From an uncultured Dorea sp. (GTDB lineage Bacteria > Bacillota > Clostridia > Lachnospirales > Lachnospiraceae): DNA of 61,501 nt. The position numbers were made by a program, and so were the translations under genes. Numbering within the stretch: position 1 is the stretch's first letter; each line of letters opens with the position of its first letter. The notes beneath the pieces are model-generated. The model worked only from the letters and a program-made list of their open reading frames with translations, had not been told where the DNA came from and searched no databases. The stretch lies in assembly GCA_947388185.1 (NCBI GenBank), contig CANDQP010000002.1, positions 1 through 61,501 of the forward strand, written 5' to 3'. Shown here one piece after another: positions 1-61,501 of the stretch.

Positions 1-144
1 TTGGTGCTTTTGGCAGATATATTCACTTTTCAGTTGCAGTTTGCGGAAACTCAAGGAAATTTGGAGAGTCTGGAAAATGAAATAGGCTCTCTTTTTGTTG
101 CGCCGGCGCAAGAGCCGGAAGGAGTAGAATATGGGAACCTATAA
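1..144 (+). CDS. 3' end of a small phage-type protein (partial)
   Basis: An open frame runs in from the left edge and ends with TAA at 142-144, giving the last 47 residues of a protein whose start lies outside the window. The visible part is short and acidic, with a possible helix rich in Leu and Glu. I do not recognise a family. It overlaps the endolysin start at 131 by 14 bases, and the endolysin ribosome binding site (around 117-124) lies inside it, so the two are probably translationally coupled. Small proteins just upstream of phage endolysins are often holins or tail accessory proteins, but nothing here shows that. No stop codon interrupts the frame from base 1, and the codon use is compatible with coding. 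Confidence 0.45.
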   Translation: MVLLADIFTFQLQFAETQGNLESLENEIGSLFVAPAQEPEGVEYGNL

Positions 145-1039
145 CATACATGCGGGGCATTGCCCGCAGGGACAGGGAGCAAACGGGGCATCCGGTTTTC
201 TTATGGAGTCTGTTGAAGATCGGAAGGTCAAGGACCGGGTAATCTCGGTTCTTCGAAAAGCAGGACATACAGTCTATGACTGTACGGATGACAGCAATTG
301 CACAGTGGGTCAGAATCTGAGGCGGATCGTGGACAAGTGTAATGCTCATGCTGTGGATCTGGATGTGTCAATCCATCTGAATGCCGGAGGCGGCACGGGT
401 GTAGAGGTGTGGTGCTATAGTGATAAGGCGGCGGATATCGCAAGTAATATCTGTGATAATGTATCGAATGCATTAGACATCCGGAGCCGCGGTGTGAAGT
501 ATACCCAGGGACTTTATGTGCTGAAGAATACAAAAGCTCCGGCATTGCTGGTGGAATGTTGTTTTGTGGATAACCAGAATGACTATAATCACTGGAATGC
601 CGAGAAGTGTGGGGATGCGATAGCTTCTGCTATTGCAGGAAAGAAGATCCAGGGATCTGGGGCTGCAGCACCGGCGCCGAAGCCGGCATCGCCGACAGTA
701 AAGCCGAACGCAGCGTTCGATCTTGAAGGATGGGTAAGAAGGCTGCAGGCCGAGTGTAACAGACAAGGATTCAGCGATCAGACGGTAGACGGGGTTCCGG
801 GGCCGAAGACGCTTGCGGGATGTCCGACGCTGAAACGCGGAGCGAGCGGAAATATTACGAAGCTCTTACAGGAGCGGTTGAACTCTCTCGGATACCATTG
901 CGGTGTTGACGGAGACTATGGGAAAGCGCCGTTCCATGAGACTTATGATGCGATCATTAAATATCAGACAGATACCAGTCTTGTACCAGATGCCATCGTC
1001 GGCCCGAAGACGTGGAGTAAGTTGCTTAGATTGTCATAA
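131..1039 (+). CDS. N-acetylmuramoyl-L-alanine amidase (phage endolysin type)
   Basis: Zinc amidase that cuts the lactyl-peptide bond of peptidoglycan. The N-terminal domain (residues 1-172) has the Amidase_3 pattern: a metal-binding His near the start (H7 or H10), E26 in an ESVEDR stretch, H82 in SIHLNA, and catalytic E142 in LLVECCFVDN. An Ala/Pro linker (about 176-192) leads to a C-terminal region (197-302) that looks like a peptidoglycan-binding module with a repeated DG-x-x-G-x-K-T pattern (VDGVPGPKT, AIVGPKTW). There is no signal peptide, as expected for an endolysin released through a holin. The overlap with the preceding small gene and the lack of further phage genes downstream suggest the right end of a prophage or a remnant. 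A host autolysin is less likely because a signal sequence is missing. Confidence 0.88.
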   Translation: MGTYNIHAGHCPQGQGANGASGFLMESVEDRKVKDRVISVLRKAGHTVYDCTDDSNCTVGQNLRRIVDKCNAHAVDLDVSIHLNAGGGTGVEVWCYSDKAADIASNICDNVSNALDIRSRGVKYTQGLYVLKNTKAPALLVECCFVDNQNDYNHWNAEKCGDAIASAIAGKKIQGSGAAAPAPKPASPTVKPNAAFDLEGWVRRLQAECNRQGFSDQTVDGVPGPKTLAGCPTLKRGASGNITKLLQERLNSLGYHCGVDGDYGKAPFHETYDAIIKYQTDTSLVPDAIVGPKTWSKLLRLS

Positions 1040-1049
1040 TAAGAAAAAA

Positions 1050-1117
1050 CGGTCGTTATGTCGGTACGAGAGCGTGACGACCGCATGAATTATGCGGCAT
1101 ATTTTAGCCGAAAATAT
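1050..1117. repeat. three inverted repeats behind the endolysin
   Basis: Three stem-loops lie close together after the endolysin stop. The first has 7-bp arms at 1050-1056 and 1077-1083. The second has 6-bp arms CCGCAT/ATGCGG (1081-1086, 1092-1097) with a 5-base loop. The third has 7-bp arms ATATTTT/AAAATAT (1099-1105, 1111-1117). None has a clean T-tract, although the last is AT-rich. They may end the phage transcript or mark the prophage/host junction. No attachment core could be identified because the other junction is outside the window. Confidence 0.45.
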
Positions 1118-1145
1118 CACAAACTGACACACATTAAAAAGAACG

Positions 1146-1200
1146 GTTAGTGACACGTTAGCGACAATTATAACGGAAATACGCAGTTTTCGCATATAAT
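1146..1200 (+). promoter_or_regulatory. activated promoter of the ABC exporter with 11-bp direct repeat
   Basis: A perfect -10 hexamer TATAAT (1195-1200) has no recognisable -35 at 16-18 bases. Just upstream lie two near-identical decamers, GTTAGTGACA (1146-1155) and GTTAGCGACA (1157-1166), with an 11-base period. A perfect -10, a poor -35 and phased direct repeats are typical of promoters activated by OmpR-family response regulators. No regulator gene is adjacent, so the cognate one is unknown. Confidence 0.5.
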
Positions 1201-1243
1201 ATTTAAGGAATATTTAAGGATTACCTAAAGGCATTTAAGAATT
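1200..1243 (+). repeat. four degenerate 11-bp tandem repeats (TTTAAGG core)
   Basis: TTTAAGGA occurs at 1202-1209 and 1213-1220, CCTAAAGG at 1224-1231 and TTTAAGAA at 1234-1241, so the copies are one helical turn apart. The block lies between the -10 (1195-1200) and the ribosome binding site of the ABC ATPase gene, so it falls in the start-site and early leader region. It could be a repressor or regulator array, or a leader element. Which one it is cannot be told from sequence. Confidence 0.5.
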
Positions 1244-1285
1244 AGAAGGGTAAGATAGGAGGTGTTAGAAGGGAGGTTTTACGGT

Positions 1286-2044
1286 ATGAAGGATATATTA
1301 TTGAAGACTGACAGCCTGAGCAAATCATTCTCCAGCGGCGGGGCGATGCAGCATGTTCTTCGGAACATTGATCTTGAACTTTACAAGGGGGATTTCACCG
1401 TGATCATGGGGGCGAGCGGCGCGGGGAAATCAACGCTTTTATATGCCCTCTCGGGGATGGATACGCCGACCCTTGGCACGATCACATTCGGAGACGAGGT
1501 CATATCGAATCTGAGTCAGGATGGGCTTGCGGTGTTCAGGCGCAGGCATTGCGGGTTTGTGTTCCAGCAGATCTATCTGATCGACGGGATGAGTATTATG
1601 GACAATGTGCTGGCGGCGGGGCTGCTTGTGAGCAAGGATAAGAAGGCGCTGACCGGGCGTGCGAAAGAGCTGTTCGAGGCGGTAGGTATCTCCCCGGAGA
1701 CCCAGAGGAAATTCCCCGCGCAGATCTCCGGCGGGGAAGCGCAGCGGGTCGGAATTGTCCGGGCGCTGATGAATTCTCCCCAGATCTTATTTGCCGACGA
1801 GCCTACGGGCGCGCTTAATTCTAAGACGGGGCTTGACGTTCTTGATACGCTTACCGGGTTTAACGAACAGGGACAGAGTGTGGTCATGGTGACTCACGAT
1901 ATGCGTTCGGCGCGCCGCGGCAACCGTATCTTGTATCTGAAGGACGGAGTGATCTTAGGAGAATGCAATCTGGGCAGATATGTGCACGGGGACGGGAAGC
2001 GGCATGAAGAGCTGTCGGCGTTCCTTGCAGAAATGGGGTGGTAG
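1286..2044 (+). CDS. ABC transporter ATP-binding protein (BceA/MacB/LolD type)
   Basis: ATPase of a two-gene exporter, 252 residues. Walker A GASGAGKST is at about 42-50, the Q-loop is in VFQQIYL, the signature is ISGGEAQRV, Walker B is ILFADEPTGAL, and the switch His is in VMVTHD. The ADEPTGAL form is typical of the MacB/LolD/BceA class that works with FtsX-type permeases. I chose ATG 1286 because GAAGGGAGG (1268-1276) is correctly spaced before it. An in-frame GTG at 1262 would add eight residues but would place the ribosome binding site inside the gene. The permease gene starts two bases after the stop codon. Likely roles are antimicrobial peptide sensing or detoxification, or lipoprotein/lipid release. 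The substrate is not known. Confidence 0.9.
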   Translation: MKDILLKTDSLSKSFSSGGAMQHVLRNIDLELYKGDFTVIMGASGAGKSTLLYALSGMDTPTLGTITFGDEVISNLSQDGLAVFRRRHCGFVFQQIYLIDGMSIMDNVLAAGLLVSKDKKALTGRAKELFEAVGISPETQRKFPAQISGGEAQRVGIVRALMNSPQILFADEPTGALNSKTGLDVLDTLTGFNEQGQSVVMVTHDMRSARRGNRILYLKDGVILGECNLGRYVHGDGKRHEELSAFLAEMGW

Positions 2045-2045
2045 C

Positions 2046-4391
2046 ATGAGAAGAAGTCTGTTGATCGCGCGTGCCAATCTTCGCAGGTCGAAGGCGCAGA
2101 CGGCGGCGATCCTTGTGCTGCTCTTGGCGGCGTCTGCTATGCTGAACCTGTGGCTGATATTGGCCATGGATTATAAGAGTAATTTCGACCGCTGTCACGA
2201 CAGGCTCAATGCCGGGCATGTAACCCTTGTGGTGAACGGTGAAGCAAATGAGCTTAGAGATTATGTCAGGGAAACGATCGAAGAAGACGAAGATACGACC
2301 GAATATTATATGGACGACGCGTTATCCATGGTGGGTTCATTTCCCTATAATGAGGGGGAAGTCAATACGGAATTTGTGATCCTTGAAAAAGAGGCCGCGC
2401 TGAAACGTCCGATCGGGAAGCTCGAGATCGTGGAGGAGGGCGCATACACAAGCGGAGTCTATCTTCCCATGATCTACGGCGTGGGAGGCGGATATTCGGT
2501 AGGAGACAGGATCCATATGACAATTGGGAGCAGCGAGGTAAGCTATACGGTATGCGGATTCCTTAACAGTGCTATGGCGGGTTCACACAATTGCAGTATG
2601 AGCGCTCTGCTGCTCACAGAGGACCTGTATCAGGAGCTTGAAGAGAAGGGATATGCGCCCGGAGCTTTGCTGGCGTCGGTAAGAATCCGCGACAGAGCAC
2701 AAAGCGAAGATTATGAAGCTGCTCTTAAGAATGCGGTATCTTCGCGGTACCCGGATATCCGTATGCTGAGCAATTCTTATACGCTGGTGTCGTCTAGCAG
2801 ATATATTTCACAGATGATCTGTGCGGGAATCGTCAGTGCAATGGCGTTCCTGGTCCTGTTGATCGCGCTGGTGGTGATATCTTCCAATGTGATCCACTAT
2901 ATCCAGGAGAACATGAAGAATCTGGGCGCGCTGAAGGCCATCGGTTATAAGAGCGGGCAGATCGTTCTGGCTTTGCTGATGCAGTTTGTGGGAATTACGC
3001 TGATTACGGCTTTTGCAGGGATCGGATTGTCCTATGTCTTATTCCCGGCGGTCAACGATATGATGATATCTCAGACCGGCATACCCTACGAGGTCAGGTT
3101 CCTGCTTCTTCCCTTTGTGATCACGGCCGTAACGGCGGGCGGAGTTGTCGCTCTTGCGGTGTGGCTTGCGGCGCGCAGGATCAAGAAGATCGAACCGATC
3201 ACCGCGCTGCGCCAGGGGGTTCAGACGCATAATTTCAGGAGCAATCATGTTCCGCTTGCAGATACCCGGGCGCCCCTTTCTCTGGCTCTTGCCCTTAAGA
3301 CGTCTCTCTCCGGGATCAAACAGAATGTTACGGTGTGTATTACGATGCTGGTACTCTCTCTGGTAGTGGTCTTCTCGGGAGTTATGGCAGAGAATATGAT
3401 CGTTGATATGGAGCCTTTTATCCAATTGATCGTAGGAGAGACGGCGGATTCCTGTATCAGTGTCAGAATCGGGGCTGAGGATGATATCCTGCGGTGGATG
3501 CGGGAACAGGAATGCGTGGAGAAGGTCTATCTGTATCACTCGGGGGAAGTGCGCCATAAGGGAGGGATCGCGCTGATGGCAACCATGTCGGACGATTTCT
3601 CGGATGTAAACAACCAGAATGTCTGTATTGAAGGAAGATTTCCCAAGTATGAGAACGAGGCGGCTATTGCCGTAAAGTATGCGGGAGAGAAGGGGCTTAA
3701 GGTAGGAGATGAGATTACGCTTACTGCGGAAGGGAAAGAGGCAGAATATATCATATCCGGGTTTACGCAGATCAGCAATAATCTGGGGAAGGACTGCCTG
3801 CTGACCCGTGCCGGTTATGAGCAGATGGGTGAATTCCAGAATGCAGATTACTATATCAATCTCACAGAAGGGACGGACATAGATGCATTCAATGAGAAGG
3901 TGAGCAGCCGTTTTGGAGAGAAGATCAATACGTCTGTAAATGTTCTGGCGGTGGTGGAAGGATCGTCGGCTGTCTATGTCTCTTTGATGACGATCATAGT
4001 TGCCGCGATCCTGGTATTAAGCGGAATCGTCGTTGCGTTCGTGCTCTATCTCCTTGTCCGGACGATGCTGACGAGCCGGAAACGGGATTACGGCGTCCTG
4101 AAGGCTCTCGGATTCACGACAGGGCAGCTGATCCTGCAGACGGCGCTTTGTTTTATGCCTGCGGTCATGATATCTACGCTGATAGGGATCATGGTCAGCG
4201 CCGTTGTGATCAATCCGCTGACGGCCCTGTTTTTAAAGGGGATCGGCATTGTAAAATGTACCTTTGCCGTTCCGGCCGGATTCATTACTGCAGCCGGATT
4301 TGGACTGATCTTATTTACTTTCGGGATCGCGTGCCTGCTGTCGCTTGGCATCAGAAAGATCACTCCGAGGGCGCTGCTTACCGGAGAGTAG
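2046..4391 (+). CDS. FtsX-family ABC transporter permease
   Basis: Membrane subunit partnering the ATPase just upstream, 781 residues. It starts at ATG 2046, one base after the preceding stop. It has an N-terminal membrane segment (about 17-41), a large extracytoplasmic domain (about 42-255), three membrane segments that form an FtsX domain, a fourth segment near the middle, a second extracytoplasmic domain, and a second FtsX domain at the C-terminus. Both FtsX domains carry the LKALG/LKAIGY motif (NLGALKAIGYKSGQ and YGVLKALGFTTGQ), the coupling-helix region of this family. This duplicated eight-helix layout matches LolC/MacB-like exporters rather than the ten-helix BceB. The gene converges with aroC and the two 3' ends overlap by 14 bases. 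Confidence 0.88.
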   Translation: MRRSLLIARANLRRSKAQTAAILVLLLAASAMLNLWLILAMDYKSNFDRCHDRLNAGHVTLVVNGEANELRDYVRETIEEDEDTTEYYMDDALSMVGSFPYNEGEVNTEFVILEKEAALKRPIGKLEIVEEGAYTSGVYLPMIYGVGGGYSVGDRIHMTIGSSEVSYTVCGFLNSAMAGSHNCSMSALLLTEDLYQELEEKGYAPGALLASVRIRDRAQSEDYEAALKNAVSSRYPDIRMLSNSYTLVSSSRYISQMICAGIVSAMAFLVLLIALVVISSNVIHYIQENMKNLGALKAIGYKSGQIVLALLMQFVGITLITAFAGIGLSYVLFPAVNDMMISQTGIPYEVRFLLLPFVITAVTAGGVVALAVWLAARRIKKIEPITALRQGVQTHNFRSNHVPLADTRAPLSLALALKTSLSGIKQNVTVCITMLVLSLVVVFSGVMAENMIVDMEPFIQLIVGETADSCISVRIGAEDDILRWMREQECVEKVYLYHSGEVRHKGGIALMATMSDDFSDVNNQNVCIEGRFPKYENEAAIAVKYAGEKGLKVGDEITLTAEGKEAEYIISGFTQISNNLGKDCLLTRAGYEQMGEFQNADYYINLTEGTDIDAFNEKVSSRFGEKINTSVNVLAVVEGSSAVYVSLMTIIVAAILVLSGIVVAFVLYLLVRTMLTSRKRDYGVLKALGFTTGQLILQTALCFMPAVMISTLIGIMVSAVVINPLTALFLKGIGIVKCTFAVPAGFITAAGFGLILFTFGIACLLSLGIRKITPRALLTGE

Positions 4392-5490
4392 ATCTTTGAT
4401 AGATTTGTTCCAGATAGTCCATCCGGGATGACAGGTTCGCGATCAGCAGGTCTGCGATCGTGACTGCCGCCATGGATTCAACGACGACGACGGCTCTTGG
4501 TACGATCACCGGGTCATGGCGTCCGGTAATAATAAGGCTTGTGTTTTTGCCTTTCTGGTCCACCGTTTCCTGCTCCTGCGAGATGGAAGGGGTGGGCTTT
4601 ACTGCGGCCCGAAGGATGATCCGGCTGCCGTCGCTTATGCCGCCGAGAGTTCCGCCGGCGTGATTGGTCTTCTTTGAGATATGTCCTTCATCGGCGCAGA
4701 AAGCGTCATTATTTGAACTGCCTGCTGCACAGGTAACCGCGAAACCGTCACCGATCTCCACGCCTTTTACCGCGCCGATGGACATCACGGCCCTGGCAAG
4801 GTTCGCATCCAGCTTGTCGAATACGGGCTCGCCGACTCCGGCAGGCATACCGTCGATCACACATTCGATCATACCGCCGGAGGAGTCCTGTTTATGGATA
4901 CAGTTGTCCAGATAATCAGCGGCAGCTTCGGCGTAGCTGTTATTGGGCATGTACAGCGGGTTGGTGAGGATGCATCCGTAGTCATAATCGGATTCCGGTA
5001 CTTCAATATTGCCGATCGCCTTGGTGTAGGCGGTGATACGGATCCCAAGCTGCTGCAGAAGCCTGGATGCCACGGCTCCGGCGGCAACGCGTCCGATGGT
5101 CTCCCGCCCGGAAGACCGGCCGCCGCCGCGGTAGTCCCGGAATCCGTACTTGGCATCGAAGGTGTAGTCGGCATGCCCCGGACGGTAGCACTCCCGGATC
5201 CTGCCGTAATCCCTGGAGCGCTGGTCCTGATTGCGGACCATCAGGGAGATGGGCGTTCCGGTAGTCTTCCCTTCGAAGACGCCGGAGAGTATCTCTATCT
5301 TATCGGATTCATTTCTTGCGGTAGTATATTTGTTCTGACCGGGTTTTCTGCGGTCTAAGAATCTCTGTATATCTTCTTCGGACAGGGCAAGTCCGGCGGG
5401 GCATCCGTCGATGACTGCGCCGATCGCCGGTCCATGGGATTCTCCCCAGGTTGTGATTGAAAATGCAGTTCCATAAGTTGATCCAGCCAT
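4378..5490 (-). CDS. aroC: chorismate synthase
   Basis: Last step of the shikimate pathway: removes phosphate from EPSP to give chorismate, using reduced FMN. 370 residues, normal length. Family signatures are visible at the start (GESHGPAIGAVIDGCPAGL), in the middle (YRPGHADYTFDAKYGFRDYRGGGRSSGRET), and near the C-terminus (GRHDPVIVPRAV). Both conserved His residues, in GESHG and GHAD, are present. AAGGAG is correctly placed before the ATG at 5490. It is a single gene on the minus strand between two plus-strand units, with no other aro gene nearby. Its 3' end overlaps the permease stop, so transcription from the two sides collides. Confidence 0.97.
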   Translation of the reverse strand: MAGSTYGTAFSITTWGESHGPAIGAVIDGCPAGLALSEEDIQRFLDRRKPGQNKYTTARNESDKIEILSGVFEGKTTGTPISLMVRNQDQRSRDYGRIRECYRPGHADYTFDAKYGFRDYRGGGRSSGRETIGRVAAGAVASRLLQQLGIRITAYTKAIGNIEVPESDYDYGCILTNPLYMPNNSYAEAAADYLDNCIHKQDSSGGMIECVIDGMPAGVGEPVFDKLDANLARAVMSIGAVKGVEIGDGFAVTCAAGSSNNDAFCADEGHISKKTNHAGGTLGGISDGSRIILRAAVKPTPSISQEQETVDQKGKNTSLIITGRHDPVIVPRAVVVVESMAAVTIADLLIANLSSRMDYLEQIYQRSTLR

Positions 5491-5649
5491 AGATGAAAGT
5501 CTCCTTCTTAAGTTTTAGTTTGGAATATTTTAGCATATACTCTTGTTACATGGAAGAGAAAAGAAAGAAGTAGTTGTAATATATTTGTAATAAAGATGCA
5601 ATAACTTCAGGAAATCTTCATTATTTTTTTCGTTGATTTTCCTGTACTT

Positions 5650-5678
5650 TTGAATATATGCATATTATAATGTATAAG
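5650..5678 (+). promoter_or_regulatory. sigma-A promoter for the L,D-transpeptidase gene
   Basis: TTGAAT (5650-5655), a 17-base spacer and TATAAG (5673-5678). An overlapping TATAAT at 5666-5671 lacks a -35 at the right distance. The AGAGGAG ribosome binding site of the gene follows about 15 bases downstream. The 217-base gap to aroC is AT-rich, and no comparably good promoter for aroC was found in it. Confidence 0.5.
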
Positions 5679-5707
5679 TGTGAAATTTTTTCAGAGGAGT
5701 AAGGTTA

Positions 5708-7654
5708 ATGAGTAACAGGGATGAAGATTATGAAATTCCACGTAAAAAGAAGGCTCGTAAAGTGCGCCCTGACGGCGCTGATATATCTTCTCATGACCAT
5801 ATTTCTGGAGCAGACGGAACATCTAAGACCCTGAAGAGGAGGGAGGGAGATTTTTCGAAGGCTGTCAGAAGGAAGCCGCAGACGGGTGATCCGAAGAAGC
5901 GAAAGACAGGAGAATCTCTATCTGGTGATTCTATAGAACGTAAGAAGAGCGGGAAGAAGGCTAATGGTGACGGCAGCCCCCGCAAGAAGAAGGTACAGGA
6001 AGAGAAGAACCCTTTGGAAGAGGGACAGAAGAAGCGAAGGAAGAGCGAGGTCCGGAGAGAAGGAACAGCGAAGAGCAGCAAGAAGAGATCTTTAGAGGAA
6101 GAACCCGGCAGAAGTGTGAAGAGCGAGTCTCTGGAGGGTGATGCGCCAGAGATTGCTTTTGATACAGATCAGACTGACAGCAGGAGGAGACGCAGGGAGA
6201 AGAGGATGGAAGATTTCGACGATTACAAAGAGGATGAGATGGGAAAGAAGAGTAAGAAGAATAAGGGAGCAAAGATAGCGTTGATCGCGCTTGGAAGCGT
6301 GATCGGTCTGTTGGTGCTGGTATATGCGGGATTTGCGGTGTATTTTAGCAGCCATTTTCTGTTCTTTACAGAGATCAACGGGATGGATTTTGCTTTTAAG
6401 GATGTGGAGCAGGTAGAAGCCTATATGAAGAAGCAGGTGTCAGATTATACACTGACTCTTGAAGAGTCTGACGGCAGTAAAGAGCAGATCAACGGCGATG
6501 ATATTGCGATCGAATATATTGCCGGGGAACAGCTTGAGAAGCTTATGGAGGATCAGGATAATCTCCTGTGGCCGAAGTCGATCTGGGAGCATCCGAAGAT
6601 CGATTCCAAGATCGGTGTGAAGTATGACGAAGCGGCGCTCGCGGCGGTGACGGCGGGCCTTAACTGTATGAATCCGGAGAATCAGACGCCTCCTGTGGAT
6701 GCCCGGCCGGAATTCCAGGAAGGACAGTTCGGGGTGGTGCCGGAGGTGATCGGGACACAGATCAATCCGGAAGTATTCAACGCGAAGATTGCAGAGGCGA
6801 TCAATGGATTCCAGCCGACGCTGAACCTGTCGGATACGGGATGCTATGTGATGCCAAGGTTTAAGTCGGACTCACCGGAGGTACTGGCGGCGAAGGATGC
6901 GATGAACAGCTATCTCCGCGCGAACATTACTTATGATTTCAATCCGAATACGGAAGTCGTAGACGCGTCGGTGATCTCTCAGTGGGTCAGGGTTGACGGC
7001 GATATGAACGTGACATTCGATGAAGCGCAGGTCAGGGCATATGTTCAGTCCCTGGCTGATAAATATAATACCAAGGGGCGGCCCAGGAGCTTTACGACGG
7101 CTACAGGGAATGTCGTGACGGTAGAGGGCGGCAGCTACGGATGGCTGATCGACCAGGAAGCGGAGTATAATGCGTTGATCGCCAATATCCAGAACGGTGA
7201 GACTGTGACAAGGGAAGCGAATTATGCCAGCCGCGCGGCCAGCCATGCGGGCAATGACGTGGGAAGTACTTATGCGGAGGTCGATCTGTCGGCGCAGCAT
7301 ATTTATTTTATCCAGAACGGACAGGTGGTGCTGCAGTCCCCTTGCGTTACGGGTAATCCTAACAAAGGGAACGGTACGCCCCAGGGAGTGTATACGCTGG
7401 CATATAAGGCGCTGGATCAGACACTTAGGGGCACGAAGAGGCCGGACGGCACGTATGAATATGAGACGCCGGTGAAGTATTGGATGCCGTTTAACGGGGG
7501 GATTGGATTCCATGATGCGACATGGCAGTCGGCATTTGGAGGAAGCCGTTACCAGACTCATGGTTCCCATGGGTGTGTGAACCTGCCGTATGACGTCGCG
7601 GCGCAGTTGTATAATCTGATATCCGCAGGGGTCCCGGTTGTGTGTCACTATTAA
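5708..7654 (+). CDS. membrane-anchored L,D-transpeptidase (YkuD) with basic cytoplasmic tail
   Basis: Forms 3-3 peptidoglycan crosslinks or attaches proteins to the wall. 648 residues. Residues 1 to about 185 are an extreme Lys/Arg/Glu/Ser-rich, low-complexity cytoplasmic region. One membrane segment follows at about 190-213. The extracellular part has a repeat region resembling PG_binding_4 (about 225-500) and a C-terminal YkuD domain with the active-site signature HGSHGCVNLP (catalytic Cys at about 623). The fold is common in Lachnospiraceae, but such a long basic N-terminus is unusual. It could bind nucleic acid, ribosomes or acidic lipids, or simply be disordered. A good ribosome binding site (AGAGGAG) and sigma-A promoter precede ATG 5708. 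tgt follows after 23 bases. Confidence 0.88.
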   Translation: MSNRDEDYEIPRKKKARKVRPDGADISSHDHISGADGTSKTLKRREGDFSKAVRRKPQTGDPKKRKTGESLSGDSIERKKSGKKANGDGSPRKKKVQEEKNPLEEGQKKRRKSEVRREGTAKSSKKRSLEEEPGRSVKSESLEGDAPEIAFDTDQTDSRRRRREKRMEDFDDYKEDEMGKKSKKNKGAKIALIALGSVIGLLVLVYAGFAVYFSSHFLFFTEINGMDFAFKDVEQVEAYMKKQVSDYTLTLEESDGSKEQINGDDIAIEYIAGEQLEKLMEDQDNLLWPKSIWEHPKIDSKIGVKYDEAALAAVTAGLNCMNPENQTPPVDARPEFQEGQFGVVPEVIGTQINPEVFNAKIAEAINGFQPTLNLSDTGCYVMPRFKSDSPEVLAAKDAMNSYLRANITYDFNPNTEVVDASVISQWVRVDGDMNVTFDEAQVRAYVQSLADKYNTKGRPRSFTTATGNVVTVEGGSYGWLIDQEAEYNALIANIQNGETVTREANYASRAASHAGNDVGSTYAEVDLSAQHIYFIQNGQVVLQSPCVTGNPNKGNGTPQGVYTLAYKALDQTLRGTKRPDGTYEYETPVKYWMPFNGGIGFHDATWQSAFGGSRYQTHGSHGCVNLPYDVAAQLYNLISAGVPVVCHY

Positions 7655-7677
7655 GCAGAGGTAAAGAGGAGAAGGCC

Positions 7678-8805
7678 ATGTATGAATTATTAAAAAGAGA
7701 CGGCCTTGCCAAAAGAGGAAGATTGCATACGGTACATGGGGTCGTTGAGACCCCTGTATTTATGAATGTGGGAACTGCGGCGGCCATCAAGGGCGCCGTG
7801 TCTACAACGGATCTTCAGGAGATAAAGACGCAGGTGGAGCTTTCCAATACTTACCATCTTCATGTCCGTCCGGGCGATGAGGTGGTGAAGAAGCTTGGAG
7901 GGCTTCATAAGTTTATGGTCTGGGACAAGCCGATCCTGACGGATTCGGGAGGGTTCCAGGTCTTCTCTCTGGCAGGCTTAAGAAGGATCAAGGAAGAGGG
8001 AGTGTATTTTCATTCCCATATCGACGGGCGTAAGATATTCATGGGCCCGGAGGAGAGTATGCGGATTCAGTCGAATCTGGCGTCCACGATTGCTATGGCA
8101 TTTGACGAGTGTCCGTCCAGTGTGGCGGACAGGGATTATATTGAGAATTCCGTGGATCGGACGGCAAGATGGCTTGTCCGCTGCAAGGCTGAGATGGAGC
8201 GTCTGAACCAGCTTCCGGACACCATCAACCGGAATCAACTGTTGTTTGGGATCAACCAGGGCGGTATCTATGAGGATATCCGTATCCGTCACGCGCAGGA
8301 GATCACGAAGCTTGACCTTGACGGATATGCAGTCGGAGGATTGGCGGTCGGAGAATCTCATGAGGATATGTACCGGATCCTGGACGCGGTGGTGCCGCAT
8401 CTCCCGGTGAATAAGCCGGTCTATCTGATGGGGGTGGGAACTCCCGCCAATATCCTGGAAGCCGTGGAGCGGGGAGTGGACTTCTTCGATTGTGTATATC
8501 CAAGCCGTAACGGACGTCATGGGCATGTGTATACCAACCAGGGGAAGCTGAATCTGTTCAATGCGAAGTATGAGCTGGATGAGGGGCCGATCGAGGAGGG
8601 CTGTCAGTGTCCGGCATGCAGAACCTATTCCAGGGCCTATATCAGACATCTGCTGAAGGCGAAGGAGATGCTGGGCATGAGGCTGTGTGTGCTCCATAAT
8701 CTATATTTCTACAATACGATGATGGAGGAGATCCGTCAGGCGATCGACGAAGGGAACTATCAGGAATATAAGGCAGGGAAGCTTGCGGGTATGCAGGGGA
8801 TGTGA
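7678..8805 (+). CDS. tgt: tRNA-guanine(34) transglycosylase
   Basis: Swaps G34 of GUN-anticodon tRNAs (Asp, Asn, His, Tyr) for preQ1, a step of queuosine synthesis. 375 residues, the usual length. Visible motifs are DSGGFQVFSL (substrate Asp), GINQGG, GGLAVGE, the nucleophile region DFFDCVYPSRNGRHG, and the zinc site C-x-C-x2-C with a distant His (CQCPAC ... LHN). The usual motif is DCVxPTRNGRHG, so PSRNGRHG is a mild variant. ATG 7678 was chosen because GAGGAG is placed just before it. An upstream in-frame start at 7642 would overlap the transpeptidase and lacks a ribosome binding site. yajC comes next, a conserved neighbour in bacteria. Confidence 0.96.
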   Translation: MYELLKRDGLAKRGRLHTVHGVVETPVFMNVGTAAAIKGAVSTTDLQEIKTQVELSNTYHLHVRPGDEVVKKLGGLHKFMVWDKPILTDSGGFQVFSLAGLRRIKEEGVYFHSHIDGRKIFMGPEESMRIQSNLASTIAMAFDECPSSVADRDYIENSVDRTARWLVRCKAEMERLNQLPDTINRNQLLFGINQGGIYEDIRIRHAQEITKLDLDGYAVGGLAVGESHEDMYRILDAVVPHLPVNKPVYLMGVGTPANILEAVERGVDFFDCVYPSRNGRHGHVYTNQGKLNLFNAKYELDEGPIEEGCQCPACRTYSRAYIRHLLKAKEMLGMRLCVLHNLYFYNTMMEEIRQAIDEGNYQEYKAGKLAGMQGM

Positions 8806-8880
8806 CCGCATATGACAGAGCGGCTTGCCGCAACTGTTACGCCGAGATTCGAAAAAGAATATAAAATAAACCGAAATTGC

Positions 8881-8909
8881 TTGATGAATGACGGATTATT
8901 GTGTATGAT
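8881..8909 (+). promoter_or_regulatory. sigma-A promoter for yajC
   Basis: TTGATG (8881-8886), a 17-base spacer and TATGAT (8904-8909). It lies in the 146-base gap between tgt and yajC, so yajC has its own start in addition to any readthrough from tgt. Confidence 0.5.
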
Positions 8910-8951
8910 AGGAACAGTGTTTTATTACAGATATTTATAGGAGGAAGGATT

Positions 8952-9257
8952 ATGTACGCATTAGCTACGCAGAGCGCAGGAGGAAGCTGGGCATTACTGA
9001 TCGTTGTATATGCAGTTATTTTTGGCGGCTTTTACTTTATTTTCATGAGACCGCAGAAGAAGGAACAGAAGAGGATCCAGGCTATGATCGCTGATATCGA
9101 AGTAGGCGATACCGTGCTTACAACGAGCGGATTCTACGGAGTGATCATCGACATCAGCGACAGTGATGTGATCGTGGAGTTTGGAAGCAACCGGAACTGC
9201 CGTATTCCGATGCAGAAGGCAGCGATCGCCCAGGTGGAGAAGGCGGCAGCAGAATAA
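8952..9257 (+). CDS. yajC: preprotein translocase subunit YajC
   Basis: Small single-pass membrane protein associated with the SecDF-YidC part of the Sec system, 101 residues. The membrane helix is at about 13-31, followed by the family hallmark FMRPQKKEQKRIQ and a GDxVxTxxGxxGxI domain (VGDTVLTTSGFYGVI). ATG 8952 sits behind GGAGGAAGG with good spacing. A longer start at 8901 has no ribosome binding site and overlaps the promoter. secDF usually follows yajC but does not here, because a terminator closes the unit. Confidence 0.95.
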   Translation: MYALATQSAGGSWALLIVVYAVIFGGFYFIFMRPQKKEQKRIQAMIADIEVGDTVLTTSGFYGVIIDISDSDVIVEFGSNRNCRIPMQKAAIAQVEKAAAE

Positions 9258-9268
9258 GAGAGGACAGA

Positions 9269-9308
9269 CGTGTTGTGCGGAGGATTCCGGCGGCACGTTT
9301 TTCTTTTA
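9269..9308 (+). terminator. rho-independent terminator after yajC
   Basis: A GC-rich stem (9269-9297, with several G-U pairs and one bulge, loop AGGATT) is followed by TTTTTCTTTT. It separates the tgt-yajC unit from glgP. Confidence 0.75.
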
Positions 9309-9410
9309 GGACGGAAATGTGAAAAAATTGCCAATCCTGTTAGACATTGGGAGTAAGTTGTGATAAAGTAAGAGGTGGACAAATTTATATAAGATGAATG
9401 GAGGAAGAGT

Positions 9411-11675
9411 ATGATAGAAAATGAGTTAACTGCTCTGATTCAGACAAAATTTGGAAAAAGTTTACAGGATGCAAGCGATCAGGAACTATACTATGCCCTG
9501 CTTGCGTACACCAAGGAAAAATTAAAAGAAACGCCGGATATTACGGGAGATAAGAAGTTATATTATATTTCCGCAGAGTTTTTGATCGGAAAGCTGCTGT
9601 CTAATAATCTGATCAATCTTGGGATCTACGACGAGGTTGCCGAGCTGCTTAAGAAGAACGGGAAAGAGTTATCCAGGATCGAGGAGGCCGAGCCGGAGCC
9701 GTCATTAGGGAACGGCGGACTTGGAAGGCTTGCGGCATGTTTCCTGGATTCTATCGCAACTCTGGGACTTAACGGAGACGGAATCGGGCTGAATTATCAT
9801 ATGGGACTGTTCCGTCAGGTATTTGAGGCGCATAAGCAGAAGGAGGTTCCGAACCCATGGATCGAATCGGAATCCTGGCTTGAAGATACCGGTATCCGCT
9901 TCCAGGTGCCGTTCAAGGATTTCACCCTGACATCGAAGCTCTATGATATTGATGTGGCAGGTTATGAGAACGGCAAGAATAAGCTGCATCTGTTTGATGT
10001 GGAGGGTGTGGACGAGAGTATCATCGGAGACGGGATATCATTTGACAAGCGGGATATCGGCAGGAATCTGACGCTTTTCTTATACCCGGACGACAGCGAC
10101 TGGGCGGGGAATCTGCTCCGTATCTACCAGCAGTATTTTATGGTGTCCAACGGCGCGCAGCTAATCCTCAAGGAATGTGAGGACAAGGGCTATGATCTCC
10201 GCAAGCTTCATGAGCATGTGGCGATCCAGATCAATGACACCCATCCGTCTATGGTGATCCCGGAGCTGATCCGGCTTCTGGTTCAGAAGAGGGTTGATTT
10301 CAACGAGGCGATCGAGATCGTTCAGAAGACCTGCGCTTATACGAACCATACCATCCTCGCAGAAGCGTTGGAGAAATGGCCGCTCGACTACCTGGAGCAG
10401 GTTGCGCCTCAGATCGTGCCGATCATCAAGGATCTGGATGCGCGTATGAAGGGAAGGCACAGGGATCCGAGAGTTGCCATTATAGACGGGCAGAACAGGG
10501 TGCATATGGCCAATATGGACATCCATTTCGGATACAGTGTCAACGGTGTGGCGGCTCTTCATACGGATATTTTGAAGAATTCAGAACTGAAGCCGTTCTA
10601 TGACATTTATCCGGAGAAATTCAACAACAAGACCAACGGTATTACCTTCCGCAGATGGCTTCTGCACTGCAATAAGGAGCTGGTTCAGTGGATCAGCGGA
10701 TACGTGGAAGAGGACTTCAAGAAGGATGCGAATAAGCTTGAGAAGCTTATGCGTCATATAGATAGTGACATTGCGCTTGAGAAGCTTCTGGATGTGAAGC
10801 ATACGAAGAAGGTACAGCTTGCAGAATATTTGAAGGAGACGCAAGGGTTAGAGCTGAATCCGGATTCTATCTTCGATATCCAGGTGAAGCGTTTGCATGA
10901 GTACAAGCGTCAGCAGATGAACGCACTGTATGTGATCTACAAGTATCTGGAGATCAAGGCCGGGAAGAAACCGGCGACGCCGATCACCATGATTTTTGGG
11001 GCGAAGGCCGCGCCTGCGTACGCCATCGCGAAGGATATCATCCACCTGATCCTGTGTCTGCAGGAATTGATCGACAAGGATCCGGATGTTTCTCCGTATC
11101 TGAAGGTCGTGATGGTGGAGAATTACAATGTTACTATGGCGGAGCATCTGATTCCGGCGTGTGATATCTCCGAGCAGATATCTCTGGCATCCAAGGAGGC
11201 ATCGGGAACCGGCAATATGAAGTTCATGCTGAACGGCGCTGTGACGCTTGGTACGGAAGACGGGGCCAATGTTGAGATCCATGAGCTGGTAGGGGATGAG
11301 AATATCTATATCTTCGGTGAATCCAGCGAACAGGTGATTGAGCATTACGCGAAGAGTAATTACCGTGCGGCGGATTATTACATCGAGGATGAGCAGATCC
11401 GCGCGTTGGTGAACTTTATCATCAGCCCGGAGATGATGAAGATCGGCGATCCTTATCATCTGCTGCAGATCCATGCGGAGCTGATCTATAAGGACTGGTT
11501 TATGACGCTTCTGGACCTGAAAGAATATATTGCGGTGAAGAACCGTGCCTATGAGGATTACGCAGACCGGAAGGCATGGAGCAGGAAGATGCTGGTGAAT
11601 ATCGCGAAGGCGGGATATTTCTCATCTGACAGGACGATCGCAGATTACAATAAGGATATCTGGCATCTGAAATAA
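9411..11675 (+). CDS. glgP: glycogen/starch/alpha-glucan phosphorylase
   Basis: Releases glucose-1-phosphate from alpha-1,4-glucan using PLP. 754 residues, somewhat shorter than the 800-840 of E. coli or animal enzymes but usual for clostridia. Conserved stretches are [19 protein letters not shown] near the N-terminus, [35 protein letters not shown], and the PLP-lysine region [15 protein letters not shown], followed by [16 protein letters not shown] precedes the ATG. It is a single gene: no glgA, glgB, glgC or glgX lies beside it. It is closed by a long palindrome at 11687-11726. A weak TTAGAC/GATAAA promoter may lie around 9340-9367, but this is uncertain. Confidence 0.96.
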
Positions 11676-11686
11676 ATATATGACCG

Positions 11687-11726
11687 ATTGGGGACATAGT
11701 AAAATTGATTTTACTATGTCCCCAAT
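11687..11726. repeat. perfect 18-bp inverted repeat, GGGGACATAG type
   Basis: Arms 11687-11704 and 11709-11726 are exact reverse complements over 18 bases with a 4-base loop TTGA. The arm carries GGGGACATAG followed by TAAAA. There is no T-tract beyond the hairpin, but the arm's own T4 run is inside. It can act as a terminator in either direction. The perfect symmetry and GGGGAC core also resemble dispersed REP-like palindromes in clostridia. A genome-wide search would settle which. Confidence 0.7.
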
Positions 11727-11800
11727 ATTGCCTTAGGAATGGAATACAAGCAAACCGCATAAGGTGAATGTAAAGGGATGTAAAGCGAGGATTTGCGCCT

Positions 11801-12889
11801 ATGAAGAGACATACGGCTGTATTGCTCCTATGCATGGCGATCGTCGCGGCAGGCATGCGATGGGCGCCAAAGGACGAGGGGACGTTCTCGTATATGAGCG
11901 GCAAAGCGGCGATGCGGGAATCGGGCAGTGAAAATGCGGATGAACTGGAGGCGGAAGGCGAGAAGGATTATATAAAATGGGTGGAATTCAATGTGACCTG
12001 CGAGGCCATGAAACAGGCATATCAGTATGATCTGGATACATATGGGAAGGAAGTGCACCTGAACTGGGTGGATCTGCTGGCCTATCTGGGTGCGAGATAC
12101 GGCGGGGATTTTAGCAGATATCGGGAACAGGATCTGGAAGATATGGCGAAGATGCTGATAAATGGGGAGAAGACGATAGCGGAGCTGGCTTCGGATATGC
12201 AGTATTATGCCTATTATCGGGAAGCGTATGGCGCGGTACTGGACGGGATGGTGGGAGAGTATGAGACGGAGGAAGCTGCCAGGCCTGCGTCCAGAGAAGC
12301 AGGGTCAGAGAAAAGGATGAGAAAAGTGTATGGCTTAAAGGCGTTTCATCCGATCGCTAAGAGCTTTCCCTATTCGGATTATGATGATTTCGGAGCGTCC
12401 AGGACATACGGTTATCGGAGGAATCATCTGGGGCATGATATGATGGGGCAGGTGGGCACGCCTGTGATCGCGGTGGAATCCGGATATGTGGCAGAGCTTG
12501 GATGGAATCAGTACGGCGGATGGCGCGTCGGGATCAACAGTTTTGACGGGAAACGATACTATTATTACGCACATCTCAGGCAGGACCGTCCTTACGCGGA
12601 AGGGTTGAAGAAAGGGGCTGTCGTGCAGGCGGGAGATGTGATCGGGTATATCGGCAGGACCGGGTACAGCAGGGAAGAGAACGTTAATAATATTGATGAA
12701 TACCATCTGCATTTCGGACTGCAGCTGATATTCGATGAGTCACAGCGTGACGGGAACAATGAGATCTGGGTAAGCTGCTATGAATTGGTCAGATTCTTAT
12801 ATCAGCATCAGTCGGAGGTGACAAGGAACGATGAGACCAAGGAATGGGTTCGGAGTTACCGGATTAAGGACCCTGCGGCTGCCAGATGA
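11801..12889 (+). CDS. secreted M23 (LytM-type) peptidase
   Basis: Zinc metallopeptidase-like protein, probably a peptidoglycan endopeptidase or a wall-binding relative. 362 residues. An N-terminal hydrophobic segment (about 5-19) serves as signal or anchor. An acidic helical region (about 45-160) precedes the M23 domain (about 195-320). The metal and catalytic motifs are present: HLGHDMMG (H-x3-D type, about 208-214), YAHL (about 256) and HLHFG (about 301). All expected zinc ligands appear intact, so activity is likely. No adjacent gene indicates a specific role. Sporulation proteins of the SpoIIQ type share this fold, but nothing here proves that assignment. Confidence 0.82.
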   Translation: MKRHTAVLLLCMAIVAAGMRWAPKDEGTFSYMSGKAAMRESGSENADELEAEGEKDYIKWVEFNVTCEAMKQAYQYDLDTYGKEVHLNWVDLLAYLGARYGGDFSRYREQDLEDMAKMLINGEKTIAELASDMQYYAYYREAYGAVLDGMVGEYETEEAARPASREAGSEKRMRKVYGLKAFHPIAKSFPYSDYDDFGASRTYGYRRNHLGHDMMGQVGTPVIAVESGYVAELGWNQYGGWRVGINSFDGKRYYYYAHLRQDRPYAEGLKKGAVVQAGDVIGYIGRTGYSREENVNNIDEYHLHFGLQLIFDESQRDGNNEIWVSCYELVRFLYQHQSEVTRNDETKEWVRSYRIKDPAAAR

Positions 12890-12922
12890 TTTGATTAAAT
12901 ATAACATAAATTTCATTAGGAC

Positions 12923-12951
12923 TTGATAATAAAAGCTTTAAAGTTTATATT
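12923..12951 (+). promoter_or_regulatory. sigma-A promoter for the sortase gene
   Basis: TTGATA (12923-12928), a 17-base spacer and TATATT (12946-12951), 44 bases before the GTG start. Confidence 0.6.
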
Positions 12952-12995
12952 ATTAAGGAACTGTCATGAGATTCATGTAAAAGGAGAGGATAATT

Positions 12996-13835
12996 GTGGG
13001 AAAATTTAAGAAGGTCGAGATTATCATTCTGGCAGTATTGGTCGTAGCTTTAGCGGGGGTCATGGGCAGTAAAGTATTGCTGAAGAAGGAAGAGCCGGTA
13101 CAGACGAAGAAGGTGGAGAAGCCTAAGGAGCCGGAGCCGGCGGAAGAGCCGGAGCCAGAACCGGAACCGCAGCCGGAGCCGGTCGAGATACCGGTGGATT
13201 TCGGTGCATTGAAGGCGCAGAATCCGGATGTATACGCATACATAGAGATCCCGGGAACGCAAGTCTCTTATCCGATCCTCCAGAGTGCGGACGGAAGCGT
13301 GGATTATCTGAATACTACGCTTCAGAGAACGGCGGGGCTTCCGGGCTCGATCTATACAGAGAATATCAACAGCCAGGAATTTACGGATTTTAATACGGTG
13401 ATCTACGGGCACAACATGAAGGACGGCTCCATGTTCGGAAGCCTTCACAGTTTTGACAACGAGCAGTTTTTCAGGGAACACTCGGAGATCAATGTCTACA
13501 TGCCGGATAAGGCGATCAAATACCATATCTATGCGGCGCGGTGGTTTGACGACCGGTATATTCCGGCGAGTTATCCGCTTGAAACGCCGGAGGGCAGGAA
13601 TCAGTTCTTAAGCGATGTCAGGAACATAGGGCTTACGCCGGCGTATTTTAACGATGAGTATACGCCGACGGAGCAGGATAGCCTGATCACGCTGTCCACT
13701 TGTACGTCTAATCCCACGAACCGGCTGTTCATTATCGGCGTGCGGGGAGAGACGCATCCTGCGGCGGGAGCGGCGGGAACAGAAGGGGAGGCTGCGGCCG
13801 AGCCGGAAGCCGCGGAAAGGAAAAGCCCCTCATGA
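12996..13835 (+). CDS. srtB: class B sortase
   Basis: Membrane-anchored cysteine transpeptidase that joins sorted proteins to the wall. 279 residues, starting at GTG 12996 behind AAGGAGAGG. The membrane segment is at about 8-28, followed by a Lys/Pro/Glu linker with repeated Glu-Pro (about 43-64). The catalytic domain (about 70-252) has His139 in YGHNMKDGSMFG, Cys236 in LSTC and Arg243 in TNRLF. The GHNM...MFG pattern is that of class B. The C-terminus is an unusual Ala/Glu/Gly-rich tail (about 255-279). After the TGA stop the same frame continues as Ala/Glu-rich coding-like sequence to TAG at 13911-13913 (see findings). No sortase substrate gene is adjacent. Confidence 0.85.
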   Translation: MGKFKKVEIIILAVLVVALAGVMGSKVLLKKEEPVQTKKVEKPKEPEPAEEPEPEPEPQPEPVEIPVDFGALKAQNPDVYAYIEIPGTQVSYPILQSADGSVDYLNTTLQRTAGLPGSIYTENINSQEFTDFNTVIYGHNMKDGSMFGSLHSFDNEQFFREHSEINVYMPDKAIKYHIYAARWFDDRYIPASYPLETPEGRNQFLSDVRNIGLTPAYFNDEYTPTEQDSLITLSTCTSNPTNRLFIIGVRGETHPAAGAAGTEGEAAAEPEAAERKSPS

Positions 13836-13913
13836 GCCTTACAGTCCGGTGCCGCAGGATCAGAGGGTGCGGCCGAGCCAGAAGCCGAAGGGGCGGAATG
13901 CGAAGTACAGTAG
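13836..13913 (+). other. in-frame continuation of the sortase tail after TGA
   Basis: Directly after the srtB TGA the same frame stays open for 25 codons and ends with TAG. It encodes another Ala/Glu/Gly/Pro-rich stretch, including EGAAEPEAEGAE, which closely matches EGEAAAEPEAAE just before the stop. This looks like a tail repeat unit cut off by a nonsense mutation, or a rare readthrough extension. Confidence 0.5.
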
Positions 13914-13971
13914 AATGTACGAAAATGTAACAGGAAATGACAGGGAACGGGCAATTTAGCCAATTAAAGTC

Positions 13972-14000
13972 TTGAAACATGCTCTGAAATGCGATATTAT
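13972..14000 (+). promoter_or_regulatory. sigma-A promoter of the leuB-ilvD-ilvB-serC-serA unit
   Basis: TTGAAA (13972-13977), a 17-base spacer and TATTAT (13995-14000). The leader to leuB is only about 55 bases, too short for a T-box or a long attenuator, so control by a DNA-binding repressor such as CodY is more likely. No clear CodY box was identified. Confidence 0.6.
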
Positions 14001-14060
14001 AGATGTTAAAGTTTTTGACGGATGAGAAAATGGAACATAGGAAGAGGAAGGAAGAGGAAT

Positions 14061-15146
14061 ATGAATCTGAAAATCGGAGTGATCAAAGGCGACGGAATCG
14101 GACCGGAGATCGTAACAGAAGCAATGAAGGTGCTTGATAAGATATCAGAAGTCTATGGACATACCTGTGATTATACGCAGCTCTTGATGGGCGGCGCTTC
14201 CATCGACGTGCACGGCGTGCCGCTGACCGATGATACGGTGGCAGAGGCGAAGAACTGTGACGCAGTATTGATGGGATCCATAGGAGGGGACGCGAAGACA
14301 TCGCCGTGGTATCAGTTAGAACCGTCGAAGAGGCCGGAGGCAGGTCTCTTGAGAATCCGCAAGGAGCTGAATCTTTTCGCCAACTTAAGACCGGCGGTGC
14401 TCTATGATGAACTGAAAGGAGCGTGCCCTTTGAAGGAAGAGATCACGGCGGGCGGCTTTGATATGATGATCATGAGGGAGCTGACCGGAGGCCTGTATTT
14501 CGGAGAACGCAGGACCGTCAGCGAGGACGGCGTTATGACGGCGTATGATTCACTTACATATAATGAGAATGAGATCCGCAGGATCGCGAGACGCGGATTT
14601 GATATTGCCATGAAACGCAGGAAGAAGGTAACCAGCGTGGACAAGGCGAATGTCCTGGATTCTTCCAGGCTGTGGAGGAAGGTCGTGGAGGAAGTGGCGG
14701 CAGATTATCCGGAGGTGACATTAGAGCATATGCTGGTGGATAACTGTGCCATGCAGCTGGTCAAAGATCCGAAGCAGTTCGACGTGATTCTGACGGAGAA
14801 TATGTTCGGAGACATTCTATCGGACGAGGCGAGTATGGTGACCGGTTCTATCGGAATGCTTGCCAGCGCGAGCCTGAATGAGACGAAGTTCGGCCTCTAT
14901 GAGCCAAGCGGCGGCTCGGCGCCGGATATTGCCGGCAAAGGCATTGCGAATCCGATCGCGACGATATTGTCCGCGGCGATGATGCTTAAGTTCAGTTTCG
15001 ATCTGGATAAGGAAGCAGACGCTATCGAGAGGGCAGTTGCGAAGGTGCTGGAGGAAGGTTACCGGACAATTGACATTATGTCTGACGGGAAAGAACAGGT
15101 CGGCACAGAGAAGATGGGCGACCTGATCGCAGGATATATCGAGTAG
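14061..15146 (+). CDS. leuB: 3-isopropylmalate dehydrogenase
   Basis: Oxidative decarboxylation of 3-isopropylmalate in leucine synthesis, NAD-dependent. 361 residues. Visible family features are GDGIGPEI at the start, the arginines of [16 protein letters not shown], the substrate region [13 protein letters not shown], the metal-binding Asp residues of [16 protein letters not shown], and the NAD-loop region [18 protein letters not shown]. The start at 14061 follows GAAGAGGAA. An upstream ATG at 14022 would add 13 basic residues and has no ribosome binding site. leuA and leuCD are not adjacent. ilvD follows after 37 bases, so leucine and isoleucine/valine genes share a transcript. Confidence 0.96.
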
Positions 15147-15183
15147 AGTTTATTTGGGTACAGTTCCCAACAAGGAGGATATT

Positions 15184-16854
15184 ATGAGAAGTGATACAGT
15201 TACAAAGGGAAAACAGCAGGCGCCGCACCGTTCTTTATTCAACGCGTTAGGGCTTACACCGGAGGAGATGGAGCGTCCTTTGGTTGGAATCGTAAGCTCC
15301 TATAATGAGATCGTTCCGGGACACATGAACCTGGACAAGATCGTCAATGCAGTAAAGCAGGGAGTAGCCATGGCGGGAGGCACGCCGATCGTGTTCCCAG
15401 CGATCGCGGTATGCGACGGGATCGCCATGGGACACTTGGGAATGAAATATTCTCTGGTGACGAGGGATCTGATCGCGGATTCTACAGAGGCGATGGCGAT
15501 CGCGCACCAGTTTGACGCGTTGGTGATGGTGCCGAATTGTGATAAGAATGTGCCGGGGCTTCTGATGGCGGCGGCAAGGATCAATGTGCCGACCATCTTC
15601 GTAAGCGGCGGTCCGATGCTTGCAGGCCATGTGAAGGGGAAGAAGACGAGCCTTTCCAGTATGTTCGAGGCAGTAGGAGCGAACGCGGCGGGCCTGATCT
15701 CCGATGAGGATCTGTGCGAATTCGAGAATAAGACCTGCCCGACCTGCGGTTCTTGTTCCGGTATGTATACGGCGAACAGTATGAACTGTCTGACAGAGGT
15801 CCTTGGAATGGGCCTTGGCGGCAACGGTACGATTCCGGCTGTCTATTCCGCAAGGATCCGTCTTGCCAAGCAGGCGGGCATGAAGGTGATGGAGCTGTGG
15901 GAGAAGAACATCTGCCCAAGGGATATCATGACTGAGAAGGCGGTCCTGAATGCCCTCACCGTAGATATGGCGCTTGGATGCTCTACCAACAGTATGCTGC
16001 ATCTGCCGGCGATCGCTCATGAAATAGGCATGGATTTTGAGATTGATTTCGCGAACGGCATCAGTGAGAAGACACCGAATCTCTGTCATCTTGCACCGGC
16101 AGGCCCTACATATATGGAGGATCTTAATGAAGCGGGCGGCGTCTATGCGGTTATGGCGGAGCTGAATAAGAAGGATCTGCTCTATACGGATTGTATGACC
16201 GTTACGGGCAAGACCGTAGGGGAGAACATTAAGGATGCGGTCAACAAGGATCCGGAAGTGATCCGGCCTGTAGAGAATCCTTATACACCGACCGGAGGGC
16301 TTGCCGTATTGAAGGGTAATCTTGCGCCGGACGGCAGTGTTGTGAAGCGCTCTGCAGTGGTAGAAGAGATGCTGGTGCATGAAGGCCCGGCGAGAGTATT
16401 TGACTGTGAGGAGGACGCGATCGACGCCATCAAGGGCGGCCGGATCGTGGCGGGAGACGTGGTCGTAATCCGCTATGAGGGGCCAAAGGGAGGCCCCGGT
16501 ATGAGAGAGATGCTTAATCCTACCTCGGCGATCGCAGGTATGGGACTTGGTTCCAGCGTGGCGCTGATCACGGACGGACGCTTCAGCGGCGCATCCAGAG
16601 GGGCGTCTATCGGACACGTATCTCCGGAGGCGGCAGTGGGCGGACCCATTGCGTTAGTGGAAGAGGGAGATATCATCAAGATCGATATCCCGAATCTCTC
16701 TCTTACGCTTGCAGTATCCGAAGAAGAACTTGAGAAGAGAAGGCAGGCATGGCAGCCGAGAGAGCCGAAGGTTACGACCGGTTATCTGGCGAGATATGCG
16801 GCTATGGTAACATCCGGCAACAGAGGAGCGATCCTCACCGTTCCGGGGAAGTAA
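15184..16854 (+). CDS. ilvD: dihydroxy-acid dehydratase
   Basis: Third step of valine/isoleucine synthesis: dehydrates dihydroxy acids to keto acids with an iron-sulfur cluster. 556 residues, standard length. The conserved cysteines appear in NCDKNVPG, in the cluster motif [18 protein letters not shown], and in LGCSTNS. The C-terminal half holds the signature [26 protein letters not shown] precedes ATG 15184. It lies between leuB and ilvB in one transcription unit. Confidence 0.97.
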
Positions 16855-16895
16855 GGACCAAGATATACAATATAGAGAACAGGAGAATGACAGAT

Positions 16896-18575
16896 ATGCA
16901 GTTGACTGGATCAGAGATATTGATCGAATGCCTGAAGGAGCAGGGCGTGGATACCGTGTTCGGTTACCCGGGCGGCGCGATTCTGAATGTCTACGATGAA
17001 TTATATAAACACAGTGATGAGATCACGCATATCCTGACCTCCCATGAGCAGGGAGCCGCCCATGCAGCCGACGGGTATGCAAGGGCGACAGGGAAGACCG
17101 GCGTGTGCTTTGCCACCAGCGGACCGGGGGCAACCAACCTTGTTACGGGGATTGCCACCGCGTATATGGACTCCATTCCGATCGTGGCGATCACCTGTAA
17201 TGTAGGGGTAAATCTTCTGGGGAAAGACAGTTTCCAGGAAATCGACATTGCAGGAGTGACAATGCCGATCACGAAGCATAACTATATAGTGAAGGATGTG
17301 AATGACCTCGCCGATACCATCCGCAAATCCTTCGCTATTGCGAAGAAGGGAAGGCCGGGGCCGGTTCTGATCGACATTCCGAAGGATGTGACGGCGAATA
17401 AGGCAGAATATGTGAAGAAGACCCCGGAACCTGTGCTTCCGTCCAGGGAGATCAGCGAGACAGAGATCGAAGCGGCTCTCAGGCTGATCCATGAGTCTAA
17501 GAAGCCTTATGTATTCGTAGGCGGCGGTGCGATACTCTCGGATGCCAGCGAGGAGCTTCGTACCTTTGTCGGGAAGGTGGATGCGCCGGTGACCGACTCC
17601 CTGATGGGGAAGGGCGCATTTCCGGGAACGGATCCGCTTTACACAGGGATGCTTGGAATGCATGGCACGAAGACGTCGAATTACGGGGTCAGCGAGTGCG
17701 ATCTGCTGATCGTTGTCGGCGCCAGGTTCAGCGACCGTGTGACGGGCAATGCGAAGAAGTTCGCGAGCAACGCGAAGATCCTTCAGTTTGATATCGATCC
17801 CGCGGAGATGGATAAGAATGTCCTGATCACTCAGGGAGTGACCGGGGATATCCGTATGGTGCTTGAGATTCTGAATGAACGGTTGGAACAGCAGGAGCAC
17901 AGGGAATGGATCGAGAAGATCATGGAATATAAAGGGCGGTATCCGTTAGTCTATCATCCGGATATCCTTACAGGCCCGTACGTGGTGGAGGAGATCTACC
18001 GTCAGACCGGGGGAGATGCCATCGTGGTAACCGAGGTCGGACAGCATCAGATGTGGGCGGCGCAGTTCTATAAGTACACGAAGCCAAGGACGCTGCTTAC
18101 GTCCGGCGGTCTGGGAACCATGGGATACGGCCTTGGGGCTTCGCTTGGAGCGAAGACGGGGATGCCGGATAAGGTGGTTGTCAATATCGCAGGAGACGGC
18201 TGCTTCCGTATGAATATGAATGAGATTGCGACGGCTGTGCGCCATAATATACCGGTGATCCAGGTGGTTATCAACAACCATGTGCTTGGTATGGTGCGCC
18301 AGTGGCAGAACCTGTTCTACGGACAGCGTTATTCGGCAACGGTGCTGAATGACGCCGTGGATTTTGTGAAGCTTGCCGGGGCGATGGGAGCCGAGGGAAT
18401 CCGTGCGGCGACACAGGAAGAATTCAAAGAGGCGTTTGCAAGGGCTCTGACGCTTGGCAGGCCGGTAGTCATTGACTGCCAGATCGACGCGGATGACAAG
18501 GTGTGGCCGATGGTGGCGCCCGGCAAAGCGATCAGCGAGGTATTCGACGAGAAGGACCTCGAAGAAGGCAGATAG
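16896..18575 (+). CDS. ilvB: acetolactate synthase, large subunit
   Basis: TPP- and FAD-dependent condensation of two pyruvates, or pyruvate with 2-oxobutyrate, the first common step of branched-chain synthesis. 559 residues. Motifs are VFGYPGGAILNVYDEL at the N-terminus, the catalytic Glu in TSHEQGAAHAADGYAR, RPGPVLIDIPKDVT, and the TPP-binding GDG...NN motif (GDGCFRMNMNE ... VVINN). AGGAG at 16881-16885 favours ATG 16896 over ATG 16887, which would be only one base from the ribosome binding site. The regulatory subunit gene ilvN/ilvH is not next to it, so it must lie elsewhere or be absent. Confidence 0.95.
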   Translation: MQLTGSEILIECLKEQGVDTVFGYPGGAILNVYDELYKHSDEITHILTSHEQGAAHAADGYARATGKTGVCFATSGPGATNLVTGIATAYMDSIPIVAITCNVGVNLLGKDSFQEIDIAGVTMPITKHNYIVKDVNDLADTIRKSFAIAKKGRPGPVLIDIPKDVTANKAEYVKKTPEPVLPSREISETEIEAALRLIHESKKPYVFVGGGAILSDASEELRTFVGKVDAPVTDSLMGKGAFPGTDPLYTGMLGMHGTKTSNYGVSECDLLIVVGARFSDRVTGNAKKFASNAKILQFDIDPAEMDKNVLITQGVTGDIRMVLEILNERLEQQEHREWIEKIMEYKGRYPLVYHPDILTGPYVVEEIYRQTGGDAIVVTEVGQHQMWAAQFYKYTKPRTLLTSGGLGTMGYGLGASLGAKTGMPDKVVVNIAGDGCFRMNMNEIATAVRHNIPVIQVVINNHVLGMVRQWQNLFYGQRYSATVLNDAVDFVKLAGAMGAEGIRAATQEEFKEAFARALTLGRPVVIDCQIDADDKVWPMVAPGKAISEVFDEKDLEEGR

Positions 18576-18603
18576 AACTAGGTTAGAAAATGGAGGAATG
18601 AAT

Positions 18604-19686
18604 ATGAGCAGAGTGTACAATTTTTCAGCAGGACCTGCGGTATTGCCGGAGGAAGTGCTAAGGGAAGCGGCAGAAGAGATGTTAGACTATCAGGGAACCG
18701 GGATGTCCGTGATGGAAATGAGTCACCGCTCGAAGGCATACAAGGATATCATCGAAGAGGCAGAGGCGGATCTTCGTGATCTGATGGGGATTCCGGATGA
18801 TTATGAGGTATTGTTCCTGCAGGGCGGCGCGTCCCAGCAGTTTGCCATGATCCCGATGAACCTGATGAAGAATAAGACGGCAGACTATATCGTGACCGGA
18901 CAGTGGGCGAAGAAGGCGAGCGAGGAGGCGGGGAAGTACGGAAGAGTCAATATCATAGCTTCTTCCGCAGACAAGACATTCTCCTATATTCCGGACTGCA
19001 GCGATCTTCCGGTCTCAGAAGATGCGGATTATGTATATATATGCGAGAATAATACCATTTACGGGACGAAATACAAAGAACTGCCCAATACGAAGGGTAA
19101 GATATTGGTAGCCGATGTCTCCTCCTGTTTTCTTTCAGAGCCGGTCGATGTTACGAAGTACGGAGTCATATACGGCGGCGTGCAGAAGAATATCGGCCCT
19201 GCGGGTACAGTGATCGTGATCATCCGCAGGGACCTGATCACGGAAGACGTGCTTCCCGGCACGCCGACCATGCTTAAGTATAAGACTCACGCGGATGCAG
19301 GTTCTCTCTACAATACGCCGCCGGCATACGGTATATACATCTGCGGCAAGGTGTTCAAGTGGCTCAAGAAGCAGGGCGGTCTTGCAGCCATGAAGGAGAA
19401 GAACGAGAAGAAGGCGAAGATCCTGTACGATTATCTGGATCAAAGCAGGATGTTCCGGGGAACAGTAGAAGCGAAAGACCGTTCTCTGATGAATGTTCCT
19501 TTTGTGACGGGGGATGAGGATTTGGACGCTAAGTTCGTCAAAGAAGCGAAGGCGGCAGGATTTGAGAACCTTAAGGGCCACCGCACGGTGGGCGGAATGC
19601 GTGCAAGTATCTATAACGCGATGCCTGCGGAAGGTGTGGAGGCTCTGGTGGCATTTATGAAGAAGTTTGAAGAGGAGAATCTGTAA
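18604..19686 (+). CDS. serC: phosphoserine aminotransferase
   Basis: PLP enzyme that makes phosphoserine from phosphohydroxypyruvate. 360 residues. It begins with the family signature YNFSAGPAVLPEEVL. GGASQQFAMIPMNL and the PLP-lysine region YGGVQKNIGPAG are present, and the C-terminus has GHRTVGGMRASIYNAMP. GGAGG (18592-18596) is spaced seven bases from ATG 18604, making this start better than ATG 18598. It follows ilvB by 28 bases and precedes serA by two bases, so the serine pair is tightly coupled and probably cotranscribed with the ilv genes. Confidence 0.97.
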   Translation: MSRVYNFSAGPAVLPEEVLREAAEEMLDYQGTGMSVMEMSHRSKAYKDIIEEAEADLRDLMGIPDDYEVLFLQGGASQQFAMIPMNLMKNKTADYIVTGQWAKKASEEAGKYGRVNIIASSADKTFSYIPDCSDLPVSEDADYVYICENNTIYGTKYKELPNTKGKILVADVSSCFLSEPVDVTKYGVIYGGVQKNIGPAGTVIVIIRRDLITEDVLPGTPTMLKYKTHADAGSLYNTPPAYGIYICGKVFKWLKKQGGLAAMKEKNEKKAKILYDYLDQSRMFRGTVEAKDRSLMNVPFVTGDEDLDAKFVKEAKAAGFENLKGHRTVGGMRASIYNAMPAEGVEALVAFMKKFEEENL

Positions 19687-19688
19687 TC

Positions 19689-20852
19689 ATGTATAAATAT
19701 CATTGCTTGAATCCGGTCTCTGACGTAGGGCTGGAACAATTTACGGAAGAGTACGTCCCGGTAAGTACGATGGAGAAGGCGGATGCCGTGCTGGTCAGAA
19801 GCGCCGTCATGCATGACATGGAATTTACGCCGGATCTCAAGGTGATCGCGCGCGCCGGCGCCGGAGTCAATAATATACCGCTGGAGAGATGCGCTGAGGA
19901 AGGGATCGTGGTATTCAATACGCCGGGCGCCAATGCCAACGGTGTAAAGGAGCTTGTGATCGCTGGGCTGCTTCTCGCATCCAGAGACATTATCGGCGGC
20001 ATTAATTGGGTTCAGGAGAATGAAGAGGACGGCAATATCGCCAAAGACGCAGAGAAAGCGAAGAAGGCGTTCGCCGGCTGTGAGCTTGAGGGTAAGAAGC
20101 TTGGAGTCATAGGGCTTGGAGCGATCGGTGTGCTGGTGGCGAATGCGGCTACGGCTCTTGGGATGGATGTGTACGGCTATGACCCGTATGTGTCGGTAGA
20201 TTCCGCGTGGAGGCTGTCGCGGAGCATCCATCACGCGAAGACGGTAGATGAGCTGTACGGAGATTGTGATTATATTACGATCCATGTGCCGGCGATAGAG
20301 AGCACCAAGGGGATGATCGACAAGGATGCCATCGGTCTGATGAAGAAGGGTGTCGTCGTATTGAATTTTGCAAGAAATGTTCTTGTGGATGAAGAAGCCA
20401 TGGTGGACGCGCTGGTGTCCGGCCATGTGAAGCACTATGTATCGGATTTCCCAACGCCCGTTACCGCCGGAGTCAAGGGTGCGATCGTGATCCCGCATCT
20501 CGGTGCGTCTACGGAGGAGTCTGAGGATAACTGTGCGAAGATGGCGGTCAAGGAGCTGAGGAATTACCTGGAAAACGGCAATATCAAGAATTCCGTGAAC
20601 TATCCGGACTGTGATATGGGAATGAGAGGGGATAATACCAGAATCCTCCTTCTGCACCGCAATGTTCCGAATATGATCGGCCAGTTTACGAAGATCCTGG
20701 CGAATGACAATATGAATATTGCCGATCTGACCAATAAGAGCAAGGGGAAGTATGCCTATACGATGATCGATATCGACAGCCCCGTTTCTGACAAGGTTGC
20801 AGAAGAACTCAGCGCGGTGAAGGAAGTTCTCCGCGTTCGAATTATTAAGTGA
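19689..20852 (+). CDS. serA: D-3-phosphoglycerate dehydrogenase with ACT domain
   Basis: First step of serine synthesis, NAD-dependent. 387 residues. The nucleotide-binding motif is GVIGLGAIGVLVANAA; catalytic Arg is in RAGAGVNN, and the Glu/His pair is in the later half with PHLGASTEES. The C-terminal ACT domain (about 318-387, starting RILLLHRNVPNMIGQFTKIL) suggests feedback by serine. It lacks the extra intervening domain of the longer SerA type. The next gene has its own promoter. An AT-rich stem-loop (about 20851-20875) lies just after the stop but is a poor terminator. Confidence 0.95.
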   Translation: MYKYHCLNPVSDVGLEQFTEEYVPVSTMEKADAVLVRSAVMHDMEFTPDLKVIARAGAGVNNIPLERCAEEGIVVFNTPGANANGVKELVIAGLLLASRDIIGGINWVQENEEDGNIAKDAEKAKKAFAGCELEGKKLGVIGLGAIGVLVANAATALGMDVYGYDPYVSVDSAWRLSRSIHHAKTVDELYGDCDYITIHVPAIESTKGMIDKDAIGLMKKGVVVLNFARNVLVDEEAMVDALVSGHVKHYVSDFPTPVTAGVKGAIVIPHLGASTEESEDNCAKMAVKELRNYLENGNIKNSVNYPDCDMGMRGDNTRILLLHRNVPNMIGQFTKILANDNMNIADLTNKSKGKYAYTMIDIDSPVSDKVAEELSAVKEVLRVRIIK

Positions 20853-20890
20853 TTTTTAAGAATAATTAAAAAATCTTAACATAAGATGCA

Positions 20891-20919
20891 TTGTAATATA
20901 TTTGGAATTCCTGTATACT
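20891..20919 (+). promoter_or_regulatory. sigma-A promoter for the polysaccharide deacetylase gene
   Basis: TTGTAA (20891-20896), a 17-base spacer and TATACT (20914-20919), 57 bases before the ATG. Confidence 0.6.
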
Positions 20920-20975
20920 CAATATAACAAGTTTAGTTTTTTGGCGGGTTGTGAGACCATAGGGGAGATATACAG

Positions 20976-22427
20976 ATGACAAGTCAGCGAATTAAGGAAA
21001 GGGAATTATTAAAAGAGAGAAGAATCAGAAAAGTAAGGAGAGCAAGGATGTGTCTTCGTATTCTTGCTCTTTTTCTGATTGCCGGGATACCGCTGTTTTG
21101 TATGACGACCGCTTCAGCGTCCAGACAGGAGGCGTCGGTCTATCTGAAGCTTAAGGATACGGCGATCTTGCAGGGCGAGGAAGTTCCGGAGTTTGAGACG
21201 GAAGTGGAAGTGGTAGGGAATTCAGAGATCATTCTGGATGAGAAGAGCGGCTTCACGGTGAAGAACCTGGAAGAGGAATTCAGGGAAGGACATGGCTATA
21301 CGGTGGCGTGTGATGCGGATACGGGTGTGGAAGGCGAGTATTCCATGCATTTAGAGCTCAGCGACCGCATTAAGAAGTGTCTCAGGAAGGAATGGTTCGG
21401 AATACTGACCATTGATACTCTTGACGCTTCGTTTCTGGTCAAGAATCCGCTGGGCGAGTGGGACAAGGACCGGTTCAGGCGTTATGACGGCACATATGTG
21501 AAGAATGAGTTCGTGGTGTCGAAGGGGAAGACCTATTATTTCGGGGAAGATGAGAAGATGGCGACCGGCTGGCAGAATGCTGGCGGAGCAGATTATTTCC
21601 TGGATTCCGAGGGAGTCCTTCAGACCGGCTGGCTCGATCAGGAAGATTCCAGATATTATCTGGAGGCAGACGGCCGTATGGTGACCGGCTGGAAGGATAT
21701 TGACGGGAATACTTATTATTTCGGCCAGGACGGCAAGATGGTGACCGGAGAGACCTACCTTGGGATGACCAAATGCAACTTCGGGAAGGATGGGATACTG
21801 GTGTCCATGGAAGAGAGTGAAGTGGACCCGAACAAGCCGATGGTGGCGCTGACCTTCGATGACGGCCCGGGGCAGAGGACCGGGGAGCTTCTGGATGCGC
21901 TCAGCAAATACGGCGCCCATGCGACCTTCTTCATGCAGGGTAAGAATGTCAGTGTCTATCCGGATGCGGTAAGGCGTATGAAAGAGGTGGGATGTGAGAT
22001 CGGAAGCCATTCCTTCGACCATCCGGATCTCACGAAGATAGATGCGTCAGGCATTAAGGATCAGGTTGACCGTACGGATCAGAGCATTCATGATATTATC
22101 GGACAGGGAGCGACGGTGCTGCGCCCTCCGTACGGAGCGATCAACGATACGGTGAAAGCAACGATCCGCAAGCCTCTGATCTTATGGAACATAGATACGC
22201 TGGACTGGAAGACAAGGAACGTCCAGATGACGGTCAATGAAGTCATGACCAAGGCCCAGGACGGTGACATCATATTGATGCACGATATCCATTCGGAGAG
22301 TGTGGATGCGGCGATCGAGATGATTCCTAAGCTGATCGCACAGAATTATCAGCTTGTGACGGTGTCGGAGATGGCTGCGGCGAAGGGGATCAAGATGGAG
22401 AACGGAGAACGGTATACGGATTTTTAA
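20976..22427 (+). CDS. polysaccharide deacetylase with choline-binding-type wall repeats
   Basis: Extracellular NodB-family deacetylase, acting on peptidoglycan or another N-acetylated wall glycan. 483 residues. A very basic N-terminus leads into a membrane segment (about 26-48). A middle region (about 178-285) has four or five repeats of the glucan/choline-binding kind (YYFGEDEKMATGW, YFLDSEGVLQTGW, YYLEADGRMVTGW, YYFGQDGKMVTG). The NodB domain (about 290-470) has the metal-binding TFDDGPG, the H-x3-5-H motif SHSFDHPDL, RPPYGAIN and a C-terminal LMHD. All catalytic motifs look intact. The wall-repeat/deacetylase combination suggests the enzyme is held at the surface it modifies. Confidence 0.9.
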   Translation: MTSQRIKERELLKERRIRKVRRARMCLRILALFLIAGIPLFCMTTASASRQEASVYLKLKDTAILQGEEVPEFETEVEVVGNSEIILDEKSGFTVKNLEEEFREGHGYTVACDADTGVEGEYSMHLELSDRIKKCLRKEWFGILTIDTLDASFLVKNPLGEWDKDRFRRYDGTYVKNEFVVSKGKTYYFGEDEKMATGWQNAGGADYFLDSEGVLQTGWLDQEDSRYYLEADGRMVTGWKDIDGNTYYFGQDGKMVTGETYLGMTKCNFGKDGILVSMEESEVDPNKPMVALTFDDGPGQRTGELLDALSKYGAHATFFMQGKNVSVYPDAVRRMKEVGCEIGSHSFDHPDLTKIDASGIKDQVDRTDQSIHDIIGQGATVLRPPYGAINDTVKATIRKPLILWNIDTLDWKTRNVQMTVNEVMTKAQDGDIILMHDIHSESVDAAIEMIPKLIAQNYQLVTVSEMAAAKGIKMENGERYTDF

Positions 22428-22444
22428 TACAGCAGTCAGCAAAG

Positions 22445-22490
22445 AGGCTGCCGGGAAGTGATAGAAGCTTATCACATTTCCCGGCAGCCT
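22445..22490. terminator. bidirectional terminator between deacetylase and prs
   Basis: A long stem, AGGCTGCCGGGAA paired with TTTCCCGGCAGCCT, plus TGATA/TATCA inside, loop GAAGCT. T-tracts are short (TTCTT on plus). It sits between convergent genes and probably serves both. Confidence 0.7.
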
Positions 22491-22506
22491 TCTTAACGGA
22501 CGGCGG

Positions 22507-23679
22507 TCAGTCTGCGGTATGCGCCTTGAGAAGGGCATGGATCTTATCTGTAGGATTCAGGACCTTGCCGATGGAGACGTCGTGATTCATGGAATCAATG
22601 ATCAGCGCCATGAATTTGCACATATCTGCCACTACAAAATAAGGCTTCTCATAGGCTGCGGGCGGCAGATAGGTCAGGTTCGTGGTGATTACGCGGTCAA
22701 TGTATCCCTTGCTGTAGTAATCGTCGAAGATCCCAAAGCCTTCGGTAAACAGGCCGAAGGTAGTGCAGACAAATACCCGGTTGGCGCCGCGCTCCTTGAT
22801 CTGTTTCGCCACATCCAGCATACTTTCTCCGGAAGAGATCATATCATCCACGATGATCACATCCTTACCGCGGATGTCGTCACCCAGGAATTCGTGTTCA
22901 ACGATGGGGTTCTTGCCGTTTATGACGGTAGAATAATCCCGGCGCTTATAGAACATACCCATGTTGACTCCTGTTACGTTGGAGAAATAGATCGCACGGT
23001 GCATGGCTCCCTCATCGGGGCTTATGATCATCAGGTGCTCCTTATCAACGATCAGGTTCGGTTCTGCGCGGAGCAGCGCCTTGATGAACTGGTACGGCGG
23101 GTTGAAGCTGTCGAAGCCGTGGAGCGGGATGGAATTCTGTACCCTGGGGTCGTGGGCGTCGAAGGTGATGATATTGTCTACGCCCATATCCGTAAGCTCC
23201 TGCAATGCCAGGGCACAGTCTAAGGACTCTCTCTTGGTGCGCTTATGCTGGCGGCTCTCGTAGAGGAAGGGCATGATCACATTCAGCCGGTGCGCCTTGC
23301 CGTTGGCGGCGGATATGATTCGCTTCAGGTCCTGGTAGTGATCGTCCGGGGACATATGATTCGGATGTCCGTTGACGGTGTAAGACAGGCTGTAATTACA
23401 TACATCTACCATGAGATACAGATCCTTGCCGCGGATAGATTCGTCGATCAGTCCCTTGGCTTCCCCGGTGCCGAAACGCGGACAGTGACAGCTTACCAGA
23501 TAAGAGTCCTGCCGGTAGCTCTGATAAAGCGGAGAATCCAGAGCTTCCTCCAGGGTAGCCTGACGGAAGCCTACGATATAATCATCCACTCTCTTCCCGA
23601 ATTCCTTACAGGATTCCAGGGCTGCGATTTTAAGAGGCGCTGCCGGAAGCAGCTTTTCCATTAATTTGATATTCTGCAT
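22507..23679 (-). CDS. prs: ribose-phosphate pyrophosphokinase (long divergent form)
   Basis: Makes PRPP from ribose-5-phosphate and ATP. 390 residues, against about 315 for the common bacterial enzyme; the extra length is mostly N-terminal. The catalytic core is recognisable: MPFLYESRQHKRTKRESL (catalytic loop and basic residues), the His/Asp-containing TFDAHDPRVQNSIPL, and the PRPP-binding loop DVIIVDDMISSGESM. The phosphate-binding SPDEGAMHRAIYF replaces the usual SPDxGG-x-xRA. AGGAG precedes the ATG. This long class is seen in Firmicutes alongside or instead of the normal one. A second canonical prs may exist elsewhere in the genome, and divergence of its allosteric site is an open question. 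Confidence 0.88.
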   Translation of the reverse strand: MQNIKLMEKLLPAAPLKIAALESCKEFGKRVDDYIVGFRQATLEEALDSPLYQSYRQDSYLVSCHCPRFGTGEAKGLIDESIRGKDLYLMVDVCNYSLSYTVNGHPNHMSPDDHYQDLKRIISAANGKAHRLNVIMPFLYESRQHKRTKRESLDCALALQELTDMGVDNIITFDAHDPRVQNSIPLHGFDSFNPPYQFIKALLRAEPNLIVDKEHLMIISPDEGAMHRAIYFSNVTGVNMGMFYKRRDYSTVINGKNPIVEHEFLGDDIRGKDVIIVDDMISSGESMLDVAKQIKERGANRVFVCTTFGLFTEGFGIFDDYYSKGYIDRVITTNLTYLPPAAYEKPYFVVADMCKFMALIIDSMNHDVSIGKVLNPTDKIHALLKAHTAD

Positions 23680-23722
23680 ATATTTCTCCTATGTGCCGGT
23701 TTGTGTAGAAGTTCCTAAGATA

Positions 23723-23752
23723 TTTATAGCACTTTTGGCAGGGTAAGGTCAA
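23723..23752 (-). promoter_or_regulatory. sigma-A promoter for prs
   Basis: Read on the minus strand: TTGACC (23747-23752), an 18-base spacer and TATAAA (23723-23728). The divergent promoter for the PDZ-radical SAM gene begins eight bases away. Confidence 0.55.
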
Positions 23753-23759
23753 CTACAGA

Positions 23760-23787
23760 TTGCGATAATGAAAAAATGTGTTATACT
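23760..23787 (+). promoter_or_regulatory. sigma-A promoter for the PDZ-radical SAM/der/plsY/gpsA unit
   Basis: TTGCGA (23760-23765), a 16-base spacer and TATACT (23782-23787), 33 bases before ATG 23820. Confidence 0.5.
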
Positions 23788-23819
23788 GTTATAAAGATAT
23801 TGGGGTCAAGAGGTGGAAT

Positions 23820-25154
23820 ATGGGGCGAAAGCATATCATAAAGGAAGTAATGCAGGACAGTATCGCATGGGAGCTTGGGATCGAGGCAGGGGATTGCCTG
23901 GTAACTGTCAACGGGCAGGAGATTGAGGATGTATTTGATTATCATTTCTATGTGAATGACGAGGAACTGGTGATCCTGATCGAGAAACCGGACGGAGAGG
24001 AATGGGAGCTTGAGATCGAGAAGGATTACGACGAAGATCTGGGGATCGAATTCGAGCAGGGATTGATGGACGAGTACCGTTCCTGCAGGAACCGGTGTAT
24101 CTTCTGTTTTATAGACCAGATGCCGCAGGGGATGCGGGAGACACTGTATTTTAAAGACGACGATTCCAGACTGTCTTTCCTTCAGGGGAATTACGTGACA
24201 CTGACCAATATGAGCGACCATGATATCGACAGGATCATCCGCTACCATCTGGAGCCGATCAACATATCCTTCCATACGACGAATCCGGAATTGAGATGCA
24301 GGATGCTCCACAACCGGTTCGCGGGAGATGCGCTTGCGAAGGCGGACAGGCTCTATGAGGCCGGTATCCGTATGAACGGCCAGATCGTGCTCTGTAAAGG
24401 AATCAACGACGGGGAGGAGCTGGAACGAAGTATCCGGGATATGGCGAAGTATCTGCCGCACCTGCAGAGCGTATCTGTGGTACCGGTGGGGCTTACGAAG
24501 CACAGGGAGGGCTTAGAGCCGCTTAAGCCTTTTGGGAAGGCAGATGCAGAAGAGGTGCTGGCGGCGGTCCGCAGATGGCAGGACAAGCTCTATGAGGAAT
24601 ATGGAACACATTTTATCCATGCGGGCGATGAGTGGTACATCCTTGCCGGGAGGGAATTGCCGGAAGAAGAACGATACGACGGGTATCTTCAGCTTGAGAA
24701 CGGCGTGGGGATGCTCCGCCTCTTGATGAATGAATTCGAAGAGGCGTACGGAGAGGTTCGGGACGACGGCATTCAGAGGGAATTATCTGTGGCGACGGGA
24801 CTGCTTGTTTATCCCTATATTCAGGAGATGGCAGACAGGCTTATGATGAAATGCCCGGGGACAGATATCCATGTTTACCCCATCCGCAATGATTTCTTTG
24901 GAGAGCTTATTACGGTGTCAGGGCTTATTACGGGACGGGATCTGATCGCACAGCTTCGCGGGCAGGAATTAGGAGACAGGCTCCTGCTCCCCTGCAATAT
25001 GTTCAGGAGCGGCGAGGAGGTATTTCTGGATGATGTTACCCTTGCAGAAGTGGAGGAGGCTTTACAAGTGCGCGCAGATATTGTAAAATCAAGCGGGCAA
25101 GACTTTATAGATACAGTATTGACTTCAATAGATGAGGAGATAGAAGATGAGTAA
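23820..25154 (+). CDS. PDZ-radical SAM protein, DUF512 family
   Basis: 444 residues. An N-terminal PDZ-like domain (about 1-75, with the [16 protein letters not shown] signature) is joined to a radical SAM-like core with a C-x3-C-x2-C cluster motif (C89, C93, C96 in CRNRCIFC) and a C-terminal DUF512 domain. The family is widespread in clostridia and cyanobacteria and lacks an assigned biochemical function. ATG 23820 is preceded by AGAGGTGG; a longer start at 23778 overlaps the promoter. The stop overlaps the der start by eight bases, so its expression is coupled to a ribosome-assembly GTPase. This hints at a role in rRNA or ribosome maturation, but that is only context. Confidence 0.85.
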
Positions 25155-26475
25155 ACCAGTAGTAGCGATAGTGGGAAGGCCCAATGTGGGCAAGTCGACC
25201 CTTTTTAATGCGCTGGCCGGTGAGATGATATCGATCGTGAAGGATACGCCTGGTGTGACCAGGGACCGGATCTATGCGGACGTCTCATGGCTTGACAAGG
25301 AATTTACCCTGGTGGATACCGGGGGGATCGAACCGGAGAGCAAGGATATTATCCTGTCACAGATGCGGGAGCAGGCACAGATCGCCATAGATACGGCAGA
25401 CGTGATCATATTCCTGACGGATGTGCGCCAGGGTCTTGTAGACGCCGACTCCAAGGTGGCGGATATGCTGAGGCGTTCGGCAAAGCCGGTGATATTAGTG
25501 GTGAACAAGGTAGATAATTTCGAGAAGTTCATGCCGGATGTGTATGAGTTCTATAATCTGGGTATCGGAGACCCTATGCCGGTGTCGTCCGCATCGCGTC
25601 TTGGGATCGGAGATATGCTGGATGAGGTGGTGAAGTATTTCCCGCAGGGAGCGGGGGAAGAAGAGGAAGACGACCGTCCGCGGGTGGCGATCGTAGGTAA
25701 GCCCAATGTGGGCAAGTCATCCATTGTCAACAAGCTGCTCGGCGAACAGAGGGTGATCGTGTCGGACATCGCCGGGACGACCAGAGATGCCATAGATACG
25801 GAGATCAAGTACAACGGCAGGGAGTATGTGTTCATTGATACGGCGGGGCTTCGCAGGAAGAGCAAGATCAAGGAAGAACTGGAGAGGTACAGTATTATCC
25901 GCGCGGTGTCTGCCGTAGAGCGTGCAGATGTGGTGCTGATGGTGATCGACGCGTCGGAAGGTGTGACCGAGCAGGATGCGAAGATTGCCGGGATCGCCCA
26001 TGAGCGCGGGAAGGGCATCGTCATCGTAGTCAATAAGTGGGACGCCATCGAGAAGAATGATAAGACCATGAAGGAGTATGAGAATGAGATCCGCCGTGTC
26101 CTGTCGTTCATGCCTTACGCGGAGATCATGTATGTGTCTGCCGTGACCGGACAGCGGTTGGTGAAGCTCTATGATATGATCGATATGGTGATCGAGAACC
26201 AGTCCATGCGGGTGGCGACCGGCGTGCTCAACGAGATCATGATGGAAGCAGTTGCCATGCAGCAGCCGCCGTCAGATAAGGGCAAGCGGCTGAAGCTTTA
26301 TTATATCACGCAGGTAGCGGTGAAGCCGCCGACATTCGTGATTTTTGTAAATGATAAGGAGCTGATGCATTTCTCCTACACCAGGTATCTGGAGAACAGG
26401 ATCCGGGATGCATTTGGATTCAGAGGAACTTCGCTTAAGTTCTTCATCAGAGAAAGAAAAGAAAAGGGGCGTTAA
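25147..26475 (+). CDS. der: ribosome biogenesis GTPase Der (EngA)
   Basis: Double GTPase needed for 50S subunit assembly. 442 residues. Two G domains in tandem each show a P-loop (GRPNVGKST at about 9-17 and GKPNVGKSS at about 182), a DTxG motif (DTGG, DTAG) and an NKxD motif (NKVD, NKWD). The C-terminal KH-like domain follows (about 355-442), with the usual basic end. It overlaps the upstream gene and is followed after two bases by plsY. This is one of the most certain calls in the window. Confidence 0.98.
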
Positions 26476-26477
26476 TA

Positions 26478-27122
26478 ATGGAACGAGTCATAAGCATATT
26501 GATCGGATATGTGTTTGGGCTGCTGCAGACGGGATATCTGTACGGGAAGCTGCATCATATAGACATCCGCCAGCAGGGAAGCGGCAATGCAGGCACTACC
26601 AATGCACTGCGTACTATGGGCTGGAAAGCCGGGGCGGTGACCTTCCTTGGGGATTGTTTCAAATGTGTGTTCGCGGTGGTAGCAGTGCATCTGATCTACA
26701 AGGGATCCCATGGGGATATGCTGCCGCTTCTGTCCCTCTATGCAGGTATGGGCGCGATCCTTGGACATAACTTCCCGTTTTATATGAATTTCAAGGGCGG
26801 GAAGGGAATCGCGGCGACGGCAGGGCTGATCGTAAGCACTATCAGCGTATGGGCAGTAGTGCTGTTCATCGTCGTATTTGTAGGAATCGTGGCGCTGACG
26901 AGGTATGTGTCTCTGGGATCGCTTGTGGTGGTGGTCCTCTATCTTGCAGTGGTCATTTTCCTTGGACAGACGGGAGTCTATGGCATTGCGCAGAATTATC
27001 TCTATGAGATGTATGGTATCGCCGCGTTTCTGATGGTGCTGGCGTTCTTCAAGCATCGGGCGAATATCAAGCGGCTTATGACAGGGACGGAGAATAAGCT
27101 GAGCGTCGGGAAAAGTAAATGA
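26478..27122 (+). CDS. plsY: glycerol-3-phosphate acyltransferase PlsY
   Basis: Membrane enzyme that transfers an acyl group from acyl phosphate to glycerol-3-phosphate, the first step of phospholipid synthesis. 214 residues with about five membrane segments. The three family motifs are present: GSGNAGTTNALRTMG (motif 1), LGHNFPFYMNFKGGKGIA (motif 2) and the late VSLGSL region. The last 25 residues are a basic cytoplasmic tail. It sits between der and gpsA, whose product supplies its substrate. Confidence 0.96.
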   Translation: MERVISILIGYVFGLLQTGYLYGKLHHIDIRQQGSGNAGTTNALRTMGWKAGAVTFLGDCFKCVFAVVAVHLIYKGSHGDMLPLLSLYAGMGAILGHNFPFYMNFKGGKGIAATAGLIVSTISVWAVVLFIVVFVGIVALTRYVSLGSLVVVVLYLAVVIFLGQTGVYGIAQNYLYEMYGIAAFLMVLAFFKHRANIKRLMTGTENKLSVGKSK

Positions 27123-27163
27123 GAAATATTATTAATTAAATGAAACAGGGAGGAAGTTGGATT

Positions 27164-28180
27164 ATGGCGAATGTAGGTATTATGGGAGCTGGAAGCTGGG
27201 GGACGGCGCTGGCGCTTCTGCTTCACAGGAACGGACACCAGGTTACGGTGTGGTCGATCAGTGAAGAAGAGGTTGATATGCTGTCCGGGAAGCGGGAGCA
27301 TGTGAGTAAGCTGCCGGGAGTGAAGATTCCGGAGGATATGGAGTTTACTACGGATGTGGAGAGTACGGTAAAGGAGAAGGATTTCATCGTCCTGGCGGTG
27401 CCGTCTCCATTTACCAGGAGCACCGCGCGCAGTATGAGCCCGTATGTGGCGGAAGGACAGATCATCGTTGACGTGGCGAAGGGAATCGAAGAAGACACTC
27501 TGATGACGCTTTCTCAGCAGATCGAGCAGGAGATTCCCCAGGCGGATGTGGCGGTACTGTCAGGACCAAGCCATGCCGAGGAAGTGGGAAGAGGCCTTCC
27601 GACGATCGTGGTGATCGGAGCGAAGAAGGAAGAGACAGCCGAATATCTGCAGGAGATGTTCATGAACGAGGTGTTCCGTGTGTACACAAGCCCGGATATG
27701 CTGGGAATGGAGCTTGGGGGCTCTCTTAAGAATGTGATCGCGCTGGCCGCCGGTATCGCGGACGGTCTGGGATACGGCGACAATACGAAGGCAGCGCTGA
27801 TCACCAGAGGGATTGCGGAGATCGCAAGGCTGGGTGTGAAGATGGGCGGAGCAATCGAGAGCTTCACCGGGCTTACCGGCATCGGCGATCTGATCGTTAC
27901 CTGCGCAAGCGTCCATAGCCGTAACCGCAAAGCAGGCTATCTCATGGGACAGGGCAGGAGTATGCAGGAGGCCATGGACGAGGTCCAGATGGTGGTAGAG
28001 GGTGTGTATTCCGCGAAGGCCGCGGTAAAGCTTGGGAAGAAATATGACGTATCTCTGCCGATCATTGATAAGGTAAGCGAAGTATTATTTGAAGAGAAGG
28101 ATCCGAGAGAAGCGGTGAATGAACTGATGCTCAGGGACAGCAAGGCAGAACATCATGCGCTGCCGTGGAAGAATGATTAG
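27164..28180 (+). CDS. gpsA: glycerol-3-phosphate dehydrogenase [NAD(P)+]
   Basis: Reduces dihydroxyacetone phosphate to glycerol-3-phosphate for lipid synthesis. 338 residues. It has the N-terminal dinucleotide motif GAGSWGTALA, the SGPSHAEEVGRGLPT region, and the catalytic LGGSLKNVIALAAGIADGLGYGDNTKAALITRG with the key Lys. ATG 27164 follows GGGAGGAAG. An upstream start at 27140 adds eight residues with no better signal. In Bacillus spoIVA usually follows; here a terminator and a convergent gene follow instead. Confidence 0.97.
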   Translation: MANVGIMGAGSWGTALALLLHRNGHQVTVWSISEEEVDMLSGKREHVSKLPGVKIPEDMEFTTDVESTVKEKDFIVLAVPSPFTRSTARSMSPYVAEGQIIVDVAKGIEEDTLMTLSQQIEQEIPQADVAVLSGPSHAEEVGRGLPTIVVIGAKKEETAEYLQEMFMNEVFRVYTSPDMLGMELGGSLKNVIALAAGIADGLGYGDNTKAALITRGIAEIARLGVKMGGAIESFTGLTGIGDLIVTCASVHSRNRKAGYLMGQGRSMQEAMDEVQMVVEGVYSAKAAVKLGKKYDVSLPIIDKVSEVLFEEKDPREAVNELMLRDSKAEHHALPWKND

Positions 28181-28187
28181 GAATGAC

Positions 28188-28213
28188 AAAAGAGAGGGTT
28201 TTCCCTCTCTTTT
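28188..28213. terminator. bidirectional terminator between gpsA and the alarmone synthetase fusion
   Basis: Perfect 11-bp arms, AAAAGAGAGGG and CCCTCTCTTTT, with loop TTTT. The A-run and T-run allow function in both directions. It touches the stop codon of the minus-strand gene. Confidence 0.8.
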
Positions 28214-29282
28214 ATTCTTTTGAGTGGTCGATCTTATTGCGGATCTGCTGCATCTGCTGATCCAGCTTCTCGATGGAGTCGGCACATTCCTTGAGCTGAT
28301 GCACGATCTCATCAGTATCGTCCACATCTTTTTTGTATTTTAATTTGTGTTCCAGGCTTGCCCAGAAATCCATGGCTATGGTGCGGAACTGGATCTCTAC
28401 CTTCATGTATTTCTTCCCGTGGGACAGGAAGATAGGCACGTCAAGGATCAGATGGAGACTTCGGTAACCGTTGGATTTGGGGTTCTTTATGTAGTCCTTC
28501 CTCTTGATGACCACGATATCGTCCTGTTTGGCGAAAAGCTCTGCAAGGCGGTAGATGTCGTCGGGGAAAGAGCAGATCACACGCACTCCAGCTACATCGG
28601 TCAGATTCTCCCGGATGCTCTCCAGAGTGACAGGGAAGCCCTTCCGCTCTAACTTCTCATAGATGCTCTCCGGTGATTTCAGCCGGCTCTTGATGGATTC
28701 AAAAGGATTCCGGTTATACTGATGGGAGAATTCTGCGTTCAATACCTTAAGCTTCGTCTCCACCTCGATAATTGCAGAATTGAATTCCATCATCAGGATG
28801 TTGAAAGGCTTGGCTTCTCTCAGCTTCTCGGCCTGTAACTGAATGATCTGATATTGCTTCTGTATCGCTGCAGCCTGTTCCTCTACCTTTTGTTCTAACT
28901 GATTCTTATAAGAGAAGAGCTTGATCGCGTTCTTCACCCGGTTCTTGACCAGAGAGCTCTCGAAAGGCTTGTGGATAAAATCAGAGATCCCCAACTGGAA
29001 GCAGAGATTCTCAATCTCTATGGCATGCTCGCTGCTTATGATGAGAGTGGGGATCTGCTGTATAAGCCCCTTCTGCTGCATCTCTTTGATCACGGCGAAG
29101 CCGTCTATCTTCGGCATTCGAAGGTCCAGAAGGAGGGCGGATATCTCATGATGGGATTTCCTGAGATGTTCAAGCGCTTCTTCCCCGTTGGCAGCCATCT
29201 CAATCATATAGTCGTCTTTCAAGATGTCATATAATAATTCGCGGTTTAGTTCTGCATCATCTACGACCAGTATTTTTTTCAT
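28212..29282 (-). CDS. receiver domain fused to a RelA/SpoT-type (p)ppGpp synthetase
   Basis: 356 residues. Residues 1-120 form a complete response-regulator receiver: acidic pair D8/D9, phospho-acceptor D53 in LLLDLRMPKIDG, conserved Ser at about 83 and Lys105 in HKP. A coiled-coil (about 125-160) leads to a RelA/SpoT synthetase domain (about 165-330). It holds the small-alarmone-synthetase motif R-x-K-x3-S-x3-K (R200, K202, S206, K210), DVAGVR (229-234), NPKSNGYRSLH (267-277), and VEIQFRT plus WASLEH (295-312). No HD hydrolase or ACT/TGS regulatory domain is present. This predicts phosphorylation-controlled synthesis of pppGpp/ppGpp. No histidine kinase is adjacent. Its own promoter faces away from putP. 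All catalytic residues visible to me are conserved; activity is inferred. Confidence 0.9.
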   Translation of the reverse strand: MKKILVVDDAELNRELLYDILKDDYMIEMAANGEEALEHLRKSHHEISALLLDLRMPKIDGFAVIKEMQQKGLIQQIPTLIISSEHAIEIENLCFQLGISDFIHKPFESSLVKNRVKNAIKLFSYKNQLEQKVEEQAAAIQKQYQIIQLQAEKLREAKPFNILMMEFNSAIIEVETKLKVLNAEFSHQYNRNPFESIKSRLKSPESIYEKLERKGFPVTLESIRENLTDVAGVRVICSFPDDIYRLAELFAKQDDIVVIKRKDYIKNPKSNGYRSLHLILDVPIFLSHGKKYMKVEIQFRTIAMDFWASLEHKLKYKKDVDDTDEIVHQLKECADSIEKLDQQMQQIRNKIDHSKE

Positions 29283-29326
29283 GATTCGTACCTCTTTTTC
29301 CTGGTGTATTCATTATCACTGACTAT

Positions 29327-29355
29327 AGTATACTCGATTCCCGGAGAAATGAAAA
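29327..29355 (-). promoter_or_regulatory. sigma-A promoter for the REC-synthetase fusion gene
   Basis: On the minus strand: TTTTCA (29350-29355), a 17-base spacer and TATACT (29327-29332), 45 bases from the start codon. The ribosome binding site is GAGGT. Confidence 0.5.
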
Positions 29356-29417
29356 GGTTTATGATCATTCTTGTCGAAAAGAAAGGAAAATGAAAAGAAA
29401 AGATAGGATTCATTATA

Positions 29418-29446
29418 TTGACATTAATTTCACTAAGTGTTATAGT
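29418..29446 (+). promoter_or_regulatory. consensus-like sigma-A promoter for putP
   Basis: TTGACA (29418-29423), a 17-base spacer and TATAGT (29441-29446). This is the strongest -35 in the window. About 90 bases of AT-rich leader precede the ATG. Confidence 0.75.
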
Positions 29447-29540
29447 AGAACATAACAAAATATAATGGATATATAATAAAAATTTATGGACATTATGTTT
29501 TCAGTTACAGAGAATAAGTAAAGGAAATGAGGTGTGATTT

Positions 29541-31070
29541 ATGAGTGGTATTAGTATTATTATTCTGTGTACGATTTTTGCATATATGTGCCTGCTGGTC
29601 GGCATCGGTGTCTATAATGCAAGAAAGAACAGCAGCAGTGAAGATTTCTACCTTGGCGGCAGGAAGATGGGTGCATTGGTCGTTGCCATGAGCGCGGAGG
29701 CGAGCGATATGTCAAGCTGGCTTCTGATGGGGCTTCCGGGTGTTGCATACCTAACCGGCCTTGCGGATGCTTTCTGGACTGCAGCGGGTCTGGCGATCGG
29801 TACATATCTGAACTGGCTCTTTACATCAAGGAGACTGAGACGTTATTCAGAGCAGATTGGCGCGATCACAGTGCCTACGTTCTTCGCGAAGAGATTCCAT
29901 GATGAGAAGAATATCATTACGGCGATCTCAGCAGTGATTATCGTAGTATTCTTCGTTCCGTATGTAGCGTCTGGTTTTGCGGCGTGCGGTAAGCTCTTTA
30001 ACTCATTGTTTGGATTAGATTATATGGTTGGCGTGGTTGTATTTGCGGTTATCATTGTTGTCTATACGATTGCGGGAGGATTTACAACGGTTGCAACGAA
30101 TGACCTGATTCAGAGTATTGTAATGTCAATCGCACTGATTTCTATCGTAACCTTTGGTGTGGGCAGCGCCGGCGGTATGGGGGCTGTAATGGATAACGCC
30201 AAGTCCCTGTCGGGTTATATCTCACTTTCCGCGATCCATGATGCGGTTGCAGGTTCGGCGATCCCGTATTCACCGCTGACCGCCGTATCTCTTCTGGCAT
30301 GGGGAATCGGATATTTTGGTATGCCGCATATCCTGGTAAGATTCATGTCTATTGAAGACGAGAATAAGCTGGTGCTCTCCAGAAGGGTTGCTTCTATCTG
30401 GGTAACCTTCGCTATGGGTGTTGCGATCTTCATCGGTATCGTAGGCCTTGCAGTTGTCAATGCAGGCGGTATGCCGGCACTGGAGGACAGTGAGCGCGTG
30501 ATCATAGCTCTCACCAATGAGCTTAGCAAGAACGGATTCCTCGCAGCGGTGCTTGGAGGTGTGATCCTTGCAGGTATCCTTGCGGCGACGATGTCTACCG
30601 CGGACAGCCAGATGTTGGTAGCGGCTTCCGGTGTATCTGAGAACATTGTACAGGATTTCCTTGGTAAGAAGCTTACCGAGAAGCAGGGACTTAACGTTGC
30701 CCGTGCAACGATCCTTGGAATCGCAGTGATCGGTGTATTCCTGGCAAGAGATCCTAATTCCAGCGTATTTGGTATCGTATCCTTCGCATGGGCCGGTATG
30801 GGAGCCGCATTCGCAGGCGTCATGATCTGTGCGCTGTTCTGGAAACGTACCACTTTGCAGGGTGCGCTGGCCGGAATGATCGCAGGCGGTGTGATGGTAT
30901 TCGTATGGAAATATGCGATCCGTCCTATGGGCGGTATCCTTGATATCTATGAATTGCTTCCGGCATTCATAATCTCTCTGGCGATGATCATTATCGTGAG
31001 CCTGGCAACCAAGGCACCTTCCAAGGAGATTGTGGATGAGTTCGAGCGGGTGAATGCTAGGAATTCATAA
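29541..31070 (+). CDS. putP: sodium/proline symporter
   Basis: Sodium:solute symporter family member, 509 residues with about 12-13 hydrophobic segments. It shows the family motifs EDFYLGGRKMGALVVAMSAEASDMSSWLLMG near the N-terminus, the GGFTTVATNDLIQ region, and the later ATMSTADSQMLVAASGVSENI. Substrate assignment to proline rests on overall resemblance to PutP; a related sodium-coupled substrate is possible. Ribosome binding site GAGGTG, strong promoter upstream, clear terminator downstream. Proline uptake suits osmoprotection or Stickland fermentation. Confidence 0.9.
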   Translation: MSGISIIILCTIFAYMCLLVGIGVYNARKNSSSEDFYLGGRKMGALVVAMSAEASDMSSWLLMGLPGVAYLTGLADAFWTAAGLAIGTYLNWLFTSRRLRRYSEQIGAITVPTFFAKRFHDEKNIITAISAVIIVVFFVPYVASGFAACGKLFNSLFGLDYMVGVVVFAVIIVVYTIAGGFTTVATNDLIQSIVMSIALISIVTFGVGSAGGMGAVMDNAKSLSGYISLSAIHDAVAGSAIPYSPLTAVSLLAWGIGYFGMPHILVRFMSIEDENKLVLSRRVASIWVTFAMGVAIFIGIVGLAVVNAGGMPALEDSERVIIALTNELSKNGFLAAVLGGVILAGILAATMSTADSQMLVAASGVSENIVQDFLGKKLTEKQGLNVARATILGIAVIGVFLARDPNSSVFGIVSFAWAGMGAAFAGVMICALFWKRTTLQGALAGMIAGGVMVFVWKYAIRPMGGILDIYELLPAFIISLAMIIIVSLATKAPSKEIVDEFERVNARNS

Positions 31071-31094
31071 ATCATAATAGTATAGCATACGTCA

Positions 31095-31134
31095 GAAACA
31101 GTCTGTGCAGATGAATGCACAGACTGTTTCTTTT
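31095..31134 (+). terminator. terminator after putP
   Basis: 15-bp arms (31095-31109 and 31116-31130) with a 6-base loop, followed by TTTT. It lies between putP and the convergent MATE gene. Confidence 0.8.
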
Positions 31135-31139
31135 CTGTC

Positions 31140-32534
31140 TTATATATGCTGATATCTTTTCTTCCAGATTGGGAATCTCTTTTTTGCCTCTGGTTTCAGC
31201 ATTCCCTTCAGCTTATACTGATGCATGATCCTGAAATACATTCCCAACAGAAGTATGGATGCCAGGATCCAGGCCACCGGACTGGCCATACAGATTCCAA
31301 GGAAGCTCTTATAATGAGATGCTGCCAGCGCCGCCCCGCATCTTCCGATCAATTCAGCGATTCCGGCGGTCATGGGGAGGATGCCGTAGCCCATCCCCTG
31401 TATTCCGTTCCGATAGATATTGACGACTGCCAGGAATACGAAGGAAACAGCCGCACACCGCAAGCTTACATCGACGAGGGACATAAGCTGCCGGACATTC
31501 TCAGAGACGAACAGTACGGTCATATATTTGCCGGCGAAGAAGATCAGGATACCGGTAAATACGGCGTAAATCAGACCCATCCAGGTCGCGCTGCGAAATC
31601 CCTGCCGGATCCGGCTGATCTTGCCCGCGCCTGCATTCTGTGCGCAGTAGGTCGACATCGTCGTTCCCAGTGCGACATAGGCCTGGGTAACGATCTGTTC
31701 GATCTTGACAGCCGCGGAGTAGCCGGCGACTGCCACAGAACCCAGTGCATTCAGCGCAGATTGTACCACGATCGTTCCGATCGCAGTGATAGAATACTGG
31801 AATGCCATGGGGAATCCGATCTTCATCTGCCACAGGGCAAGGTTCCAGTCCATCTTCCAGTCGTCCTTATTGAGATGGAGCAAGGGAACACTCTTTGTAA
31901 TATAGAAGAGACAGGCGAGGCCGGATATTCCCTGGGAGATCACGGTCGCGTAAGCGGCTCCTGCCGCACCCATATGGAATACGATGATAAATACCAGGTC
32001 GAGCAGGATGTTCAAGAGCGCCGCCAGGATCAGGAAATACAGCGGCCGTTTGCTGTCCCCGACCGCACGCAGGATGCTTGCCAGCAGGTTATACATTACC
32101 TGAGCCACGATTCCGGCACAGATGATCATGATATAAGAATACGCCTGATCGAACATATCGGACGGTGTATTCATCCAATGCAGGACATTGCGCATCAAGA
32201 CCATGCTTGTCACGGTGAGCACAATTGACACGATACCAGACAGGATCGCGGCAGATGCGACAGACTTGCGCATCGCCCGGTGATTGCCCGCCCCGTAATG
32301 CTGCGCGGTAACGACTGTGAACCCGGCTGTCATCCCCATTAAGAATCCCAGGATCAGAAATGTCAGCGTGCCGCAGGCTCCCACGGCGGCCAGCGCCGAG
32401 TTGCCGACGAATTTGCCGACGATGACCGTATCCGCCATGCTGTAGAATTGCTGAAATACATTTCCGATAAAGATAGGGATCGTAAAATTCAGAATAATCT
32501 TTGAAGGTTTTCCTATTATCATATCTCGCTCCAT
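31140..32534 (-). CDS. MATE-family efflux transporter
   Basis: Cation-coupled multidrug and toxin exporter, 464 residues with about 12 membrane segments. It begins GKPSKIILNFTIPIFIGNVFQQFYSMADTVIVGKFVG, which is typical of the clostridial NorM/DinF-like group, and has the internal duplication expected of the family. GGGAGG precedes ATG 32534. It is a single gene with its own promoter. The substrate cannot be predicted; drugs, bile-related compounds or flavins are possibilities. Confidence 0.92.
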   Translation of the reverse strand: MERDMIIGKPSKIILNFTIPIFIGNVFQQFYSMADTVIVGKFVGNSALAAVGACGTLTFLILGFLMGMTAGFTVVTAQHYGAGNHRAMRKSVASAAILSGIVSIVLTVTSMVLMRNVLHWMNTPSDMFDQAYSYIMIICAGIVAQVMYNLLASILRAVGDSKRPLYFLILAALLNILLDLVFIIVFHMGAAGAAYATVISQGISGLACLFYITKSVPLLHLNKDDWKMDWNLALWQMKIGFPMAFQYSITAIGTIVVQSALNALGSVAVAGYSAAVKIEQIVTQAYVALGTTMSTYCAQNAGAGKISRIRQGFRSATWMGLIYAVFTGILIFFAGKYMTVLFVSENVRQLMSLVDVSLRCAAVSFVFLAVVNIYRNGIQGMGYGILPMTAGIAELIGRCGAALAASHYKSFLGICMASPVAWILASILLLGMYFRIMHQYKLKGMLKPEAKKRFPIWKKRYQHI

Positions 32535-32580
32535 GCCTATACCTCCCTGATAATAACTGATTCAATAGAAAACTTTGTAT

Positions 32581-32609
32581 ATTATATAAAATATAGATTA
32601 TGGATGCAA
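32581..32609 (-). promoter_or_regulatory. sigma-A promoter for the MATE gene
   Basis: On the minus strand: TTGCAT (32604-32609), a 17-base spacer and a perfect TATAAT (32581-32586). Confidence 0.6.
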
Positions 32610-32691
32610 GACATATTTTGACGAAAAACAATTAAATTATCATGCATTTCCCGGCAGTTTTTCTGCATTTCATGCGGGCAGCCATGTTCAG

Positions 32692-33459
32692 CTATTTGAA
32701 TGAATCAATTCCTCGTTTGATCCGGAACAGCAGGATCACGTAGATGGTCTCTATGACGGCTGTATAGAATAGAGATAATGTAATCTGTGCAAGGCCAGGT
32801 CCGATCAGAGTAAGGTCGTTTAGATAGTTTAACAGAGAGAATAATCCGATCAAAGCGAAGAAGCCCCCAAGGGTCAGTGATAACGCACCGGCGTATTTGA
32901 CGGCTTGTAAGGCTGCCCGTATTTCCTTTGCTGATAATTTCGCTCCCGGCAGGCACAGTTTCCATGCATTGATATAATCATGAAACCGATTGGAGAACGA
33001 TATGATCAGGAATTTCGAGCCGAACAGATAGAACATGGTAGGCATATCGAAGATATCGATGATCTTGCCCAGGGGAAGGCTGGAAACAATGAGTCCTGCA
33101 AAAGCAAGAGCGATACATAGAATGCCGGTGAACGTGCCGATCTGCCTGCCCTTGTTCTTCGTAGTATTCTCGTTGAGAGCTCCGATCAGATCCACAATAT
33201 TGTTCTCTGATCTTGCCATGTATTCTTCGGATGGGATTTCTTCCGACAGGAACTTTTCACCTGCAAGAAGTTCATTCACATTGATCTGCAATTCAGAACT
33301 AAGCTTCAGAAGGATCGATGCATCCGGCATCCGGTTTCCGGTCTCCCATTTGGATATGGTCTTGTCTGTGACGTCGATTCTCTCTGCAAGCTGTTTCTGT
33401 GACAGTCCCTGCTTCTTTCTCATGCTTGCAATAAATTTGCCGATCTTGATCTGGTCCAT
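32692..33459 (-). CDS. XRE-type HTH protein with C-terminal membrane domain
   Basis: 255 residues. Residues 1-65 are a Cro/C1-type helix-turn-helix (GLSQKQLAERIDVTDKTISKWETG). A charged linker leads to four or so membrane segments (from about 108). The last part, with LGGFFALIGLFSLL and paired helices, faintly resembles the MotA/TolQ/ExbB fold; this is weak. A membrane-tethered XRE regulator is implied, with the sensory part in the membrane. Start 33459 follows GGAGGAGG. A longer frame from 33525 coincides exactly with the -35 of its own promoter, so it is rejected. Possible target: the neighbouring MATE exporter or itself. Confidence 0.75.
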   Translation of the reverse strand: MDQIKIGKFIASMRKKQGLSQKQLAERIDVTDKTISKWETGNRMPDASILLKLSSELQINVNELLAGEKFLSEEIPSEEYMARSENNIVDLIGALNENTTKNKGRQIGTFTGILCIALAFAGLIVSSLPLGKIIDIFDMPTMFYLFGSKFLIISFSNRFHDYINAWKLCLPGAKLSAKEIRAALQAVKYAGALSLTLGGFFALIGLFSLLNYLNDLTLIGPGLAQITLSLFYTAVIETIYVILLFRIKRGIDSFK

Positions 33460-33496
33460 TGACGATTCCTCCTCCTGTGCAGCAGATATTATAAGA

Positions 33497-33525
33497 AGTA
33501 TAGGGCATTTGGGGCGGCGATGCAA
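33497..33525 (-). promoter_or_regulatory. sigma-A promoter for the XRE-membrane gene
   Basis: On the minus strand: TTGCAT (33520-33525), a 17-base spacer and TATACT (33497-33502). It has the same -35 hexamer as the MATE promoter. Confidence 0.6.
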
Positions 33526-33563
33526 TCCCCGGGCGTGAGAATGAGTCTCCGAATTGGAGATAC

Positions 33564-33593
33564 TTGATTTTTAGGTGATAAAACGACTATAAT
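33564..33593 (+). promoter_or_regulatory. sigma-A promoter for the cytidylate-kinase-like gene
   Basis: TTGATT (33564-33569), an 18-base spacer and TATAAT (33588-33593). A TCTCC-GAATT-GGAGA inverted repeat lies just upstream (33546-33560) and could be an operator. Confidence 0.55.
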
Positions 33594-33649
33594 AGGATTA
33601 TAGAAGCAAGGCGGAACAGGTTTCACAGGATGAGAAAGGAGTTGTTATT

Positions 33650-34252
33650 ATGTCAAAACGAATCATCACCATAAACCGAATGTACGGAAGCAACGGAAGA
33701 AGGATTGGGAAGGCTCTGTCGGAAGAACTGGGAATCCACTGCTATGACAAGGACCTGATCAGGATTGCCAGCGAGAAGGAGGGACTGCCTTATGAGGAGC
33801 TTCTCAAGGTTGATGAGAAGCGTGCCAGCAAGTGGCGCTATCCGTTGGACGAACCGGCGCAGATGGCGCCGCAGTACAGGCTCTATCCGATGAACGATGT
33901 GCTCTTTCATGCAGAGAGTGAGATCATTCGGTCAATCGCAGGCCAGGAGGACTGTATCATTATCGGGCGCTGTGCCGGTCATATTCTGGGAGAGCAGTGT
34001 CTGAAGGTATTTATCCATGCGCCGTTTGAATACCGGGTCAGGACGGCGGCCGAGCGCATTGAGATTCCGGAGAGCGATGCCCGTGCATTTGTGAAGAAGA
34101 CGGATAAGGAACGCCGCAGCTATTATGAGTATTTTACAGACGAGAAATGGCTGGATATGGGTGCTTATGATCTCTGTATCGACAGCAGCCGGTTCACAGA
34201 GGCGCAGATCGTCAGGATGCTGAGAGAAGCATATGAGGGCATGGAGGTATAA
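33650..34252 (+). CDS. cytidylate kinase-like family protein
   Basis: 200 residues, matching the cytidylate-kinase-like family (often called AAA_26/cytidylate kinase 2) seen in gut Firmicutes. It opens with an ITINRMYGSNGRRIGKALSEELGI stretch; the usual family P-loop is E-x-GSGG-x-x-I, so here Asn replaces one Gly and the nucleotide site is slightly altered. CYDKDLI follows, as in the family. IIIGRCAGHIL is the later conserved strand, with the LID-like R-x-x-x-R-x-x-x-E region (YRVRTAAERIE). The true CMP kinase (cmk) is probably elsewhere. The substrate is unknown. Ribosome binding site AAGGAG. Confidence 0.75.
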   Translation: MSKRIITINRMYGSNGRRIGKALSEELGIHCYDKDLIRIASEKEGLPYEELLKVDEKRASKWRYPLDEPAQMAPQYRLYPMNDVLFHAESEIIRSIAGQEDCIIIGRCAGHILGEQCLKVFIHAPFEYRVRTAAERIEIPESDARAFVKKTDKERRSYYEYFTDEKWLDMGAYDLCIDSSRFTEAQIVRMLREAYEGMEV

Positions 34253-34336
34253 GGAAGATTGCTTTTTTCTAAGGATCATTGGAAGAAGGAGATGCTGCCG
34301 GAGATATCGGGATGGAAGATCAGGAATGTAGAATAG

Positions 34337-34367
34337 CTGCCGGGATACAGTATGTGATTCCCGGCAG
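34337..34367. terminator. stem-loop with CTGCCGGGA arms
   Basis: CTGCCGGGA (34337-34345) pairs with TCCCGGCAG (34359-34367). It lies between the converging kinase-like gene and the PQ-loop gene and probably ends one or both transcripts. The same arm sequence occurs in the 22445-22490 terminator. Confidence 0.55.
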
Positions 34368-34381
34368 TTATTATCTGGAAG

Positions 34382-34415
34382 GATCTATCGTCAGACATAC
34401 CAAGGTTGATAGATC
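34382..34415. terminator. second stem-loop before the PQ-loop gene end
   Basis: 8-bp arms GATCTATC (34382-34389) and GATAGATC (34408-34415). There is no strong T-tract. It is a possible terminator for the minus-strand gene ending at 34422. Confidence 0.4.
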
Positions 34416-34421
34416 TTAAGA

Positions 34422-35456
34422 TCAGTGTTTCGCGTAGACGACATCCCGTTTCAGGCCAGGTGCGGCGGAGGTCTGACCGTCGTTCGGGACGTCTTCCCGT
34501 TCGCGGTTGCTCAGGGTTCCGACTTCCATTGCGTCTGCGAAATTGATCGGGTGATTGCGCATATGCACCTTCAAGATCTCGAAGAGCCTGAGTGTCGGCC
34601 GTTTGGCTTCCAGTACGCCGGAGACGTCTACATACTTGCAGCCGGTCTGGGAAGCCAGCGTTTTCAGCCGCTGGTTGATCTTGAAGGCGGCGGGGTTGTC
34701 GGAGACGACGGGTACGATATAGATCGAGGCCTGTGTCTTCGTGTGGATCATGTAGAGAAGCCACTCATATTTGGAAATGAAGTTATCTATATTGACATTC
34801 TCATCAAGAGCGTCAACATCTCCCATGTTCACGAAGATCTTGCGAGGATTCAGATCGTACAGGCATACCTTAAGATAGCTTTCGATCTGGTCGATGCGCA
34901 CGTCCCGGATGCTCCGGTTATAGATTGGTTCTGTGATCCGGAAGGCCTGTGTCAGTTCTCCGACCGGAAGAGAGGCGAACGTGTTGGAGCCAAATAAGAC
35001 AACACCGCCTGCTTCTGTTATGCTGTTCAGCTCGCGATAAGATTCCATTTCATCTTCTCCTTGTCTATGAATTGATGGTTTGAAGGGTGTATTTGGGGAT
35101 GCATTTTCGGAAGAAGTCTCTGTACTGCCGGCAGAGACTTTCTTCGCTTGCCCGGATATCTGTCTGCTAAGTTCGGCGTTTGCTGCCTGCTTCTGCCTGT
35201 CATAGCGCCGGTTGATGAAGTAGACGATCACGTTGGCGGATACGACAACCAGATTCAGGAGATATACTACCAGTACATAATTGAATCTGTGGTTATAGAT
35301 TTTAGCCGAGATTCCAGCCACATATCCTATGATTATAAGAAGTATGAACTGGAGGCTCATGTTGCGCGCTGATCTTGCCTTGATGTTCTTGGCAAGATTC
35401 ATGGGCCAGGATAATCCAAAGCAGATCAGCATAGTAGATTCAAGAAGTTCAGCCAT
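34422..35456 (-). CDS. PQ-loop membrane domain fused to a degenerate SGNH-like domain
   Basis: 344 residues. The N-terminal 85 or so residues have three membrane segments and look like a PQ-loop/SemiSWEET-type unit (ICFGLSWPMNLAKNIKARSARNMS then LIIIGYVAGI). A Ser/Gln-rich linker (about 85-125) leads to an alpha/beta domain (about 135-285) laid out like an SGNH hydrolase, but the motifs are altered: GSN where GDS is expected, NRSIRD in place of the Gly block, and GDVDA instead of G-x-ND. Hydrolysis is therefore doubtful; it may bind a ligand instead. The start at 35456 follows GTGAGG and replaces a longer frame. I know of no assigned function for this combination. Confidence 0.6.
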   Translation of the reverse strand: MAELLESTMLICFGLSWPMNLAKNIKARSARNMSLQFILLIIIGYVAGISAKIYNHRFNYVLVVYLLNLVVVSANVIVYFINRRYDRQKQAANAELSRQISGQAKKVSAGSTETSSENASPNTPFKPSIHRQGEDEMESYRELNSITEAGGVVLFGSNTFASLPVGELTQAFRITEPIYNRSIRDVRIDQIESYLKVCLYDLNPRKIFVNMGDVDALDENVNIDNFISKYEWLLYMIHTKTQASIYIVPVVSDNPAAFKINQRLKTLASQTGCKYVDVSGVLEAKRPTLRLFEILKVHMRNHPINFADAMEVGTLSNREREDVPNDGQTSAAPGLKRDVVYAKH

Positions 35457-35515
35457 TGTTGTTTTCCTCACTTTCATTTTGAACGATAACTTTATCTTAC
35501 ATATTTAGTTTAGCA

Positions 35516-35544
35516 TTGACGTATAATTATGTCTAATATATAAT
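35516..35544 (+). promoter_or_regulatory. near-consensus sigma-A promoter for the LysR/hisA pair
   Basis: TTGACG (35516-35521), a 17-base spacer and TATAAT (35539-35544). The transcript start should fall near 35551. Confidence 0.65.
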
Positions 35545-35557
35545 ATTTATCAAAATC

Positions 35558-35573
35558 ATAATGTTAACATTAT
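35558..35573. promoter_or_regulatory. perfect 16-bp palindrome, probable operator
   Basis: ATAATGTTAACATTAT is its own reverse complement. It lies just downstream of the LysR promoter, 18 bases before the start codon. A position this close to the start fits autorepression by the LysR protein or another dimeric regulator. Confidence 0.6.
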
Positions 35574-35591
35574 AGATAGGAGAAATGATAA

Positions 35592-36497
35592 ATGGAGCTT
35601 ATGCAGATCCGTTATTTCCTGGAGACGGCGAAGACGAAGCATATGACCAACAGTGCGAAGAACCTGCACATCACGCAGCCGGCGCTGACTCAGGCGATCC
35701 GAAGGCTTGAGAAGGATCTGGGGGTGCCGCTTTTCGTGGCGAAGGGGCGTAATATTGTACTGACGGAGTACGGGAAATATCTTCAGGAGAGATTAGAGCC
35801 TCTGATGGAGCAGATGGATGCGATTCCGGAGCAGCTTAAGATGATGGTCGCCCTGGAGGGGGAGACGATACATATGAATGTGCTGGCGGCATCGGGACTT
35901 GTGATGGAGGCGATCATCGAGTATAAGAAGGAGCATGAGGATATTAATTTCCAGTTACAGCAGAATTCGGAGAGCGATCTCTATGACATAGCTGTGACGA
36001 CGAAATTATTCTATCTGGGGGAGGATGAGAAGAACCGCTTTGCGTGTGCGGAAGAGATCTATCTGGCAGTACCTAAGAACCCAAGATACCGGGACAGGAC
36101 GTCGATCAGTCTTGCCGAGGTGGCGGAGGAGGGATTCATAAGCCTTCTTGGCTCCAGGGAGTTCCGCTATATCTGTGACCGGTTCTGCCAGCATGCCGGC
36201 TTCACGCCCAAGATCATCTTCGAGAGTGACAATCCTTCTGCCGTTAAGAATATGATCGCAGCCAATATGGGGATCGGTTTCTGGCCGGAATTCACCTGGG
36301 GCAGTATTGAGAACGAGCATGTCAAGATGCTGAAGATCGAGGAACCGGTCTGCCAGAGGGATATCATTATTAATTATAACAGAAATAAGACAGACAGCCG
36401 TAATGTAGTGGATTTCTATGCGTTTTTGACGGAGTTTTTTGAGAAGAGGAAGAGGAATATACGGCACGGCGGCACAGGGACAAGGAGGAGCATATGA
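35592..36497 (+). CDS. LysR-family transcriptional regulator
   Basis: 301 residues. The N-terminal winged helix (about 1-60) is typical: MELMQIRYFLETAKTKHMTNSAKNLHITQPALTQAIRRLEKDLG is the LysR HTH. The remaining part (about 90-290) is a periplasmic-binding-protein-like effector domain. It overlaps the hisA-like gene by four bases (ATGA), so the two are coupled; regulators usually control a neighbouring gene, making the hisA-like enzyme or its substrate the candidate target. The final residues are very basic. Effector unknown. Confidence 0.9.
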   Translation: MELMQIRYFLETAKTKHMTNSAKNLHITQPALTQAIRRLEKDLGVPLFVAKGRNIVLTEYGKYLQERLEPLMEQMDAIPEQLKMMVALEGETIHMNVLAASGLVMEAIIEYKKEHEDINFQLQQNSESDLYDIAVTTKLFYLGEDEKNRFACAEEIYLAVPKNPRYRDRTSISLAEVAEEGFISLLGSREFRYICDRFCQHAGFTPKIIFESDNPSAVKNMIAANMGIGFWPEFTWGSIENEHVKMLKIEEPVCQRDIIINYNRNKTDSRNVVDFYAFLTEFFEKRKRNIRHGGTGTRRSI

Positions 36498-37273
36498 GAT
36501 TCAGACCATGTATAGACATTCACAACGGAGCGGTGAAGCAGATCGTCGGCGGCAGCCTCAAGGATGAGAACGATCAGGCGGTTGAGAATTTTAAGGCCGG
36601 GCAGGGAGCGGATTACTTTGCACATTTATATAGAAGAGACGGGTTAAAGGGCGGGCACATCATCCTTCTTAATCCCCCGTCTTCTGAATATTATGAGAAG
36701 ACCAGGGAGCAGGCGATGAAAGCGCTTGCGGCGTACCCCGGCGGCCTGCAGATCGGAGGCGGGATCACAGATGAGAATGCAGAAGTGTATCTGGAAGCCG
36801 GGGCAAGCCATGTGATCGTTACTTCTTATGTATTCCGGGACGGGGAGATCCGTTGGGAGAACATGGATAAGCTATGCCGGGCCGTGGGCAGGGAGCATGT
36901 GGTGATCGACCTGAGCTGCCGCAGGAAGGACGGCGGCTATTATATCGTGACGGACCGCTGGCAGACATTTACCCAGGTGAGGCTGACCCGTAAGGTATTA
37001 GAGGAGATCGCAGGATACTGTGATGAATTCCTGGTGCACGGTGTCGATGTCGAGGGGAAGGCGTCAGGGATCGAGGAAGAGTTGGTGAAGCTCCTCGGCA
37101 GCCATGCAGAGATACCGACGACCTATGCGGGGGGAATCGGAAGCCTTGGCGATCTGGAACATTTTCGTGAGATTTCAGGCGGGAAGCTTGACTATACCAT
37201 CGGGAGTGCGTTAGATCTGTTTGGGGGAAATATTCCCTATCAGGCGGTCAAAAATCCTATTACGGAAAATTAA
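36494..37273 (+). CDS. hisA: HisA, eukaryotic-type ProFAR isomerase
   Basis: TIM-barrel isomerase of histidine synthesis, converting ProFAR to PRFAR. 259 residues. The sequence follows the His6/eukaryotic-type family rather than the usual bacterial HisA: RPCIDIHNGAVKQIVGGSLKD at the N-terminus, LQIGGGITDENAEVYLEAGASHVIVTSYVF in the middle, and TYAGGIGSLGDLEHF late, with catalytic Asp residues at the first barrel strand (CIDIHNG) and the fifth (VIDLSCR). It starts within the LysR stop codon and no other his genes are near. It may have been acquired separately from the main his operon. Confidence 0.82.
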   Translation: MRFRPCIDIHNGAVKQIVGGSLKDENDQAVENFKAGQGADYFAHLYRRDGLKGGHIILLNPPSSEYYEKTREQAMKALAAYPGGLQIGGGITDENAEVYLEAGASHVIVTSYVFRDGEIRWENMDKLCRAVGREHVVIDLSCRRKDGGYYIVTDRWQTFTQVRLTRKVLEEIAGYCDEFLVHGVDVEGKASGIEEELVKLLGSHAEIPTTYAGGIGSLGDLEHFREISGGKLDYTIGSALDLFGGNIPYQAVKNPITEN

Positions 37274-37300
37274 ACAGTTTGTTAACAGTTCATAAATTAG

Positions 37301-37329
37301 TTGAATTGGCCTATGGATAGTGCTAGAAT
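37301..37329 (+). promoter_or_regulatory. sigma-A promoter for secA
   Basis: TTGAAT (37301-37306), a 17-base spacer and TAGAAT (37324-37329). The leader of about 70 bases contains an imperfect CCAGG...CCTGG stem (about 37349-37374). An in-frame N-terminal extension from 37301 would overlap the promoter and is rejected. Confidence 0.55.
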
Positions 37330-37405
37330 GGAGGATAAAGTGGTCATACCAGGGCGTTTTGGAGCGTGTCCTGGCATCAAATTAGTGATAAGGAGTAATT
37401 ATCAT

Positions 37406-39970
37406 ATGGGTTTAATGCAGAAAATATTCGGAACACATAGTGAGAATGAATTAAAGAGGATCTATCCGATCGTGGATGAGGTTGAGTCGCTTGAGGCGGT
37501 GATGCAGAAGCTGTCGGACAGTGAATTGAAGGATAAGACGAGAGAGTTTAAGGCAAGGCTCGCCGATGGCGAGACGTTGGACGACGTGCTGCCGGAGGCA
37601 TTTGCGGTAGTGCGGGAGGCATCGGTGAGGGTGCTTGGGCTTCGGCACTTCCGGGTTCAGATCATCGGCGGCATCATCCTTCATCAGGGGCGTATCTCCG
37701 AGATGCGTACCGGTGAAGGTAAGACGCTGGTGTCTACACTTCCGGCGTATCTGAACGCGTTGACCGGTGAAGGCGTACATGTTGTAACGGTCAATGATTA
37801 TCTGGCGAAGCGTGATGCCGAGTGGATGGGACAGGTACATGAATTCCTGGGACTTACGGTCGGCGTCGTGCTGAACAGTATGGATAATGACGAGAGACGC
37901 GCAGCCTATAACTGTGATATTACTTATGTGACGAACAACGAGCTGGGCTTCGATTACCTGAGAGATAACATGGTGATCTACAAGGAGCAGTTAGTACAGA
38001 GAGGGCTTAAGTATGCCATCATCGATGAGGTGGACTCTGTATTGATCGACGAGGCGAGGACGCCGCTGATCATATCCGGACAGAGCGGGAAGTCCACGAA
38101 GCTCTATGAAGCGTGCGATATCCTGGCGCGCCAGTTAGAGCGCGGGGAAGCCAGCGGGGAATTCAGCAAAATGAATGCCATTATGGGCGAGGATATTGAG
38201 GAGACCGGGGATTTCATTGTCAACGAGAAGGAGAAGAATATCAATCTGACCGAGGACGGTGTCAAGAAGGTCGAGAAGTTCTTCCACATTGAGAACCTGG
38301 CGGATCCGGAGAATCTGGAGATCCAGCATAACATTATCCTGGCGCTGCGCGCCCATAACCTGATGTTCAGGGATAAGGATTATGTGGTGAAGGAGGACGA
38401 GGTCCTGATCGTCGACGAGTTTACGGGACGTATCATGCCGGGACGCCGTTATTCCGACGGTCTGCATCAGGCGATCGAGGCGAAGGAGCACGTGAAGGTG
38501 AAGAGAGAGAGCAAGACGCTCGCGACGATCACCTTCCAGAATCTGTTTAATAAATTTGCGAAGAAGGCGGGTATGACCGGTACGGCTCTGACAGAGGAGA
38601 AGGAGTTCCGTGAGATCTACGGGATGGACGTTATCGAGATCCCGACCAACAAGCCGGTTGCCCGTAAGGATCTGGACGATGCGGTGTATAAGACCCAGAA
38701 GGAGAAGTTCCGGGCAGTCTGCGACGCCATCGAGGAAGCCCACGCAAGACATCAGCCGGTGCTGGTGGGTACCATCACGATCGAGAATTCCGAGCTTCTG
38801 AGCGGGATGCTTAAGAGGCGGGGGATCAAGCACAATGTATTGAATGCCAAGTTCCACGAGATGGAGGCTGAGATCGTTGCTCAGGCGGGCGTACATGACG
38901 CGGTGACCATTGCCACCAATATGGCGGGCCGAGGTACGGATATCAAGCTGGACGACGAGGCGAAGGAAGCCGGAGGACTTAAGATCATCGGTACGGAGCG
39001 GCATGAGTCCAGGCGTATCGACAATCAGCTCCGCGGACGTTCCGGACGTCAGGGAGACCCGGGAGAGTCCAGGTTCTACATTTCCCTGGAGGACGACCTG
39101 ATGCGTCTGTTCGGTTCCGAGCGTCTGATGAGCGTATTCACGGCTCTGGGCGTGGAAGACGGAGAACAGATAGAACATAAGATGCTCTCGAGCGCCATCG
39201 AGAAGGCACAGCAGAAGATCGAGGCCAATAACTTTGGTATCCGTAAGAACCTGCTGGATTACGATCAGGTTATGAACGAGCAGAGAGAGATCATCTATGA
39301 GGAGAGACGCCGGGTACTGGACGGCGAGAATATGCGTGATTCCATTTTCCATATGATGAATGAATATGTGGAGAATGTGGTGGATATGGTGACAGGCAAG
39401 GATCAGGATTACGACGAGTGGAACCTGTCGGAGCTGAACCTTACCATCCATAATACGATCCCGATCGCGGCAGTCACCGAGGAAGACGTGCGCGGGATGG
39501 GTCAGAAGGAACTGAAGCATCTGTTAAAGGAACGGGCTGCCAAGGCGTATGAGGCGAAGGAGACAGAGTTCCCGGAGGCAGAGCATGTCCGTGAGGTTGA
39601 GCGTGTGATCCTTCTGAAGGTGATCGATGCGAAGTGGATGGCCCACATTGACGATATGGATCAGCTTCGCCAGGGGATCGGCCTGCAGGCTTACGGCAAC
39701 AGGGATCCGAAGGTAGAGTACAAGATGTTAGGCTACGATATGTTCGACGAGATGACGAAGAGTATCGCGGAGGATACGATCCGCGCGCTGTTCCATGTAA
39801 GGATCGAACAGAAGGTAGAGAGAGAACAGGTGGCGAAGGTGACCGGAACGAACCGGGATGATACCGCTGTGCGCGGACCTAAGAAGCGTGCGGAGAAGAA
39901 GGTATATCCGAACGATCCGTGTCCGTGCGGAAGCGGTAAGAAGTATAAGCAGTGCTGTGGCCGGAAGTGA
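37406..39970 (+). CDS. secA: preprotein translocase ATPase SecA
   Basis: Motor ATPase driving proteins through SecYEG. 854 residues. Nucleotide motifs are [10 protein letters not shown] (Walker A), [19 protein letters not shown] (Walker B region), and [11 protein letters not shown] with the arginine-finger [11 protein letters not shown]. The C-terminal zinc domain [14 protein letters not shown] is intact. ATG 37406 is preceded by AAGGAG with a 10-base gap. prfB follows after 54 bases, an order known in Firmicutes. Confidence 0.97.
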
Positions 39971-40024
39971 TAAGTACAGGCGTCCAAAAGGCCGGGCTAT
40001 TATAATATAGAAAGAGGTGATGAG

Positions 40025-41138
40025 ATGGTTGAATTAGATCAGTTTAAGACTTTGATGAATGCATACGAAGAACCTCTTGCCGGAATGAGGGATTCACTTT
40101 GACCTTGCAGGCAAGGAGAGACGTATTGAGGAGCTGCAGAAGAAGATAGAGGAGCCGGGATTCTGGGATAACCCGGAGGAATCGCAGAGTCTGATGAAGG
40201 AGCTTAAGAGTCTCCAGGAGCTTACGGATACGATTAAGAAGCTGTATACTTCATATGATGATATCAATCTCCTGATCGAGATGGGCTATGAGGAGAACGA
40301 CGCTTCCATGGTGAAAGAGCTGGAGTCGGAGATCAGGGAGTTCGAGGAGGAATTCGAGGCTCTCAGGATCCGGACGCTTCTGTCCGGAGAATATGATTCC
40401 TGCAATGCGATCGTGACGATCCATGCGGGGGCGGGAGGAACCGAATCCTGCGACTGGGCCAGCATGCTCTATCGGATGTACAGCCGCTGGTCGGAGAGAA
40501 AGGGATTCTCGATCCAGGTGCTCGATTATCTGGACGGGGATATTGCAGGGACGAAGGCGGTCACTTTTGAGGTGAGCGGTGACAATGCTTACGGCTATCT
40601 GCAGTCCGAGAAAGGTGTACACCGCCTGGTAAGAATCTCGCCGTTCAATGCGGCGGGAAAGAGACAGACGTCCTTTGCTTCCTGTGACGTGGTTCCGGAT
40701 ATCGAGGATGAGATCGATATTGAGATCGCGGACGATGAGCTGAAGATCGACACATACCGCGCAAGCGGGGCGGGAGGCCAGCATGTCAATAAGACGTCCT
40801 CGGCGATCCGTATCACCCACCTTCCTACGGGAATCGTAGTGCAGTGTCAGAATGAGCGTTCCCAGCATTTTAATAAGGAGAAGGCCATGCAGATGCTGAA
40901 GGTGAAGCTTAAGCTTCTAAAGGAACAGGAGCAGGCGGAGAAGGTATCGGGTATACGCGGGGAAGTTAAGGAGATCGGGTTTGGGAATCAGATCCGTTCG
41001 TATGTGATGCAGCCTTATACGATGGTGAAGGATCACAGGACCAATGAGGAGAACAGTAATGTTACGGCGGTGCTGGACGGCAGTATCGATATGTTTATAA
41101 ATGCGTACCTTGTGAGAAGGAGGAACAACGAATGGTAA
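40025..41138 (+). CDS. prfB: peptide chain release factor 2, with programmed +1 frameshift
   Basis: Recognises UGA and UAA stop codons. The gene is in two frames: ATG 40025 reads 25 codons to CTT (40097-40099), meets an in-frame TGA (40100-40102), and continues after a +1 shift from GAC at 40101. The slip site CTT TGA C and an upstream AGGG element (40088-40091) match the classic RF2 autoregulatory frameshift. Total about 370 residues. The SPF anticodon tripeptide (RISPFNAAGKR) and the GGQ motif (GAGGQHVNKTSSAIR) are present. Ribosome binding site GAGGTG. It ends inside the hom start. This is not a pseudogene. Confidence 0.95.
40088..40103 (+). promoter_or_regulatory. RF2 programmed frameshift site
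   Basis: AGGG Shine-Dalgarno-like element (40088-40091), then slippery CTT (40097-40099) and TGA followed by C. Low RF2 levels let ribosomes shift +1; high levels terminate. The stop is UGA, the codon read by RF2 itself. Confidence 0.93.
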
Positions 41139-42355
41139 ATATAGCAGTTATGGGATACGGAACGGTAGGCTCCGGGGTTGTGGAGGTCGTGAATACCAAC
41201 GGCGCCCGCATCAACCAGAGGATCGGTGATGAACTGAATATTAAGTACGTGCTGGACTTAAGGGATTTCCCGGATGATCCGATCCAGGAGAAGATCGTCC
41301 ATGATTTCGAGAAGATCGTGTCGGATGACGAGATCAAGGTCGTGGTGGAGGTGATGGGCGGGATCGAGCCGGCATATACCTTCGTCAAGAGATGCCTTCA
41401 GGCGGGGAAGAGCGTGGCTACATCGAACAAGGCGCTGGTGGCCAAGCACGGTGCGGAGCTTCTGTCTATTGCCAAAGAGCAGAATATTAATTTCCTGTTC
41501 GAGGCGAGCGTGGGCGGCGGGATTCCGATCATCCGTCCGCTGAATTCTTCTCTTACGGCGGATGAGATCGAGGAGATCACCGGTATCCTGAACGGAACTA
41601 CGAACTATATGCTGACGAAGATGTTCTATGAAGGGGCAGATTACGATACGGTCCTTAAGGAGGCGCAGGCCAACGGGTATGCAGAGCGCAATCCGGAGGC
41701 GGATGTGGAAGGATATGACGCCTGCAGGAAGATCGCGATCCTGTCATCCCTGATCTCGGGGCAGCAGGTTGATTTTGAAGATATTTACTGTGAAGGAATC
41801 ACGGAGATCTCGGTGGAAGATATGAAGTATGCGAAGGCTATGGGAACGACCATCAAGCTTCTGGCTTCCAGTAAGCGCCATGCGGGGAACCGTCTTCATG
41901 CCATTGTGGCGCCGTGTATGCTGTATCCGGAGCACCCTCTTTACAATGTCAACGGTGTGTTTAATTCTATTTTCGTACACGGCAATGTCCTGGGCGACGC
42001 AATGTTCTATGGGAGCGGGGCAGGAAAGCTCCCCACAGCGAGTGCGGTCGTGGCGGATGTGGTGGATGCGGCGAAGCATCTGAACCGGAATATCATGACC
42101 ATGTGGAAGCAGGAGAAGCTGCAGTTAGAGGACAAGGCGGATGCGAAGCGCCGGTTCTTTGTCAGGATCAGGGGGAAGGAAGAAGAACTGCTTCCCCGGC
42201 TTCGCGATTCCTTTGGAGAGGTTGAAGTCGTGAGGGCAGAAGGACTGGAAGGAGAATTCGGTTTCGTGACTCCTGTGATGATGGAAGGCGATTATGTGAC
42301 AAGGGCGAATATCTATCGGGATCAGATCCTTCACATGATCCGTGTAGAGGGTTAG
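41132..42355 (+). CDS. hom: homoserine dehydrogenase
   Basis: Reduces aspartate semialdehyde to homoserine. 407 residues. The N-terminal Rossmann motif is MGYGTVGSGV; the core has VVEVMGGIEPAYTFVKRCLQAGKSVATSNKAL, the active-site SVGGGIPIIRPLNSSL and NGTTNYML, and GYDACRKI. The C-terminal about 75 residues form an ACT domain likely to bind threonine. The ATG overlaps the prfB stop by seven bases, so translation is coupled to RF2 synthesis. apgM-like and lysC genes follow in the same transcript. Confidence 0.96.
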   Translation: MVNIAVMGYGTVGSGVVEVVNTNGARINQRIGDELNIKYVLDLRDFPDDPIQEKIVHDFEKIVSDDEIKVVVEVMGGIEPAYTFVKRCLQAGKSVATSNKALVAKHGAELLSIAKEQNINFLFEASVGGGIPIIRPLNSSLTADEIEEITGILNGTTNYMLTKMFYEGADYDTVLKEAQANGYAERNPEADVEGYDACRKIAILSSLISGQQVDFEDIYCEGITEISVEDMKYAKAMGTTIKLLASSKRHAGNRLHAIVAPCMLYPEHPLYNVNGVFNSIFVHGNVLGDAMFYGSGAGKLPTASAVVADVVDAAKHLNRNIMTMWKQEKLQLEDKADAKRRFFVRIRGKEEELLPRLRDSFGEVEVVRAEGLEGEFGFVTPVMMEGDYVTRANIYRDQILHMIRVEG

Positions 42356-42368
42356 GAGTGAAGAATCA

Positions 42369-43595
42369 ATGAAATATGTAATCGTTTTAAGTGACGGTAT
42401 GGCAGGCAGGCCGCTTGAAGAGCTGGGCGGGAAGACGACGCTTCAGGCTGCAAGGACGCCTGTGATGGACAGTCTTGCGCCGGTGTCGGAGCTTGGCATG
42501 GCGTCCATGGTTCCGGAGAGTATGGCGCCGGGAAGTGATACGGCCAATCTCTCGGTCATGGGCTATGACCCGAAGATCTATTATACAGGCAGATCTCCGT
42601 TGGAGGCGCTTAGTATCGGGGTACAGATGGAGGATACAGACGTATCGTTCCGGTGCAACCTTGTCTCTGTGACGGAGGAGGAAGGGGAGTATGAAGACCA
42701 GGTCATCCTCGACCACAGCTCCGACGAGATTGATACGGAGGATGCGGCGGTTCTTATTGAAGCTCTGAAGGATGGGCTTGGAAGAGAAGGTTATGAATTC
42801 TACGCGGGCACCAGTTACCGCCACCTGTTGATCTGGAAAGAAGGGAAGGTGATAGAATTGACGCCTCCTCACGATATCCTGACACGCCGGATCGGGGAAT
42901 ATCTTCCCAAGGATGAGGTGCTGCGGGATATGATGAAGAAGAGTTATGACATCCTGAGAAACCACCCTCTGAATGTAAAACGTAAGGAACAGGGATTAAA
43001 ACCGGCGAACTCGGCATGGTTCTGGGGAGCGGGGAAGAGGCCGGCCCTTACATCCTTCGGGGAACGTACCGGGAAGAAGGGCGTGATGATCTCTGCGGTA
43101 GATCTGCTCAAGGGGATTGCAGTCGGTGCAGATATGGACCGGATCCTGGTAGAAGGAGCCAACGGCGGACTCCATACGAATTATGAGGGCAAGGCCGGCG
43201 CGGCTGTGGAGGCTCTCACCAAAGGCGGGTATGATTTTGCTTATATCCATGTAGAGGCTCCGGACGAGATGGGGCATCAGGGAAGGATAGAAGACAAGAT
43301 CACTGCGATAGAATATGTGGATGAGAAGATATTGGGGGGCGTGCTGGATGGGCTTCGGAAGGCGGGAGAGGATTTCCGCATCTTACTGCTTCCGGATCAT
43401 CCGACACCGATAGAGGCGCGCACCCATACGGGCGAGCCAGTTCCATATCTTCTGTATGACAGTACCAGAGATTCCCGGGGAGCGGCAGCCTATTCTGAGG
43501 AGACGGCAGCGCTGACAGGAAGAAAATGGCAGGACGGATACCTCCTGATCGGACATTTGTTAGAAGAGGTGCATCCGGAGGAGGAACTATGCTGA
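42369..43595 (+). CDS. ApgM-like alkaline-phosphatase-superfamily enzyme, candidate homoserine kinase
   Basis: 408 residues, of the cofactor-independent phosphoglycerate mutase (archaeal, ApgM/COG3635) family. Metal and nucleophile region: DGMAGRPLEELGGKTTLQAARTPVMD near the start and SDTANLSVMGYDP with the predicted Ser/Thr nucleophile; later PDEMGHQGRIEDK, and LLPDHPTPI. Family members beside threonine genes have been proposed, from genome context, as alternative homoserine kinases. Here it lies between hom and lysC and no thrB is present in the window, so this role is the best guess; mutase activity is the alternative. It overlaps lysC by seven bases. Confidence 0.85.
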   Translation: MKYVIVLSDGMAGRPLEELGGKTTLQAARTPVMDSLAPVSELGMASMVPESMAPGSDTANLSVMGYDPKIYYTGRSPLEALSIGVQMEDTDVSFRCNLVSVTEEEGEYEDQVILDHSSDEIDTEDAAVLIEALKDGLGREGYEFYAGTSYRHLLIWKEGKVIELTPPHDILTRRIGEYLPKDEVLRDMMKKSYDILRNHPLNVKRKEQGLKPANSAWFWGAGKRPALTSFGERTGKKGVMISAVDLLKGIAVGADMDRILVEGANGGLHTNYEGKAGAAVEALTKGGYDFAYIHVEAPDEMGHQGRIEDKITAIEYVDEKILGGVLDGLRKAGEDFRILLLPDHPTPIEARTHTGEPVPYLLYDSTRDSRGAAAYSEETAALTGRKWQDGYLLIGHLLEEVHPEEELC

Positions 43596-44797
43596 TAGTT
43601 AAGAAATTTGGCGGCAGCTCCGTGGCGAATAAGGAGAGGATCTTTAATGTTGCCAGGAGATGTATAGAAGATTATAAAGCGGGAAATGATGTGGTCGTCG
43701 TGTTGTCTGCGATGGGGGATACGACAGACGAGCTGCTGGCGCTTGCGGATACGATCAATCCCAGGGCCAAGAAGCGGGAGATCGATATGCTTCTTACCAC
43801 GGGCGAGCAGGTATCCGTATCCCTGATGGCTATGGCTATGCAGTCCCTTGATGTGCCGGCAGTGTCCCTGAACGCGTTCCAGGTGCGGATGCATTCTACT
43901 TCCAGGTACGGCAATGCACGGTTTAAGCGTGTGGAGACAGAGCGGATCCTCCATGAACTGGATTCCCGGAAGATCGTGATCGTGACCGGGTTCCAGGGGG
44001 TGAACAAATACGAGGATATCACGACTCTTGGCCGCGGAGGGTCGGATACTACGGCGGTGGCCCTGGCTGCGGCCCTGCATGCGGACAGATGTGAGATCTA
44101 TACGGACGTGGACGGCGTATATACGGCAGATCCAAGGGTGGTCAGGAATGCCAGGAAGATCGACATGATCACCTATGATGAGATGCTGGAGCTTGCAAGT
44201 CTTGGAGCCAGAGTTCTCCACAACCGTTCGGTGGAGATGGCCAAGAAGTATAACGTAGAGCTGGTCGTCAGATCCAGCCTGAACCGTTCAGAAGGAACCG
44301 TAGTCAAGGAGGCAAAGGGGATGGAGAAATTATTAGTGACCGGTGTGGCTGCCGACAAGAATACAGCCAGGATCTCCGTGATCGGAGTGGAGGATAAGCC
44401 GGGAATCGCGTTCCGTATCTTCGATACGCTGGCGAAGAATAACATCAATGTAGATATTATCCTGCAGTCTGTGGGAAGAGAGGGGACGAAGGATATCTCC
44501 TTTACAGTGGCTTCCGATGATCTGGAGGCAGCGATCAGGAACTTGAGGGAGAACCAGGAGAGACTTACGATACAGGATATCACCTGGAATGAAGACGTGG
44601 CGAAATTATCCGTCGTCGGAGCGGGGATGATGAGCAATCCCGGTGTGGCGGCGAAGATGTTCGAAGCCTTGTATAATTCCAGGATCAATATCAATATGAT
44701 CTCGACTTCTGAGATCCGCATTACGGTGCTGGTACCGGAGAAGGATATCGACAAGGCGATGAACGCCGTCCACGACGGCTTCGCATTGGCAGACTGA
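43589..44797 (+). CDS. lysC: aspartate kinase
   Basis: First step of the aspartate pathway (lysine, threonine, methionine). 402 residues. VKKFGGSSVANKERI opens the kinase domain; TTGEQVSVSLMAMA, GRGGSDTTAVALAAAL and EIYTDVDGVYTADPR are typical. Two ACT domains occupy the C-terminal third (about 265-402). GGAGGAGG precedes ATG 43589; a longer frame from 43526 lacks a ribosome binding site and runs through the previous gene. It is coupled to the ApgM-like gene by overlap. Confidence 0.96.
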   Translation: MLIVKKFGGSSVANKERIFNVARRCIEDYKAGNDVVVVLSAMGDTTDELLALADTINPRAKKREIDMLLTTGEQVSVSLMAMAMQSLDVPAVSLNAFQVRMHSTSRYGNARFKRVETERILHELDSRKIVIVTGFQGVNKYEDITTLGRGGSDTTAVALAAALHADRCEIYTDVDGVYTADPRVVRNARKIDMITYDEMLELASLGARVLHNRSVEMAKKYNVELVVRSSLNRSEGTVVKEAKGMEKLLVTGVAADKNTARISVIGVEDKPGIAFRIFDTLAKNNINVDIILQSVGREGTKDISFTVASDDLEAAIRNLRENQERLTIQDITWNEDVAKLSVVGAGMMSNPGVAAKMFEALYNSRININMISTSEIRITVLVPEKDIDKAMNAVHDGFALAD

Positions 44798-44812
44798 TCC
44801 GCCGGTAAGGGA

Positions 44813-45268
44813 TCACGGAAAGGATGTCATACCGGCGAGACGGCTGTTGTGATATTCTCCGGAGAAGGTTACATCTTCTCCGAACCAGGAAGGCGGGACG
44901 AAGGACAGGGCGTCTTCCTCGCTTTGGAATTCAACCTCCACAAGCAGAAGAGGTGCGAGCTGCTCCTCGAAGACGTCAAGCTCTGCAGTCAGACCGCACT
45001 TGAGGGGGATCATGTAACGTTTCTTGCGGATCATGTATCCGTCGATCTTGGTGAGAAGATGTTCATAGGCTTCCCGGGTCAGAGGAAGATTATATTCCTC
45101 TCTTGCCATAAGGCCCTTGGACTTATAGGTGAGTTCGTACTTATCATTGTCCCGGCGGATCCGTATCACAGGGGAAGTGTTCAGATATCCTTGCGTGATC
45201 GTACGGCAGGGATAATCCGTAAGGTGTTCGGGCAGCCGATGTACGAGATATTTGCGTTCGATTTCCAA
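44813..45268 (-). CDS. CYTH-domain protein
   Basis: 151 residues. The signature E-x-E-x-K is at the start (MEIERKYLV), and the alternating charged strands (RIRRDNDKYELTYKS, EEYNLPL, RKKRYMIPL, AELDVFE, VEVEF) form the CYTH tunnel. Family members hydrolyse inorganic tripolyphosphate or other triphosphates, or act as adenylate cyclase. Short prokaryotic versions like this are most often triphosphatases. It begins with TTG at 45268, set nine bases from AGGAGG. It converges with lysC, 15 bases away. Confidence 0.85.
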   Translation of the reverse strand: MEIERKYLVHRLPEHLTDYPCRTITQGYLNTSPVIRIRRDNDKYELTYKSKGLMAREEYNLPLTREAYEHLLTKIDGYMIRKKRYMIPLKCGLTAELDVFEEQLAPLLLVEVEFQSEEDALSFVPPSWFGEDVTFSGEYHNSRLAGMTSFP

Positions 45269-45294
45269 TATTTTGTACCTCCTGTCTGGAAATC

Positions 45295-45323
45295 ATTATA
45301 ATACAGTTTAGGATGAAAGTAAA
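45295..45323 (-). promoter_or_regulatory. sigma-A promoter for the CYTH gene
   Basis: On the minus strand: TTTACT (45318-45323), a 17-base spacer and perfect TATAAT (45295-45300). Confidence 0.5.
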
Positions 45324-45349
45324 TTAATATATTAAGAGGAGGGATTGCC

Positions 45350-45907
45350 ATGAAAAAGGTAAGTGTGCTTCTGGCAGATGGATTTGAAGAGGTTGAGGCG
45401 CTGACGGTGGTTGATCTGCTGCGCAGGGCGACGATATATGTAGATACGGTTTCGGTCACGGAAGAGTATACGGTGCATGGCTCTCACGGGATCAATGTAC
45501 AGACAGAGGATTTGTTTGAGGAAGTGAACTTTGTGGAGTCAGACATGATCGTACTTCCGGGAGGGATGCCGGGAACGAAGCATCTCGACGAGCATGCAGG
45601 AGTCCGCAGGGTTGTGAAGGACTTCTTCGAGGACGGGAAGAAGATCGGGGCGATCTGTGCGGCGCCGACGGTTCTAAGTAATCTGGGAATTCTGAAAGGG
45701 AAGCGTGTCACCTGTTATCCGGCCATGGAGAAGGAGATCCAGGGAGCCGCGCTCACCGGAGCGCCGGTGACGGTGGACGGGAATATCATTACCAGCCGGG
45801 GAGTCGGAACGGCGATTGATTTTGCGCTGAAGCTGATCGAGGTCCTTTCAGGAAAAGAGAAGGCAGAGGAAATTGCAGAGTCAATTGTATATGAGAAGAA
45901 AAAATAA
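45350..45907 (+). CDS. DJ-1/PfpI family protein
   Basis: 185 residues, DJ-1/YajL-like. The glutamine-amidotransferase-like core has the nucleophile elbow Cys in IGAICAAPTVL (about 104) and the conserved Glu in GFEEVEALT (about 16). Family members include protein/nucleotide deglycases (YajL-like) and proteases; the compact length fits YajL/DJ-1. GGAGGG precedes the ATG. The lipoprotein gene overlaps its 3' end by 17 bases. Confidence 0.88.
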   Translation: MKKVSVLLADGFEEVEALTVVDLLRRATIYVDTVSVTEEYTVHGSHGINVQTEDLFEEVNFVESDMIVLPGGMPGTKHLDEHAGVRRVVKDFFEDGKKIGAICAAPTVLSNLGILKGKRVTCYPAMEKEIQGAALTGAPVTVDGNIITSRGVGTAIDFALKLIEVLSGKEKAEEIAESIVYEKKK

Positions 45908-46592
45908 CAGAATAAAAGGGATCAGAAGATTGCTTGGGATCTGTATACTGTGCGCGGCCCTTCTGGCCAATGTGACCGGATGCGGCAGGGATTTTGACGC
46001 GGCAGGCTATTCGCAGGCATTGCTTGACCTTACCTTTCAGGCAGATATCACGAAAGCGTCAGCCTTCATGGAGGATGCTTCCGAGGAGGCCCTGATGCAG
46101 GCGTACAGGGATTCTATTGACCGGTTTGTAGAAGCCAACGTCACCAGCGGTCTTGAGATCGGTGAGCTTAAGACCACCCGGTTCGCGGAGCTGGTATCCA
46201 GGATATTTATGGTCATGCGTTATCAGGTGGGAGAGGCCAGGAAGACCGGGAAGAAGGAATATGAGGTGCCGGTTGAGATCTGGCCGGCGGATGTATTCGT
46301 GACCTTCCAGGAGATGCTGGTCGAGGATTCGCTTAAGATGGCGGAGAAGATCGAGAAAGGGGAATATGGGGACGCCGCGGAGGAAGAGGCGGACCAGCAG
46401 ATCCTGCTCGATATCATCAATCATGCCTATGAGCTGCTGGATACGGCGTATATGGATATTGAATACGGCGAGGAGGAGACGGTGATCTTCCATGTGAGGG
46501 CAGAGTCGGGATCCGAGTATTCTGTGGATGAGGATGATATGGACAGCCTGATCCGAAAAATACTTCGTTTAGATGAAATTCAATCAATGTAG
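45891..46592 (+). CDS. predicted lipoprotein of unknown function
   Basis: 233 residues. The basic start and hydrophobic segment (about 11-27) end in a lipobox VTGC with Cys31, so it should be a lipid-anchored surface protein. The rest is acidic and mainly helical, with no recognised motif. DUF5105-like clostridial lipoproteins have a similar look, but I cannot confirm that. ATG 45891 lies within the end of the preceding gene; its ribosome binding site is weak, suggesting translational coupling. Confidence 0.75.
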   Translation: MRRKNNRIKGIRRLLGICILCAALLANVTGCGRDFDAAGYSQALLDLTFQADITKASAFMEDASEEALMQAYRDSIDRFVEANVTSGLEIGELKTTRFAELVSRIFMVMRYQVGEARKTGKKEYEVPVEIWPADVFVTFQEMLVEDSLKMAEKIEKGEYGDAAEEEADQQILLDIINHAYELLDTAYMDIEYGEEETVIFHVRAESGSEYSVDEDDMDSLIRKILRLDEIQSM

Positions 46593-46595
46593 GAC

Positions 46596-46624
46596 TGGAT
46601 ATTTAAAGAGGTTTGTGTTATACT
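46596..46624 (+). promoter_or_regulatory. extended -10 promoter of the tig-clpP-clpX unit
   Basis: TGGATA (46596-46601), a 17-base spacer and TATACT (46619-46624) preceded by TGT, an extended -10. No CtsR heptanucleotide or CIRCE element was seen between it and tig. Confidence 0.5.
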
Positions 46625-46705
46625 TCTTTGGTGAATGTAAAGTAGAATAGTATGCCCATCTCTTTGACTACCGAAGGGTGGGATAGAAACAGGAGGAAAT
46701 AGCAA

Positions 46706-47992
46706 ATGAGCTTACAGGTAGAGAAGTTAGAGAAAAACATGGCGAAGCTTACTATTGAGGTTTCTGCCGATGATTTAGAGAAAGCACTTCAGAATGCATA
46801 TAAGAAGCAGAAGAACAGGATCGCGATCCCTGGTTTCCGTAAGGGGAAGGTTCCGCGCCAGATGATTGAGAAGATGTACGGGGCGGAGATCTTCTATGAT
46901 GATGCGGCGAACGAACTGATCCCCAAGGCATATTCAGAAGCCTATGACGAGAGTGAGATTGAGATCGTATCCAGACCGGAGATCGATGTGGTCCAGATCG
47001 AGAAGGGGAAGCCGTTCATCTTCACAGCGACGGTAGCTACGAAGCCGGAGGTAACGCTTGGACAGTATAAGGGACTGGAAGTCGAGAAGATATCCACAGA
47101 CGTGACGCCGGAAGAGGTTGAGGAGAAGATACAGGAAGAGGCCGAGAAGAATGCCAGGACCATCACAGTAGAGGACCGTCCGGTACAGGATGGAGATGAG
47201 ATCATCCTCGACTATGAAGGCTTCGTGGACGGAGTTCCGTTCGAGGGCGGCAAGGCTGAGAATTATCCGCTGATCATCGGTTCAGGATCATTTATTCCCG
47301 GATTCGAGGAGCAGCTGATCGGTGTGGAAGCCGGAACAGATGTAGAGGTTAACGTTACATTCCCGGAGGAGTACCATGCAGAAGATCTTAAGGGCAAGGC
47401 AGCGGTATTCCAGTGTATGGTACATGAGATCAAGGCGAAGGAGCTTCCTGAGATCGACGACGAATTCGCTGCAGAAGTATCAGAATTTGATACATTAGAG
47501 GAATACAAAGAGGATGTTAAGGCAAAACTTGAGGAGCAGAAGGCTTCTGAAGGTAAGGAGAAGCAGGAGGATTCTGCTGTTGAACAGGCTGTTCAGAATG
47601 CACAGTACGAGCTTCCGGAGGCTATGATCGAGACTCAGGTAATGCAGATGGCTGATGATTTCGCTCAGAGGATGCGGGGACAAGGCCTGACTATGGAGCA
47701 GTATTTCCAGTTTACAGGCATGACCTCAGAGAAGATGTTAGAGGATATCAGGCCGCAGGCCGTTAAGAGCATCGAGACTCGTCTTGTATTAGAGGCGATC
47801 GTTGAGGCGGAGAATATCGAAGTCAGCGATGAGAAGTTCGACGAGGAGATCGCGAAGATGGCGGACATGTACAAGATGGAAGCGGATAAGTTCAAAGAGT
47901 ACATGGGCGACAAGGAAAAAGAACGTATGAAGAAAGACATAGCAGTCCAGGAGGCGATCACATTCCTGGTAGAGAATGCTGTTGAAAAATAA
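46706..47992 (+). CDS. tig: trigger factor
   Basis: Ribosome-bound chaperone and prolyl isomerase. 428 residues. The N-terminal domain has the ribosome-binding signature [17 protein letters not shown] (GFRxGKxP, about 43-50). The FKBP-type domain lies at about 155-245 ([43 protein letters not shown]). A long helical C-terminal region follows. It heads the classic tig-clpP-clpX order. Confidence 0.96.
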
Positions 47993-48018
47993 GGATTGAA
48001 TCACAAGGAGGCATATGC

Positions 48019-48600
48019 ATGAGTTTGGTACCTTATGTCATTGAACAGACGAGCCGCGGGGAACGTTCCTACGATATCTATTCGAGGCTTTTGAAGGACA
48101 GGATCATATTTCTCGGCGAAGAAGTATCGGATGTGTCGGCGAGCGTTGTAGTTGCACAGCTCCTGTTTCTTGAGGCAGAGGATCCGGAGAAGGATATCCA
48201 TCTGTATATCAACAGTCCGGGCGGCTCTGTTACGGCAGGTCTGGCGATCTATGATACCATGCAGTATATCAAGTGTGATATAGAGACGATCTGCATCGGT
48301 ATGGCGGCAAGTATGGGATCATTCCTCCTGGCGGGAGGCACGAAGGGCAAGAGACTCGCGCTCCCGAATGCCGAGATCATGATCCATCAGCCGTCAGGCG
48401 GAGCACGGGGCCAGGCAACGGAGATCCAGATTGCCGCGGAACATATATTGAAGACCCGTCAGAGATTGAATCAAATATTATCAGAAAACACAGGACAGCC
48501 GATAGAGGTGATCAGTGCTGATACGGATCGGGATAATTTCATGTCGGCAGAGGAAGCGAAGGAATACGGCTTGATCGACGAGGTCATCAAGAACCGTTAA
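48019..48600 (+). CDS. clpP: ATP-dependent Clp protease, proteolytic subunit
   Basis: Barrel-forming serine protease. 193 residues. The Ser97-type nucleophile is in [14 protein letters not shown], the active His in [13 protein letters not shown], and the Asp in the late TDRDNFMS region. [19 protein letters not shown] is conserved. AAGGAGG ahead of the start. It lies between tig and clpX. Confidence 0.98.
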
Positions 48601-48642
48601 GGAACTGAAGCTTTTGAAGAGGTCCTTGGACGAGGTGAGAGA

Positions 48643-49902
48643 ATGGTAGGAAGGAACGACAATCAGGTGAGGTGTTCGTTCTGTAACAAGACGCAGAATC
48701 AGGTGAGAAAGCTGATCGCAGGCCCTAACGGGGCATATATCTGTGATGAGTGTATCGATGTGTGTACCGAGATTCTGGAGGAAGAATTCGAGTACGGCGA
48801 TGACAGGCAGTGGAATCCGTTCGCGGATATCAATCTGCTTAAGCCGCAGGAGATCAAAGAATTCCTGGATGACTATGTGATCGGGCAGGATGAAGCGAAG
48901 AAGGTTCTGTCAGTTGCGGTGTATAATCATTATAAGCGTATCATGGCGGGAAGAGACTTGGGAGTGGAGCTTGGCAAGAGCAATATCCTGATGCTCGGCC
49001 CTACCGGCTGCGGCAAGACGCTGCTTGCACAGACGCTTGCACGGATCCTGGGTGTTCCGTTTGCGATCGCGGATGCGACGGCGCTCACGGAAGCAGGATA
49101 TGTGGGTGAGGACGTGGAGAATATTCTTCTTAAGATCATCCAGGCTGCCGACGGTGACATTGAGCGCGCGGAGTACGGTATCATCTATATTGACGAGATC
49201 GACAAGATCACAAGGAAGTCGGAGAATCCGTCGATCACGAGGGATGTATCCGGAGAGGGTGTACAGCAGGCGCTGCTTAAGATCATAGAAGGAACGGTTG
49301 CCAATGTACCGCCTCAGGGCGGAAGGAAGCATCCGCATCAGGAATTGATCCAGATTGATACGACGAATATCTTATTTATATGCGGCGGTGCATTCGAGGG
49401 GATCGATAAGATCATAGAGAAGAGGATCGACCGCAAGTCCATCGGATTTAACGTGGAGATCGGAGAGAAGCATGTGGATGATGTTGACAGGCTTCTGAAA
49501 CAGGTGCTCCCGCAGGATCTTGTGAAATTCGGGCTGATCCCGGAGCTGGTAGGCCGTGTGCCGGTTACCGTTCCGTTGGAGATGCTGGATAAGGGTGCTC
49601 TGATCCAGATATTGACGGAGCCGAAGAATGCTATTGTGAAGCAGTATCAGAAGATGCTGGAGCTTGACGGTGTGCAGTTGGAATTCGACGGGGACGCGCT
49701 GGAAGCGATCGCAGAGACTTCTCTGAAGAGGAAGACCGGAGCCAGAGGCCTGCGTGCGATCATGGAGAGTATCATGATGGATATCATGTACAGGGCTCCG
49801 TCAGATGATTCGCTGAAGACCTGCAGGATCACGGAGAATACCGTGAAGGGAATCGGGGAGCCGCTATGTGAACGCATCTCTGTCAGATCAGAGAGTGCAT
49901 AG
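48643..49902 (+). CDS. clpX: ATP-dependent Clp protease, ATP-binding subunit ClpX
   Basis: Hexameric unfoldase that feeds ClpP. 419 residues. N-terminal C4 zinc domain ([11 protein letters not shown] ... ICDECIDVC), Walker [13 protein letters not shown], Walker [11 protein letters not shown], pore loop GYVGED, IGF loop ([18 protein letters not shown]) and a sensor 2 GARGLR. It follows clpP by 42 bases. The lon leader begins about 40 bases downstream. Confidence 0.98.
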
Positions 49903-49941
49903 AATGCGGAATGTGTGATTGTAAGTTAGAAAGAATAACAG

Positions 49942-50011
49942 GCAGACGGGTACGGGGGAAGTTTGGCGTACCCGCTGCAAAGCGAAGAATCTCGAAAGCG
50001 AGATTCTTTTT
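49942..50011 (+). promoter_or_regulatory. two-hairpin leader/attenuator in front of lon
   Basis: First hairpin: GCAG plus CGGGTACG (49942-49954, one bulged A) pairs with CGTACCCG and CTGC (49967-49978). Second: AAGAATCTCG (49985-49994) pairs with CGAGATTCTT (49999-50008), followed by a T-run to 50011, a standard rho-independent terminator. AAGGAG of lon starts four bases later, so no promoter fits between. lon must be reached by readthrough of this terminator, or the hairpins are a switch. Confidence 0.65.
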
Positions 50012-50028
50012 CGTAAGGAGAATTGCTT

Positions 50029-52380
50029 ATGAGTAGAGAGATAATGAGCCTGCCTATGGTGACTCTAAGAGGGATCACCATATTACCGGAGATGGTCCGC
50101 CACTTTGATATCAGCAGACCCAAGTCTGTCAAGGCAATAGAAGAGGTTGTGGAAGGGAACCAGAAGATATTCCTGACCGCCCAGAAGGATCTTGAGGTGG
50201 AGGAGCCGGGAATGGCAGATGTATACCGGACAGGCTGTATTGCGACTGTCCGGCAGATCATTAAGCTTCCAAGGAAGGTGAGCAGGGTTCTGATCACAGG
50301 AGAAGAGAGAGCCTGTATCAATACCTTAGAGTTTGAAGAACCCTATCTTCGCGCCAATGTAACGATCGTACCGGATACAGATACATCCAGGGAAGATACG
50401 GGCGCGGATGAGCACCCGCTGAACCTGGAGGGGATGCTTCGCGGGATGAAGGACATCTTCAAGGAATATATGGGGAAGAACCCGAAGCTTTCGAAGGAGC
50501 TGGCAGCACAGATCGAGAGTATCAATGAGTTAAAGAAGTTGGTCGACGTAGTCGCGGCGAACGCGCCGTTCTCTTACACGGACGCGCAGCAGCTTCTTGA
50601 GGAAGCAGACCTGATGCGCCGTTACGAGCTGCTGGCGTTCAAGCTGATGAATGAGATCCAGATCATGAATGTCAAGGATGAGATCCATGCGAAGGTCAAG
50701 GAGAGAGTAGACAAGAACCAGCGGGAATATATCCTGAGGGAAGAGGCGAAGCTGATCCGTGAGGAACTGGGATACGACAGCACACTGACGGATGCGGAAG
50801 AATTCGAGCAGAAGACGGAGGCGCTTCTGGCTTCGGACGAAGTAAAAGAGAAATTAAAAAAAGAGATCCGAAGATTCCAGAATTCCATGGGAAGCCAGGC
50901 AGAGAACGGGGTGATCCGCACCTATATCGAGACGATGCTTGAGATGCCGTGGGATAAGATGTGTACAGAGCATGAAGATATCAAATATGCGAAGCAGGTT
51001 CTTGAAGAAGACCATTACGGTCTTGAGAAGGTCAAAGAGAGGGTCCTCGAGTTCCTTGCGGTAAGGGCGCTTACGAAGAAGGGCAATGCGCCGATCCTCT
51101 GTCTGGTGGGACCTCCGGGGACCGGTAAGACTTCGATCGCCAGGTCTCTGGCCAGAGCGCTCAAGAAGCCGTATGTGCGCATTTCGCTTGGCGGCGTGCG
51201 TGACGAAGCGGAGATCCGGGGACACAGGAAGACTTATGTGGGGGCCATGCCGGGCAGGATTGCCAACGGTCTGAAGCAGGCAGAGGTGAAGAACCCGCTG
51301 ATGCTCCTGGACGAGATCGATAAGGTCAGCAATGATTATAAGGGAGATACCTTCTCGGCGCTCCTCGAAGTATTGGACAGCGAGCAGAACCGCAAGTTCC
51401 GCGACCATTACCTGGAGGTCCCGGTGGATTTGTCCGAGGTATTGTTCGTCACGACGGCGAATACGCTGCAGACGATCCCCAGGCCGCTCCTGGACCGTAT
51501 GGAGGTGATCGAGGTCAGCAGCTATACGGAGAATGAGAAGCTTCACATTGCGATGGAGCATCTGATTCCCAAGCAGCTTAAGAAGCACGGGCTTAAGGAT
51601 GATCAGCTTACCATCAGCAAGAAAGCGCTGTGGAAGATGGCGCGCAATTATACCAAGGAAGCGGGTGTCCGCCAGTTGGAGCGCAAGATCGGTGATATCT
51701 GCCGCAAGACGGCACGGGAGATCCTGGAGACGAAGAAGGAGTCGGTACGTGTGACGGAGCGCAATATCGCCCATTATCTCGGCAAGGAGCTGTATATTTA
51801 CCAGATGGCAAATGAGGCGGACGAGGTCGGGATCGTGCGGGGACTGGCGTGGACCAGCGTCGGCGGGGATACGCTGCAGATTGAGGTCAACATCATGCCG
51901 GGTGAGGGTGAGGTACTTCTGACCGGGCAGATGGGCGATGTGATGAAGGAATCGGCGAGGACGGGAATCAGCTATATCCGTTCCGTGAGCAAGGAGCACA
52001 AGGTTGATGAGCATTTCTTCAAGGAGCATGATGTGCACATCCATATTCCGGAAGGGGCGGTTCCAAAGGACGGCCCGTCGGCGGGAATCACCATGGCGAC
52101 GGCCATGATGTCGGCGATCACCGGAAGGAAAGCAAGGGCGGATCTGGCCATGACCGGAGAGATTACCCTGCGGGGGCGGGTGCTTCCCATCGGAGGGCTT
52201 AAGGAGAAGCTTCTGGCTGCTAAGAACGCGGGGATCAAGATGGTACTCGTGCCTAAGGAGAATGAGTCTGATGTGGAGGAGCTGTCCAATGAGATCACCA
52301 GGGGACTTAAGATCATTCCGGTATCTCATATGGACGAGGTGCTGAAGCTTGCGCTTGCGCCGAAAAAGAAGGCAAAATAG
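50029..52380 (+). CDS. lon: endopeptidase La
   Basis: ATP-dependent protease. 783 residues. N-terminal LAN domain (about 5-200), AAA+ core with Walker [10 protein letters not shown] and Walker B MLLDEIDK, and C-terminal protease domain with catalytic Ser in [13 protein letters not shown] and Lys in [13 protein letters not shown] 50029 is spaced eight bases from AAGGAG. It comes after clpX but behind a terminator-like hairpin (see the leader entry). engB follows after 19 bases. Confidence 0.97.
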
Positions 52381-52399
52381 CAACAGAAAAGGATGAAGA

Positions 52400-52987
52400 A
52401 TGGTTATTAAGAATGTTAATTTGGAGACGGTATGCGGGATCACAAGCAAGCTGCCGGAAAATACGCTGCCGGAGATCGCATTTGCCGGCAAATCAAACGT
52501 AGGAAAGTCATCGCTCATCAACGCTCTGATGAACCGCAAGTCCTATGCGCGCATCTCTGCGACGCCCGGGAAGACGCAGACGATCAATTTCTATAATATC
52601 AATCAGGAATTCTATCTGGTAGACCTTCCGGGGTATGGATATGCGAAGGTGTCAGAGCAGGAGAAGCAGAAGTGGGGACAGATGGTGGAGCGTTACCTGC
52701 ACGGCTCGAAACAGCTTCGCGCCGTGTTCCTGCTGATCGATATCCGGCATGATCCTTCTGCCAATGATAAGCTGATGTACGACTGGATCGTGTCGCAGGG
52801 ATATCATCCCATTATTATCGCAACGAAGCTTGATAAGATCAAGAGAAGCCAGAAGGATAAGCAAGTCAGGATAATAAGGCAGGGGCTGGGGCTTCTGCCG
52901 GGAACGATCGTGATCCCGTTCTCTTCTGTTACCAAGCAGGGGAGGGACGAGATCTGGGAGCTTGCAGAGCGTGAGTATCTGGTGTAG
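52400..52987 (+). CDS. engB: ribosome biogenesis GTP-binding protein EngB/YsxC
   Basis: GTPase for 50S assembly. 195 residues. G1 AGKSNVGKSSLIN, G2 Thr in TPGKTQTINFY, G3 DLPGYGYAK, G4 ATKLDKI and the G5 region near the end (IPFSSVTKQG). It is commonly found downstream of lon in Firmicutes, as here. Confidence 0.97.
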   Translation: MVIKNVNLETVCGITSKLPENTLPEIAFAGKSNVGKSSLINALMNRKSYARISATPGKTQTINFYNINQEFYLVDLPGYGYAKVSEQEKQKWGQMVERYLHGSKQLRAVFLLIDIRHDPSANDKLMYDWIVSQGYHPIIIATKLDKIKRSQKDKQVRIIRQGLGLLPGTIVIPFSSVTKQGRDEIWELAEREYLV

Positions 52988-53009
52988 GGCAAGAAGGTGA
53001 AATAAACGC

Positions 53010-54152
53010 ATGGAGATGAATTTTAAAGAAAAGCTGCGGGATGAGCGGCCTTACTGGAAGGTGGCGGTGAGCCTGGGATTCAGCCTGGTTGGGACCTGCC
53101 TGTTCCTGTATTTTGGATATAAGCTGCTTGGCTTTTTCATGCCATTCGTGATCGGATGGTGTATCGCGTCTATTGCAAGTCCTGTGGTGAACTGGCTTGA
53201 GAAGCGGTTGAAGATCATCAAGAAATGGGGGTCTGCGCTGATCATCATCGGTGTACTGGGCGTGGTGGGTCTGTTGATCTATCTGTTGGGCAGCACGCTG
53301 TCAAGGGAGATCGCAAGACTGATCCAAGATATGCCGGAGATGTATGAGGACCTGGATGCGGGGATGGCTACAGTGGGAGACAGCCTGAATGGGGTCTTCA
53401 GGCTGCTGCCTGCCGAAGTGCAGGAAGGATGGCATACGATGATGGAGAGTTTGGAGCAGACGGCGGGAGATATCATAGGGAAGCTCAGTGAGCCGACGGT
53501 GTCGGCGGCGGGAAGATTCGCCAAACGGATCCCCTCGGCGCTGGTGGCAGTTATCGTGACGTTTATCTCGGCGTACTTCTTTATCGCGGAGCGGGAGGAT
53601 GTGATCCGATGGTCGAAACAGATCGCCCCGGACGCTCTTGTGAGCCGGATGACCATGGTGGTAGATAACTTCAAGTATGCGGTCGGGGGATACTTCAAAG
53701 CCCAGTTTAAGATCATGGGAGTGGTCTATGTGCTGTTATTAGCAGGCTTCCTGATCCTGAGGATTCATTTTGCCGTGCTGCTTGCGCTGCTGATCGCTTT
53801 CCTGGATTTTCTGCCCTTCTTTGGTACGGGTACGGCGCTGCTTCCCTGGGTTGCCTATAAATTCATGGTAGGGAATTATCGGATGGTAGTGGGGCTTCTC
53901 ATATTATATGGGGTCACACAGCTTGTGCGTCAGTTGATTCAGCCCAAATTAGTCGGGGACAGCATGGGATTGAAGCCGTTGGTTACACTGGTACTGTTAT
54001 ATATCGGCTACAAAACGGGAGGTGTGTTCGGCATGATCTTCGCGGTTCCGGTCGGAATGATCGCGATCAACCTGTATAAGGCGGGCGCTTTCGACTATAT
54101 ACTGGATGATGTGAAGATTCTGGCAGAAGGGGTTATGAGCCTGCGCAATTGA
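53010..54152 (+). CDS. AI-2E/YtvI-type membrane permease
   Basis: 380 residues with about seven membrane segments, of the AI-2E transporter superfamily. The C-terminal GGVFGMIFAVPVGM and the earlier LDFLPFFGTGTALLPW are the family motifs. The name YtvI comes from a B. subtilis sporulation membrane protein of the same family; the substrate here is unknown. It has a central extracytoplasmic domain (about 100-180). Twenty-two bases separate it from engB. Confidence 0.85.
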   Translation: MEMNFKEKLRDERPYWKVAVSLGFSLVGTCLFLYFGYKLLGFFMPFVIGWCIASIASPVVNWLEKRLKIIKKWGSALIIIGVLGVVGLLIYLLGSTLSREIARLIQDMPEMYEDLDAGMATVGDSLNGVFRLLPAEVQEGWHTMMESLEQTAGDIIGKLSEPTVSAAGRFAKRIPSALVAVIVTFISAYFFIAEREDVIRWSKQIAPDALVSRMTMVVDNFKYAVGGYFKAQFKIMGVVYVLLLAGFLILRIHFAVLLALLIAFLDFLPFFGTGTALLPWVAYKFMVGNYRMVVGLLILYGVTQLVRQLIQPKLVGDSMGLKPLVTLVLLYIGYKTGGVFGMIFAVPVGMIAINLYKAGAFDYILDDVKILAEGVMSLRN

Positions 54153-54156
54153 TGCC

Positions 54157-54185
54157 TTTACGGCCAGAGTCCTGACCGGTATAAT
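54157..54185 (+). promoter_or_regulatory. sigma-A promoter for the sulfite/nitrite reductase gene
   Basis: TTTACG (54157-54162), a 17-base spacer and perfect TATAAT (54180-54185). Confidence 0.5.
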
Positions 54186-54229
54186 AAGAATAGCTGATAG
54201 TATAGAAATGATAATAGGAGTGAAGCGAT

Positions 54230-55768
54230 ATGGAACAGATGTTGAAGGAGTTCAAGGAAGATCTCACAGAATTCCGTGAGGTAACCGACAGGTTTTATGC
54301 AAAAGAAGTCAGTATGAAAGAGTACAAGGGATTCTCCGGCGGATTCGGAAGCTATGCCCAGAAAGGCGGGAATGCAAGCATGCTCAGGCTTCGGATACCG
54401 GGAGGGAGACTGACGAAGGAGAAACTAAAGTTCGTAGCCGACTCTGTAGCCGAGTACGGAGTAGAGAAGGCACATTTCACAACGTGCCAGACCATACAGT
54501 TCCATAACCTGAATGCAGAGGCGGTCTGTGGCATCATGGAGAAGGCTCTTGACGCCGGGATCATCACCAGGGGCGGTGGCGGAGATTTCCCCAGGAATGT
54601 CATGGTATCCCCGTTGTCCGGTGTGGAAGAGGGCGAATATTTTGACGTGCTGCCATATGCAGAAGCCGTATCGGACTATCTGCTTGGATTCATTAAGTCG
54701 GTGAAGATGCCAAGGAAGCTCAAAGTAGGCTTCTCGAACTCGCCTGCCAATGAGACCCATGCTACGTTCCGTGATCTGGGATTTGCTGCCCGGAAGGATG
54801 GGAGCTTCGACGTGTACAGCGCGGGCGGTCTGGGGAATAATCCTCGCATGGGCGTGAAGGTAGCGGAGCAGGTGCCGGGAACAGAGGTGCTGTATTATGT
54901 GAAGGCCATGGTGGAGACTTTCATCGCCTACGGTAATTATGAGAACCGCGGGAAGGCAAGGACACGCTATATGCAGGAGACTTTGGGCGCGGACGGATAT
55001 AAGAAGGCTTATCTTGAGAAGCTTGAAGCTGTGAAAGCAGGCGAAGATCTTAAGCTTGAGATGATCGAACGGCCGGTCAATAAGAAGGGGAACGGCACGG
55101 AAGCTTCTGGCAGCCGTGTGATCCCTCAGAAACAGGACGGGCTGTACGCCGTGGCGTATCATCCGATCGGCGGGATTCCGGCGGTTACCTGGTTTGCCGG
55201 GATCTATGAGACTGTGAAGGATATGGAGGAGGCTGAACTTCGGATCGGGCCGGATGAGACGATCTATATCATCAACCTGAACGGAGAGGAAGCAGGGAAG
55301 GTACTTGAGGCTACGGCTGACGGTGCGAGGGACCTGTTCGAGACTTCGGTCGCCTGTATCGGGGCAACGATCTGTCAGGTAGGTCTGCGGGATTCCCAGG
55401 GAGTTCTGGCGCAGATTATAGAAGAAGTAAGGAAGCATGATTTCGCGGACGGTGTACTGCCAAGGATCCATATCTCAGGATGTACTTCTTCCTGCGGGAC
55501 GCATCAGATCGGAACGCTTGGTTTCCACGGCGGCGTGAAGAGGGTGAATGATGTCGTGGAACCGGCATTTACCTTCCATGTGAACGGATGCGGCCAGGCG
55601 GGCGAGGAGCGGTTTGGAGAGCAGTGTGGCGTGATGCTGCAGAAGGATATGCCGGCATTCTTCGTGGAGTTAGGACAGGCTGTGTCTGCGGAGGATACGA
55701 CTTATGATGCATGGTATGCCAGGGATCCAGGAAAGCTTAAGGCGCTTGCGGAGAAATATCTGTATTAA
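54230..55768 (+). CDS. siroheme nitrite/sulfite reductase
   Basis: 512 residues. Two ferredoxin-like plus siroheme/4Fe-4S halves. The cluster/siroheme cysteines are present: C-x5-C in CIGATICQ and C-x3-C in SGCTSSCG. The N-terminal half has THFTTCQTIQFHNL-like siroheme contacts. Whether the substrate is sulfite or nitrite cannot be decided from motifs; in gut clostridia assimilatory sulfite reduction is more likely. No electron-donor partner, siroheme synthesis or sulfate activation genes are adjacent, so it stands alone. A good promoter precedes it and a strong terminator follows. Confidence 0.88.
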   Translation: MEQMLKEFKEDLTEFREVTDRFYAKEVSMKEYKGFSGGFGSYAQKGGNASMLRLRIPGGRLTKEKLKFVADSVAEYGVEKAHFTTCQTIQFHNLNAEAVCGIMEKALDAGIITRGGGGDFPRNVMVSPLSGVEEGEYFDVLPYAEAVSDYLLGFIKSVKMPRKLKVGFSNSPANETHATFRDLGFAARKDGSFDVYSAGGLGNNPRMGVKVAEQVPGTEVLYYVKAMVETFIAYGNYENRGKARTRYMQETLGADGYKKAYLEKLEAVKAGEDLKLEMIERPVNKKGNGTEASGSRVIPQKQDGLYAVAYHPIGGIPAVTWFAGIYETVKDMEEAELRIGPDETIYIINLNGEEAGKVLEATADGARDLFETSVACIGATICQVGLRDSQGVLAQIIEEVRKHDFADGVLPRIHISGCTSSCGTHQIGTLGFHGGVKRVNDVVEPAFTFHVNGCGQAGEERFGEQCGVMLQKDMPAFFVELGQAVSAEDTTYDAWYARDPGKLKALAEKYLY

Positions 55769-55785
55769 TAATGACGAGAGGACAG

Positions 55786-55826
55786 AGACTTGCGGGGGGA
55801 AGAACCTTCCCCGGCAGGTCTTTTTT
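55786..55826 (+). terminator. strong terminator after the siroheme reductase
   Basis: AGACTTGC plus GGGGAAG pair with CTTCCCC and the CAGGTCT strand (loop AAC), followed by TTTTTT (55821-55826). Confidence 0.85.
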
Positions 55827-55864
55827 ACGTGGAGATCCATCGTTTGAATTCATGAAATTTGCGC

Positions 55865-55893
55865 TTGACTTTATTGTGGTAAATTGGTAATAT
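55865..55893 (+). promoter_or_regulatory. sigma-A promoter for the amino acid ABC operon
   Basis: TTGACT (55865-55870), a 17-base spacer and TAATAT (55888-55893). The leader of about 90 bases has no obvious T-box or riboswitch. Confidence 0.55.
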
Positions 55894-55986
55894 AGTAGCG
55901 TACTGTGTTGACCTGATCATTTTCAGCGGATGAGAATTCAGGCAAATCATTTAGCAATCAGAATATGAATATTGAGGTGGAAGATT

Positions 55987-56847
55987 ATGAAAAAATTAGT
56001 TGTTTTTATGCTTACGATGGTGATGGTATTCTCACTGACCGCATGCGGCGGTTCAGATGATAAGTCTGATTCCGGTTCAGACGGCGGTGCAAGCTCCGGT
56101 ACGGAATCCGACGCAGATTCCGGATCCGGTGCTTCTGACGGAAGCGATCTGGAGTATGTGAAAGACAAGGGAACCCTGGTAGTCGGTATCACGGATTTTG
56201 AGCCGATGGATTACAAGGGAGACGGTGACGAATGGATCGGCTTTGATGCGGATATGGCGAAGGCATTTGCCGAAAGTATCGGTGTCGAGGCGGAATTCGT
56301 AGAGATTGACTGGGATAACAAGATCATGGAGCTGGACGGCAAGACCATCGACTGCGTATGGAACGGTATGACCCTCACAGACGAGGTGACCAGCGCTATG
56401 GAGTGTTCCAATGCTTATTGCAACAACGCGCAGGTAGTGATCGTTCCGGCCAGTGAAGCGGACAAGTATCAGGATACGGACAGCCTGTCAGACCTTTCAT
56501 TCGCGGTGGAGGCAGGAAGCGCGGGAGAAGCCGCGGTGGCTGATCTGGAGCTTGAGTATACGCCGGTGAAGGCACAGTCGGACGCTTTGATGGAAGTAGC
56601 GGCAGGGACGTCAAGTGCGGCAGTGATCGATTCACTGATGGCAGCTGCTATGGTAGGGGAAGGTACAGGGTATGCAGATCTGACCTATACCTGCGGACTG
56701 AATGACGAGGAGTACGGCGTCGGCTTCCGCAAAGGCTCCGACCTTGCAAAAGCGCTGAATGATTACTTCGCGGCTGCTTATGCGGACGGAAGCATGATGG
56801 AGTGCGCAGAGACTTATGGGGTACAGGCTGCGATCATTGAGCAGTAA
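55987..56847 (+). CDS. amino acid ABC transporter, substrate-binding lipoprotein
   Basis: 286 residues. Signal peptide ending in lipobox LTAC with Cys20, then a Ser/Gly/Asp linker (about 22-52), then a bacterial extracellular solute-binding domain of family 3 (from about 55), with GTLVVGITDFEPMDY, the IGFDADMAKAFAESIGVEAEFV stretch and the late GVGFRKGSDLAKALN. The family binds polar amino acids; the exact ligand is unclear. ATG 55987 follows GAGGTGGAAG. Permease and ATPase genes follow immediately. Confidence 0.93.
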   Translation: MKKLVVFMLTMVMVFSLTACGGSDDKSDSGSDGGASSGTESDADSGSGASDGSDLEYVKDKGTLVVGITDFEPMDYKGDGDEWIGFDADMAKAFAESIGVEAEFVEIDWDNKIMELDGKTIDCVWNGMTLTDEVTSAMECSNAYCNNAQVVIVPASEADKYQDTDSLSDLSFAVEAGSAGEAAVADLELEYTPVKAQSDALMEVAAGTSSAAVIDSLMAAAMVGEGTGYADLTYTCGLNDEEYGVGFRKGSDLAKALNDYFAAAYADGSMMECAETYGVQAAIIEQ

Positions 56848-56866
56848 CAGAAAGCAGGATACAGAT

Positions 56867-57553
56867 ATGGGACAGATTATGGAACAGATGCCGATCGTTG
56901 TGGACGCGTTGAATATCGGCTTTTTACAGACGTTAAAACTTTTCTTTGTAACATTGATCGGTGCATTTCCGCTGGGACTGGTGATCGCATTTGGTTCGAT
57001 GTCCCGGTTTGGGCCGCTTAAGTATTTTTCGAAATTCGTTGTATGGATCATAAGGGGAACGCCTTTGATGATCCAGCTTCTGATCATCTATTATTTCCCG
57101 GGGCTGGTATTACATACTCCGATCTGGGGCGGCGGTGAGTCCGGCCGTTTTCTGGCGGCAGCCTTTTCGTTTGTACTGAATTATGCTTGTTATTTCTCTG
57201 AGATATACCGCGGCGGGATTCAGGGAGTGCCGATCGGTCAGGAAGAGGCGGGGCTGGTGCTTGGTATGACAAGGAGACAGATATTCTTCAAGATCACCCT
57301 GCTGCAGATGATCAAGCGGATCGTTCCGCCCATGTCCAATGAGATCATCACTCTGGTCAAGGATACCTCCCTTGCGCGCATCATCGCGCTGCAGGAGATC
57401 ATCTGGGCAGGACAGGCGTTCATGAAGGGATCTCACGGTATCTCAGGCGCTATCTGGCCGTTGTTTTTTACTGCGGTCTATTATCTTATATTCAATGGTA
57501 TCCTGACGCTTCTGCTTGGACGGCTGGAGCGCAGGCTGGATTATTTCAGATAG
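56867..57553 (+). CDS. amino acid ABC transporter permease
   Basis: 228 residues with about five membrane segments, of the His/Glu/Gln/Arg/opine permease type. The EAA motif region is GQEEAGLVLGMTRRQIFFKITLLQMIKRIVPPM, and VWIIRGTPLMIQL is the classic N-terminal signature. A start at 56879 is also possible. It is transcribed with the binding protein and ATPase genes. Confidence 0.93.
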   Translation: MGQIMEQMPIVVDALNIGFLQTLKLFFVTLIGAFPLGLVIAFGSMSRFGPLKYFSKFVVWIIRGTPLMIQLLIIYYFPGLVLHTPIWGGGESGRFLAAAFSFVLNYACYFSEIYRGGIQGVPIGQEEAGLVLGMTRRQIFFKITLLQMIKRIVPPMSNEIITLVKDTSLARIIALQEIIWAGQAFMKGSHGISGAIWPLFFTAVYYLIFNGILTLLLGRLERRLDYFR

Positions 57554-57568
57554 AGGAGGGCGGATGTG

Positions 57569-58354
57569 ATGTCAATATTAGAAGCAGAGCATATATGCAA
57601 ATCTTTCAATCGGACGAAGGTGCTGAAGGATATCAGTTTTTCACTGGAGAAAGGACAGGCGCTTTCCATCATAGGTTCCTCCGGGAGCGGGAAGACGACC
57701 TTACTTCGATGCCTCAACTTCCTGGAAACTCCTGATAAGGGAATTATCCGGGTAAATGATGAGATTCTCTTCGACGCAGAGGATCCGTCTACCAGGTTAG
57801 AAGCGTCGATCCGTAAGAAGCGGCTTCATTTCGGGCTCGTGTTTCAGTCGTTCAATCTGTTCCCGCAGTATACGGCGCTTCGGAACGTGATGCTGGCAAG
57901 GGAGCTTCTGGCTTCAGAGCAGCCGGACTATAAGGCGAGGAAGAAGGAGATCTTAGAGGAGATCCGTGTGCAGGCGGAAACTTTGCTTGATCAGATGGGA
58001 CTTGCGAACCGCAAGGATAATTATCCGCATCAGCTATCCGGCGGACAATGCCAGAGAGTTGCTATCGCCAGGGCGTTGGCGCTGCAGCCGGATATCCTGT
58101 GTTTTGATGAGCCGACGTCCGCTCTGGACCCGGAATTGACCGGAGAGGTCTTAAGAGTGATCAAGGAGCTGGCAGACGAGAATACGACGATGGTGATCGT
58201 TACTCATGAGATGGCATTCGCCAGAGATGTGGCGGATCATGTGATCTTCATGGACGACGGGAGTATCGTGGAACAGGGAGAACCGATGCAGGTGTTCGAA
58301 CATCCCAGAGAAGAGAGGACCAGACAGTTTTTGCAGAGATTCACACAGGGGTAA
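57569..58354 (+). CDS. amino acid ABC transporter ATP-binding protein (GlnQ type)
   Basis: 261 residues. Walker A GSSGSGKTTLL, Q-loop VFQSFNLFP, signature LSGGQCQRVA, Walker B ILCFDEPTSALDPEL and switch TH in VIVTHEMAFA. AGGAGGG (57554-57560) is spaced eight bases from ATG 57569; GTG 57566 would also be in frame. It completes the import system. Confidence 0.96.
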   Translation: MSILEAEHICKSFNRTKVLKDISFSLEKGQALSIIGSSGSGKTTLLRCLNFLETPDKGIIRVNDEILFDAEDPSTRLEASIRKKRLHFGLVFQSFNLFPQYTALRNVMLARELLASEQPDYKARKKEILEEIRVQAETLLDQMGLANRKDNYPHQLSGGQCQRVAIARALALQPDILCFDEPTSALDPELTGEVLRVIKELADENTTMVIVTHEMAFARDVADHVIFMDDGSIVEQGEPMQVFEHPREERTRQFLQRFTQG

Positions 58355-58356
58355 TG

Positions 58357-58408
58357 AAACTGCCGCATTAAGAATGATCGGGTATCGTTCTTATGCGGCA
58401 GTTTTTTT
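58357..58408 (+). terminator. terminator after the amino acid ABC operon
   Basis: AAACTGCCGCAT and AAGAA pair with TTCTT and ATGCGGCAGTTT across a small internal loop, followed by a T-run (58402-58408). Confidence 0.85.
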
Positions 58409-58428
58409 AGAATTATCCATATTACATC

Positions 58429-58457
58429 TTTAAAAAATCCAATATCTATTGTATAGT
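58429..58457 (+). promoter_or_regulatory. possible promoter for purC
   Basis: TTTAAA (58429-58434), a 17-base spacer and TATAGT (58452-58457). The -35 is poor. No purine riboswitch was seen in the 160-base gap. Confidence 0.35.
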
Positions 58458-58517
58458 AGGTAGGTAATATTTTTTTGGAATACACAGTAAGCAAAATATC
58501 AGAAAGAGGGATACCAC

Positions 58518-59378
58518 ATGAAGCCAATCAAAGAAGGAAAAGTACGTGAGATCTATGATAACGGCGACAGCCTGATCATGGTTGCGACTGATCGTATCAG
58601 TTGCTTTGATGTCATTCTGAAGAACGATGTGACCAAGAAGGGGACGGTCCTGACTCAGATGTCTAAGTTCTGGTTCGATATGACAAAGGACATTCTCCCA
58701 AACCACATGATCTCAACGGATGCAGGGGATATGCCGGAGTTCTTCCAGTCTCCGCAGTTTGACGGGAACAGTATGATGTGCAGGAAGCTTAACATGCTCC
58801 CGATCGAGTGTATCGTCCGCGGTTATATTACCGGCAGCGGATGGGCCAGCTATCAGAAGGACGGCACTGTATGCGGGATCAGGCTGCCGGAAGGCTTGAA
58901 AGAGTCCGATAAGCTGCCGGAGCCTATCTATACGCCGTCAACGAAGGCGGAGATCGGAGATCATGACGAGAATATTTCATATGAGCAGAGTATCGCCCAT
59001 CTGGAGAAATATTTCCCGGGCAAGGGAGAGGAATATGCTGCGAAGCTTCGCGACTGCACCCTTGCGCTCTATAAGAAATGTGCGGATTACGCGCTTACAC
59101 GCGGCATCATTATCGCAGATACCAAGTTCGAGTTTGGTCTGGATGAGAAGGGCAATATCGTCATCGGCGACGAGATGCTGACGCCGGACAGCTCACGGTT
59201 CTGGCCTGCGGACGGGTATGAGCCGGGGCACGCCCAGCCGTCCTTTGACAAGCAGTTTGCCCGGGACTGGCTGAAGGCCAACCCGGACAATGACTGGACA
59301 TTGCCTGAGGAGATCGTGCAGAAGACGATCGACAAGTATCTGCAGGGGTATGAGATGCTGACAGGCGAGAAGCTTTAA
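58518..59378 (+). CDS. purC: SAICAR synthase
   Basis: Phosphoribosylaminoimidazole-succinocarboxamide synthase of purine synthesis. 286 residues. The N-terminal KEGKVREIYDNGDSLIMVATDRISCFD is the hallmark, with IECIVRGYITGSGWASYQK in the middle and the SDF/DTKFEFGLDEKGNIVIGDEMLTPDSSRFW region late. It stands apart from other pur genes. It converges with the histidine kinase gene, with only three bases between stop codons. Confidence 0.97.
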   Translation: MKPIKEGKVREIYDNGDSLIMVATDRISCFDVILKNDVTKKGTVLTQMSKFWFDMTKDILPNHMISTDAGDMPEFFQSPQFDGNSMMCRKLNMLPIECIVRGYITGSGWASYQKDGTVCGIRLPEGLKESDKLPEPIYTPSTKAEIGDHDENISYEQSIAHLEKYFPGKGEEYAAKLRDCTLALYKKCADYALTRGIIIADTKFEFGLDEKGNIVIGDEMLTPDSSRFWPADGYEPGHAQPSFDKQFARDWLKANPDNDWTLPEEIVQKTIDKYLQGYEMLTGEKL

Positions 59379-59381
59379 TGT

Positions 59382-60731
59382 CTACCGGAGGGTGAAACCA
59401 AGCCTGATCACAAAGGTTTCATCCTCCTGTTTCACATCCATCTGACCATCCAGCAGTTCGATCATCTTCCGGACATTCTTCATACCGATATTGTTGCTGT
59501 CAGAGTGGGAGTGCCCGGCTTTGACGGAATTCGATATTATTATATAGAACATCTCTTTTTTCAATTCTGTAGTTACGATCACATTATCACACTTATCCCC
59601 GTATTTTAAGATATTGGAGAACAGGTTATTGAAGATCCGCTTAAGCATAGTCTTATCACTTAGCAGTACGCCGGAGGTCTCAGGCAGGCGCAGGTCGTAA
59701 GCAAAGCCTGCAAGCCGGATATAATCGCAGTTCTCCGACAGGCATTGCTGAATAAAATCCGTAGAAATCCAGGTGATATCGGGGGTCTCCGTTTCCTCTG
59801 CCACCAATGCGTACTCAAACATCCGGTCGGTCAGTTCCTTGATGTCCTCCGTCTTCTTCAGGCAGCGGTCCAGATATTCTTCCTGCGACTTGGGATTCCG
59901 TTTTAACTTCAGCACTTCCAGATAGCCGTGCAGGACGGTGAGGGGAGTCCGAAGATCGTGGGAGAGGGCGGTGATCAGATCCTGGTTTGCCTTGCGGCTC
60001 TCCTGTTCCTTCTGAATGTTGTCGCTGAGAGATTCTCTTAAGAGGTTCAATTCACTGGCAAGAATGCCGATCTCATTCTCACCGAAATCAGGTACCGTAT
60101 GGGTCAGATCCCCGGAGGACATAGTAAGGATTTCGTCTTTCAGGATCAATATCTGCCTCATCTTGCGGTTTAAGAAGAAGAGAACGATAACAAGGAAGAG
60201 GGAAACGGACAGGAGAAAGCATACAACCAGAAAGGGATAGATAAATAAGGTCCGCTCGTAGTTGTATATCATGACCTGTGCGCTTCCGTTAGCAAATTCC
60301 AGCATGAAGTCCATCACATATTCTCCCTGGCCGCCGGTAAGCTGGTAGCCGATATTGAAAAAGAAGAGGAAGCTTCTGGTATCCATAACGGATGCAAATT
60401 TGCCTGCGCGGTACAGGCTGTCTTCTTCACCGTAGATATAGATGGCGGTATATTCGTTGGCAAGATCAAGGAATGGCTGCAGGGCTTCGACGGCTTCAGC
60501 GTCGTCTTCTGACTCAGGGATATTATAGTTAAGAGCCTCTTCGGCAAGGGTCTCCTTAAAACTGTCGTCACTGATCTGGGTGTAGAACAGATCCAGATCT
60601 TCGGCGGCTTCGCAGAACTTCCATTTGTTCAGCCACAGCAGTTCGAAGAACGCGAAGGCGGCGATAATGGCACACAGGATTACGATTGCGGACTGTGTGC
60701 GGATCTTCATATTACGGAATCGTCTAATCAC
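59382..60731 (-). CDS. two-component sensor histidine kinase
   Basis: 449 residues. Two membrane segments (about 13-31 and 170-195) enclose an extracytoplasmic sensor domain, followed by a HAMP region (about 195-245) and the HisKA His motif ALSHDLRTPLTVLHG. The HATPase has N-box NNLFSNILKYGD and the later GMKNVRKMIELLDG (G2-like). A clear D-x-G-x-G box between them is not visible, being replaced by NSVKAGHSHSDSNN. It begins at GTG 60731, eight bases inside the response-regulator stop, behind AAAGGGG. A longer frame from 60872 is an artefact of the overlapping gene. Confidence 0.88.
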   Translation of the reverse strand: MIRRFRNMKIRTQSAIVILCAIIAAFAFFELLWLNKWKFCEAAEDLDLFYTQISDDSFKETLAEEALNYNIPESEDDAEAVEALQPFLDLANEYTAIYIYGEEDSLYRAGKFASVMDTRSFLFFFNIGYQLTGGQGEYVMDFMLEFANGSAQVMIYNYERTLFIYPFLVVCFLLSVSLFLVIVLFFLNRKMRQILILKDEILTMSSGDLTHTVPDFGENEIGILASELNLLRESLSDNIQKEQESRKANQDLITALSHDLRTPLTVLHGYLEVLKLKRNPKSQEEYLDRCLKKTEDIKELTDRMFEYALVAEETETPDITWISTDFIQQCLSENCDYIRLAGFAYDLRLPETSGVLLSDKTMLKRIFNNLFSNILKYGDKCDNVIVTTELKKEMFYIIISNSVKAGHSHSDSNNIGMKNVRKMIELLDGQMDVKQEDETFVIRLGFTLR

Positions 60732-61458
60732 AGCGATACCCCTTTCCCCATATGGTCTTGATAAGCGTCGGATTCTTCGGGTCCTTCTCGACCTTAAGCC
60801 TGAGATTGCGGATGTGGACCATGACCGTGTTGTTGGCTCCGTAGTAATAAGGTTCATTCCATACGGATTCATAGAGGTGCTGGGCGGAGAAGATCTGCCG
60901 GCGGTGCTTCACTAAGAGAAGCAGCATGGCGTATTCGGTGTCCGTCAGTACAAGGAGCGTGCCGTTAGAGGTTACCTCTTCCTTTGCTTCATCGATGATA
61001 AGGTGATGAAAGACCAGGGGCTCTTCTGGAAGATTCTGCTGTGCTGCTGCCTCTGATGCCGTAACGCCGGAATCGTCTTTCCCGCGGTAGATCTGGTAAC
61101 GTCGGATCAGCGCTTTGGCGCGGCTGATCAGCTCATTATAAGAAAATGGTTTCGCAAGGTAATCGTCGCCTCCGCTTGAAAATCCCAGAGTCTTATCGCT
61201 GTCCTTGGTGCGCGCGCTTAAGAATAAGATGGGGGCGTTGCTGCATTTGCGGATCTCAAGGCAGGTCTGATAGCCGTTGAGTCCCGGCATCATAATATCC
61301 AGGATGATCAGGTCGAAGGTAAGCTTCTTAGTCAGGGCAAGGGCGGTCTGTCCGTCGCCGGCCTCTTCGATCTCAAAGCCTTCTCCTTCTAATAAGATAT
61401 GAATGATCTCCCGGATCTCCGGGTTGTCGTCTACGATCAAGATGCGTGATTTTTCCAT
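60724..61458 (-). CDS. OmpR-family response regulator
   Basis: 244 residues. N-terminal receiver with acidic pair D10/D11, phospho-acceptor D in LIILDIMMPGLNG and Lys in YLAKPFSYNEL. A slightly long linker (about 120-145) leads to the winged-helix DNA-binding domain (TDTEYAMLLLLVKHRRQIFSAQHLYESVWNEPYYYGANNTVMVHIRNLRLKVE). Partner of the overlapping histidine kinase. AGGAG precedes ATG 61458. The target genes are probably outside the window, to the right. Confidence 0.95.
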   Translation of the reverse strand: MEKSRILIVDDNPEIREIIHILLEGEGFEIEEAGDGQTALALTKKLTFDLIILDIMMPGLNGYQTCLEIRKCSNAPILFLSARTKDSDKTLGFSSGGDDYLAKPFSYNELISRAKALIRRYQIYRGKDDSGVTASEAAAQQNLPEEPLVFHHLIIDEAKEEVTSNGTLLVLTDTEYAMLLLLVKHRRQIFSAQHLYESVWNEPYYYGANNTVMVHIRNLRLKVEKDPKNPTLIKTIWGKGYRCD

Positions 61459-61501
61459 GGGTGTAAATACTCCTGTATCTGAATTGTCAGCGTAACACTC
61501 G

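Follow-up and report, generated by a model that had tools for sequence, protein, structure and literature searches.

The window, a stretch of 61,501 nucleotides from an uncultured Dorea sp., carries a gene in which a phospho-receiver domain (REC) is joined through a coiled coil to a small alarmone synthetase (SAS) domain. As read from its sequence, the product is probably an orphan, phosphorylation-controlled (p)ppGpp synthetase, i.e., an enzymatic response regulator with an alarmone output. (p)ppGpp synthesis is known to be governed by stalled ribosomes (long RSH enzymes), allosteric ligands (RelQ) and transcription (RelP and RelQ). If the receiver controls the synthetase, the fusion would wire two-component signalling straight into the alarmone pool at the post-translational level, and a signal from outside could probably turn the alarm molecule up or down directly.

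Gene structure and genomic context

Pfam assigned Response_reg to residues 4-116 (3.5e-22) and RelA_SpoT to residues 199-319 (2.1e-34) of the product. No further domain was found up to an E value of 0.001, and since the matches end with these two, the protein has no hydrolase (HD), TGS or ACT domain. The hydrolase-free fusion of a receiver with a RelA/SpoT domain described in the initial annotation is real, and its strand, which had not been given there, is minus (Table 1). Three RelA_SpoT proteins are encoded in the genome: a long Rel-like protein, the REC fusion and a free-standing synthetase of 241 amino acids.

The start codon is preceded by the stretch AGAGG. The hairpin downstream of the gene is weak by count (one found, 1.4 expected in shuffled sequences), and the six promoter-like sites detected at the locus are not above chance (3.1 ± 1.8). 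The flanking genes belong to convergent or divergent units. The plus-strand gene ending at 28180, which we take from its sequence to be gpsA, lies behind presumptive plsY and der genes, and the gene starting at 29541 presumably encodes a PutP-like transporter. The fusion gene looks monocistronic. Among 18 loci compared, two of which (L004 and L138) are from the same genome, no operon partner recurs outside the genus, and neighbours vary inside the genus too.

Table 1. Positions of the fusion gene, its parts and adjacent elements in the window.
Feature	Position	Strand	Remarks
REC-coil-SAS fusion gene	28212-29282	minus	ORF, 356 aa; ATG at 29282, stop 28212-28214
Receiver domain	28929..29282	minus	residues ~1-118; Pfam Response_reg 4-116, conserved residues
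Receiver sites	D8 D9 29256-29261; D53 29124-29126; K105 28968-28970	minus	D53, phospho-acceptor
Coiled-coil linker	28809..28928	minus	residues ~119-158
Predicted single helix	28716..28955	minus	residues 110-189; AlphaFold2 monomer model
RelP-type (p)ppGpp synthetase domain (predicted)	28215..28808	minus	residues 159-356
Synthetase sites	R200-K210 28653-28685; P268 28479-28481; E296 28395-28397	minus	P268, G-loop
Promoter-like site	29327..29355	minus	TTTTCA-17-TATACT, 9/12; upstream of the fusion start; weak evidence
Palindromic terminator-like hairpin	28188..28213		T-rich on both sides; between the convergent neighbour (stop 28180) and the fusion gene

Distribution and conservation

The survey of REC plus RelA_SpoT architectures proposed in the initial annotation detected the fusion in every one of the 12 genomes sampled from the genus, and 11 further genera of Lachnospiraceae carry it as well. 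The 24 genomes in which it was seen comprise the 12 of the genus (G000-G011, with two pieces at two contig ends in G006), G012, members of ten more genera, and that of orthologue L007; the carriers with a public name are Lachnospiraceae, one of them an uncultured Dorea. When the window's genome was compared with 60 relatives, the full-length fusion was present in that genome, in 10 of 11 others of the genus and in one (G012) of 49 outside it. Thirteen full-length fusions were found in a sample of 397 Lachnospiraceae genomes (two in the genus, 11 in 11 other genera), and in this sample the lowest-scoring fusion reached 619 bits, the best free-standing synthetase 345 bits.

Wider samples, searched for the best five candidates per genome, contained the fusion in the window's own genome alone, both at the level of the class (391 genomes, E up to 1e-90, a threshold that would hide an independent fusion) and of the phylum (398 genomes, E up to 1e-60). 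G1170, a frame of 341 amino acids that stood out by its length among the phylum genomes, proved on reading to be without a receiver. Plasmid records held no fusion, the record with 80% cover (H48) being a hybrid kinase of 26% identity, and none of 50,697 phage records covered 80% of the fusion; some of the collections may omit records close to the window's own genome.

Median dN/dS values were 0.088 for the receiver, 0.048 for the coil and 0.042 for the synthetase, which points to purifying selection on all three parts alike. Ten sequences were compared, nine from the genus and the one of G012; of the resulting 45 pairs only 28, 8 and 17, respectively, were usable because dS was mostly saturated. 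The genome is a draft of 238 contigs, and a chimeric assembly or a pseudogene might be suspected; yet the same fusion with the same junction recurs in 24 genomes across the genus and other Lachnospiraceae genera, its frame is open and it appears to be under purifying selection. The recurrence led us to reject a chimera or chance origin, and the likelihood of either an assembly accident or a pseudogene is negligible.

The receiver

The acidic pair, the phospho-acceptor aspartate, the Ser/Thr and the Lys of response regulators are all present in the fusion, and the complete phospho-receiver read from the single sequence (D8, D9, D53, S83, K105) is borne out by its orthologues. Across 22 aligned fusion proteins D8, D9 and D53 are invariant; position 83 is Ser in 21 and Thr in one, and position 105 is Lys in 21 and Arg in one. 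L007, which lies outside this alignment, has Glu at position 8.

The synthetase

All synthetase motifs named in the initial annotation were found: R200-x-K202-x3-S206-x3-K210, DVAGVR (229-234), NPKSNGYRSLH (267-277), VEIQFRT (295-301) and WASLEH (307-312). All 22 aligned fusions share R200, K202, S206, K210, D229, R234, P268, Y273, E296 and H312; position 213 is Arg in 21 and Lys in one. The description of Staphylococcus aureus RelP (PMC5794853) lists R78, K80, S84, K88, D107, R112, Y151, E174 and H190 as ATP- and metal-binding residues; they correspond to R200, K202, S206, K210, D229, R234, Y273, E296 and H312 of the fusion, and all residues contacting ATP, Mg and guanosine in RelP are invariant in the 22 fusions. 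The G-loop proline reported to distinguish RelP (P146 in S. aureus; PMC5794853) is P268, kept in every one of them.

Several comparisons separate the domain from RelQ. The best match among solved structures was S. aureus RelP (194 bits), followed by YwaC and then RelQ (133 bits), and the fusion scored 177.7 bits, below the cut-off of 320 bits, with the NCBIfam equivalog model GTPPhKinYjbM (RelQ). In a quick tree of 68 synthetase domains, YjbM and the RelQ-like L098 split off (support 100, starred), and YwaC and S. aureus RelP fell on the side of the fusions, outside the fusion clade. Hand mapping on the alignment indicated that F42, T44 and N148 of the pppGpp site of RelQ are replaced by S/A196, K198 and D305 in the fusions, and that RelQ H111 corresponds to P268. 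The synthetase half is accordingly classified, on its sequence, as RelP-type, so that of the 'RelP/RelQ' label used in the initial annotation only the RelP part holds. The background given there on the control of these enzymes was incomplete, too, in that it omitted the allosteric stimulation of RelQ by pppGpp, which does not extend to RelP (PMC5794853). As the RelQ-type allosteric input would be lacking by homology, the receiver is left as the obvious regulator.

Intact catalytic residues fall short of proving activity, since B. subtilis RelP, with the same residues, was inactive as a synthetase in one assay (PMC5794853). This record, together with the RNA binding known for small alarmone synthetases (PMC7591505), would fit a catalytically inactive domain with a structural or RNA-binding output. 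Such an output is very unlikely: none of the 13 scored receiver and catalytic positions listed as invariant varies among the 22 fusions, and dN/dS of the synthetase is about 0.04. A toxSAS of a toxin-antitoxin pair would have the RelA_SpoT fold in common with the fusion, but the nearest solved relatives are RelP and RelQ, the G-loop NPKxNGYRSLH is of RelP type and no partner gene recurs beside the fusion, so that this assignment, already unlikely, can be given hardly any weight.

The coiled coil and the length of the linker

The coiled coil noted between receiver and synthetase is corroborated by its heptad phase and by a predicted helix. Residues L129, V133, Q136, I146, I147, Q150 and L154 are invariant, and the power of the periodicity peaks at 3.4-3.5 residues, as expected of coils. 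Its core positions are rich in Gln, and the coil may thus be weak. AlphaFold2 predicted, for the monomer, one helix of about 80 residues (110-189) joining helix 5 of the receiver, the coil and helix 1 of the synthetase. Mean pLDDT was 64-69 at residues 101-130 and 77-90 at residues 131-190 (pTM 0.56), so confidence in a continuous helix is moderate at its start. A proline at position 159, found in 11 of 22 fusions, could break the helix between the coil and synthetase helix 1.

The distance from K105 to R200 is 95 residues in 22 of 22 fusions. The linker length is thus constant and the coil phase fixed, as in the heptad-quantised linkers of the DgcR/WspR type; linker steps of seven residues, tied to a switch of coil register, are described for 1991 REC-GGDEF proteins in PMC8041772. 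In 25 of 25 REC-HD-GYP-type relatives (from L145-L167, L096, L097, L100, L101 and L112), the receiver Lys and the HD-GYP motif are 53, 60 or 67 residues apart, all 4 modulo 7. A first pattern fitted 18 of these 25 rows and a looser one all 25, with the same result; six were identified as REC-HD-GYP proteins via Pfam and the others via the motif, and rows were taken only if 135 or more positions of the receiver-coil profile aligned, a requirement that may select for well-behaved coils. These HD-GYP regulators with heptad-quantised linkers resemble the reported REC-GGDEF proteins.

Origin of the two halves

A quick tree of 47 receiver-coil stretches grouped the 22 fusion rows together (support 100, starred), nested among the receivers of REC-HD-GYP proteins. 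In the tree of 68 synthetase domains, the 23 fusion rows were set apart by one branch (support 90, not starred) among the free-standing synthetases of Lachnospiraceae. The nearest non-fusion relatives of the receiver and coil, among the matches listed, are HD-GYP proteins of 356-401 amino acids (six of six tested were confirmed by Pfam), the best of these REC-HD-GYP proteins scoring 218 bits against at least 262 bits for the fusions. From both trees and these relatives it would follow most simply, and as far as the samples show, that the receiver and coil of a REC-HD-GYP regulator were joined once, in Lachnospiraceae, to a RelP-like synthetase. One REC-HD-GYP protein, L101:474-1553 (G033:C39), combines the same coil with a pseudo-receiver (G for D9, K for D53).

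Other RelP-like synthetases were encountered in frame with unrelated Pfam domains: a GDSL-type lipase/acylhydrolase domain in a protein of 483 amino acids (L079:1149-2597, G017:C70), and glycosyltransferase family 8 in one of 552 amino acids (L099:305-1960, G218:C4). Faecal records labelled 'Bacteriophage sp.' (MT835514 and others), putatively of phages, encode free-standing synthetases about 57-60% identical to the synthetase domain of the fusion.

Candidate phosphate donors

An HMM search of 20 fusion loci from 19 genomes detected no histidine kinase gene next to the fusion, in line with the unlinked kinase postulated before; the fusion is hence regarded as an orphan regulator. The HMM was seeded with 13 of the 30 HisKA loci of the window's genome, the other 17 being outside the motif, and kinases unlike the seeds could escape it. 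A linked kinase was rejected as a candidate: three of the 20 loci contain a kinase gene, none of them adjoining, at 59385-60908 of the window (30 kb off), in L008 (about 4 kb) and in L126 (about 2.4 kb downstream and separated from the fusion by its own regulator). With the same HMM, kinases were found in five of 28 REC-HD-GYP loci, which represent 26 distinct places (two counted twice) and have shorter flanks of about 1.5 kb.

The orphan state and the constant linker length would suit equally well a constitutive synthetase whose receiver and coil serve as a scaffold fixing oligomeric state or location, with phosphorylation having little effect. This reading is improbable, because the phosphorylation residues are all kept across 12 genera, which scaffolds and pseudo-receivers need not do, as the decayed receiver of L101 exemplifies. 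Control of the fusion by phosphorylation is preferred.

In the window's own genome 48 HisKA matches and three HPt matches were found, one HPt being a free protein. Its gene (117 amino acids) overlaps the end of a gene for a REC-HD-GYP-GGDEF protein (682 amino acids), downstream of a hybrid kinase gene (846 amino acids), in a gene row on contig C23 (L123, G000:C23:2000-9500) that is likely a complete c-di-GMP phosphorelay. The receiver in this row is the closest paralogue of the fusion receiver in the genome (42% over residues 2-138). The C23 hybrid kinase and HPt operon is the leading candidate, and only a candidate, for the phosphate donor, the link being drawn from co-occurrence and from a receiver 42% alike.

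A small HPt gene, defined as an open frame of up to 145 amino acids (a limit chosen after the list was seen), occurs in 22 of 23 fusion genomes, the exception being a genome that is 74% complete, versus 12 of 23 other Lachnospiraceae (Fisher p 0.0017). Counted by genus the figures are 11 of 12 versus 12 of 23 (p 0.027). The test was conceived late, a single genus supplies 12 of the fusion genomes, the genomes compared with them were chosen by hand out of earlier samples, and genus g14 is in both groups; the co-occurrence is a lead that names a candidate, not a partner. Among the matches listed for these genomes, 10 of 27 receiver-coil genes are accompanied by a same-strand small HPt gene no more than 3 kb away; within 6 kb of the fusion there was none in 22 cases.

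It is conceivable, if rather unlikely, that in this genome one phosphorelay of a hybrid kinase and a free HPt passes phosphate both to the REC-RelP fusion, for (p)ppGpp, and to the REC-HD-GYP-GGDEF protein, for c-di-GMP, the receiver-coil being an exchangeable cassette set in matching heptad phase on HD-GYP, HD-GYP-GGDEF and RelP-type synthetase outputs. A single external signal would then set both the alarm and the lifestyle nucleotides. Another contact between the two messengers is seen in PDB entries 9g85 and 9g86, solved structures of PleD, a REC-GGDEF protein, together with c-di-GMP and either ppGpp or pppGpp.

Proposed mechanism

RelP and RelQ are homotetramers in which helix 1 forms the medial side. 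We propose that D53 receives its phosphate from a histidine kinase or an HPt protein whose gene lies elsewhere, and that phosphorylation would repack the receiver dimer and shift the crossing or register of the coil, after the model of REC-GGDEF DgcR. The shift could reach the synthetase interface because the coil is predicted to run directly into synthetase helix 1, and there it would alter how fast (p)ppGpp is made from ATP and GDP or GTP. Of the switch through the coil put forward in the initial annotation, coupling is supported by the linker lengths and the model, whereas dimerisation alone probably does not fully account for the switch, given that RelP and RelQ already form tetramers.

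By analogy with DgcR, which is activated by pseudo-phosphorylation (PMC8041772), the phosphate more likely activates than inhibits the synthetase. Conversely, the unphosphorylated fusion might be active and silenced by the relay under good conditions: the sequence is silent on the sign, and S. aureus RelP is active without an allosteric activator (PMC5794853). With the nearest mechanistic model, DgcR, pointing the other way, such an off-switch is unlikely.

With such a regulator, gut commensals could slow growth in response to a signal from the host or the diet, even when they are not starving.

Comparison with known systems

No description of a REC-RelP fusion was found in the open-access literature searched, and the word 'receiver' is absent from the excerpts of PMC3153485. 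The protein is classed with the enzymatic response regulators as a RelP-derived fusion rather than with RelP, which consists of a single domain, as the fusion has a receiver and a coil in front. RelP/SAS2 (S. aureus RelP, 6ewz; B. subtilis YwaC, 6fgk) is without these parts, and the fusion adds 158 N-terminal residues that run into helix 1. RelQ/SAS1 (B. subtilis YjbM, 5ded) has the fold and the catalytic residues in common with the fusion but differs at the pppGpp-binding positions and is far off on the tree. In RelZ (RNase HII-SAS) of Mycobacterium smegmatis an SAS is likewise fused behind another domain (PMC7591505); the partner there is a nuclease, in the fusion a signal receiver.

The Lachnospiraceae REC-coil-HD-GYP regulators have the closest receiver and coil among the non-fusion matches listed, with the end of the coil in the same phase modulo 7. 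Their output is HD-GYP (Pfam HD_5), in some with GGDEF, and several lie beside kinase or HPt genes, whereas the output of the fusion is a synthetase, Pfam detecting no GGDEF or HD-GYP domain in it, and fusions never lie beside such genes in the loci examined. DgcR and WspR (REC-GGDEF) share with the fusion the order of a receiver, a heptad coil of quantised length and a nucleotide-messenger enzyme (PMC8041772), but their product is c-di-GMP, their catalytic fold is unrelated and they work as dimers, not tetramers. The fusion would thus be a natural example of a receiver-coil cassette driving unrelated nucleotide enzymes, one of them a tetramer when free-standing.
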